The notes under the pieces are model-generated. The model made no database searches, had not been told where the DNA came from, and saw nothing but the letters and a program-made list of their open reading frames with translations. Both the position numbers and the translations under genes were made by a program. From an uncultured Anaerolineaceae bacterium (lineage in GTDB: Bacteria > Chloroflexota > Anaerolineae > Promineifilales > Promineifilaceae), in NCBI GenBank assembly GCA_937967805.1, contig CALBTC010000276.1, positions 1 to 31,820 on the forward strand: a stretch of 31,820 nucleotides of DNA, given 5' to 3'. Within the stretch, counting starts at the first letter, position 1, and each line of letters opens with the position of its first letter. This document shows positions 1 to 31,820 of the stretch, in pieces.

Positions 1-77
1 GCCGGATCGGGCAGCTTCTCACCCCGATACAGGGCTTGCCGCCGGTCCATAGGAATATAGGAAATCGGCCGTTCCAT
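1..77 (-). CDS. N-terminus of a cyclase/ATPase-type regulator (partial)
   Basis: The minus strand opens with ATG at 75-77 and stays open to the window edge, giving 25 codons that begin MERPISYIPMDRRQALYRGE. This resembles the lead-in found just before the class III nucleotidyl cyclase domain in large Chloroflexota regulators (cyclase, then AAA ATPase, then TPR), where a YIPMDRRQAL-like stretch precedes an LPD motif. The fragment ends at LPDP, just before the cyclase domain would begin, so no catalytic residue is visible. There is no strong Shine-Dalgarno; GGAG lies about 14 nt upstream. The identification is from recall of family sequence style and is tentative. Confidence 0.5.
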   Translation of the reverse strand, partial: MERPISYIPMDRRQALYRGEKLPDP

Positions 78-147
78 ACGACGTTTTGGGTCTCCAGAAA
101 ACTGTTGTGGATTGGTAGAATTGGTCTGCTTGTTCTGCTATGGCTCT

Positions 148-153
148 ATTATA
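148..153 (-). promoter_or_regulatory. Candidate -10 box (TATAAT)
   Basis: The minus strand reads TATAAT about 70 nt upstream of the ATG at 77. No convincing -35 box is present. It would serve the gene running off the left edge. Confidence 0.35.
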
Positions 154-199
154 CGAGAGTTGGCACTTTGTGCAGGGTGAAAATTGATAAGTCAGTGTA

Positions 200-239
200 A
201 AGCGTGAAACGGGATTCCCCCTAATCCCGTTTCACGCTT
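200..239 (+). terminator. Perfect 17-bp hairpin followed by a T run
   Basis: Arms at 200-216 and 223-239 are exactly complementary around a 6-nt loop. On the plus strand a TTTTT run follows at 243-247, as expected of an intrinsic terminator read left to right. No plus-strand gene is seen upstream, so it may instead insulate the region between the minus-strand C25 gene (ending at 358) and the next minus-strand gene. Confidence 0.6.
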
Positions 240-286
240 CACTTTTTAGACCAAACGGCACGAAACAACCCGGTTTGGTTTTGGCA

Positions 287-346
287 AGACCCTAAGAGTT
301 TGAATTCTCATGTAGTTGATGAGTCGCGAGCAAACCCTTAGGGTCT
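287..346. repeat. Long inverted repeat just after the C25 gene stop
   Basis: Arms of 15 nt at 287-301 and 332-346 pair with one mismatch. A smaller CTCAT/ATGAG hairpin sits inside the loop. The structure begins 11 nt past the stop codon of the C25 gene, so it is a likely 3' end or RNA-stabilising structure, although no T run follows on the minus strand. Confidence 0.45.
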
Positions 347-357
347 AGTTCGCTCAA

Positions 358-3300
358 TTAGCGAATAGCAATCGCGTCAATCTGGTCGCTGTCCAATCCA
401 TTGGCGGCGCCATCCCAGAACATAGTGAACGTACAATCCGTGTAACCACCCGAAGCATCCGGGCTGCAAACCAGGATGAGTCCATCCGCACTGCTGGTCG
501 CCAGATAGAGGTCGCCGGTCTCGTTGTCTTGATGCACGGCCACGATGCTGTCCTGACTGGCGCTGAGGAGTGGCACAACATCGGAACCGTCAAAGTAGAT
601 CGCCCAACTACCGGCGGTATTCCCGCCCAAACTGGTAGGGGTAAACACGACCAGGTCGCGACTTTTGGCGTTGAGGCTGCCGGCTTTAAACGGGCCATCG
701 GTACTGATGACAATACGGCCGTCCCCCAACACCGTCAGCGCGCTAATACTTTCTTGTGGCGTCTTCAAATCCACATCAGAGCCGTCAAAGTAAAGCGACC
801 AACTGCCACCGGTCTCTTCGCCCAACGTATACGGTTCAAAGCGTAGAATATCGGAATTATCGACGTTGCTGCCGCGCGTGGCCGGTATGTTCAGCTCCGG
901 CAGATAAAAATCATTGGCCACGGCGACAAGCAAGCTGCCATCGGGAAGCCAGGCGAAGGCGGTCACGTTTTGTCCGGCCAGCCCCACGTCGGAGCCATCG
1001 AACAGCAGGGACCATTCACCACTGTCCAGGTCAAAGCCCAGCACGTCTTCACCGCTGTAGGCGATGCCATCCACCATGCCGCCGGTGGGCGTACTCAGGT
1101 AAAGCGTTTCGCCGGTCTCCATTGGTTCCTCGATGATCGTCAGTGAGCCGCTCGCCGACGACGGCAGATAGCGGTCATCTGGTAGATTGAGATTGCCACC
1201 GGGCAGCGGAATGGTGCCGCTGAAGTAGACGTCAACCGTGTACATGCCTGTGGGCAGCGGCAAGGCGGTTAGTGAAGCGCGCCCGGCAAAATCGGTGATG
1301 ACGGCCTCGGCGTAAGTGCCATTGTCACCGCTGATGATGAAGAAGACGGTTTTCTGGCCAAACGGCCGTCCCGACACATCTTTCAACGTAGCCACAAACG
1401 GAGCCAATTCACCCACTTCAACCGTGGCATCTGCCGGTTCCAGCGTGAGCACAGTGGCCCGCTTGGTGATAGTAAATGGTGCGGTGTCAAACGATGCCTG
1501 ATAGATGGCGTCGCCGCCAAACGTAACGGCCAGTTCCGTATTTCCCGGTAAACCGAGCAGCGCCAGGGTTGTGGTGGCCACACCAGACTCATCCGTGAGC
1601 ACTGTGCGCGTTTGCGGTCCTACGCGGAAGCTGAGGAACTGGTTGGCCACCGGTTCGCCGTCGGCGGTTAACTGGGCGCTGACGCTGATCGCAGTGCTGT
1701 ACGCACCGGAACTGGGCGGCGTTTGCAGGGTAACGGCCGTTGCCAGCAAATCGCCTTCGGCCGTGCCCGCACCGCTGTAGTAAGCACCCAAATTGGTCGC
1801 CGCACTGACCAAACCAACGCCGTTAGCCGCCTGCACAATGAAGCGCACCTCGTCGGCCGGAATGCCGTTCAACGGCAAAGTTGCCGACCAGATCGTGCTG
1901 TCATTTTCACTTTGTACCAGGTCAATAGATTGCCACAGGCCGGCCATTGCGCCGCTGCCGGTGTAAGTGACCCACACTTCCTGGATGCCCGCGGCCACAT
2001 CGCCAGTGACCCGCGCCTGAAAAGTCACGCTGTCCTCGCCGGGGAAGGCGTTCACCTGGGTGATGGCCGGCGGCGCCGCCAGGGCAGGCACATTGCCCGT
2101 CACCTGCGACTGGGCGATGTAGTCGCTGTAATACAGCCGGAAATCCATCGAATCAAAGCGGCGCAGCGTACCCGTTAGCGAAGCTGCGTTGTCCGAAAGG
2201 AATTGAGCCGGCGTCACGTTCAACTGCACCGCGCCAGACATCCCTTCGACCAACTGGCCAAAATAGTTCACCTGGTACGGCTGCATCGGGTAGAAGACGC
2301 TGCTGACAAACGGCGGATGCACGCCGCGAATTTCAGTGGTGGCTGCGCCGGTCAGCGGCAAGATGTCGGACAAGTCGGTAAATTCACCACCGCGGAAGCC
2401 GACGCCGCGCAAAACGGTGTCGGCCACGCCCACATTGAGCGATTCCAGCGGCAGGACCGGTTCAGCAGGGTTCACGACCACGCCATCGCTGCCACTCAGA
2501 TAGGAGGCAGTGACGCTGCTGGGCACATCGGTACCCACGATGTCGAGCTGCTGGTTCACCAGCGTCAGGTCTGGCTCAATGGTGAGATCGGCGTAGGTGA
2601 GGCCCAGCGCCTGGCCGGGATTGCTGGAGAAGCCGGACGTGCTGCCAATCACGGAGGGACCACCAGAGGGATTGCCACGCCCGGCAGGCATGTCGATTTT
2701 GAGCATGGGCAGACCAAAGAGCGTAGAAACTAGAAGTGATTTTTCGTGCAACGGCCGTAACTCCTGCGTTTCCATCAGATAGGTTTGCTTAGCCGCTGCC
2801 AGCGCCTGGCCGATGGCTACAGGGCCTGTACCGGCGCGCAGCTCTTCGCTGAAAGCAAGGTAGAGCCGCTCGCTGTACTCGATGAAATCCGTGTCGCCAT
2901 ACTGGTAGCCCGTCCCGGCAATAAGTGTCGCCCCCTTACCGGCAAAGGCCTGGGCCCAATCCGGTTGTACCGTCACGCCGGGCACGCCATGTTCATTCAC
3001 GATGTTGTAACCCGAATGACAGCCGGCACTAAACACCAGCGCGTTGGTCATATCGACACTGGAGGCGGCAATCTCAGAAGCCAGCAGGCGGGTGCTGTAA
3101 TCGGCGGCCAGGGCGCTGCCGGCGCTAAAGTGCCCCGCCAGGAAGCTAACGTCGTATCGATTGGCCAGCAGCAAATTGCGCAAATCATCGGCTGTCCAAG
3201 AGAGCGGATCGGTTGGGGCAATGTCTCGCGGGGTGATGAGCGTCGTGGCGCTGCTGCCCAATCCACTGGACAACTCAGCAGCCACGGCATTGGCGGCATC

Positions 3301-5637
3301 TTCCAGGAAGTCGTAGCCGGTCACCAGGGCAGAATTTGGCGTGTCCACCACCCCGTTGGTGGTGCTCAGGTAGGCGTCCAGCATCGTCACGACCTGTTCT
3401 GGCGTTTCCACCAGCCGGCCCACTGCCAGATCGGGAATGGGCAGCGTGTCGCTTTTGCTGGAGAGCTCAACGGAGGAACCGTAGCGATCCTGGCCAAGAA
3501 TATAACCCAGCCGCAGGCTGGCTTGCGAAGCGGTGTTGTCCAGAACAGGCGGCACGTAGTTGCGCTCGTTGGCCAGCAGCGCCTGGTCGGGATGGCGGAA
3601 GAAAGGAATGACATCATCGTTACCGATGATGACGATGTAGGCTAGCGGGTTGAGTGCGCGGTAGCTGTCTACAATCTCTTTGATTGAATAGGCGACCAGG
3701 TTTTTAGCAAAGGGGCAGGTCGGGTACAAGTCTGCCTGAGTGTTAGCCGCCGCCACGCGGGCATCGCTGCTTACATCGACGATGACGCCGTTTACTTCGG
3801 GACGGGCGGCAAAGGTGGCCAGGCGGGCCTGCATGGTGGTGAGATCGCCGGACATGCGGCTGGTGTCGGCCAGGATGATGGTGTTGATGTTGTTGGCAAC
3901 GGCCGTATGCGTCCCGGCCGGCAGCGCAGTTGTCACGCTGCCACAGTTACCGGCTGTTTGCGTCACGTTCAGGGTGAAATCGTTGTTCGGGTCAAAAACG
4001 CCGTTACGGCCGCGCACCCGAATGTAGAAATCACCGCTGTTTTCCCAGGTGTTTAGCTGCACGCCCTCGCCCGCTGTGCCGTTAAAGGCAGAGACGGCAA
4101 TCAGGCTGCGCATCTGGGCGCTGGAGAAAGCGTCCGGACTGAACGCGTCCGGACTGAACGCGTCCGGCGAGAAGGCGTCTGGTGAGAAAGCATCCGGGCT
4201 GAACGCATCAGGGCTAAAGGCATCGGGGCTGAATGCATCAGGACTGAAGGCATCAGGACTGAACGCGTCCGGACTAAAGGCATCGGGAGAAAAAGCATCC
4301 GGGCTGAACGCATCAGGGCTAAAGGCATCAGGGCTAAACGCATCGGGACTGAAGGCATCGGGGCTGAATGCGTCAGGCGAAAAAGCATCCGGGCTAAACG
4401 CATCCGGGGCAAATTCGGCCGTGAGTTCGACTAAATCATCAGTATCGTCCAGCGTCAGCAGCGATTCCCACTCGGCAGCGATGTCCTTGTAGACGGTGAG
4501 GTCGTAGTTGGCCGGCAGATCAGTCAGGGTAATGACCAGTTGGCTGTTGGGCTGGACAGAGAATTTATACCAGCGGGACTGCCCGGCCAGGTCCAGCCGC
4601 TGGCTGATTTGGGCGGTTTGCACCTCGGGCGAGACGCTGTCCGGCACCAGATCGAGGCGCAGGGCGCGCGGCCAGGAATCATTGCCCAGGCCGGTGTAAA
4701 TGCAGCGACTAAATTCGGAAGTGCCATCGGTGCCGGTGGCCAGAGCGGTGAGGGTGGCGTCGGTGAGGCTGGTGGAAACGGCCGTTTCAAAGCTGGCATT
4801 CCCATTGGCATCAGTGTACACAACTGTGCTGCCCAACCACGCCTCTCCTTCGCCAAAACCGGAGCTGTGGCAGCTATCGCTGGCAAAAAAGTCGATGGTG
4901 AAGCTGCTGTTGGCCTGGCTGTTGAGAATACCTTCCACATCTAGACTTGAGCCTGTGGGAACGGCGCGGATGAGCGTGGGGCTGTTTTGACGGCCGTTGG
5001 CCCCGCCATCCGTATCCCCAAGATCGTTGGGCGTCTGGCCATCCCCCTCCAGGTCAATGCCCAGGCCGCCATTGGCAAAGATACCATTTTGGCTCAGCAC
5101 GGTGCCGCTGCCACTCACAACCTGGATGCCGCTGCTATTATTGTTGCTAATGGTGTTGCGCTCAATGAGACTGTTGCTGCCGCTGACCACCACACCACTG
5201 CCCTGCCAGTTTTGAATGGCTAGATCGCGCAGGGTAATGACATTACCAGCCAGGATCAGACCATCGGCCGGGCCAGCCTGGCTGCCGTCCAGAACGACGT
5301 CAATGGTGTTGTTTAAATTGGTTTTGAGCAAAACGGAGTTTGTGATAGCGGGGAGCGGAGAAGTGGGAAAAATAACAACGGTGCTCAGGGTGCCGACCTT
5401 GAACTGGATGATGGCGTTGCCGCTGGGCAGCGCATTGGCCGCCTGAATCGCTTCACGCAAGGAGCAGTGGGATTGGGTGCAAGCGCCGTCATCTTCATCG
5501 GCGGTGGTGTTGACGGTGTAAACGGCCGTCCCCCGCCCGCTGGCCAGAACAGAAGTGGTAACAAACAAGACAAATAAAGCTGCAAGGAACAAATAAAAGG
5601 TTCGCCAAAGATTCGATCGTCGATTCACGCTGTCCAT
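358..5637 (-). CDS. Giant secreted C25 (gingipain-like) peptidase with CSLREA start, interrupted PPC domain and C-terminal repeats
   Basis: This 1759-aa protein begins with a hydrophobic signal segment (residues 13-32). A CSLREA motif follows (58-63), then a short beta-helix-like region. A PPC-type beta-sandwich at about 345-565 is split by 19 PDAFS pentapeptides (411-505). A caspase-like C25 region lies at about 640-960, with IIGNDDVIPFF, an LPIPDLAVGRL strand, a candidate catalytic His836 (GHFSAG) and Cys873 (SAGCHSGYN). After that come Ig-like segments near 1330-1500. Four propeller-like repeats with FDGSDV motifs end the protein (near 1545, 1617, 1682 and a degenerate WDGAAN near 1741). 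The chosen ATG lies close to an AAGAGAGAAAGG purine tract. It is presumably an exported or surface protease. The domain calls are from motif recognition; substrate and processing are unknown. Confidence 0.85.
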   Translation of the reverse strand: MDSVNRRSNLWRTFYLFLAALFVLFVTTSVLASGRGTAVYTVNTTADEDDGACTQSHCSLREAIQAANALPSGNAIIQFKVGTLSTVVIFPTSPLPAITNSVLLKTNLNNTIDVVLDGSQAGPADGLILAGNVITLRDLAIQNWQGSGVVVSGSNSLIERNTISNNNSSGIQVVSGSGTVLSQNGIFANGGLGIDLEGDGQTPNDLGDTDGGANGRQNSPTLIRAVPTGSSLDVEGILNSQANSSFTIDFFASDSCHSSGFGEGEAWLGSTVVYTDANGNASFETAVSTSLTDATLTALATGTDGTSEFSRCIYTGLGNDSWPRALRLDLVPDSVSPEVQTAQISQRLDLAGQSRWYKFSVQPNSQLVITLTDLPANYDLTVYKDIAAEWESLLTLDDTDDLVELTAEFAPDAFSPDAFSPDAFSPDAFSPDAFSPDAFSPDAFSPDAFSPDAFSPDAFSPDAFSPDAFSPDAFSPDAFSPDAFSPDAFSPDAFSPDAFSPDAFSSAQMRSLIAVSAFNGTAGEGVQLNTWENSGDFYIRVRGRNGVFDPNNDFTLNVTQTAGNCGSVTTALPAGTHTAVANNINTIILADTSRMSGDLTTMQARLATFAARPEVNGVIVDVSSDARVAAANTQADLYPTCPFAKNLVAYSIKEIVDSYRALNPLAYIVIIGNDDVIPFFRHPDQALLANERNYVPPVLDNTASQASLRLGYILGQDRYGSSVELSSKSDTLPIPDLAVGRLVETPEQVVTMLDAYLSTTNGVVDTPNSALVTGYDFLEDAANAVAAELSSGLGSSATTLITPRDIAPTDPLSWTADDLRNLLLANRYDVSFLAGHFSAGSALAADYSTRLLASEIAASSVDMTNALVFSAGCHSGYNIVNEHGVPGVTVQPDWAQAFAGKGATLIAGTGYQYGDTDFIEYSERLYLAFSEELRAGTGPVAIGQALAAAKQTYLMETQELRPLHEKSLLVSTLFGLPMLKIDMPAGRGNPSGGPSVIGSTSGFSSNPGQALGLTYADLTIEPDLTLVNQQLDIVGTDVPSSVTASYLSGSDGVVVNPAEPVLPLESLNVGVADTVLRGVGFRGGEFTDLSDILPLTGAATTEIRGVHPPFVSSVFYPMQPYQVNYFGQLVEGMSGAVQLNVTPAQFLSDNAASLTGTLRRFDSMDFRLYYSDYIAQSQVTGNVPALAAPPAITQVNAFPGEDSVTFQARVTGDVAAGIQEVWVTYTGSGAMAGLWQSIDLVQSENDSTIWSATLPLNGIPADEVRFIVQAANGVGLVSAATNLGAYYSGAGTAEGDLLATAVTLQTPPSSGAYSTAISVSAQLTADGEPVANQFLSFRVGPQTRTVLTDESGVATTTLALLGLPGNTELAVTFGGDAIYQASFDTAPFTITKRATVLTLEPADATVEVGELAPFVATLKDVSGRPFGQKTVFFIISGDNGTYAEAVITDFAGRASLTALPLPTGMYTVDVYFSGTIPLPGGNLNLPDDRYLPSSASGSLTIIEEPMETGETLYLSTPTGGMVDGIAYSGEDVLGFDLDSGEWSLLFDGSDVGLAGQNVTAFAWLPDGSLLVAVANDFYLPELNIPATRGSNVDNSDILRFEPYTLGEETGGSWSLYFDGSDVDLKTPQESISALTVLGDGRIVISTDGPFKAGSLNAKSRDLVVFTPTSLGGNTAGSWAIYFDGSDVVPLLSASQDSIVAVHQDNETGDLYLATSSADGLILVCSPDASGGYTDCTFTMFWDGAANGLDSDQIDAIAIR
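4123..4407 (-). repeat. 19 tandem 15-nt units encoding PDAFS
   Basis: Nineteen contiguous 15-nt units encode Pro-Asp-Ala-Phe-Ser without a single amino-acid change, while codons differ widely between units. Serine switches between AGY (14 units) and TCN (5 units), which takes two base changes. This indicates selection on the peptide rather than a recent slippage expansion. The array occupies a loop of the PPC-like domain at residues 411-505. Confidence 0.95.
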
Positions 5638-5948
5638 ACCTTTCTCTCTTAACTTACCAAGATGCAGCGCGCGCCATGCACAACACTGCCGTTACTCCAA
5701 ATCCTGGCTTGGATTAACAATTATTCAGTTTTGGCTCCACCACAAGAAATTGTTGCTCAAACAGGCAACGAAGGATTTTTTTGTCGCAAGGGTGCTGGAT
5801 GGCACTTAGGGCCATCTCGCCCTATTTTGCCGGGGCAGACTTACAAACAGAATTAATGGTAATTTTATGATTGGGGTTTCGCAGGACACCTGTAAAAGCG
5901 GGAAAGTCTTGAAAATTAAAATAGTTTGATGTGCCCACCTTTACTTGC
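5638..5948 (-). promoter_or_regulatory. ~305-nt untranslated leader of the C25 gene
   Basis: No credible gene lies between the C25 start and the extended -10 at 5949. The leader holds one clear small hairpin (GATGGC/GCCATC, 5798-5816) and no terminator-like T run. I recognised no riboswitch family in it. Confidence 0.4.
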
Positions 5949-5957
5949 AGTATAGCA
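5949..5957 (-). promoter_or_regulatory. Extended -10 promoter TGCTATACT of the C25 gene
   Basis: The minus strand reads TTGCTATACTGC, an extended -10 (TGN + TATACT). No good -35 is present. The predicted start would give a leader of about 305 nt, matching the leader length of both subtilase genes in this window. Confidence 0.5.
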
Positions 5958-6093
5958 ATCCAGGGCAGGTGAGATTGTGAAAAAGCGGGGGGAATTAGGT
6001 GAAAAGAGGGTAAAAGGCAAATTGGTGCGACACACTTTCTCAGACGCAAACAGACGCTTTAGCAACTGCGTCGCTCCGGCAAGGTTACGCTTT

Positions 6094-8046
6094 TTATGGT
6101 TTGATCGGCAGCCCGGCCAGCTCCATAATTTTGAGAGCGTTGGTGGTGGGACATGGACCGGGATGCAGCTTATAGTCGAAGACCATACGGCCGTTCACCA
6201 CATCATCGCGAAAATGAACATTGACCAACTTTTCTGTCTCTTCGGCCAACTGCACCAACTCCAAATCGTGCGTGGCAATCGCGCCCAGCCCATTGCCCTG
6301 GGTGAGCGCCTGAATATAAGCCCGGCTGCCGATGAGCCGCTCCCGGTTGTTGGTGCCCCGGAAAATCTCGTCGATCAGGAAGAGCAACGGCCGTTCCCCT
6401 TCATCCTCCAACGCCGTGAGCAGCTGCGACAAACGGCGCACCTCTGCATAAAAAAAGGAAAAGCCATCGGTCAGCGAATCGGCGACGCGAATGGTGGCAA
6501 ACAGGCGCAGCCAGCCGGCACGGAACGTTTGGGCAATGGTTGGCCCACCGGCATAAGCCAGCACCAGATTGACGCCAATGGTGCGCAAAAAAGAGCTTTT
6601 GCCCGCCATATTGGAGCCGGTAATCAGGTAAATTGATTGTTCAGCATCAAGGTGCAAATCATTGCAGACGCGCTGCTCGCTGGGAATAAGTGGATGGCCC
6701 AACCGGGTGGCCGTAAGCATAGGTTGTTTTGCTGAATTATCCGCAGGCCTGTGGTGAGCGGAGCCGAACCATTTCGCAGATTGACGCAGATTTTTTTCTC
6801 TGTCATCTCCGCTCCTCTGCGCCTCTGCGTTGTTTTTTTGGATAGGACTACCAAGCGTTGGCCAGGTCCACTCGCCGGGATTGAGGTAGGCAAAGGTGGC
6901 CAAACTGTTGAGGGCTTCTAATTCGTACCAAACATCAAGCCAGCGGGGAAGCTGCTTCGCCAAATCCGCCCGGCATTGGTCCAGTCGATAAGCAAAAAAG
7001 ATGTCCCAGGGCATAAGGGCATTGAGCACAAATCCCAGCAGCCAATTTTGCCGCAGCCCGACGCCGGTCATAACGCGCTGAATAAGGCCGATGTGAGCCG
7101 ACGGCCGTTCCCCCGCAGCCAAAAACGGCCGGCAAAGCTGCTGCACCTGGGGCATTTGACCAAAGCGCCACTGCTCCAAAAAGGCAAACACCTCGTTGAG
7201 CACCCGCAGGCGGTCGCTCAAAAACATGATGTCGCTAAACAGGGTGGCGGTACGCTGAAAACCCAGCGTGATAAACAGCGCACCGTAGAGCAGGATGGTG
7301 CCAATCCACAGCGGCGGCCAGTTCCATAATTGGTGGCCAGCAAAAAGCAGCCAGTTCACAATTGCCAGACCAGACAAGCCGATGAGCAACGGCCGTAACG
7401 AGCGCCCCTCGTTTTCCGCTTGCAGCCAATCGATCAGTTCCTGGCCGGCCCACTGCTCATTGCGGTTGTCTACGGCCAGCGTGGCTTGCAGCGCCAACCG
7501 CTCGCGGAAGCGCGTCTGACCGGCCAGTTCGCGTACTCGAGCCTGGCGCGTCAGCACGTTAGCAGCATTGGGCGATTGGTCGAGCAGCCAATGGTGCAAA
7601 CGGTGGCTGCCTTCACGGGAAACGGCCGTATCCAGCAAACGATGCAGCGAAAATTCACCCACCAGATCAATATCCACGGCAAACGGATGATTTGGCGGCA
7701 CGGTAAATGTTTGTGGCCCAGGCAGACTGTCCCAATCCAGCGTCATGCGGGCGATGTGAGTTTGCTTCATTTGCTGCCAGATGGCAAAGCGGGTCACGGC
7801 CGTATCAACCTGTCTATGCACCGCCACGGCTATGATGAACGGGATGAAGGCAACGGCCGTTATCCACAGCCACACCACCGGCCCCCACTGCAAAAAAGCC
7901 CCGCCGCTTCCTAAAGCGCCCAATACAAACAAGATCAGCCGCCAGCGAGAAAGTTGCTCGCTGCGCTGTCGCAGACCATTCAGCCGGCGTTCCAACCGGG
8001 CCAGTTGGTGCTGCAAAAGTTGAAGACGCTTCGCTTTATCTGTCAT
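6094..8046 (-). CDS. MutS-family membrane-associated ATPase
   Basis: This 650-aa protein belongs to the MutS ATPase superfamily but lacks the mismatch-binding N-terminus. After a basic coiled-coil start there are two hydrophobic segments (about 36-78), and a second hydrophobic pair lies further in (LIGLSGLAIVNWLLF, IGTILLYGALFITL). A MutS core region follows. The ABC-type ATPase domain has Walker A GSNMAGKSS, the ADSLTDGFSFFYAEV signature region, Walker B LLFLIDE followed by FRGTN, and an ATHDLEL His switch. It is therefore more like the small membrane MutS paralogues than repair MutS. Its role is not known. Start: the ATG at 8046 has no Shine-Dalgarno but sits 10 nt after a TATAAT, suggesting a near-leaderless mRNA. 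A stretch of about 40 residues before the ATPase domain looks like inserted repeat DNA. Confidence 0.88.
   Translation of the reverse strand: MTDKAKRLQLLQHQLARLERRLNGLRQRSEQLSRWRLILFVLGALGSGGAFLQWGPVVWLWITAVAFIPFIIAVAVHRQVDTAVTRFAIWQQMKQTHIARMTLDWDSLPGPQTFTVPPNHPFAVDIDLVGEFSLHRLLDTAVSREGSHRLHHWLLDQSPNAANVLTRQARVRELAGQTRFRERLALQATLAVDNRNEQWAGQELIDWLQAENEGRSLRPLLIGLSGLAIVNWLLFAGHQLWNWPPLWIGTILLYGALFITLGFQRTATLFSDIMFLSDRLRVLNEVFAFLEQWRFGQMPQVQQLCRPFLAAGERPSAHIGLIQRVMTGVGLRQNWLLGFVLNALMPWDIFFAYRLDQCRADLAKQLPRWLDVWYELEALNSLATFAYLNPGEWTWPTLGSPIQKNNAEAQRSGDDREKNLRQSAKWFGSAHHRPADNSAKQPMLTATRLGHPLIPSEQRVCNDLHLDAEQSIYLITGSNMAGKSSFLRTIGVNLVLAYAGGPTIAQTFRAGWLRLFATIRVADSLTDGFSFFYAEVRRLSQLLTALEDEGERPLLFLIDEIFRGTNNRERLIGSRAYIQALTQGNGLGAIATHDLELVQLAEETEKLVNVHFRDDVVNGRMVFDYKLHPGPCPTTNALKIMELAGLPIKP
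6726..6842 (-). repeat. Intergenic-type repeat inserted in frame in the MutS-like gene
   Basis: Read on the gene strand this stretch contains AACGCAGAGGCGCAGAGGAG, then ATCTGCGTCAATCTGCG, then GTTCGGCTCCGCTCACC. Such low-complexity phrases are usual in intergenic repeats, not in proteins. It codes for about 40 residues rich in N, E, R, S and A between the conserved GEWTWPTL and LTATRLGHPLIP segments of the family. A related phrase, TGTGTTAATCTGCGGATTTG, lies upstream of uvrB at 22941-22960. Confidence 0.6.
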
Positions 8047-8056
8047 CCAAGGATTG

Positions 8057-8084
8057 ATTATAAGGCAGTTTCCCCGTTGTCCAA
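8057..8084 (-). promoter_or_regulatory. Promoter of the MutS-family gene
   Basis: The minus strand has TATAAT at 8062-8057 and a TTGGACA-type -35 at 8084-8078, about 15-16 bp upstream. Transcription would start about 4 nt before the ATG at 8046, giving an almost leaderless mRNA. The promoter lies directly against the upstream gene's terminator. Confidence 0.5.
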
Positions 8085-8093
8085 CAAACAAAA

Positions 8094-8125
8094 GGCCGGA
8101 GCGCAACACAAGATACGCTCCGGCC
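8094..8125 (-). terminator. Intrinsic terminator of the first subtilase gene
   Basis: A perfect 10-bp GC-rich stem (GGCCGGAGCG / CGCTCCGGCC, 12-nt loop) is followed on the minus strand by TTTTGTTTGTT. It lies 42 nt past the stop codon of the subtilase gene. Confidence 0.8.
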
Positions 8126-8166
8126 CACTGTCTAGACCATTCAAACCAAATTACCCAATGACAGCC

Positions 8167-11100
8167 TTACGGAACCGTAATCTCCACCGGCACCTGCAGC
8201 AACCCAGGCGCTTCACCTGGCCCCATCAAAATCAGGCCATAGTAAGTGCCGGATGCAAAGCCGGTTGTATCCCAATTCACGTCAACTGTGGCCGAGCCGC
8301 CGGCTGGAATTGATGGCGGCAAATTGCTCACCGACACATCCGACCCCTGAACCGCATTAATCGTCAATTCAAAGGTGTCTGAACCGCCGGGCACGCTCCA
8401 GCCATGAACCGCCACGGTATACGTACCATCTTTGGGGAAAACAACCGACACGTTTTCTACATCTGTTGGCGTTGTAGAGGAACCAACCAGCGCCCCAGAC
8501 GGTTCATAAACAAACAGATCAATGTCCGAACCAGAGGTACAGCAGGTGGAAACCTCCAACAAAGCGCCGTTAAAAATATCTACTGTCGTTACAAAGGAAG
8601 CGGTTGCAGGATCGTTTGGATCGTCCTGGAAGATGTCTTCTGTAGTCGTAACCGGGGTGCCCAGGCCAAAACCTTGTGCCACAAAGCCGCCCATCGCCAG
8701 TTCACTGCTGATGGTAAGGCTGGCCGAGCCTGGCCCGACCGCCGCCGAAGAAACGATGGCGCTTGGGTCAAGATTCACCAGGCCCACCGTGCCGCCAAAC
8801 GGCTCATCGGCACTGCTGCCATCTACCCGCACCTGATGCATAAAGATGCCGTGCAGACCATCCTGGACCGGCGCAGCCACGATTTCACGCGGGCCGCCGG
8901 TGGAAGTGTCAAACAACCAACGGCCGCTGCCAATGTAGTTGTTCGCGCTGCCGCCGACCTGTGAAAGCGAGTACGGGCCATAGAAAGCGGAACCAGGATA
9001 GCCACTCAGCAGACCATCACAGCCAACGCCATTGCTCACGCAATCCTCGGTCGGACCAAAGATGAGAGTGTCGATGTCTGTTCCATCGCCGCTCCAAGCG
9101 TTATCGACTACCAGGTAAGACGTGCCGGATGCGGGCAAATCTTCACCATTCACGTCGGTCCAGAAGAAGCGCCAATCGCCGGATTCAGCCCGCCAGGTGT
9201 AGTCGGTGTAGCCAAAGACGGTGTCATTGTCATACAGCCTGGGCACATCGAGGATAGCAGCCCCGCGCCCTTCAGGCGCGTTGGCCTGGCCAAAAGCAAA
9301 CGACGTGCCGGAAGCCGCCACGGCCACCGTCACCGGAATGACAACATCATCATTCCCGTAGTGGAGCGTGATGGAGCCCTGGTACATGCCGTAAGGCGTG
9401 TTGGCCGGTACGCCCAGGGTCACGTCGAAGCTTCGTGTTTCGCCAGGAGCCAGGCTAAAGGCGCTGCGGGTGGGCCGTGCCCAATCCCAATTTCTCAGCT
9501 GCCAGTAAGAGAGTTCCAGACCCAGATCAGTTTGCGGGACTTCTGCCACCTGGTCGCGATGGCGCAGCGTGACAAAGATACCGTCGGCCATGCGCTCCAG
9601 CGGATTGGCAATACGGGCTTGCTGAGTTGGTCCAGCATTATACCCATAGGTGAAGCGGATGTGTTCTCCTGTGTCTACTTCACCTAAATCGACCTTGCCG
9701 TTGCCGTTGGCATCGTCCCATAACGTGCCGTCGCTATCCAGGTCTGTCCAGTTCTGAATATGGACGCGCCAGTTGTTGTAGGGCGGGGCCAAATCTCCGT
9801 TGGGATCAAACTGCTCATACGGCTTAGACAGACGCGCCATCAATAAATCTGTGCCATGCGGAATCAGATGATCGACCTGGAAGGCATAATCCGGCGTGGT
9901 GAAGCTGCCGTGATCCAGCGATTGATCCAGTGACGTAAAGGACAAATCGTCTGAACCAAGTTGAACGTGGGTTTCAGTCGTGACGCGCACGGTCAGGCGG
10001 CTGTCACCGGTATTGGTAACCGAGAACGATTGCACGTCACGCTCACCGGGATTGATGATGTGGGCAAAGGCACCGTACTCAACACCGCGATAATCACCTA
10101 CGGGCCATTCGGACGGTGAAACAAACAAGCCGCGATGGCCACCGGCCACGTCCGTGCCGGTATCGGCATTGACCAAACCGCCGCCTTGTGACCAAACGTC
10201 GTGCTCTGTGTTGGTGGCGCTGTTCATGATGAGCGTTTTGGCCTGCTCAAAGGTGGGCCACTGGCCGAAGTTCTCATACCAGGCCTGGTACATCAGGGCC
10301 AGGTTACCGGCAGCAACCGGAGCGGCCATAGAGGTGCCGCCGAAGTTATCGGTGGCGATGGCCCCCCACAGGACACCGTTCAGGGAGAGGTCGCCCGTGC
10401 CAAAGGCACCCGTGGCCACCACGTCGGCGCCGGTCACGTTGCGCGCGCCGGGTCCCCGATTAGACCAGGTCATTACGTCGCCGCCGACGATTTGGTCGGC
10501 AGATTCGATTGCCTCGAAGAGACCGATTGAACCAAAAAGCGTGGAGGCGCCAACGCCAATACCGCTGGCCGGGGCGGGCGGTGCGGCCGTTCCATAACCC
10601 GGCGCACCATTACCCGTGGAAAACAGCAGGGCAGTATTGGGGGCAAAGGAGCGGTTGATCACGTCAATCAAGCGTGACTCAAAGTCAAAGCCGTCATTGT
10701 CCGTGCCGCTAAAACCCCAGGAGTTACTGACGATTTGAATATCGTCATCAGAACCGGAGACACCATCATAGCCCAGACCGGCATAGACGTATGCGTCTTC
10801 AATGAACGGGCTGAGGTAGAAGTCGCCATTTTGGGTGGAGGCAACATCTTTGCCGGGGCCAACCACCAATCCCTGGAAGCCGGCGATGGGAGAACCATTT
10901 TCGCCCCAGGCGACAGAGCCGACCACAACGCCCTGACCGACGGCCACGGAGGTGGTGCCCATGCCATGCGAGCCGCCCCCTTCGGTGAAGTCTTGCACAT
11001 GGAAGGCAACAAGGTCACCATTGCCATAGGCGGAACCGGGGATGCCCCAATACCAGTCGAGCGTGGGCACGGCCGTTTCGCCATCAGCAATAAAGTAAAC

Positions 11101-12270
11101 GAGTCCACCGGAAATATCATTCAGCCCGTCGAAATCGTAATCGAGGCAGGCGGTTTCCTGGTTGCTGAAGTCGCGCGTCAGGCGAGCCGGATCGTCATCG
11201 CTAAAGTCAAAATTGTAATTCAAGTCTACGTAAACCGTGTCATAGACGCCAGGCTCGTTTTCATCGACCACCAACACGGCGGCACGCTCGCCAGAAACGG
11301 CCGTGCCGTCGCCAAAAGCCCCACCGATGATGTCGGCCACAGCCGCCAATGCCTTGTCGGGATGAGAGCCGTAATGGTATTCACCACTCAGGCTGGTGCC
11401 CGTCACCGTGTAATCATGCGTGACGGCCGCGCCAATCGGGGCAAAGCTAAAGTCGCCGCTCGTCGTCGCCGAGGTATCGGCATAATCGGCCAAACCGTCG
11501 GCTATTAAAGTGGTACCTACATAATAATCAAAGGCGGCGTAGTAGCTGGAGATAGAATCAAACATCTGTGGTAAGCCGTAATAGGGCGATGTGTCGTCAT
11601 CGATGGTGGCCCAGGTGCCTTCCAGATCTGGGTGGCAGTAATCGGCACCAGAATCATTGGACATATAGCGCACGCCGGCGCCGGTGTACCCTTTGGCCCA
11701 CGCCTCCTGGGAATCATGAATGGCGCTGCCGGTGCTGTACCAACCCTCAGGCGCCGGGCCCGGGCTGGCCTCCCCAGACAAATTGAGCGCTGGCGTCACG
11801 TCGCTGTTCAAATTGGTGGCCACATCCGGGTCGGTAGGTTCGGGCACCTCTACCAGAGATTCTGACCGCTGCAAAGCGATAACGGCCGGATCGGACGCCA
11901 TTTTCAAAAGGGCTGTGGGCGAGGCAAAACCGGCCGCAACTGTCGTGCCCAGCGGATCTGTAAATGGTCGGGCAAACCATTGCGCCGCATAGTCGCTCAG
12001 GTCGGCATTGGGCAAAATGCGAGCCACGAATTGCAGTTCGCCTGACCCGACTGCGGCCCGAGCGGCTAGCGCCGGACCGTTGGGTTCCACATTTCCATCC
12101 AGGGCGGCATCAATATCTGCCAGCAGGTTTGGGTGGATTTTGGCTCTGGCATTGGCAACGGCCGTTGGCATATTCTCATTTGCCGACGCAGCTGACGCCA
12201 TTAAAACCAGAGCCAGGCTAAGCAAAACCAACAAAAAGCCGATCTTGCGCTGCTTTGCTTGCTTAAACAT
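8167..12270 (-). CDS. Secreted S8 (subtilisin-like) peptidase with long Asp-His insertion and PPC domain
   Basis: The start is the ATG at 12270, preceded by GGAGGAAGTT; it yields a clean signal peptide (MFKQAKQRKIGFLLVLLSLA...). In-frame GTG and ATG codons upstream lack a signal sequence directly after them. The 1367-aa product has the catalytic triad Asp206 (SNDSGADYCHPDL), His435 (GGGSHGMGT) and Ser647 (GTSMAAP), plus an oxyanion-type SNSWG. The 229 residues between Asp and His are far more than in simple subtilisins and recall the insertion in tripeptidyl-peptidase II and pyrolysin types. Downstream are beta-rich domains, an Asp-rich putative calcium loop (DLDSDGTLWDDANGNGKVD), a PPC domain near the C-terminus and a final Ig-like module. 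It should be an exported protease; the substrate is unknown. It ends with an intrinsic terminator. Confidence 0.92.
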   Translation of the reverse strand: MFKQAKQRKIGFLLVLLSLALVLMASAASANENMPTAVANARAKIHPNLLADIDAALDGNVEPNGPALAARAAVGSGELQFVARILPNADLSDYAAQWFARPFTDPLGTTVAAGFASPTALLKMASDPAVIALQRSESLVEVPEPTDPDVATNLNSDVTPALNLSGEASPGPAPEGWYSTGSAIHDSQEAWAKGYTGAGVRYMSNDSGADYCHPDLEGTWATIDDDTSPYYGLPQMFDSISSYYAAFDYYVGTTLIADGLADYADTSATTSGDFSFAPIGAAVTHDYTVTGTSLSGEYHYGSHPDKALAAVADIIGGAFGDGTAVSGERAAVLVVDENEPGVYDTVYVDLNYNFDFSDDDPARLTRDFSNQETACLDYDFDGLNDISGGLVYFIADGETAVPTLDWYWGIPGSAYGNGDLVAFHVQDFTEGGGSHGMGTTSVAVGQGVVVGSVAWGENGSPIAGFQGLVVGPGKDVASTQNGDFYLSPFIEDAYVYAGLGYDGVSGSDDDIQIVSNSWGFSGTDNDGFDFESRLIDVINRSFAPNTALLFSTGNGAPGYGTAAPPAPASGIGVGASTLFGSIGLFEAIESADQIVGGDVMTWSNRGPGARNVTGADVVATGAFGTGDLSLNGVLWGAIATDNFGGTSMAAPVAAGNLALMYQAWYENFGQWPTFEQAKTLIMNSATNTEHDVWSQGGGLVNADTGTDVAGGHRGLFVSPSEWPVGDYRGVEYGAFAHIINPGERDVQSFSVTNTGDSRLTVRVTTETHVQLGSDDLSFTSLDQSLDHGSFTTPDYAFQVDHLIPHGTDLLMARLSKPYEQFDPNGDLAPPYNNWRVHIQNWTDLDSDGTLWDDANGNGKVDLGEVDTGEHIRFTYGYNAGPTQQARIANPLERMADGIFVTLRHRDQVAEVPQTDLGLELSYWQLRNWDWARPTRSAFSLAPGETRSFDVTLGVPANTPYGMYQGSITLHYGNDDVVIPVTVAVAASGTSFAFGQANAPEGRGAAILDVPRLYDNDTVFGYTDYTWRAESGDWRFFWTDVNGEDLPASGTSYLVVDNAWSGDGTDIDTLIFGPTEDCVSNGVGCDGLLSGYPGSAFYGPYSLSQVGGSANNYIGSGRWLFDTSTGGPREIVAAPVQDGLHGIFMHQVRVDGSSADEPFGGTVGLVNLDPSAIVSSAAVGPGSASLTISSELAMGGFVAQGFGLGTPVTTTEDIFQDDPNDPATASFVTTVDIFNGALLEVSTCCTSGSDIDLFVYEPSGALVGSSTTPTDVENVSVVFPKDGTYTVAVHGWSVPGGSDTFELTINAVQGSDVSVSNLPPSIPAGGSATVDVNWDTTGFASGTYYGLILMGPGEAPGLLQVPVEITVP

Positions 12271-12348
12271 AACTTCCTCCAAAGGCAAAATGTAAAGCTT
12301 ACTCATAATTTTGGTTTTTCCAGATTGAGAGCTGCTCTTTCCGATTGC

Positions 12349-12357
12349 CACCTCCTC
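12349..12357 (-). promoter_or_regulatory. GAGGAGGTG, a perfect Shine-Dalgarno-like motif in the leader
   Basis: The minus strand reads GAGGAGGTG about 80 nt before the true subtilase start, just after the leader terminator. No well-spaced start codon follows it. The same nonamer occurs at the equivalent place in the second subtilase leader (19140-19148). Confidence 0.4.
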
Positions 12358-12380
12358 ATAAGATGCAATGCATCAGCAAT

Positions 12381-12421
12381 AAAAAAACCTGGTTCTTTTT
12401 GAGAAAAAGAAGAACCAGGTT
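12381..12421 (-). terminator. Terminator hairpin inside the leader of the first subtilase (possible attenuator)
   Basis: A perfect 12-bp stem (AACCTGGTTCTT / AAGAACCAGGTT) ends on the minus strand in a run of seven T. It lies about 110 nt upstream of the subtilase start but downstream of the best promoter (12576-12584). It is therefore either a leader attenuator or a late terminator of the M23 gene, which ends about 285 nt earlier. Confidence 0.7.
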
Positions 12422-12531
12422 CATTACCGTAACAACTGGGCAAGGCAGCAAAAAACCAACCACGAAAGTTGCGGGATCGATGAAGAAAGTATTGGGTGAT
12501 AAAACGCACTGCCTGTTTAGTCACTTAGCTA

Positions 12532-12555
12532 TTCAATTTGTTCTACTACAATGAA
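12532..12555 (-). promoter_or_regulatory. Leader motif shared with the second subtilase
   Basis: The minus strand reads TTCATTGTAGTAGAACAA, followed by ATTGAA. It can fold as TTCA-TTGT...ACAA-TGAA. The second subtilase leader carries TTCATTGTAATAGACCAA (19229-19257), identical at 16 of 18 positions. The function is unknown. Confidence 0.45.
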
Positions 12556-12575
12556 GTTTTCACAAAGACTGCTTC

Positions 12576-12584
12576 ATTATAGCA
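12576..12584 (-). promoter_or_regulatory. Extended -10 promoter TGCTATAAT of the first subtilase
   Basis: The minus strand reads TTTGCTATAATG, a consensus extended -10, with no clear -35. It predicts a leader of about 300 nt containing the terminator hairpin and shared motif. Confidence 0.55.
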
Positions 12585-12706
12585 AATTTGTGACTAATTT
12601 CGCGGCAAGAACGCTTTTTCGTAATATTTGCTGCTCTTGCGGGAGATTTTTCTCCGCGCTCAGCGCCTCTACGTTAACTATTTTCGAAAAGGAAGTTGGC
12701 TCGCCC

Positions 12707-14404
12707 TTAAGGCGCAAAGCGGCGCTCTAGCAGCTCGCGAATTTCAATGGGACGCAGGAATTGGCCCAGATAGTGACCGTCCAGCCACAGCTCAAAATGA
12801 AGATGGGCATCGGCCGTTTCACTATCTATGGCGGCCGGTGAACCGCTGTTGCCGATGAGACCAATTTGCTGCCCGGCGGTGACGGCCGTTCCCGCCACAA
12901 TCCCCTCGGCAATCTCACTCAAATGGGCATAGCGGGCCACCAGGCCATCCGCCTGCAAAATCCAGATTTGCCGCCCCCGGTAAAAATCAAGATTCTCCGG
13001 CGGCGTGTAGCCCAACTCCAGATTTTCGGCGCGCCGCCGGTTGAAGGTGATTTCGGCCGGCGTTTCATAATCCACCGTGGCCCGAATCACCGTGCCGGCG
13101 GCGGCAGCATACACCGGCGTGCCTTTGGCCCAGTAAAAATCAATCCCCTCATGCACGCCCTGGCGATAGTGGCGCGGCGCGCCGGGCATTTGCAAATCGC
13201 GCGGCGTCAGGTCAAGAAAATCACCGGAGATAGGCCAGGCATAGGTGATCTCTGTTTGCCAGACGGCCGTATCGTGCGGCTGTGGCGCGGCTAAAACAGG
13301 GCCGCCGGACACAAAACGGTCGTTCCCCGGCTGCTGCCAAAAGAAGAGCCGCTGCCGCCCGGCAAACAGCAGTTGGTCACCGCGCCGGCTGCCGGCAAAT
13401 GCAGACACCTCGGGCAGTTGAAACAGCGCCTGAAGCGCCCCGGTTTGCGGCTGCAAGCTGAGCAGCCGCCTGCCCGCCATGTCCAGGACGTAAACGGCCG
13501 TTTCCGTGGCTACAATCTGGCGCGGTTGGGTAATGGTGATGGTGGGTACAAATTCAGCTAGGCGCATCGTCTCCTGGAACAGCGCCACGGTTGCCGTGCC
13601 GTCGGCGTTGCGCCACAGCACGTAAACTTTGTCATCCAGGCCACTCACATCTACCGGCAATACCGTTTCCGGCAGCTCCCACAGCCGCTGACGGCCGTCG
13701 GCAAAGTAGTATTGGCCGTAGCCGTAGCTGGTTTCCAAACGCAGCCGCCTGTCGCTGCTGGCGGCATCGTGCCCCAGGGCAACAAAATAATGGCTGGACG
13801 TTTCGCCAATTGGCCGTTCGTATCGTTCTAGCTGCCAGACGGCCGTTGCCAAATCCAACCCATACACATCCCCCACCCGATCTTGAACCAGCAGATGCTC
13901 CCCCACCAGCGCCAAATCCAACGGTTCCTGCACCGGCAAATCACCAACTAAATCACCCGGCTGCAATAACAGGTGCGGCGGCGCGCCATTCACCAAATCG
14001 AGCGCCAGCACCCGCCCGCCATCCAGCAAAAAAGCGGTGCTGTCATTCATCGCCAGGGCAATGGGATGCCAAAAGCTGCCCGGATCGTACTGCCAGAGGC
14101 TGCTGTTTTCCGGCGCAAGCTGGTGGAAGGTGGCATTATGAGAGACGGTCGTCTCCCGCAGCGTTTCATCCAGGGGATTTTGCCATTGCGGCCCGGCGGG
14201 CGGCGTGGGAGATGTTGGCAAAGTTGGCAGCGCTGTTGGAATGGGTGTGGCGGTGGCGGGGGGAACGGCCGTTTCCGTCGCAGTCGGAGATGGAAAGGCA
14301 GTGGCCACAGGCAACGTCGCTGACGGCATCACCACCGAAGGAGGCGCGGCACAGGCCAGCAAACCAGTGAACAACAAAAGGCCCAAAAACCAAAAGCGAC
14401 TCAT
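12707..14404 (-). CDS. Lipoprotein with beta-propeller-like region and C-terminal M23 metallopeptidase domain
   Basis: The ATG at 14404 gives a lipoprotein signal peptide ending in the lipobox LLAC. A Pro/Thr/Ala-rich linker follows, then about 330 residues of beta-propeller-like sequence (ALDLVNG, YGLDLATAVW, VYVLDMAGRRLLSLQPQTG). The C-terminus is an M23 (LytM) domain with zinc and catalytic motifs His418-x3-Asp422 (HEGID), ARYAH (His493) and the HxH motif His534/His536 (AHLHF). All key residues are present, so a cell-wall or peptidoglycan hydrolase outside the membrane is likely. The start overlaps the stop of the upstream DUF123 gene (ATGA), so the two are probably translationally coupled; AAGGA lies 10 nt upstream. 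Length is 565 aa. Confidence 0.88.
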   Translation of the reverse strand: MSRFWFLGLLLFTGLLACAAPPSVVMPSATLPVATAFPSPTATETAVPPATATPIPTALPTLPTSPTPPAGPQWQNPLDETLRETTVSHNATFHQLAPENSSLWQYDPGSFWHPIALAMNDSTAFLLDGGRVLALDLVNGAPPHLLLQPGDLVGDLPVQEPLDLALVGEHLLVQDRVGDVYGLDLATAVWQLERYERPIGETSSHYFVALGHDAASSDRRLRLETSYGYGQYYFADGRQRLWELPETVLPVDVSGLDDKVYVLWRNADGTATVALFQETMRLAEFVPTITITQPRQIVATETAVYVLDMAGRRLLSLQPQTGALQALFQLPEVSAFAGSRRGDQLLFAGRQRLFFWQQPGNDRFVSGGPVLAAPQPHDTAVWQTEITYAWPISGDFLDLTPRDLQMPGAPRHYRQGVHEGIDFYWAKGTPVYAAAAGTVIRATVDYETPAEITFNRRRAENLELGYTPPENLDFYRGRQIWILQADGLVARYAHLSEIAEGIVAGTAVTAGQQIGLIGNSGSPAAIDSETADAHLHFELWLDGHYLGQFLRPIEIRELLERRFAP

Positions 14405-15006
14405 GCCGTTGTGTTCCTTAAAAAGGCGGCCAGTTGCGCCGGAAATAAAGTCCACCAATTGGAAACGTCCGTCACCCGCAGCAAATGCGTGCTGCCTGGA
14501 TCATCTGTGGCACCCAGGCCTGGAACCAGGGGGGTTACTTCTGGTAAATCGAGCAGCCAGCGGGACAATGGTTCTTCAAAACGGTAGGGAGCGCGGATGA
14601 GGGAAACGGCCGTGAGCATCACAGCCGGTTCATCCAACAAAAAATCCACATGCCAACGCAATTTCTTATCCGCTGGCGGATGCAGCGGCGTCGGTCCCAA
14701 ACCAATCTGCGGAAAAAGGCCCAACATTTGCTGCCGGATGGGATGTGGCTTTTGCCCATCGCTGCGGCTGGCGTGGCGCAGCAAGCGCCGGGCCAGCGAA
14801 GTGGCTCCTTTTTGCGCCAGGGCAGAACCAACGTAAAAATAGTTACCTTGAGGCACAGCCACCGATTTCCCGTCCCGAAAACGGCCGAAACGCACCAATA
14901 ACGGTTGGCTCACCAACAGCCGCAGCAAATAGGTCCCGCCTTGAGACTCACGCCCCCAACAATAAAATCGTTCATTCGAAAAAGCAAGTTCCATTTCACT
15001 GCCCAA
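14401..15006 (-). CDS. DUF123 (GIY-YIG-like nuclease fold) protein
   Basis: The 201-aa product shows the DUF123 pattern: GTYLLRL, then GNYFYVGSA, an arginine-rich ARRLLRH, RWHVDFLL, and a terminal GATDDPGSTHLLRV. DUF123/Uri domains are related to GIY-YIG nucleases and occur alone or fused to endonuclease III in archaea and some bacteria; the biochemical role is not settled. The start is uncertain. TTG at 15006 has GGAG 6 nt upstream, while ATG at 14994 has no good Shine-Dalgarno. The gene is first in a two-gene unit with the M23 lipoprotein (4-nt stop/start overlap), although no functional link is evident. Confidence 0.75.
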   Translation of the reverse strand: MGSEMELAFSNERFYCWGRESQGGTYLLRLLVSQPLLVRFGRFRDGKSVAVPQGNYFYVGSALAQKGATSLARRLLRHASRSDGQKPHPIRQQMLGLFPQIGLGPTPLHPPADKKLRWHVDFLLDEPAVMLTAVSLIRAPYRFEEPLSRWLLDLPEVTPLVPGLGATDDPGSTHLLRVTDVSNWWTLFPAQLAAFLRNTTA

Positions 15007-15083
15007 TTCTATCTCCGACCTGGGGTCAGGAACAAACTGGACGTAAAATGCGTTCTAGAATTAGCGTCTTATGGAAGCGTTAG

Positions 15084-15135
15084 CCTCCCGCAGGTTCCTG
15101 CTAGCACCGTGGCCGTCTGTAAAGCCTGCGGGAGG
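15084..15135. repeat. Inverted repeat CCTCCCGCAGG / CCTGCGGGAGG
   Basis: Perfect 11-nt arms at 15084-15094 and 15125-15135 enclose 30 nt in the region between the divergent DUF123 and lipoprotein genes. It looks like an intergenic palindromic repeat; only one copy was seen in this window. Confidence 0.6.
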
Positions 15136-15166
15136 TTGGTAAACAACAAGAGGAAGGAAGATATCT

Positions 15167-15733
15167 ATGAAATGGTTAAAAATATGGACAAGATTAAGTT
15201 TACTGATTCTACTGCTAGCTGCCGGTTGCAGCGCGGAAACCACCGCTGAACCAGAAGCGACCGCCCCAGCAACTGAACCTCCGACAGAAAGCGAATCCGC
15301 TACAGCGCAGCCAACCACGACATTGGAAACGGCCGTACCCTTACCCACCACCGAAAACACCCGGACCATCCGCCTGACACCGGCCGCTACACCACAAATA
15401 GAAATGGTGCCAACAGTAGAGGGGTCGATCGTTGTGGGAGAAGTGCCGGAAGAAACGATGACGGCCGTTTACCAGGACCTCATCACCAAAGAAAATATCT
15501 CACAAGAGGCAATTACCGTCACCAGAGCGGAAGCCATTATTTGGAATGATGGTTCGCTAGGCTGCCCCCAGCCCGGCGAGGTCTACACGCAGGCCACCGT
15601 TCCTGGTTACTGGATTGTGCTTGAGGCAAACGGCCGTACCTTCGACTACCACGCTGCTGAAAACGGCTACTTTATTCTTTGCCAAAACGGCCAGCCCCTC
15701 TCCCCACCGGTCGTTGGTACACCTGATTCTTAA
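15167..15733 (+). CDS. Small lipoprotein with Thr/Pro/Glu-rich linker and a Cys-containing C-terminal domain
   Basis: The 188-aa product starts with a lipoprotein signal peptide ending in LLAAGC. A low-complexity linker of Glu, Thr, Pro and Ala follows to about residue 75. The C-terminal domain has VTRAEAIIWNDGSLGCPQPG, then a Y-T-Q-x(3)-PGYWIVLEANG segment and FDYH, and near its end FILCQNG; the two cysteines could form a disulfide. This C-terminal block resembles an uncharacterised domain of secreted proteins in Chloroflexota and Cyanobacteria; I do not know its function. The start is supported by GAGGAAGG about 9 nt upstream. It is a single-gene unit converging on the second subtilase. Confidence 0.8.
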   Translation: MKWLKIWTRLSLLILLLAAGCSAETTAEPEATAPATEPPTESESATAQPTTTLETAVPLPTTENTRTIRLTPAATPQIEMVPTVEGSIVVGEVPEETMTAVYQDLITKENISQEAITVTRAEAIIWNDGSLGCPQPGEVYTQATVPGYWIVLEANGRTFDYHAAENGYFILCQNGQPLSPPVVGTPDS

Positions 15734-15808
15734 CCAAGAAAGATAGCTTATTATCTTTGACTGGAAGCGGGGCGGGAATATGCAATTGCCCTACTACAAA
15801 CAATAAAG

Positions 15809-15840
15809 AAAGCGGCATCGCGAAAGCGCGATGCCGCTTT
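15809..15840. terminator. Bidirectional terminator hairpin between convergent genes
   Basis: A perfect 14-bp stem with an AAAG tetraloop (15809-15822 / 15827-15840) lies between the lipoprotein and the second subtilase. T-rich tracts follow on the minus strand (TTTCTTTATTG) and only TTT on the plus strand, so it probably ends the subtilase transcript and may end both. Confidence 0.75.
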
Positions 15841-15860
15841 ACGTCATACTTACAAGGAGC

Positions 15861-15890
15861 AAGTTTGGTGGCGATTCATCCACCAAACTT
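15861..15890. repeat. 11-bp hairpin just past the second subtilase stop
   Basis: AAGTTTGGTGG (15861-15871) pairs perfectly with CCACCAAACTT (15880-15890) around an 8-nt loop. It lies 11 nt after the stop codon and has no T run. It may stabilise or help terminate the subtilase mRNA. Confidence 0.5.
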
Positions 15891-15901
15891 ACCAACTATC
15901 A

Positions 15902-18900
15902 CTAGTGTGCAAAGAACAAGAGCGCCTCTGTAGCTTGCGTTGCGCCGCCGCGGGCACCAGCGCCACGATCACCATTGGTCACCAGCATCACACCAAGTTC
16001 TGGCGAATTGCCTGGGAAGGGACCAAAGTCAATAACGGTCATCGAACCGGCCGATTTAGCTGCAATATCTTCAGGGATACCGAAGTACTGCTCACCAAGT
16101 GGTGTCACGGTTAAGCCGTCAACCAGATCGCCAGGACCACCATAATAGAAGTCTTGGGCAACCACGTACATATCCACGTTGGTAGACAGCATATCCGTGC
16201 CCGTGAGACCAATCTGCTCGCCACAAATGTACAGGACGGTGTTACCGGTGTTCATCGAATGTTCGGCAAAGAAGAAGGCAGTTGCGCTCCCTGTTACCAA
16301 ATCCAATGCCCAGGCGACCTGACGGCCGTCCGAGATAGTGCCGAAACCGCTCAAGTCGCGGTTGAGCACCACATAGTCGTCAGCCCCGTCTTGATCGGTA
16401 TCGAGCCAGACCTGATGGCTAACCGGCACCAGGTGCTGCTGGCGCTCCCAAGTGTTGATGGCAAAGGCCCAGACAAACGACGCTTCAGCCGAGCAGAAAC
16501 CGGCCGGTACCGGGAAGGTGTTGATCCCTACAGCCCGGATGTCTGGCGTTGGTGCTTGCTCGCCAATACCACCTTCCGGCATATTGGGGCTGGTAGCCAA
16601 CAAGGAATAAGCATCGTTTTGCGCAGTGCCTACCCCAACGTTTGTCAAATTGACGACGTCTTCGCCGTCATTGTTAAACGTGAGAACGGATCGGCCGCGC
16701 AGATTGGCTGCCTGCCGTGGCAATACATGCCAGGGCATGTGGATGGGATGTGAACCATCATCCAGAATCAGGTAACCATCATATTCATTTAAGGTTAGCC
16801 CGGACGGATCGGCGCCCATGCTGCCGGAATTCATGTAGTTACCCCGGAGCAAATCGCCATGAATCGTCATGCGGACATTAAACGTCCTGTCTTGTCCGGC
16901 AGGAACGCGTAACGTAGGCGGCACAGTTGAGACTTCAACAGCACCATTGTCAATGTCATCCTGGTAACGGAACGTGGGGACAATGTTGTAATCGATGGTG
17001 TGGTTCGAGTAGTTGCGTACCCGCACCGTCTTATTCAGCACAACCGTGTTCCTGTCAACATCAACAAAACCAAAGCTCAAAGCACCGGCCGCACCGTTAT
17101 CATCCCAGGCCGCAGCTGGAGCAGCAACAGCGCGATCAACACGAACCTCACCGCCACCAATACGGGTAATGGGGGCCAGGCCGGTAAAGGGATCGGTGTC
17201 TATATTGGTTTCACCATTGTTCATCAGCACAGCCTTGGCTTCAAGCGCACTCAGATGGGGTGAAGCTTGCAGCAGTAGCGCCGCCGAACCGGAGACCATC
17301 GGTGCCGCCCCGGAGGTACCGCCAAATGGACCCGTTTCGGTTCCGGTCCCGGCAATAGCCGATACCGAAGCGCCGGGCGCGCCAATTTCTGGTTTAATCA
17401 AGTTCGTTGACTCGTGCTGTGGTCCACGCGATGAAGAGCCAACCATTTGTCCAACTAGGGGCAGCTGGTTGTCAGGGTCAACAGTCCCAGTTGCACCGAC
17501 AGCAGCTTTAATGGCGTTCGAATCTGCCTGGCTGATCATGTAACCAGGAATCGTAATGGGACCACCAGGATCGGCAAACCCACCGGAAAATGGTGCGCCT
17601 GGGGCTACAAGTCCAATAATACCAACCACACCACCAGCGTTGCCAATGTTGAAGATCTTAGTCGTAAAGAAACAACCACCACGATCAACTAAGACAACGT
17701 TACCCGAAAGATCGGTGGTAAACGGCGCACAACCGTCTAGATTGCCTCCGGCGCCATCACCATACAGAACCGTTCCTGAAATTACGCCCGTCGGAGCAAC
17801 GGACCAGGGCTGGAACACGGCCGGATAGTCGACGCCATCTACAGTGATTAACTGGAGAGCAGCCGAAGGGACCTGAGTTTGGGCCACGGATAAAGCGGTG
17901 GCAGCTGAGGCCGGCGTGCCATTCACGTAAGGCTTATCGGCGCTGTTACCGGCTGAAGCCACCGTCAATACGCCAACGGCCGTTGCATTATTAACAGCCG
18001 CAGAAAGATCATCGTCAAAAGGCTGCCCATAAGTGGAACCCAGCGACATGTTGATGATGTCTACATGGTCAGATGGATCGCCATCTCCATTCGGATCGAC
18101 GGCAAATTCTATACCCTGAATCAGGGCAATACCGGAGCATGAGGTGCTTACCGATGAACAAACTTTGACGGCATATAGATCAACACCTGGGGCAACGCCG
18201 CCCACACCACCAATGATGTGGCCAACGTGGGTCCCATGCCCAGCCTGCGGGCCATCATCCAGCGGATCGGGATCCGGCGCCTCGGGAGCATTTGGCCAAT
18301 CTGAGCCAACAAAATCATAACCGCCAACAACCTTGGCTGTGGGGAATGTACCCGGTTCAACGATAGTCGGATCGTCATTGAGGTAATCATTGACGTCTCC
18401 AGAACCACCCAAATCAGCATGGTAGTAGTCAATACCACTGTCCAAAACGGCAACGCTGATGCCGCTGCCATCATAACCCATGCCCTGAACAGCAGACGCG
18501 CCAATATAAGGTACGGTTTCGCTCAGATCCATCTGGTAATCAGCAACAGGATTGATGGAGACGACATCAGGATTGGCGGCCAGGTCGGCGAGAACGGCCG
18601 CATCAACGCTCATCATGACCGCATTGAGAGCCATTCGGGCGTTGCCCAGCACGCGAGCATTAGCGTCACGGCTGGTAGCGTCGGCAATAAATGCATTCTG
18701 CTGTGCCTGAATACGACCAGTGTGGGCGGCACGAGATTGAACGCCATTAGCCGCCGCCCGGACAACTGGCGGTTCACTAAAACGCACGATGACGCGTGCA
18801 GGGCCGTCTACATTTTGTAAGCTTTGATCTACCTTGAGCAAAGCCGCTCCATTGGATACAGTGATTGGCGAGTCAAGCTGATTGGCAGTGACCGATGCGG

Positions 18901-19021
18901 GCAGGGGCCGATCGGGACGTGCCGGTTGGGCATCTGCTTGAGCCAGTGAGGCCAGGCTCATCAATAAAATAATGATGAGCACAAAACTTATCTTGATTCT
19001 TGGCTTCTTTGAATTAAACAC
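15902..19021 (-). CDS. Secreted S8 (subtilisin-like) peptidase with protease-associated (PA) domain
   Basis: The GTG start at 19021 has GGAGG 10 nt upstream and gives a clear signal peptide (ISFVLIIILLMSLASLAQA). The 1039-aa product has an inhibitor-I9-like propeptide region (VIVRFSEPP...). The S8 triad is Asp194 (AVLDSGIDY), His262 (GHGTHVGH) and Ser570 (GTSGAAP). A PA domain is inserted between His and Ser (about 385-500; VVLVDRGGCFFTTKI). C-terminal beta-rich domains end in an uncharacterised region. This is the canonical layout of large exported subtilases; the substrate is unknown. It is distinct from the other subtilase of the window in having the PA domain and a short Asp-His distance. 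The leader contains a terminator hairpin. Confidence 0.92.
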   Translation of the reverse strand: MFNSKKPRIKISFVLIIILLMSLASLAQADAQPARPDRPLPASVTANQLDSPITVSNGAALLKVDQSLQNVDGPARVIVRFSEPPVVRAAANGVQSRAAHTGRIQAQQNAFIADATSRDANARVLGNARMALNAVMMSVDAAVLADLAANPDVVSINPVADYQMDLSETVPYIGASAVQGMGYDGSGISVAVLDSGIDYYHADLGGSGDVNDYLNDDPTIVEPGTFPTAKVVGGYDFVGSDWPNAPEAPDPDPLDDGPQAGHGTHVGHIIGGVGGVAPGVDLYAVKVCSSVSTSCSGIALIQGIEFAVDPNGDGDPSDHVDIINMSLGSTYGQPFDDDLSAAVNNATAVGVLTVASAGNSADKPYVNGTPASAATALSVAQTQVPSAALQLITVDGVDYPAVFQPWSVAPTGVISGTVLYGDGAGGNLDGCAPFTTDLSGNVVLVDRGGCFFTTKIFNIGNAGGVVGIIGLVAPGAPFSGGFADPGGPITIPGYMISQADSNAIKAAVGATGTVDPDNQLPLVGQMVGSSSRGPQHESTNLIKPEIGAPGASVSAIAGTGTETGPFGGTSGAAPMVSGSAALLLQASPHLSALEAKAVLMNNGETNIDTDPFTGLAPITRIGGGEVRVDRAVAAPAAAWDDNGAAGALSFGFVDVDRNTVVLNKTVRVRNYSNHTIDYNIVPTFRYQDDIDNGAVEVSTVPPTLRVPAGQDRTFNVRMTIHGDLLRGNYMNSGSMGADPSGLTLNEYDGYLILDDGSHPIHMPWHVLPRQAANLRGRSVLTFNNDGEDVVNLTNVGVGTAQNDAYSLLATSPNMPEGGIGEQAPTPDIRAVGINTFPVPAGFCSAEASFVWAFAINTWERQQHLVPVSHQVWLDTDQDGADDYVVLNRDLSGFGTISDGRQVAWALDLVTGSATAFFFAEHSMNTGNTVLYICGEQIGLTGTDMLSTNVDMYVVAQDFYYGGPGDLVDGLTVTPLGEQYFGIPEDIAAKSAGSMTVIDFGPFPGNSPELGVMLVTNGDRGAGARGGATQATEALLFFAH

Positions 19022-19139
19022 TTTCTGTTTTCCTCCGATATTGGCGACAAAAGTTGAGAAAATCTCACACTCTCATCCTACGAAAGCTCCCCCATATCAG
19101 TTTAGGAATCATCTATGCAATTGTGTTAGTCGACCGCAT

Positions 19140-19148
19140 CACCTCCTC
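19140..19148 (-). promoter_or_regulatory. GAGGAGGTG motif in the second subtilase leader, with a possible mini-ORF
   Basis: The minus strand reads GAGGAGGTGATG. The ATG opens an 8-codon reading frame (MRSTNTIA) ending in TAG, but the spacing from the Shine-Dalgarno is only about 2 nt. The same nonamer follows the terminator in the first subtilase leader. Confidence 0.35.
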
Positions 19149-19161
19149 GGTTGATAAATAC

Positions 19162-19204
19162 AAAAAGGCCTCATCAATCCAACAAGGAATGATTCTGGCC
19201 TTTT
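19162..19204 (-). terminator. Terminator hairpin inside the second subtilase leader (possible attenuator)
   Basis: AAAAGGCC / GGCCTTTT arms at 19163-19170 and 19197-19204 extend inward with an imperfect ATCATTCC/GGATTGAT pairing and end in TTTTT on the minus strand. It lies about 140 nt before the GTG start and downstream of the candidate promoter at 19347-19355. It could also terminate readthrough from the ROK gene. Confidence 0.65.
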
Positions 19205-19228
19205 GCATACATGAGTAAGTTTATAACT

Positions 19229-19257
19229 TTCAATGAGCATTGGTCTATTACAATGAA
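19229..19257 (-). promoter_or_regulatory. Leader motif shared with the first subtilase
   Basis: The minus strand reads TTCATTGTAATAGACCAA, followed by TGCTCATTGAA. CATTG/CAATG can form a small hairpin. It matches 16 of 18 bases of the motif at 12532-12555. Confidence 0.45.
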
Positions 19258-19346
19258 TACACAGTGACTATTTTTATGTCTTTATATGTTTGAATCAGCA
19301 ACGCGGTTTTTTATTTTGGTAAGAAGTCGGGTTCGGTGCAGGTGCC

Positions 19347-19355
19347 ATTATAGCA
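19347..19355 (-). promoter_or_regulatory. Extended -10 promoter TGCTATAAT of the second subtilase
   Basis: The minus strand reads TGTGCTATAATGG, identical over nine bases to the box of the first subtilase. It predicts a leader of about 320 nt. A short GTAAGA/TCTTAC hairpin just upstream follows the ROK gene stop. Confidence 0.55.
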
Positions 19356-19386
19356 CAGCAATTTGGTAAGAAATCTTACAACATCA

Positions 19387-20301
19387 TTACTCCGTCAGAG
19401 CAACGGCTCCCCACAGCGGTGCATCGTCGCCTAAAGCAGCAGGAAGAACGCCAAACTGCACTTCGGGCAGAGCAGTGGCTCGGGCCGTTTGCCGTACAAG
19501 CTCCCACCAGCGCGCACCGGATTTGGTCACACCTCCGCCCAATAAAATGCGAGCAGGATTTAGCAAATTTGCCGCATTGCCAATACCCATACCCAATGCC
19601 CAGGCACCTCGTTCTAAAATAGCCACGGCCGTTTCTTCACCCATCTCTGCCCATTCCGCCACCAGCTTGCCCGTGACTTCTGCAGCAGGCAACCCCCGCG
19701 CGGCAGCCACATCTTGGGCCATGTACGGGCCGGACGCCAGGCGCTCCACGCAGCCCCGCTTGCCGCAGAGGCAAAGCGGCCCATTAGGATCAACCACCGT
19801 GTGCCCGATTTCCCCGGCCATGCTGCTCGCGCCGTGATACGGCCGTCCATCCAAAATCCAGCCGCCGCCCACCCCCGTGCTTACCGTTACGTACAGCATG
19901 TCATCCACGCCATGACCCGCGCCAAAGCGCCATTCGCCCAGCGCGGCCACGTTTGCATCGTTGTCTACACGAGCCGGTGCTTGAAACGCCTCTTCAAATT
20001 GATCCTGCAGCGGCAGTTTCTCCCAGCCGGGCACATGGTGACTAAGCCGTACCACCCCAGTTGTGTAATCCACCGGTCCACCAAAGCTGATGCCGACGGC
20101 TGACGGCCGTTCCCCGGCCAACAGATCTCGCCCTATCTCAATCATCGTGGCAATGTCAGTCTGGGCGGTGGCTCCCGGCTGTGAGAAGCGCCGCTGGTGG
20201 TTGTGCCACTGGGGATTTTGCTGGGTGAGCACGGCCGTTTCCACCACCGCCGCTGACAACTTTGTCCCGCCAAAATCACACGCCAAAATCAAATCTGTCA
20301 T
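19387..20301 (-). CDS. ROK-family sugar kinase (glucokinase-like)
   Basis: The 304-aa product starts at the ATG at 20301, with AAAAGG 7 nt upstream; longer in-frame extension is not supported. It shows the ROK signatures: N-terminal phosphate-binding ACDFGGTKLS, GISFGGPVD, the catalytic region VDNDANVAALGEW, STGVGGG, MAGEIGHTVV and the zinc-binding CLCGKRGCVE. All are intact, so ATP-dependent phosphorylation of a hexose in the cytoplasm is likely. Glucose is the default guess, but N-acetyl sugars are possible. No DNA-binding N-terminus is present, so it is a kinase rather than a ROK repressor. It appears to be a single-gene unit, divergent from the methyltransferase. Confidence 0.9.
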   Translation of the reverse strand: MTDLILACDFGGTKLSAAVVETAVLTQQNPQWHNHQRRFSQPGATAQTDIATMIEIGRDLLAGERPSAVGISFGGPVDYTTGVVRLSHHVPGWEKLPLQDQFEEAFQAPARVDNDANVAALGEWRFGAGHGVDDMLYVTVSTGVGGGWILDGRPYHGASSMAGEIGHTVVDPNGPLCLCGKRGCVERLASGPYMAQDVAAARGLPAAEVTGKLVAEWAEMGEETAVAILERGAWALGMGIGNAANLLNPARILLGGGVTKSGARWWELVRQTARATALPEVQFGVLPAALGDDAPLWGAVALTE

Positions 20302-20360
20302 TCTGCTGCCTTTTGTTATACTCAAGAATTTATCTGCAAACAGCACACCGTGTAAAAATG

Positions 20361-20414
20361 GGACGCTGATTTCCCTGATTGCCCTGATCAGGTAGATCAG
20401 GAAAATCAGCGTCC
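20361..20414. repeat. Large hairpin between the ROK and methyltransferase genes
   Basis: Arms of 19 nt at 20361-20379 and 20396-20414 pair with one mismatch around a 16-nt loop that itself contains the palindrome CCTGATCAGG. It lies in the divergent intergenic region, about 27 nt before the methyltransferase start. It may be an intergenic repeat or a regulatory structure. Confidence 0.6.
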
Positions 20415-20441
20415 TGTTCGTAATTAGGAAAGTCATTATCT

Positions 20442-21383
20442 ATGCAAACGATGCTAGCCAACCGCCTGCAAAAACGAATGCGCCATTTGCGCAAATGGGC
20501 CAGGCGCAATGATATTAGCTGTTATCGTCTCTACGAGCGAGACATTCCCGAATATCCTCTCATCGTTGATTGGTACGACGGCGAGGCGGTGGTCTGGCTG
20601 TATGAGCGGGGGCGGGATGAAGATGAGGGAGATACGGCCGTCTGGCATCAGGACGCCCTCAACCAGATTCAAGAGGCACTTGACCTCTCGCCGCGCCAAC
20701 TCTTTGTAAAAACCCGCGCCCGGCAGCGCGGCTTGCAGCAGCAGTACGAACGCTTTGGCCAGCAGGGCCACACCCGGCTGGTTACCGAACACGGCCTTAC
20801 CTTTGAGGTCAATCTGAGCGACTACCTGGACACCGGCCTCTTCTTAGACCACCGGCCCACGCGGATGATGGTGCGGGCTGAAGCCGCCGGCAAGCGGGTG
20901 CTGAATCTGTTTGCCTACACCGGCTCATTCACCGTGTATGCTGCAGCCGGGAGGGCAAAATCCACCACAACCGTTGATTTAAGCAAAAATTATTGCGACT
21001 GGGCCGGCCGCAACTTGCAGCACAACGGCTTTCGCCCCGGCAAGCAGCACCGCGTCATTGCCCAGGACTGCTGGCAATTTCTGGCAAAAGAAAAGCGCAC
21101 CTACGATCTCATCATTTGCGATCCGCCCACGTTTAGTAACTCTAAGCAGATGGCACGCAGTTCGTTTTCGGTGGATCGCGATCATCCCGAATTGATTCAG
21201 GCCTGCCTGGCGCGGCTGGCCAGAGGCGGCAGCCTGATTTTTAGCACCAATTCACGCGGGTTTAGTTTGGCTGAAACGGCCGTTCCCCATCCCTACCGCG
21301 CCACCGACATCACCCCACAAACCATCCCCGAAGATTTTCGCAACGACAAAATCCACCGCTGCTGGCGCATTGAGACCACGTAA
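20442..21383 (+). CDS. Class I SAM methyltransferase, stand-alone RlmK-type (23S rRNA m7G)
   Basis: The 313-aa product aligns by eye along its whole length with the C-terminal half of the fused gammaproteobacterial RlmKL enzyme: ANRLQKRMRHLRKWARR, CYRLYERDIPEYPLIVD, VNLSDYLDTGLFLDHRPTR, the SAM-binding VLNLFAYTGSFTVYAA, TTVDLSKNYCDWAGRNL, and the catalytic ICDPPTFSNSKQM. The RlmL half (m2G2445) is absent, so this is a separate RlmK-like enzyme expected to make m7G in 23S rRNA. The start could be ATG 20442 or ATG 20451; the family N-terminus (M-x-ANRLQ) favours the second, but a weak AGGAA upstream fits the first. The target base is by family analogy. Confidence 0.85.
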   Translation: MQTMLANRLQKRMRHLRKWARRNDISCYRLYERDIPEYPLIVDWYDGEAVVWLYERGRDEDEGDTAVWHQDALNQIQEALDLSPRQLFVKTRARQRGLQQQYERFGQQGHTRLVTEHGLTFEVNLSDYLDTGLFLDHRPTRMMVRAEAAGKRVLNLFAYTGSFTVYAAAGRAKSTTTVDLSKNYCDWAGRNLQHNGFRPGKQHRVIAQDCWQFLAKEKRTYDLIICDPPTFSNSKQMARSSFSVDRDHPELIQACLARLARGGSLIFSTNSRGFSLAETAVPHPYRATDITPQTIPEDFRNDKIHRCWRIETT

Positions 21384-21625
21384 TTGAATTGGTTTATGAA
21401 CGGTCGTACCAATTCCACTTGCATACTACCATCTATGGCGGCAAAATCAGCCCTCGCTCCCGTCCTCATCATTACCTGCACTGAGAATTTAACAATTCTC
21501 CCCCAAAAGCAGCACTGGCAATCCTAAATTACTTTACCCTCCAAAACAAATTTCTGTTGATAACGAGCCAAATATAATTGTACAATCGATCAACTTTGCC
21601 ATTTGGATAAACATGGATCTTTTTA
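21384..21625. other. Intergenic region with a small hairpin and a candidate -10
   Basis: This AT-rich gap has a GAGAATT-TAAC-AATTCTC hairpin (21482-21499) and TATAAT at 21573-21578, about 47 nt before the next start. No -35 box or gene is recognisable. Confidence 0.4.
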
Positions 21626-22669
21626 ATGACTGAACACAATTTGCCTGCCATTCGAAAGTTTGTAACCAAGCATTTTAACGATCAAGAACTTAGGGATATC
21701 ACATTTGATGATTTCCGTGATGTTTATAATGAATTCACGGCTGAAATGTCGAAGTCAAAAATGGCAGAGTTGTTAGTTTCATATTGCTATCGACACGAGC
21801 GTATTCCAGACCTCATAGCTGTTCTTCAGCGAGAACGGCCGTTTGCCAAAGAAATACCCGATTTCAAAAGTACAGGAACTATAAAACGAATCCGTCCAGA
21901 TCAAAACGGCACGGAAGGGCAGTTCGCTCAAAGTTCAAAAACTGCTAGCCAAGCTCGGAATAAATTAACAAAAACGAGCAAAAAAGAAACAGGACTTCTA
22001 AAGCTACCCGATAATTTTAAACTCACCATTATTGTTGCTGTTTTATCTGTTATCACGATTGCTATATTTTTTGTTTGGTTATTCGGATCCGAGCAATCTA
22101 GAGAATGGTCAGATCCCTGGTTTGATTCAGTTATTTGGCCACAGCTAGCTCAAACAGCTGAGTGGACTGATTTAAAGCAAGAACACAAAAATAACTATAT
22201 CCTAACAGTTGCAAACGCTTACTCTATTGCCCCCGAAAACACAAGATTCGTTACCAACGCATTTTCAGGATGGCCGGATGTGAAAAATGAAATATGCAAG
22301 TTAAGTATGAGTACCCTTGATCCAGTTCAACGAGAACGTTTGAATGCCATTGCTTTGCTTGCAGGCCAGGGCCAATCATGTAGCTATTCAGAAATCAATC
22401 AACTTAGTGAGACAGAACCGGGAACTCAAATACCTAAAAATCTCTTGCCTGAATATCGAAATATTTATTTGCAGACTATAGCAGATGCTTATGCGTATCA
22501 ATTCGAAAACACTACAATTGTAAATAATGCTTTCCAAGATTGGCCTGATGCACACATTGATATTTGCTCATTAAAATCAACAATTCAAGATCAAGCCCAG
22601 CAACTTCGTTTAGAGGCAATCGCTTATATTGTGAGCGATGGGCAGGTTTGTGATTCGATTGGAAACTGA
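21626..22669 (+). CDS. Effector-associated-domain (EAD) membrane protein with duplicated extracytoplasmic domain
   Basis: The 347-aa product has an N-terminal all-helical domain (about 1-72) with the EAD pattern: IRKFVTKHFNDQELRDI, then a lysine-serine loop (MSKSKMAELLVSYCYRH), then IPDLIAVLQRERP. EADs are death-domain-like adaptors of bacterial conflict systems. A polar linker and one transmembrane helix (131-153) follow. The outer part is two diverged copies of a helical unit (about 178-252 and 266-343), each with a Y-x-x-T-[VI]-A-[ND]-A-Y core, an NAF-x-x-W motif and two cysteines (EIC...SC and DIC...VC). The gene is clearly AT-richer than its neighbours and holds one ACGGCCGT, so recent transfer is possible. 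No partner with a matching EAD lies beside it. Function unknown. Confidence 0.72.
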   Translation: MTEHNLPAIRKFVTKHFNDQELRDITFDDFRDVYNEFTAEMSKSKMAELLVSYCYRHERIPDLIAVLQRERPFAKEIPDFKSTGTIKRIRPDQNGTEGQFAQSSKTASQARNKLTKTSKKETGLLKLPDNFKLTIIVAVLSVITIAIFFVWLFGSEQSREWSDPWFDSVIWPQLAQTAEWTDLKQEHKNNYILTVANAYSIAPENTRFVTNAFSGWPDVKNEICKLSMSTLDPVQRERLNAIALLAGQGQSCSYSEINQLSETEPGTQIPKNLLPEYRNIYLQTIADAYAYQFENTTIVNNAFQDWPDAHIDICSLKSTIQDQAQQLRLEAIAYIVSDGQVCDSIGN

Positions 22670-22686
22670 ATTACGATTCCAAGGCA

Positions 22687-22870
22687 TAGTTTAGCACAGA
22701 GCAATTGCATGAAAGCAATTATCGCCCGACCCGCCAGGCCGTGAACGACCCGGCTATAAGATGAAAGCCCCAAAGGGGCTAAACACAAGGCCCAACGGGC
22801 CTTCCACTTCGTAGCCGGGGGCTTTAGCCCTCGGCGAAGCCGTTCGTGCGATTGTCCTGTAGTTTAGCAC
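22687..22870. mobile_element. MITE-like element flanked by 11-bp direct repeats
   Basis: An 11-bp direct repeat TAGTTTAGCAC occurs at 22687-22697 and 22860-22870. Just inside are imperfect inverted ends, AGAGCAATTGCATGAA and (read from the other side) AGGACAATCGCACGAA, identical at 12 of 16 positions. The interior carries three hairpins (22766-22780, 22787-22803, 22814-22835) and a long-range CCCGGCTA/TAGCCGGG pairing. No protein is encoded. It looks like a small non-autonomous insertion between the EAD gene and uvrB. Confidence 0.6.
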
Positions 22871-22898
22871 CAATTTAGTCTTCTTATTATCACAAGTG

Positions 22899-22907
22899 TG
22901 GTAGAAT
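22899..22907 (+). promoter_or_regulatory. Extended -10 promoter of uvrB (TGGTAGAAT)
   Basis: TGG + TAGAAT forms an extended -10; no clear -35 is visible. The predicted transcription start falls inside the adjoining LexA box. Confidence 0.55.
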
Positions 22908-22909
22908 TA

Positions 22910-22923
22910 CGAACTTACGTTCT
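22910..22923 (+). promoter_or_regulatory. LexA (SOS) operator of uvrB
   Basis: CGAACTTACGTTCT fits the Gram-positive/DinR-type LexA consensus (CGAAC-N4-GTTCG; here exact GAAC-N4-GTTC). It sits 2 nt after the -10 box, over the predicted transcription start. That is the classical position for repression of a DNA-repair gene. Confidence 0.85.
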
Positions 22924-22974
22924 GATAAAATCAAATAATCTGTGTTAATCTGCGGATTTGAAAAGAGGAACCCT

Positions 22975-25053
22975 ATGCCCAAGTTCCAAATTGCATCTGA
23001 TTTTGCCCCGATGGGGGACCAACCAATCGCCATTGAAAAGCTGGTTGAAGGGCTGGAGCGCGGCGACAAGTTCCAGACCCTTCTCGGTGCCACCGGCACC
23101 GGCAAGACGTTCACCATGGCCAACGTCATCCAGCAAACGCAGCGCCCCACCCTGGTCATCGCCCACAACAAAACCCTGGCCGCCCAGCTCTACAGCGAGT
23201 TCCGCGAATTTTTCCCCAAGAACGCCGTTTCCTACTTTGTCAGCTACTACGACTACTACCAGCCGGAAGCATACGTGCCGCGTCACGATCTGTTCATTGA
23301 AAAAGAGACGATGATTAATGATGAAATCGGCCGTTTGCGCCTGCAAACCATGGCCAACCTGATGAGCCGACAGGACGTGGTCATCGTCGCTTCCGTCTCC
23401 TGCATTTACGGAATTGGCAGCCCCGACGCCTGGGGCAAAGTCACTGTGGAAATCGAGCGCGGCAAAAGCTACCGGCGCGATACGCTCCTGCGCAGCCTGG
23501 TCACCATCCAGTACGATCGCAATGACCTGGAACTGCGGCGCGGCACCTTTCGCGTGCGCGGCGACACGCTGCAAATCTTCCCTGCCTACGCCGAAACGGC
23601 CTACTCCGTCGAGTTTTGGGGCGACGAGGTGGAGCGCATCACTGAATTTGACGCGCTCACCGGCGAAGTGCTGCTGGAAAGGGCCAAAGTCGACATCTTC
23701 CCCGCCCGCGAATTTGTCACCGATGAAGACAAGCTGGCCCAGGCCATCAACGATATTGAAGAGGAACTGACCGAGCGCATTGCCTACTTCAAAGAGAAGA
23801 AAATGCTGCTGGAAGCCCAGCGCATCGAGCAGCGCGCCAGCTACGATCTGGAAATGCTGCGCGAAATCGGCTTCACCTCCGGCATTGAAAACTACAGCCG
23901 CCACCTGGACCAGCGCAAACCGGGTGAACCACCCTGGACGCTGATGGATTACTTCCCGGCCAACTACCTGCTCATCCTGGATGAAAGCCACATGACGATT
24001 CCCCAGGTGCGCGGCATGTACGCCGGGGACCGCAGCCGTAAGCAAACACTGGTCGATTACGGCTTCCGTCTGCCCAGTGCCCTGGACAATCGGCCGCTGA
24101 ACTTTGACGAATTTGACCAGCGCATCAATCAGGTCATTTGCACCACCGCCACGCCTGGCCCGTATGAACTGGAACATTCGGACCAGATTGTGCACCAGGT
24201 CATTCGCCCCACCGGCGTTTTAGACCCGGTCGTGGAAGTGCGCAGCGCCAAAGGGCAGGTGGACGATTTGCTCGGCGAAATTCGGCAGCGCACCGAGCGA
24301 GGCGAGCGCGTACTCGTCACCACCCTCACCAAGCGCATGGCCGAAGATTTGAGCGACTATCTGCTAGAGATGGGCATCAAAGTTCATTATTTGCATTCCG
24401 AAGTCCATACCATCGAGCGTACCGAAATTTTGCGCGACTTGCGTATGGGCGTATTCGACGTGGTGGTGGGCATCAACCTGTTGCGTGAAGGGCTGGACCT
24501 GCCCGAAGTCTCTTTGGTGGCCATTTTGGATGCAGACAAAGAGGGTTTCTTACGTTCGGAAACATCACTGACGCAGACGATTGGTCGAGCGGCGCGCCAT
24601 GTGGAAGGCAAGGTGATCATGTATGCCGAAAAGATCACCCGCTCCATGCAGGCGGCCATCGACACCACCAATGAGCGGCGTGAGCGGCAGATGGCCTATA
24701 ATGAAGCGCACGGTATCAAGCCGGAGAGCATCCGCAAAGCGGTGCGCGACCTGACGGATGATATTTCAGAGCATTACAAGGAAGAAGCGGCCCTGGCCGA
24801 GGGCAAAGGCACCTACACCACCACGGCCGATTTACCCAAAGCCGAGCTGCACAAGATGATCACCGAGCTGGAGAAGCAGATGAAAACGGCCGCACAAAAC
24901 CTCGAATTCGAGAAAGCAGCCCAACTGCGCGATCAGATCATCGAGCTGCGGCAAATCATGGTGCTCAAAGACGCCGGTGCCGATGGCGACCTGCCCGAGT
25001 GGGAGCGCCTGCGCCGTCTGGATGAAGCGGGCATCAGCTACGAAAGTGATTAG
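22975..25053 (+). CDS. uvrB: UvrB, excinuclease ABC subunit B
   Basis: The 692-aa product is a full-length UvrB. It has Walker A GATGTGKT, the beta-hairpin [12 protein letters not shown] that probes damaged DNA, the DESH box ([12 protein letters not shown]), helicase motifs [16 protein letters not shown] and QTIGRAARH, and a C-terminal UVR motif ([22 protein letters not shown]) that binds UvrC. The ATG at 22975 is chosen because GAGG lies 6 nt upstream and the family N-terminus ([17 protein letters not shown]) begins there. It works with UvrA in nucleotide excision repair, loading at lesions before UvrC incision. Regulation by LexA is indicated by the SOS box. The gene has no exact ACGGCCGT copy, unlike most neighbours. 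Confidence 0.98.
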
Positions 25054-25300
25054 GGATACCCAGTTGTTACCTCTGTGCGGTAAGGCTCTCATCGAGATTG
25101 CCAACAACGATCCCATTAACGACACGCTGACGCTCAGCTATGAAGGGGAAGAGCATAAACTCCGCGCCGTGGTGCCGCTGCTGCAAGCCATCCATCACGC
25201 CCACGAGCACCGCACTCAAATCTGCACCATCCTCAGCCAAAGTGGTATTGCACCGCCGGACCTCCCGGTTTGGACCTATGGCGATGAGATGGTGTATTGA
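25046..25300 (+). pseudogene. N-terminally truncated DinB-family remnant
   Basis: A frame open from GTG 25046 to TGA 25300 (84 codons) overlaps the uvrB stop. From about codon 10 it matches the C-terminal half of DinB-family (YfiT/DinB four-helix) proteins: INDTLTLSYEGEEHKLRAVVPLLQAI, the metal-binding HAHEHRTQ, and the characteristic tail LSQSGIAPPDLPVWTYGDEM. The first half of the usual 150-170 residues, with the other metal-binding histidines, is missing because uvrB occupies that place. No Shine-Dalgarno is visible. It is most likely a relic left by a deletion that joined uvrB to a former DinB gene. Confidence 0.72.
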
Positions 25301-25635
25301 TGCCCCAACAACCCTAACAATCTTCGATTGATGAGGTAGAGGATGAGAAGGGCCGCGCCGAGAGACGGCCGTTGCGCCAACCACAGCGCGCCTGCTCCCA
25401 GGGCAAACAGCATCAGTTCCACACCAAATCGGGCCGGATCGGCCAGTTGATTGGCCGCTTTGGGGGCAACCAACAGGCCCCACACCGCCGCGGCCAACAG
25501 CGGCGCGCCCAATCCGGCCACGATGCGCAGCAGCCAACCCTGGTCCAATTGGAAGCCCCAGTAGCCCAACGCTACCAGCATACATAACTCCAACACAAAT
25601 CGTAAGCCCAAATTGATTACCTGTAAAATTGCCAT
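25276..25635 (-). CDS. YrdB-family (DUF2568) membrane protein
   Basis: The 119-aa product has four hydrophobic segments and the YrdB/DUF2568 features: INLGLRFVLELCMLVALGYWGF at the N-terminus, GLGAPLLAAAVWGLLVAPKA in the middle, and RFGVELMLFALGAGALW. GAGG lies 9 nt before the ATG. It is an integral membrane protein of unknown function. It is the third gene of the MBL-TetR-YrdB operon, 11 nt after the TetR stop, and its end overlaps the DinB remnant by 25 nt on the opposite strand. TetR regulators beside small membrane proteins often control export or membrane stress, but no substrate can be inferred. Confidence 0.82.
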   Translation of the reverse strand: MAILQVINLGLRFVLELCMLVALGYWGFQLDQGWLLRIVAGLGAPLLAAAVWGLLVAPKAANQLADPARFGVELMLFALGAGALWLAQRPSLGAALLILYLINRRLLGLLGHQYTISSP

Positions 25636-25646
25636 TGAATTAGCCT

Positions 25647-26207
25647 CTACGAAATTCCTTCCAGATAAGCTGAAACCAGCCGGCGAAAACTTTCCTCCTG
25701 GTCCAATGCCATTTTGTACCCCCCGGCCGCTTCCAGGCTGGCGAAGCCATGCAGAATGGCGCGCAGCCCCCGAATAGCGTGAATCGCTTCATCCCCCTGC
25801 AAGCCCAGCGAACCCATGATAAACAGCAAAAGCTGCACTAATTCCTGGGCCAGCGCCACCAGTTCCGCTTCTTCCGGCTCCGGCGCGCGGACGGTCAGTG
25901 GGTAAATGCCGGGGTGGGCGTGGGCAAACTGGCGGTAGACGGTGGCTATGGCCATGATGGCTTCTTGCCCCACCAGCCCTTTCACCGCCTGCCGCAGATC
26001 GGCCAGAAGCAGGCCCGCTCCGTACACCGCCAGGCCGTATTGCAAATCTTCCAGGTTGGCGACGTGATTGTAGAGCGATGGCGTGCGGATTTCCAGAGCC
26101 TGCGCCAGGGCGGTGAGGCTGACGGCCGCAACACTGCCCGCCTCATCCGCCATCTCTGCCGCTCGTTCGATGACCAGTTCCCGGTTAAGCCATCTTCGTT
26201 TGGGCAT
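25647..26207 (-). CDS. TetR/AcrR-family regulator with WHG-type C-terminal domain
   Basis: The 186-aa product has an N-terminal TetR helix-turn-helix: LNRELVIERAAEMADEAG, then VSLTALAQALEIRTPSLYNHVANLEDL. The C-terminal ligand domain resembles the TetR_C_33 (WHG) type (YRQFAHAHPGIYPLTVRAPEP, FASLEAAGGY). The start at 26207 (AAAGG just upstream) overlaps the end of the MBL gene by 23 nt, so the two are translationally coupled. Two matching palindromes overlap the operon promoter at 26930-26965, so autorepression is the obvious expectation. The inducing ligand is unknown; it may be the substrate or product of the MBL hydrolase. Confidence 0.88.
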   Translation of the reverse strand: MPKRRWLNRELVIERAAEMADEAGSVAAVSLTALAQALEIRTPSLYNHVANLEDLQYGLAVYGAGLLLADLRQAVKGLVGQEAIMAIATVYRQFAHAHPGIYPLTVRAPEPEEAELVALAQELVQLLLFIMGSLGLQGDEAIHAIRGLRAILHGFASLEAAGGYKMALDQEESFRRLVSAYLEGIS

Positions 26208-26901
26208 GAACCTTTGCCTCCGCTTCTTCAATTGCCTGCTCCATCTGGCTGGCCGGATTTTCCAGCACGCGGCCATGTCCCACGGCCAGCCGGCTTGGAT
26301 TTAGATTGTGCAGAGAAACGGCCGTTTCCAACGCCGTCGGTAAATGCCAGGTAGCCATCGCTGGAAAGGGAAACAGCCAGCGCGTGACGCCGGCAACGGC
26401 CGTTCCCGCCGCCGTCTGAAAAGCATCCCCGGCAATTAACGTTCCGTCCCGTTTGTCGAAAAAAGCGATCTGGTCCGGCGTATGGCCTGGAGCAGCAATA
26501 ACACGCAACGAACCGAACAGTTCACCCGGTTCCAGCAGGCGGTTTGCCCTGGTGGACCGCTCCAAAAAGCCGCCGCGCAGTTTGGTCTGTGGCTCATCCG
26601 GGCGCAGTTCAAGGTTACCTTGCAGGAATTCGGCCGTGCGCTGAGTAAAAGCCACCTCTGCTTCCGGCAGCAGCGCCGCCACCTCATCCAGCGAGCCCAC
26701 GTGATCGCCGTGGGCATGGGTAAGCGTAATGCGGGTAATGGGCAAACCGATTAATTCCGCTGCCGCCAAAATATCTTTTTGGCTACCACCCATGTTGGTA
26801 TCGATCAAGGTAAGGCCATCTGCCTCTTGCACCAGATAGTTATTAAAAAAGGCAAAGCGGGTCACCTGCCATACATTTTGTCCATGTTGAGTTAACTTCA
26901 T
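26185..26901 (-). CDS. Metallo-beta-lactamase-fold hydrolase
   Basis: The 238-aa product has the MBL signature THAHGDHVGS with zinc ligands, the following histidine in APGHTPDQ, an aspartate ligand in LIAGDAF, and the last histidine in AVGHGRVL. The N-terminus (FAFFNNYLVQEADGLTLIDTNMGG) is typical of small glyoxalase-II-like or lactonase-like MBL proteins. There is no signal peptide, so it acts in the cytoplasm. The substrate cannot be read from sequence. It is the first gene of the operon with TetR and YrdB; GGAG lies about 10 nt before the ATG. Confidence 0.9.
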   Translation of the reverse strand: MKLTQHGQNVWQVTRFAFFNNYLVQEADGLTLIDTNMGGSQKDILAAAELIGLPITRITLTHAHGDHVGSLDEVAALLPEAEVAFTQRTAEFLQGNLELRPDEPQTKLRGGFLERSTRANRLLEPGELFGSLRVIAAPGHTPDQIAFFDKRDGTLIAGDAFQTAAGTAVAGVTRWLFPFPAMATWHLPTALETAVSLHNLNPSRLAVGHGRVLENPASQMEQAIEEAEAKVHAQTKMA

Positions 26902-26929
26902 TTTGTTGGGTCTCCTTCACAAAGCTTTA

Positions 26930-26944
26930 ACTAATATAATTAGT
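26930..26944. promoter_or_regulatory. TetR operator 1 (ACTAAT-N3-ATTAGT)
   Basis: A perfect 6+6 palindrome lies just downstream of the -10 box of the MBL-TetR-YrdB promoter. Its centre is 21 bp (two helical turns) from operator 2. Confidence 0.8.
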
Positions 26945-26972
26945 TTATATACTAATACTATTAGTTTGTCAA
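26944..26972 (-). promoter_or_regulatory. Consensus promoter of the MBL-TetR-YrdB operon
   Basis: The minus strand has TTGACA (26972-26967), exactly 17 bp, then TATAAA (26949-26944). It is the only promoter in the window with a full -35 consensus, and both operators overlap or adjoin it. Confidence 0.85.
26951..26965. promoter_or_regulatory. TetR operator 2 (ACTAAT-N3-ATTAGT)
   Basis: A second perfect copy of the same palindrome occupies the spacer between the -35 and -10 boxes. Binding here would directly block RNA polymerase. Confidence 0.8.
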
Positions 26973-27034
26973 GAATTAAATTGGAATGGTGTAGACATGC
27001 TGACCAGCAGAGGGACCGCCCTTGTGCAGAAATC

Positions 27035-27043
27035 TGCTATACT
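27035..27043 (+). promoter_or_regulatory. Extended -10 promoter TGCTATACT of pcm
   Basis: The plus strand reads CTGCTATACTC, the same extended -10 as the C25 gene. It predicts a leader of about 77 nt. Confidence 0.5.
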
Positions 27044-27054
27044 CTTCCCTCTAA

Positions 27055-27096
27055 ATTAACTTCTTGATTTACAAGATTAACTTCTTGATTTACAAG
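27055..27096 (+). repeat. Perfect tandem duplication of 21 nt in the pcm leader
   Basis: Two identical, adjacent 21-nt units (27055-27075 and 27076-27096) each contain the small hairpin CTTG-ATTTA-CAAG. Confidence 0.9.
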
Positions 27097-27097
27097 A

Positions 27098-27130
27098 ATG
27101 TGGGAACGAGGAAACACACAACTAACATGA
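27098..27130 (+). CDS. Possible 10-codon leader peptide overlapping the pcm start
   Basis: ATG at 27098 opens a short frame (MWERGNTQLT) whose TGA overlaps the pcm ATG in an ATGA junction. Pcm has no well-spaced Shine-Dalgarno of its own (GAGG is about 15 nt away, inside this frame), so coupling is possible. No Shine-Dalgarno precedes the mini-ORF. Chance cannot be excluded. Confidence 0.3.
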   Translation: MWERGNTQLT

Positions 27131-27774
27131 ATTTGAATTTTGAAGCATTGCGCGCTGAAATGGTAGAAGATTTACGGAAGCGAGGTATTCGGGACACGGC
27201 CGTTCTCCAGGCCATGAACACCGTCCCCCGCGAGGAGTTTGTGCCGGAATCTCACCTGGAACACGCTTACTACAACGGCGCGCTGCCGCTGCCGGCCAAG
27301 CAAACCATTTCCCAGCCGTACGTGGTAGCCATTATGCTATCCGCCCTGAAGCTACAGCCCCACTTCAACGTGCTGGAAATTGGCACCGGATCGGGTTATG
27401 CTGCGGCCGTTTTGGGCGAGATTGTGCAGCAAGTTCATACTGTTGAGCGTAAGGAAGAGCTCGTGGCGTACGCTAAAACGCGGCTTCACGAGCTGGGTTA
27501 TAAAAACATTGAAGTGCATCAAGGGGATGGTACGCTGGGCTGGCCAGAAGCAGCACCCTATGACGCCATCGTTGTGGCCGCCGCCGGACCGAACGTGCCG
27601 GTTTCGCTGCGGGAACAGTTGGGGGCCAACGGCCGTCTCATCATGCCTGTCGGTTCGCAGAAAAATCAACGATTGCAGCTCGTCTGGCGCAAGTCCAACG
27701 GCCAATTCGGCCATAAAACCCTCACCCCGGTCCGCTTTGTGCCCCTCATCGGCAGCGAAGGCTGGGATCGCTAG
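27127..27774 (+). CDS. pcm: Protein-L-isoaspartate O-methyltransferase
   Basis: The 215-aa product is full length for the family. It has the N-terminal VLQAMNTVPREEFVPES, the hallmark LPLPAKQTISQPYVVAIML, the SAM-binding VLEIGTGSGYAAAVL, the acidic VERKEEL strand, and DAIVVAAAGPNVP with GRLIMPVG. It transfers a methyl group from SAM to abnormal L-isoaspartyl residues, starting repair of aged proteins in the cytoplasm. ATG 27127 is preferred over the in-frame codon at 27064 because the latter would translate the tandem 21-nt repeat. It is monocistronic and converges on the histidine kinase. Confidence 0.93.
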   Translation: MNLNFEALRAEMVEDLRKRGIRDTAVLQAMNTVPREEFVPESHLEHAYYNGALPLPAKQTISQPYVVAIMLSALKLQPHFNVLEIGTGSGYAAAVLGEIVQQVHTVERKEELVAYAKTRLHELGYKNIEVHQGDGTLGWPEAAPYDAIVVAAAGPNVPVSLREQLGANGRLIMPVGSQKNQRLQLVWRKSNGQFGHKTLTPVRFVPLIGSEGWDR

Positions 27775-27813
27775 GACGGTGGTCAGCAATCGGTGGGGTG
27801 GTAGTCGGTCTGC

Positions 27814-29226
27814 CTACGGTAAGGGCGCTGTCGGAAGTTTCAGTACAAACCAGAAACGACTGCCCACGCCGGGGCTGCTTTTTACCTGGAGCGCGCCGCC
27901 CATCGCCTCTACCAACTGGCGACAGATGGCCAGCCCCAACCCGCTGCCGGATGTCTGTCCAGAAGGGGTAGCTGCCTGAACAAAGGGCTCAAAAATCCGG
28001 TTTAGTTCTTCAGGCGCAATGCCGCGGCCGGTGTCCGTCACTTCAAAACGAATTGTGGCCACGGCCGTTTCTTGGGAGACGGCCGTAACCCTCAAGACAA
28101 CTTCGCCCCTATCGGTAAATTTAATGCCGTTTCCTATCAAGTTGATCAAAACTTGCTCTAATCGTTGCTCATCAACCTGCACGATTTCGGGCACCCGGTT
28201 GTCCAGTTCCAGACGCAGGTCAATGCTCTTGTCACTGGCAGAGACGCGCAGCATCGAAACAATCTCAGAAAGCGTAGCATACAACACAGTGGGGCCAGGG
28301 TGTAGTTGTAACTGTTGTGCTTCCAGCCGGGAAATGTCTAACAAATCATTGATCAGGTTGAGCAAATGGGAACCACTGTGATGAATGGCCTTAAAAAATT
28401 CCTGCTGCTCCTCCGGCTGCGGCGTATCTTGCATTAGATGGGTTACCATGCCCAACATGTTGCTCACCGGCGTGCGCAAATCGTGGCTCATCCGTGAAAA
28501 AAAGACGCTGCGCGATTGGTTGGCTTCTTCTGCTTCTTCTTTGGCAAAGATCAACGCCTTTTGCGTGGCCTCCAACTGCTCGTTTTTCTCACGCAAGAAT
28601 TGAGCCTGCGCTTTAATCTGTTCTGTGCTTTTGTTCATCAACCGGGCAATTTGGTACAGAATAATAGTGGTAACAAAAACAGCAATCAGGGCCAGCACCA
28701 GCTCATCGACCGCCACGGGCATCCGGTGTTCGACTTCGGGAATCAGCGCCAGCCGTTCGGCAATAAAGTTGATGATGAGCAAAACGGCCGTGATTATCCC
28801 CAACGGCAAAACCACCTCCATACCCAACAAGAAACCGGCAATTGAAAGCAGCGCAATCAAAACCAGCCCCGCCTCGTCGCGCACGCCACCGTTCATAAAA
28901 AGGGTCAGCATAATGGCAACATAGGCCGAGACAACCAGCACATAACTGACCATGCGGATTCTTTTTTTATGCAGCTGCCAAAAAAGAAACAGCGAAATCA
29001 CCATCATGCTGCCGCTTATAATCGTGCCGGAAGGTTCCGTGGCAATAAACCAGGTCAGCACAGCGTAAGCGCCGGCAAGCACCACCGCCACTATCAACAA
29101 ATAATGAAGCGTTTGCGCCAAAACATGCTGCTGCGGATCAGAAAAAGCAGGTGGCGTGAGCAATGTTTTGGCAACGCGGTTTAAACTCGAGTGATTCTCT
29201 TCAGTGGGGGGAGTCGGCAGCTTCAT
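27814..29226 (-). CDS. Membrane sensor histidine kinase
   Basis: The 470-aa product has about six transmembrane helices in its first half and little extracytoplasmic sequence, so it probably senses within or near the membrane. A coiled coil (AQAQFLREKNEQLEATQKALIFAKEEAEEAN) leads to the HisKA box SRMSHDLRTP with phospho-acceptor His248. The HATPase domain follows: N box LINLIGNGIKF, G1 DTGRGIAPEEL, F box IFEPF, G2 GSGLGLAI. No receiver domain and no response-regulator gene is adjacent, so it is an orphan whose partner is elsewhere. The ATG at 29226 follows a TGCTACAAT box by 7 nt, implying a leaderless mRNA; an in-frame ATG at 29235 overlaps that box and is less likely. Confidence 0.9.
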   Translation of the reverse strand: MKLPTPPTEENHSSLNRVAKTLLTPPAFSDPQQHVLAQTLHYLLIVAVVLAGAYAVLTWFIATEPSGTIISGSMMVISLFLFWQLHKKRIRMVSYVLVVSAYVAIMLTLFMNGGVRDEAGLVLIALLSIAGFLLGMEVVLPLGIITAVLLIINFIAERLALIPEVEHRMPVAVDELVLALIAVFVTTIILYQIARLMNKSTEQIKAQAQFLREKNEQLEATQKALIFAKEEAEEANQSRSVFFSRMSHDLRTPVSNMLGMVTHLMQDTPQPEEQQEFFKAIHHSGSHLLNLINDLLDISRLEAQQLQLHPGPTVLYATLSEIVSMLRVSASDKSIDLRLELDNRVPEIVQVDEQRLEQVLINLIGNGIKFTDRGEVVLRVTAVSQETAVATIRFEVTDTGRGIAPEELNRIFEPFVQAATPSGQTSGSGLGLAICRQLVEAMGGALQVKSSPGVGSRFWFVLKLPTAPLP

Positions 29227-29233
29227 TTGCCAC

Positions 29234-29242
29234 ATTGTAGCA
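29234..29242 (-). promoter_or_regulatory. Extended -10 promoter TGCTACAAT of the histidine kinase
   Basis: The box ends 7 nt before the ATG at 29226, so transcription would start at or next to the start codon. There is no Shine-Dalgarno. Confidence 0.5.
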
Positions 29243-29307
29243 TGAACGAATGTGAAGAGTGCGTTGATTGAATCGTATTTTTCGCGCATTCACAGTACAT
29301 TGGGCCC

Positions 29308-30270
29308 ATGAATCAACTGAAGAAGCTGATTAGCCGTTACACGGCGGGCTGGCTGGCCCTTATTTTACTGCTTGCCGCTGCTATCTGGTTTGCCAATGTC
29401 AGCAAGCCGGGTTCGGAACCAGTGGTCTGTTTTGAAGCGTGCAGCCGAAGCAACGCTTCGCCGAAGCCTGGCCAAACAGTTTCCATTAAGGTGCTGTCGC
29501 TCAATGTGTTGCATGGTTATCCCGATTTCACGCATCTCGAAAAACGTATGCGGCTGTTAAGCCAGGAAATCGGCCGTTTAAATGCGGATATTGTTTTGCT
29601 GCAAGAAGTTCCCTGGACCAATGAGCATGGCCAGACAGCCCAACTTTTAGCGGCACAGAATGACCTCAACGCCGTCTACCTGCGCGCCAACGGCAATCGG
29701 GCTCAGATTGGTTTTGAAGAGGGCGTGGCAATTCTAAGCCGCTATCCTATGCAGAATCTGAACTTTACCGAACTGGAACCGTCGGCCGGATTCTTTGAAA
29801 ACCGGGTTGCCTTACACGCCACGGCCGTAACCCCGCTGGGCAACATAGACCTTTTTGTAACGCATCTCACCGATGGCGATGCCGCTGTGAATGCAGCCCA
29901 GACGGAATCTTTGCTTGCGTTTGTGCGCAGAACGGCCGCCTTCCCGGCAATTGTTGCCGGCGACTTCAACGCCGTTGAGGATTCACCGCAAATTTTGCTG
30001 CTCACCGGCGAGTGGCAGGATAGTTTCCGGCTGGCCCACCCAGACGATCCGGGCAAAAGCTGCTGCCTGCCTGACCTGGCTCACGCTTCGGCACAGGATT
30101 TTCACAGAAGGGTGGATTACCTTTTCACTGTACCAGGGGCAAGCCAGATCATCCAGACCCTGGCGATTCAACAGATTTTTAACGAACCTTTAGCCACAGC
30201 TAACGGCCGTTTATGGGTATCTGATCACGCCGGTTTGCTGGCCACCATCACCATTGAGCCGGCGCCCTGA
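29308..30270 (+). CDS. Membrane-anchored or secreted endonuclease/exonuclease/phosphatase (EEP) family protein
   Basis: The 320-aa product starts with an uncleaved-looking transmembrane segment (about 12-30). The EEP fold motifs are complete: IKVLSLNVLHG, DIVLLQEV (metal-binding Glu), RNG-type and THLTDGD strands, VAGDFNAV (catalytic Asp/Asn), RVDYLF and the terminal SDHAGLLA (catalytic Asp-His). The active site should face outward. Family members act on nucleic acids, phosphoinositides or other phosphodiesters, and the substrate cannot be told. No Shine-Dalgarno precedes the ATG; a TACATT lies 6 nt upstream, suggesting another leaderless mRNA. Its stop is 3 nt from the stop of the converging thioredoxin-like gene. 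Confidence 0.88.
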   Translation: MNQLKKLISRYTAGWLALILLLAAAIWFANVSKPGSEPVVCFEACSRSNASPKPGQTVSIKVLSLNVLHGYPDFTHLEKRMRLLSQEIGRLNADIVLLQEVPWTNEHGQTAQLLAAQNDLNAVYLRANGNRAQIGFEEGVAILSRYPMQNLNFTELEPSAGFFENRVALHATAVTPLGNIDLFVTHLTDGDAAVNAAQTESLLAFVRRTAAFPAIVAGDFNAVEDSPQILLLTGEWQDSFRLAHPDDPGKSCCLPDLAHASAQDFHRRVDYLFTVPGASQIIQTLAIQQIFNEPLATANGRLWVSDHAGLLATITIEPAP

Positions 30271-30273
30271 CGG

Positions 30274-30654
30274 CTATCTGATAACGTCATTCAGATCGGC
30301 GCGCAGCGTTTCGGCCGTTTGTGGACCAAAATAACGCGCCGCTACCGCGCCCTCATCATCTAAAATGGCCACCGACGGATGCCCGCGCAGTCCATACGTT
30401 TGCTGTAACAAACCGTTTTCCGGATCGGCCGCATTCAGCCGTAAAAACGTGACTTCTTCCCCAAACTCTTCTTCCAGCCCATTCACGATGGGCGCAAACT
30501 CCGCTCAGGGCGGTCAGTTATCGGTATAGAAATATAGGAAGGCCGGCGCAGGCAATTCTGGTGCCTCAGGCGCAGAGTCAGACTCAGCACAGCCGACGAG
30601 AGCAAACAAGACGCCAAAGAGGGCTACGGCCGTAATCCAAACCAAACGTCTCAT
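30274..30654 (-). CDS. Thioredoxin-like lipoprotein with two in-frame TGA codons at the active site (UPPU; probable selenoprotein)
   Basis: From ATG 30654 to TAG 30274 the frame encodes 126 residues if two TGA codons (30514-30516 and 30505-30507) are read through. It begins with a lipoprotein signal peptide with lipobox LVGC (Cys22). The thioredoxin fold follows: FLYFYTDN, then TGA-Pro-Pro-TGA at residues 47-50, then AEFAPIVNGLEEEFG, LRLNAAD, and the cis-Pro loop LRGHPSVAILDDEG. Thioredoxin relatives have CPPC here, so both TGA codons replace exactly the two redox cysteines. The start is fixed by AGGAGG 6 nt upstream, which overlaps the stop of the cytochrome c gene. Without recoding only 46 residues, or a fragment from an internal GTG, would be made. 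Selenocysteine decoding is inferred; selA, selB and selC are not in the window. Confidence 0.82.
30477..30493 (-). promoter_or_regulatory. Candidate bacterial SECIS hairpin
   Basis: On the mRNA strand GCCCAT-CGUGA-AUGGGC forms a perfect 6-bp stem with a 5-nt loop that carries G at its second position. It begins 11 nt after the second UGA and 20 nt after the first. In E. coli fdhF the minimal SECIS stem also begins 11 nt after its UGA. Binding by SelB is inferred from structure and spacing only. Confidence 0.55.
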
Positions 30655-30660
30655 CTCAAA

Positions 30661-30666
30661 CCTCCT
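30661..30666 (-). promoter_or_regulatory. Shine-Dalgarno AGGAGG of the thioredoxin-like gene
   Basis: A perfect AGGAGG, overlapping the TAG of the cytochrome c gene, lies exactly 6 nt before ATG 30654. It shows that translation starts upstream of both TGA codons. Confidence 0.85.
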
Positions 30667-31162
30667 ATCTTGCTGACTGCGCTTCTAAGATTTCTTGGGG
30701 CCAGCTACTTTTGATATAGGCCAACACGGCCGCAATCTGCCGGTCGGTTAGCACTTCCTCATAAGCAGGCATGGCGCTGACCCCAATGTTTGGATCCAAC
30801 CGCGCCCCGCCCAGCTTAATCGATTCAATCAGATAGGCGTCGCTGTGATGCCAGGTGTGGCCCGTTTCATCATGCGGCGGTGCCTTAAACGAGCCATCTT
30901 CGTACGGTTGCTGCCACGCCGGCTGGCCTTCCAAATCGAAGCCATGGCAGGCAGCGCAGTAGGTGTCGTACACTTCCTTGCCCGCCGCCACCAGCTGCCG
31001 GTCGTCTACATCGATCTGTTCAGAACTGTTTTCATTACTGGGCCACAGCAAAACACCGGTCAAAACGAGCAGACCGCCCAAAACCACCAAACCAACCATC
31101 AATAATTGGCGGCGTTGTTTCTTTTGGGCCATCCCATATTTCTGCTTTTGAACTCGTTTCAT
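30665..31162 (-). CDS. Membrane-anchored mono-heme cytochrome c
   Basis: The 165-aa product has a basic N-terminus, one transmembrane anchor (roughly 20-41) and a single class I cytochrome c domain. The heme-binding motif is C69-A-A-C72-H73 (DTYCAACHG), and the likely distal ligand is Met131 in VSAMPAYEEVLTDRQIAAVLAYI. The heme domain should lie outside the membrane and carry electrons. ATG 31162 is favoured by GGAG about 9 nt upstream. The stop overlaps the Shine-Dalgarno of the thioredoxin-like gene, so the pair is an operon. A thiol or selenol oxidoreductase next to a cytochrome c could serve heme attachment or extracytoplasmic redox chemistry, which is inference from position. Confidence 0.9.
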   Translation of the reverse strand: MKRVQKQKYGMAQKKQRRQLLMVGLVVLGGLLVLTGVLLWPSNENSSEQIDVDDRQLVAAGKEVYDTYCAACHGFDLEGQPAWQQPYEDGSFKAPPHDETGHTWHHSDAYLIESIKLGGARLDPNIGVSAMPAYEEVLTDRQIAAVLAYIKSSWPQEILEAQSAR

Positions 31163-31273
31163 GCAGTAGACTCCTTCAAATGACCAAATAGGTTTAATGC
31201 GACACAATTCCTTCCCGGTGGGGAGTTAATGGAGTGTAGATAGGAGGTGGAACTGCCTCAACCATAACTAGTG

Positions 31274-31279
31274 TATAAT
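31274..31279 (+). promoter_or_regulatory. -10 box TATAAT of the LuxR/MalT-type gene
   Basis: TATAAT ends 6 nt before the ATG at 31286, so the mRNA would begin at the start codon. No Shine-Dalgarno is properly spaced; TAGGAGG at 31241-31247 is about 38 nt away. Confidence 0.5.
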
Positions 31280-31285
31280 ACCCTC

Positions 31286-31820
31286 ATGGAACAGGCGAAC
31301 CTTAAAACTGAAGTTGAATCTCCCAAACGGCCGCTCCTGCAAACCAAACTTACCCTGCCAAGATTACGCTCCAACCCGGTTGCCCGCCCCCGGCTGCTGG
31401 ACCGGTTGAACACGGCCGTTGCCACCAACGGCAATATCCAACCCAAGCTTACCCTCATCACCGGCCCGGCGGGCTATGGCAAAACCACCCTGGCCAGCCA
31501 GTGGATTGCCCAGATGGAACGTCCCGTCGCCTGGCTGTCGCTGGACACCAACGACAACGACGAAGCCCGTTTTCTCGCGTACCTCTTTGCCGCCATCGGC
31601 ACCGTCCGCGAAGAAATCGGCGAGGCGGCCTTGGCCCGGCTCACCACCACCTACCTCTACAACGAAACCGAAGCGATCCTCACCGCCCTGCTCAACGATC
31701 TGGCGCTGGGGGAAGAAACGGCCGTGGTTGTCCTCGACGATTTTCATTTGATCACCGCCCCTGCCGTGCATGAGGCCGTCACCTTCATTTTGCAAAACAT
31801 GCCGGTGCAGCTGCACCTCA
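31286..31820 (+). CDS. LuxR/MalT-type (STAND ATPase) transcriptional regulator, N-terminal part
   Basis: An open frame runs from ATG 31286 to the window edge (178 codons). It begins with the MalT-family lead-in PLLQTKLTLPRLRSNPVARPRLLDRL. The NTPase Walker A follows (LITGPAGYGKTTLASQW), then VAWLSLDTNDND and Walker B VVVLDDFHLI. This is the N-terminal half of large ATP-dependent LuxR-family activators, which go on with TPR-like repeats and a C-terminal LuxR helix-turn-helix; those lie beyond the window. ATP binding and inducer binding would trigger oligomerisation. It is a single plus-strand gene divergent from the cytochrome c operon. Confidence 0.88.
   Translation, partial: MEQANLKTEVESPKRPLLQTKLTLPRLRSNPVARPRLLDRLNTAVATNGNIQPKLTLITGPAGYGKTTLASQWIAQMERPVAWLSLDTNDNDEARFLAYLFAAIGTVREEIGEAALARLTTTYLYNETEAILTALLNDLALGEETAVVVLDDFHLITAPAVHEAVTFILQNMPVQLHL

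What the first reader, a model, noticed from the sequence alone, without database searches (positions are those of the whole stretch)
30274..30654. Thioredoxin-like lipoprotein with both active-site cysteines encoded as TGA (UPPU)
The reading frame is intact before and after two in-frame TGA codons. Together these take exactly the positions of the two cysteines in the CPPC motif of thioredoxins. Two independent errors or mutations hitting precisely both redox codons and nothing else is improbable, so double selenocysteine insertion is the best explanation. UxxU redox motifs are rare, and an outward-facing di-selenol thioredoxin-like lipoprotein would be unusual chemistry. Standard gene callers would report only a short C-terminal fragment.
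Basis: partly seen in the sequence, partly recalled or inferred. Interest (0 to 1): 0.95.

Follow-up and report, generated by a model that had tools for sequence, protein, structure and literature searches.

The report
Thioredoxin with two predicted selenocysteines
This gene, which has relatives in many Chloroflexota genomes, carries UGA codons in place of both active-site cysteines of a thioredoxin-like, predicted lipoprotein, followed by one conserved RNA hairpin that is predicted to make the ribosome insert selenocysteine at both, which would give a natural reductant that works with a selenium-selenium pair instead of a disulfide.

Summary
Confirmed and extended. On the minus strand (30654-30274) a 126-residue frame has TGA at residues 47 and 50, the CxxC positions of a thioredoxin domain (PF00085 over cut-off; confident AlphaFold2 thioredoxin fold). 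The nearest genome keeps both TGAs in an 82%-identical protein, and the 23 best matches in 98 related genomes all hold two TGAs. Downstream lies a 6-bp hairpin with a 5-nt loop that fits the published loop, stem and spacing rules for a bacterial SECIS, with compensatory changes and frozen synonymous codons; it is intact in 1 of 9 CxxC homologues. The nearest genome has selA, selB, selD and tRNA-Sec; selA is over cut-off in 20 of 23 UxxU genomes. The loop lies 26 and 17 nt after the two UGAs, so one SECIS probably serves both. Function is inferred: an outward-facing di-selenol reductant, perhaps fed by CcdA/DsbD-type carriers and acting on cytochrome c or other extracytoplasmic thiols. A 2026 review lists UxxU in three other families and thioredoxin only as UxxC, so I rate it a new variant of a known kind. 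Selenium insertion is untested.

The parts
30274..30654 (-). Thioredoxin-like, predicted lipoprotein gene, 126 codons, TGA at codons 47 and 50, TAG stop 30276-30274
   Evidence: PF00085 35.9 bits against cut-off 23.5 with TGA read as C; 23 UxxU proteins aligned
30661..30666 (-). AGGAGG, likely ribosome-binding site; it overlaps the stop codon (30667-30665) of the upstream cytochrome gene
   Evidence: read from the sequence
30589..30600 (-). Lipobox L-V-G-C, residues 19-22, after a hydrophobic helix; Cys22 is the predicted lipid anchor
   Evidence: C22 invariant in 23 of 23 aligned UxxU proteins
30514..30516 (-). First UGA (residue 47), predicted Sec, at the position of the N-terminal active-site Cys
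   Evidence: TGA at the same place in the nearest genome and in the 11 UxxC rows too
30505..30507 (-). Second UGA (residue 50), predicted Sec, at the position of the C-terminal active-site Cys
   Evidence: TGA at the same place in the nearest genome; TGC or TGT in the 11 UxxC rows
30477..30493 (-). Predicted bacterial SECIS hairpin GCCCAU-CGUGA-AUGGGC; starts 11 nt after UGA2 and 20 nt after UGA1; loop 30487-30483
   Evidence: 97.0% of cells paired, 4 of 6 pairs with double changes, 0 of 500 shuffles as high; RNAalifold finds the same helix unaided
30376..30387 (-). R-G-H-P, residues 90-93, at the cis-proline loop of the thioredoxin fold
   Evidence: G91, H92, P93 invariant in 23 of 23, R90 nearly so
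30274..30486 (-). The 70-residue fragment (P0002) held in the protein database, starting at the GTG inside the hairpin loop; it has no active site
30665..31162 (-). c-type cytochrome, predicted membrane-anchored (start probably ATG 31162; longest ORF runs to 31207), 10 nt upstream of the thioredoxin gene on the same strand, probably one operon
   Evidence: PF00034 48.2 bits; homologue within 1.5 kb on the same strand in 11 of 23 fetched UxxU loci

Best explanation
The gene encodes a protein of the thioredoxin family in which UGA stands in place of both active-site cysteines, and a single conserved hairpin just downstream is predicted to act as the SECIS element through which SelB would insert selenocysteine at both, giving a U-P-P-U active site. 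The protein would be anchored by Cys22 on the outer face of the membrane and cycle between a di-selenol and a diselenide. It would most likely be reduced through the membrane by a CcdA/DsbD-type carrier and in turn reduce disulfides (or metal-ligand cysteines) of extracytoplasmic proteins, such as the c-type cytochrome encoded next to it. Shown here: the two TGAs, their conservation, the hairpin and its covariation, the family by sequence and model, the Sec genes of the nearest genome. Inferred: insertion of Sec in the cell, the lipid anchor, one hairpin serving two codons, the electron donor and the substrate.
For: Thioredoxin family: PF00085 above cut-off; AlphaFold2 model (Cys in place of Sec, 23-row alignment) mean pLDDT 93.0, best Foldseek matches E. 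coli thioredoxin. Conservation: nearest locus L001/G001 82% identical with both TGAs; the 23 best matches in 98 genomes all hold two TGAs, and in 23 genomes I read out a UxxU member; 4 more came from 400 genomes of the phylum. Selection: dN/dS 0.19 before U47 and 0.07 after U50 between window and G001; a 45-nt stretch over codons 45-59 is identical, matched by 60 of 20000 codon shuffles. Hairpin, 29 rows: 97.0% paired, 4 of 6 pairs with double changes, 0 of 500 shuffles as high in pairing or covariation score (14 of 500 for further pair types); slid controls at most 46.4% paired. Frozen codons: I56 ATC 24/24, V57 GTG 24/24, N58 AAT 17/17, G59 GGG 22/22, while G91 and P93 use 4 codons each. Inner 5 pairs all formed in 26 of 27 distinct UxxU, 10 of 11 UxxC, 1 of 9 CxxC rows. 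Published bSECIS limits (3-9 nt loop, 4-16 bp stem, G in first two loop positions, 16-37 nt from UGA; PMC13188914, passages) are met by the window hairpin: 5 nt, 6 bp, CG, 17 and 26 nt. Machinery; selA over cut-off in 20 of the 23 UxxU genomes. Donor: DsbD_TM over cut-off in 20 of 20 genomes given (20 of the 23 UxxU genomes); in G082 a CcdA-like gene starts 1 nt after the UxxU gene's stop.
Against: No selenium, protein or read data. The window's own genome is not held, so its Sec genes are untested. Three UxxU genomes (G040, G044, G051) lack selA over cut-off; G051 has a tRNA-Sec match over cut-off, G040 and G044 do not; no completeness is given, so gaps in the assemblies are possible but unproven. 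selA is common here anyway (81 of 98), so co-occurrence is weak evidence. Five full-length database relatives carry Trp at both positions; their DNA was not seen. The fold z-score of the bare 41-nt hairpin is only -0.62; MFE over 48 nt misses the published -7.5 limit in 3 of 27 UxxU rows and passes in 8 of 9 CxxC rows, so energy alone does not discriminate. Several of the 9 CxxC rows look like ordinary thioredoxins, so part of the hairpin contrast is with distant proteins. DsbD_TM is also over cut-off in 10 of 14 control genomes. The CcdA pairing is one locus and the cytochrome neighbour is in 11 of 23, so the function is a guess by context.
Confidence: 0.8

Rival explanations
1. Same double-Sec protein, different job: an antioxidant, selenium/metal-handling or copper-site maturation protein rather than a disulfide reductant for cytochromes.
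For: Neighbours vary. Among 25 hand-picked neighbour ORFs sent to Pfam: HAD domains of probable P-type ATPases (L013, L016, L023), YtkA (L025), cupredoxin (L029), DsbA-like (L014, L015, L022), DUF3105 (L014, L026, L031), DUF1573 (L016).
Against: PF00578 (AhpC-TSA) is below cut-off, 17.4 against 26 bits; the most frequent neighbour that I measured is the c-type cytochrome (11 of 23). No activity could be tested.
Confidence: 0.35
2. The UGAs are read as cysteine by a Sec-like tRNA charged with Cys, giving an ordinary CPPC thioredoxin.
For: Such tRNAs are known elsewhere (recalled, from no call); the tools cannot tell Sec from Cys at a UGA.
Against: selA, selB, selD and tRNA-Sec are all present in the nearest genome; a SECIS-type hairpin is kept; Cys codons are used at the second position in UxxC relatives, so Cys can be encoded directly.
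Confidence: 0.04
3. UGA is a real stop: a decayed or regulatory gene from which only the 70-residue C-terminal fragment is made from the GTG in the hairpin loop.
For: This is how the databases list it: 18 of 19 hits are 69-72 residues long, and 113 of the 120 listed (of 717) hits are 80 or shorter.
Against: The part before the UGAs is under purifying selection (dN/dS 0.19), with the lipobox Cys and Pro37 invariant in 23 of 23; the fragment lacks the first strand and the active site.
Confidence: 0.02
4. Assembly or base-call errors.
For: The window has no genome on record here and the nearest genome is a MAG.
Against: Both TGAs are read in 27 other genomes, at down to 34% protein identity.
Confidence: 0.005

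Closest known systems
Sec-containing thioredoxin (PF00085, UxxC; Table 1 of PMC13188914)
   Same: Thioredoxin family, Sec at the first active-site position
   Different: Here both positions are UGA, and the protein is a predicted lipoprotein; the PF00085 row of that table lists UxxC with one Sec
Prx-like thiol:disulfide oxidoreductase (PF00578, UxxC/UxxU, 1-2 Sec; same table)
   Same: Thioredoxin-superfamily protein in which a UxxU form is listed
   Different: Our protein is under the PF00578 cut-off and over that of PF00085; no direct comparison with WP_010940744.1 was made
Prx-like 2 family of the GOS survey with UxxU sequences (PMC2398784, passage)
   Same: Bacterial UxxU sequences from marine metagenomes
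   Different: Described there as low similarity to pfam04592 and a very distant homologue of known Prxs; not compared here by sequence
ResA/TlpA-type and CcdA-dependent extracytoplasmic thioredoxins
   Same: Thioredoxin family, predicted membrane anchor, cytochrome c and (one locus) CcdA context
   Different: NCBIfam ResA model 21.4 bits against a cut-off of 170; UGA in place of both Cys

Membership tests
Bacterial selenoprotein | In-frame UGA at positions that are Cys in homologues | tested here: met
   28 UxxU, 11 UxxC, 9 CxxC rows at the same two positions
Bacterial selenoprotein | SECIS hairpin 16-37 nt from UGA to loop, loop 3-9 nt, stem 4-16 bp, G in first two loop positions | tested here: met
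   Window: 17 and 26 nt, 5-nt loop CGUGA, 6 bp; limits from PMC13188914
Bacterial selenoprotein | SelA, SelB, SelD and tRNA-Sec in the organism | tested here: inconclusive
   Own genome not held; all four in the nearest genome G001; selA in 20 of 23 UxxU genomes; tRNA-Sec over cut-off in 7 of the 9 UxxU genomes, though G059, a genome without selA or UxxU, also passes that cut-off
Bacterial selenoprotein | Selenium in the protein | not testable with these tools
   Needs labelling or mass spectrometry
Thioredoxin family PF00085 | Profile match over the curated cut-off | tested here: met
   35.9 against 23.5 bits, TGA read as C
Thioredoxin family PF00085 | Thioredoxin fold with a conserved Pro (cis-Pro loop) and a two-residue redox motif | tested here: met
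   Model pLDDT 93.0 with Cys for Sec; Foldseek to E. coli thioredoxin; GHP invariant; the two Cys are UGA
Thioredoxin equivalog (TIGR01068) | Equivalog cut-off | tested here: not met
   33.2 against 96.8 bits
ResA (NF002854, PRK03147) | Subfamily cut-off | tested here: not met
   21.4 against 170 bits
Prx-like UxxU oxidoreductase (PF00578) | Profile match over the cut-off | tested here: not met
   17.4 against 26 bits
Bacterial lipoprotein | Hydrophobic helix and lipobox Cys | tested here: met
   LVGC at residues 19-22, Cys invariant in 23 of 23; read by eye, no signal-peptide program was run
Bacterial lipoprotein | Acylation of the Cys | not testable with these tools
   Needs an experiment

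The most novel reading that the evidence does not exclude
A whole thioredoxin lineage in Chloroflexota has fixed Sec at both catalytic positions and so runs its redox cycle on a diselenide, and one small hairpin recodes two UGA codons 6 nt apart in succession, so that SelB must deliver twice from the same SECIS.
Probability: 0.75. Interest if true: 0.8.

Novelty: new variant of a known kind. Interest (0 to 1): 0.7.

Why it matters
The 2026 review says that the vast majority of its 119 prokaryotic selenoprotein families have a single Sec (PMC13188914). Here a lineage has kept two in one redox motif, which asks why a Se-Se pair would pay for its cost outside the membrane; a diselenide is expected to be far more reducing than a disulfide (recalled chemistry). 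It also offers a natural, compact test of whether one bacterial SECIS can serve two UGAs: the single-Sec UxxC relatives carry the same hairpin 26 nt from their only UGA, a ready-made control. And the database records that I saw listed are mostly fragments of 69 to 80 residues without the active site, so a redox family is easily overlooked in annotation.

Tried and rejected
Chance open frame: tested by shuffling; the frame alone is not unusual (25 of 100 shuffles), so it was not used as evidence. Larger fold: the 60-nt fold of the window pairs the second UGA region with a downstream stretch (z -2.29), but RNAalifold on 29 rows keeps only the 6-bp hairpin, so the longer stem was dropped. Hairpin energy as a discriminator: rejected, since CxxC rows pass the energy limit as often (8 of 9 against 24 of 27). 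Rfam and tRNA scans of the window: nothing. Viral contigs: 21 pattern matches, no relative. Second genome-contig hit L002 (Cohnella, residues 2-27 only) was judged a chance match and dropped. Partial hit L040 (G021) was dropped because no lipoprotein N-terminus is in frame before the motif. L053, L059 and L061 repeat L035, L034 and L039 and were counted once; L068 was dropped because no thioredoxin motif was found; L073, L074 and L077-L081 were not read. The first extraction script read minus-strand loci in the wrong direction and was redone; one search was out of frame and redone. Number of origins of UxxU: the tree has 90 columns, UxxU needs 2 changes and one origin is not ruled out (28% of bootstrap trees), so no claim is made. 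Co-occurrence with selA: too common (81 of 98) to be strong evidence. Papers: eight searches; five were for such a family or for double recoding (with 'selenocysteine', 'lipoprotein', 'thioredoxin-like', 'UGA', 'metagenom', found 0), three for chemistry or SECIS rules. Of PMC13188914 I saw passages and part 1 of section 7; PMC9312934, PMC2398784, PMC7539508, PMC12013277, PMC8659212 and PMC3834832 as passages only; all others as search listings. Supplementary files were not read.

Full report
Reading window 30654 to 30274 on the minus strand with TGA as Sec gives 126 residues with TGA at 47 and 50 and a TAG stop. Read with Cys in their place, the protein matches Pfam Thioredoxin at 35.9 bits (cut-off 23.5), with residues 47 and 50 on the CxxC positions. 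No NCBIfam model passes its cut-off for the window protein (17 families listed). The AlphaFold2 model (Cys for Sec) has mean pLDDT 93.0, pTM 0.75, and a thioredoxin fold after one N-terminal helix; the top Foldseek matches are E. coli thioredoxin.

An open frame across two TGAs is not in itself surprising: 25 of 100 mononucleotide shuffles of the window give one as long. The evidence comes from relatives. No whole genome is held for the window. A scan of genome contigs with six exact peptide patterns, which finds close relatives only, gave one true relative, L001, a MAG titled Anaerolineaceae bacterium isolate NAT123, held as genome G001; it is 82% identical over 126 residues and keeps both TGAs. 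Neighbouring ORFs match G001 at up to 93%, so the window is likely from a related Chloroflexota species.

In 98 genomes (G001 and relatives), one search found matches in 83. The 23 best matches by E-value, in 22 genomes and down to E 2.3e-16, all contain two TGAs; the next one has one. I read out the hits returned as loci: 23 genomes have a UxxU member (L011-L032, L035). In the alignment of 23 proteins (window included; L029 left out for lack of a start in frame) the lipobox Cys, P37, I56, V57, GHP and G110 are invariant. Five loci have a UxxC relative (L033, L036-L039) and one a CGSC relative (L034). An even draw of 400 genomes of the phylum gave matches in 349; of its 29 new loci I read 22, which added four UxxU (L054, L055, L058, L062), six UxxC and eight CxxC rows, four being repeats or without motif. 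In all, 48 rows: 28 UxxU (window included), 11 UxxC, 9 CxxC; rows were kept on a TGA/TGY pattern. A tree of these rows does not exclude one origin for UxxU.

After the second TGA come 11 nt and then the stem-loop GCCCAU CGUGA AUGGGC. On 29 rows (24 UxxU, 5 UxxC), 97.0% of cells pair, four of six pairs show changes on both sides, and none of 500 shuffles reaches the observed pairing or covariation score; sliding the partner by 1 to 3 columns drops pairing to at most 46.4%. RNAalifold finds the same helix without being told. The codons that form it are frozen: ATC 24/24, GTG 24/24, AAT 17/17, GGG 22/22, where equally invariant residues elsewhere (G91, P93) use four codons each. Window and G001 share a 45-nt identical run over codons 45-59, although dS is 1.64 over codons 60-125. 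The inner five pairs all form in 26 of 27 distinct UxxU rows, 10 of 11 UxxC rows and 1 of 9 CxxC rows. That last contrast is partly with distant proteins, since several CxxC rows look like ordinary thioredoxins; the one CxxC row that keeps the helix (L067) may be a return to Cys. The window hairpin satisfies the loop, stem, guanosine and spacing rules of the published bSECIS model (PMC13188914), the spacing rule for both UGAs, 26 and 17 nt. UxxC relatives have the hairpin 26 nt from their UGA. So one hairpin is placed to serve two UGAs; that it does so is inferred. Energy is not a discriminator: the -7.5 limit is met by 24 of 27 UxxU and 8 of 9 CxxC rows, and the 41-nt z-score is -0.62.

The nearest genome has selA (579 bits), selB (337), selD (375, itself with one in-frame TGA) and a 95-nt tRNA-Sec match (71.8), all over cut-off (the cut-offs are passed by 1, 2, 2 and 5 of 14 control genomes). 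selA is over cut-off in 81 of 98 relatives and in 20 of the 23 UxxU genomes. Of the other three, G051 has a tRNA-Sec match at 62.2 bits, while G040 and G044 have none over the cut-off; their completeness is not told, and this remains an open point against. The tRNA-Sec cut-off is not perfectly clean, since G059, with no selA match and a CGSC homologue, has an 87-nt match at 52.0 bits.

Databases hide the family. The first protein search returned 19 hits, 18 of them 69-72 residues long and beginning at the residue of V57, which in the window is the GTG in the hairpin loop. A search with the alignment returned 717 hits, of which 120 are listed; 113 of those 120 are 80 residues or shorter. I read 10 of the 120: five are full-length and have Trp at both positions, which I take as TGA read with code 4, though their DNA was not seen; the other five begin after the active site.

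Function is inferred from context. The gene lies 10 nt after a c-type cytochrome (PF00034), and a homologue of that cytochrome lies within 1.5 kb on the same strand in 11 of 23 fetched UxxU loci, 8 upstream and 3 downstream (in L014 in pieces; some loci are cut by contig ends). Among 25 hand-picked neighbour ORFs, others are DsbA-like proteins, DUF3105, HAD domains of probable P-type ATPases, YtkA, a cupredoxin and unrelated genes. In G082 a CcdA-like protein (DsbD_TM, 37.3 bits, with SPCVLPL) starts one base after the stop of the UxxU gene, and DsbD_TM proteins are over cut-off in all 20 UxxU genomes given (of 23), as in 10 of 14 controls. The simplest reading is a CcdA-fed extracytoplasmic reductant whose active pair is Se-Se; my confidence in double Sec is about 0.95 and in this particular job about 0.5, and the 0.8 given for the explanation blends the two.

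Compared with what is known: Table 1 of the 2026 review lists UxxU for Prx-like thiol:disulfide oxidoreductases, a metal-binding protein and FmdB-family regulators (the only three uses of UxxU in its main text), and thioredoxin PF00085 as UxxC with one Sec (PMC13188914). The GOS survey reports several UxxU sequences in a Prx-like 2 family (PMC2398784, passage), and UxxU forms of SELENOW are reported in amphioxus and an alga (PMC7539508, passage). 'Chloroflex' does not occur in the main text of PMC13188914, PMC9312934, PMC2398784 or PMC12013277. The searches showed me no description of this family, in a library of open-licence papers only. I therefore call it a new variant of a known kind.

Noticed in passing
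L032 (G082:C10), 2-265 minus: CcdA-like gene begins one base after the stop of the UxxU gene, a possible electron donor pair; cut by the contig end.
   Followed up: partly
G001:C165:26370-26780: A second, single-TGA member of the family in the same genome as the closest UxxU protein.
   Followed up: no
G013:C115:2113-2448: A second two-TGA member of the family in genome G013, not fetched.
   Followed up: no
G001:C32:34568-35503 (L050): selD of the nearest genome has one in-frame TGA, so SelD itself is probably a selenoprotein.
   Followed up: no
G039:C216, G044:C457, G047:C272, G006:C772, G028:C113: Weaker matches (E about 1e-6 to 1e-8) to other thioredoxin-like frames with two TGAs, perhaps other double-Sec families.
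   Followed up: no
L067 (G349): A CAVC homologue that still has the full 6-bp hairpin, perhaps a Sec-to-Cys return.
   Followed up: no
P0021, P0022, P0026, P0065, P0110: Full-length database proteins of this family with Trp at both active-site positions, probably TGA read with code 4; DNA not seen.
   Followed up: partly
window 358-5637 minus: A long ORF (1759 aa) has many tandem copies (roughly twenty by eye) of a DAFSP pentapeptide.
   Followed up: no
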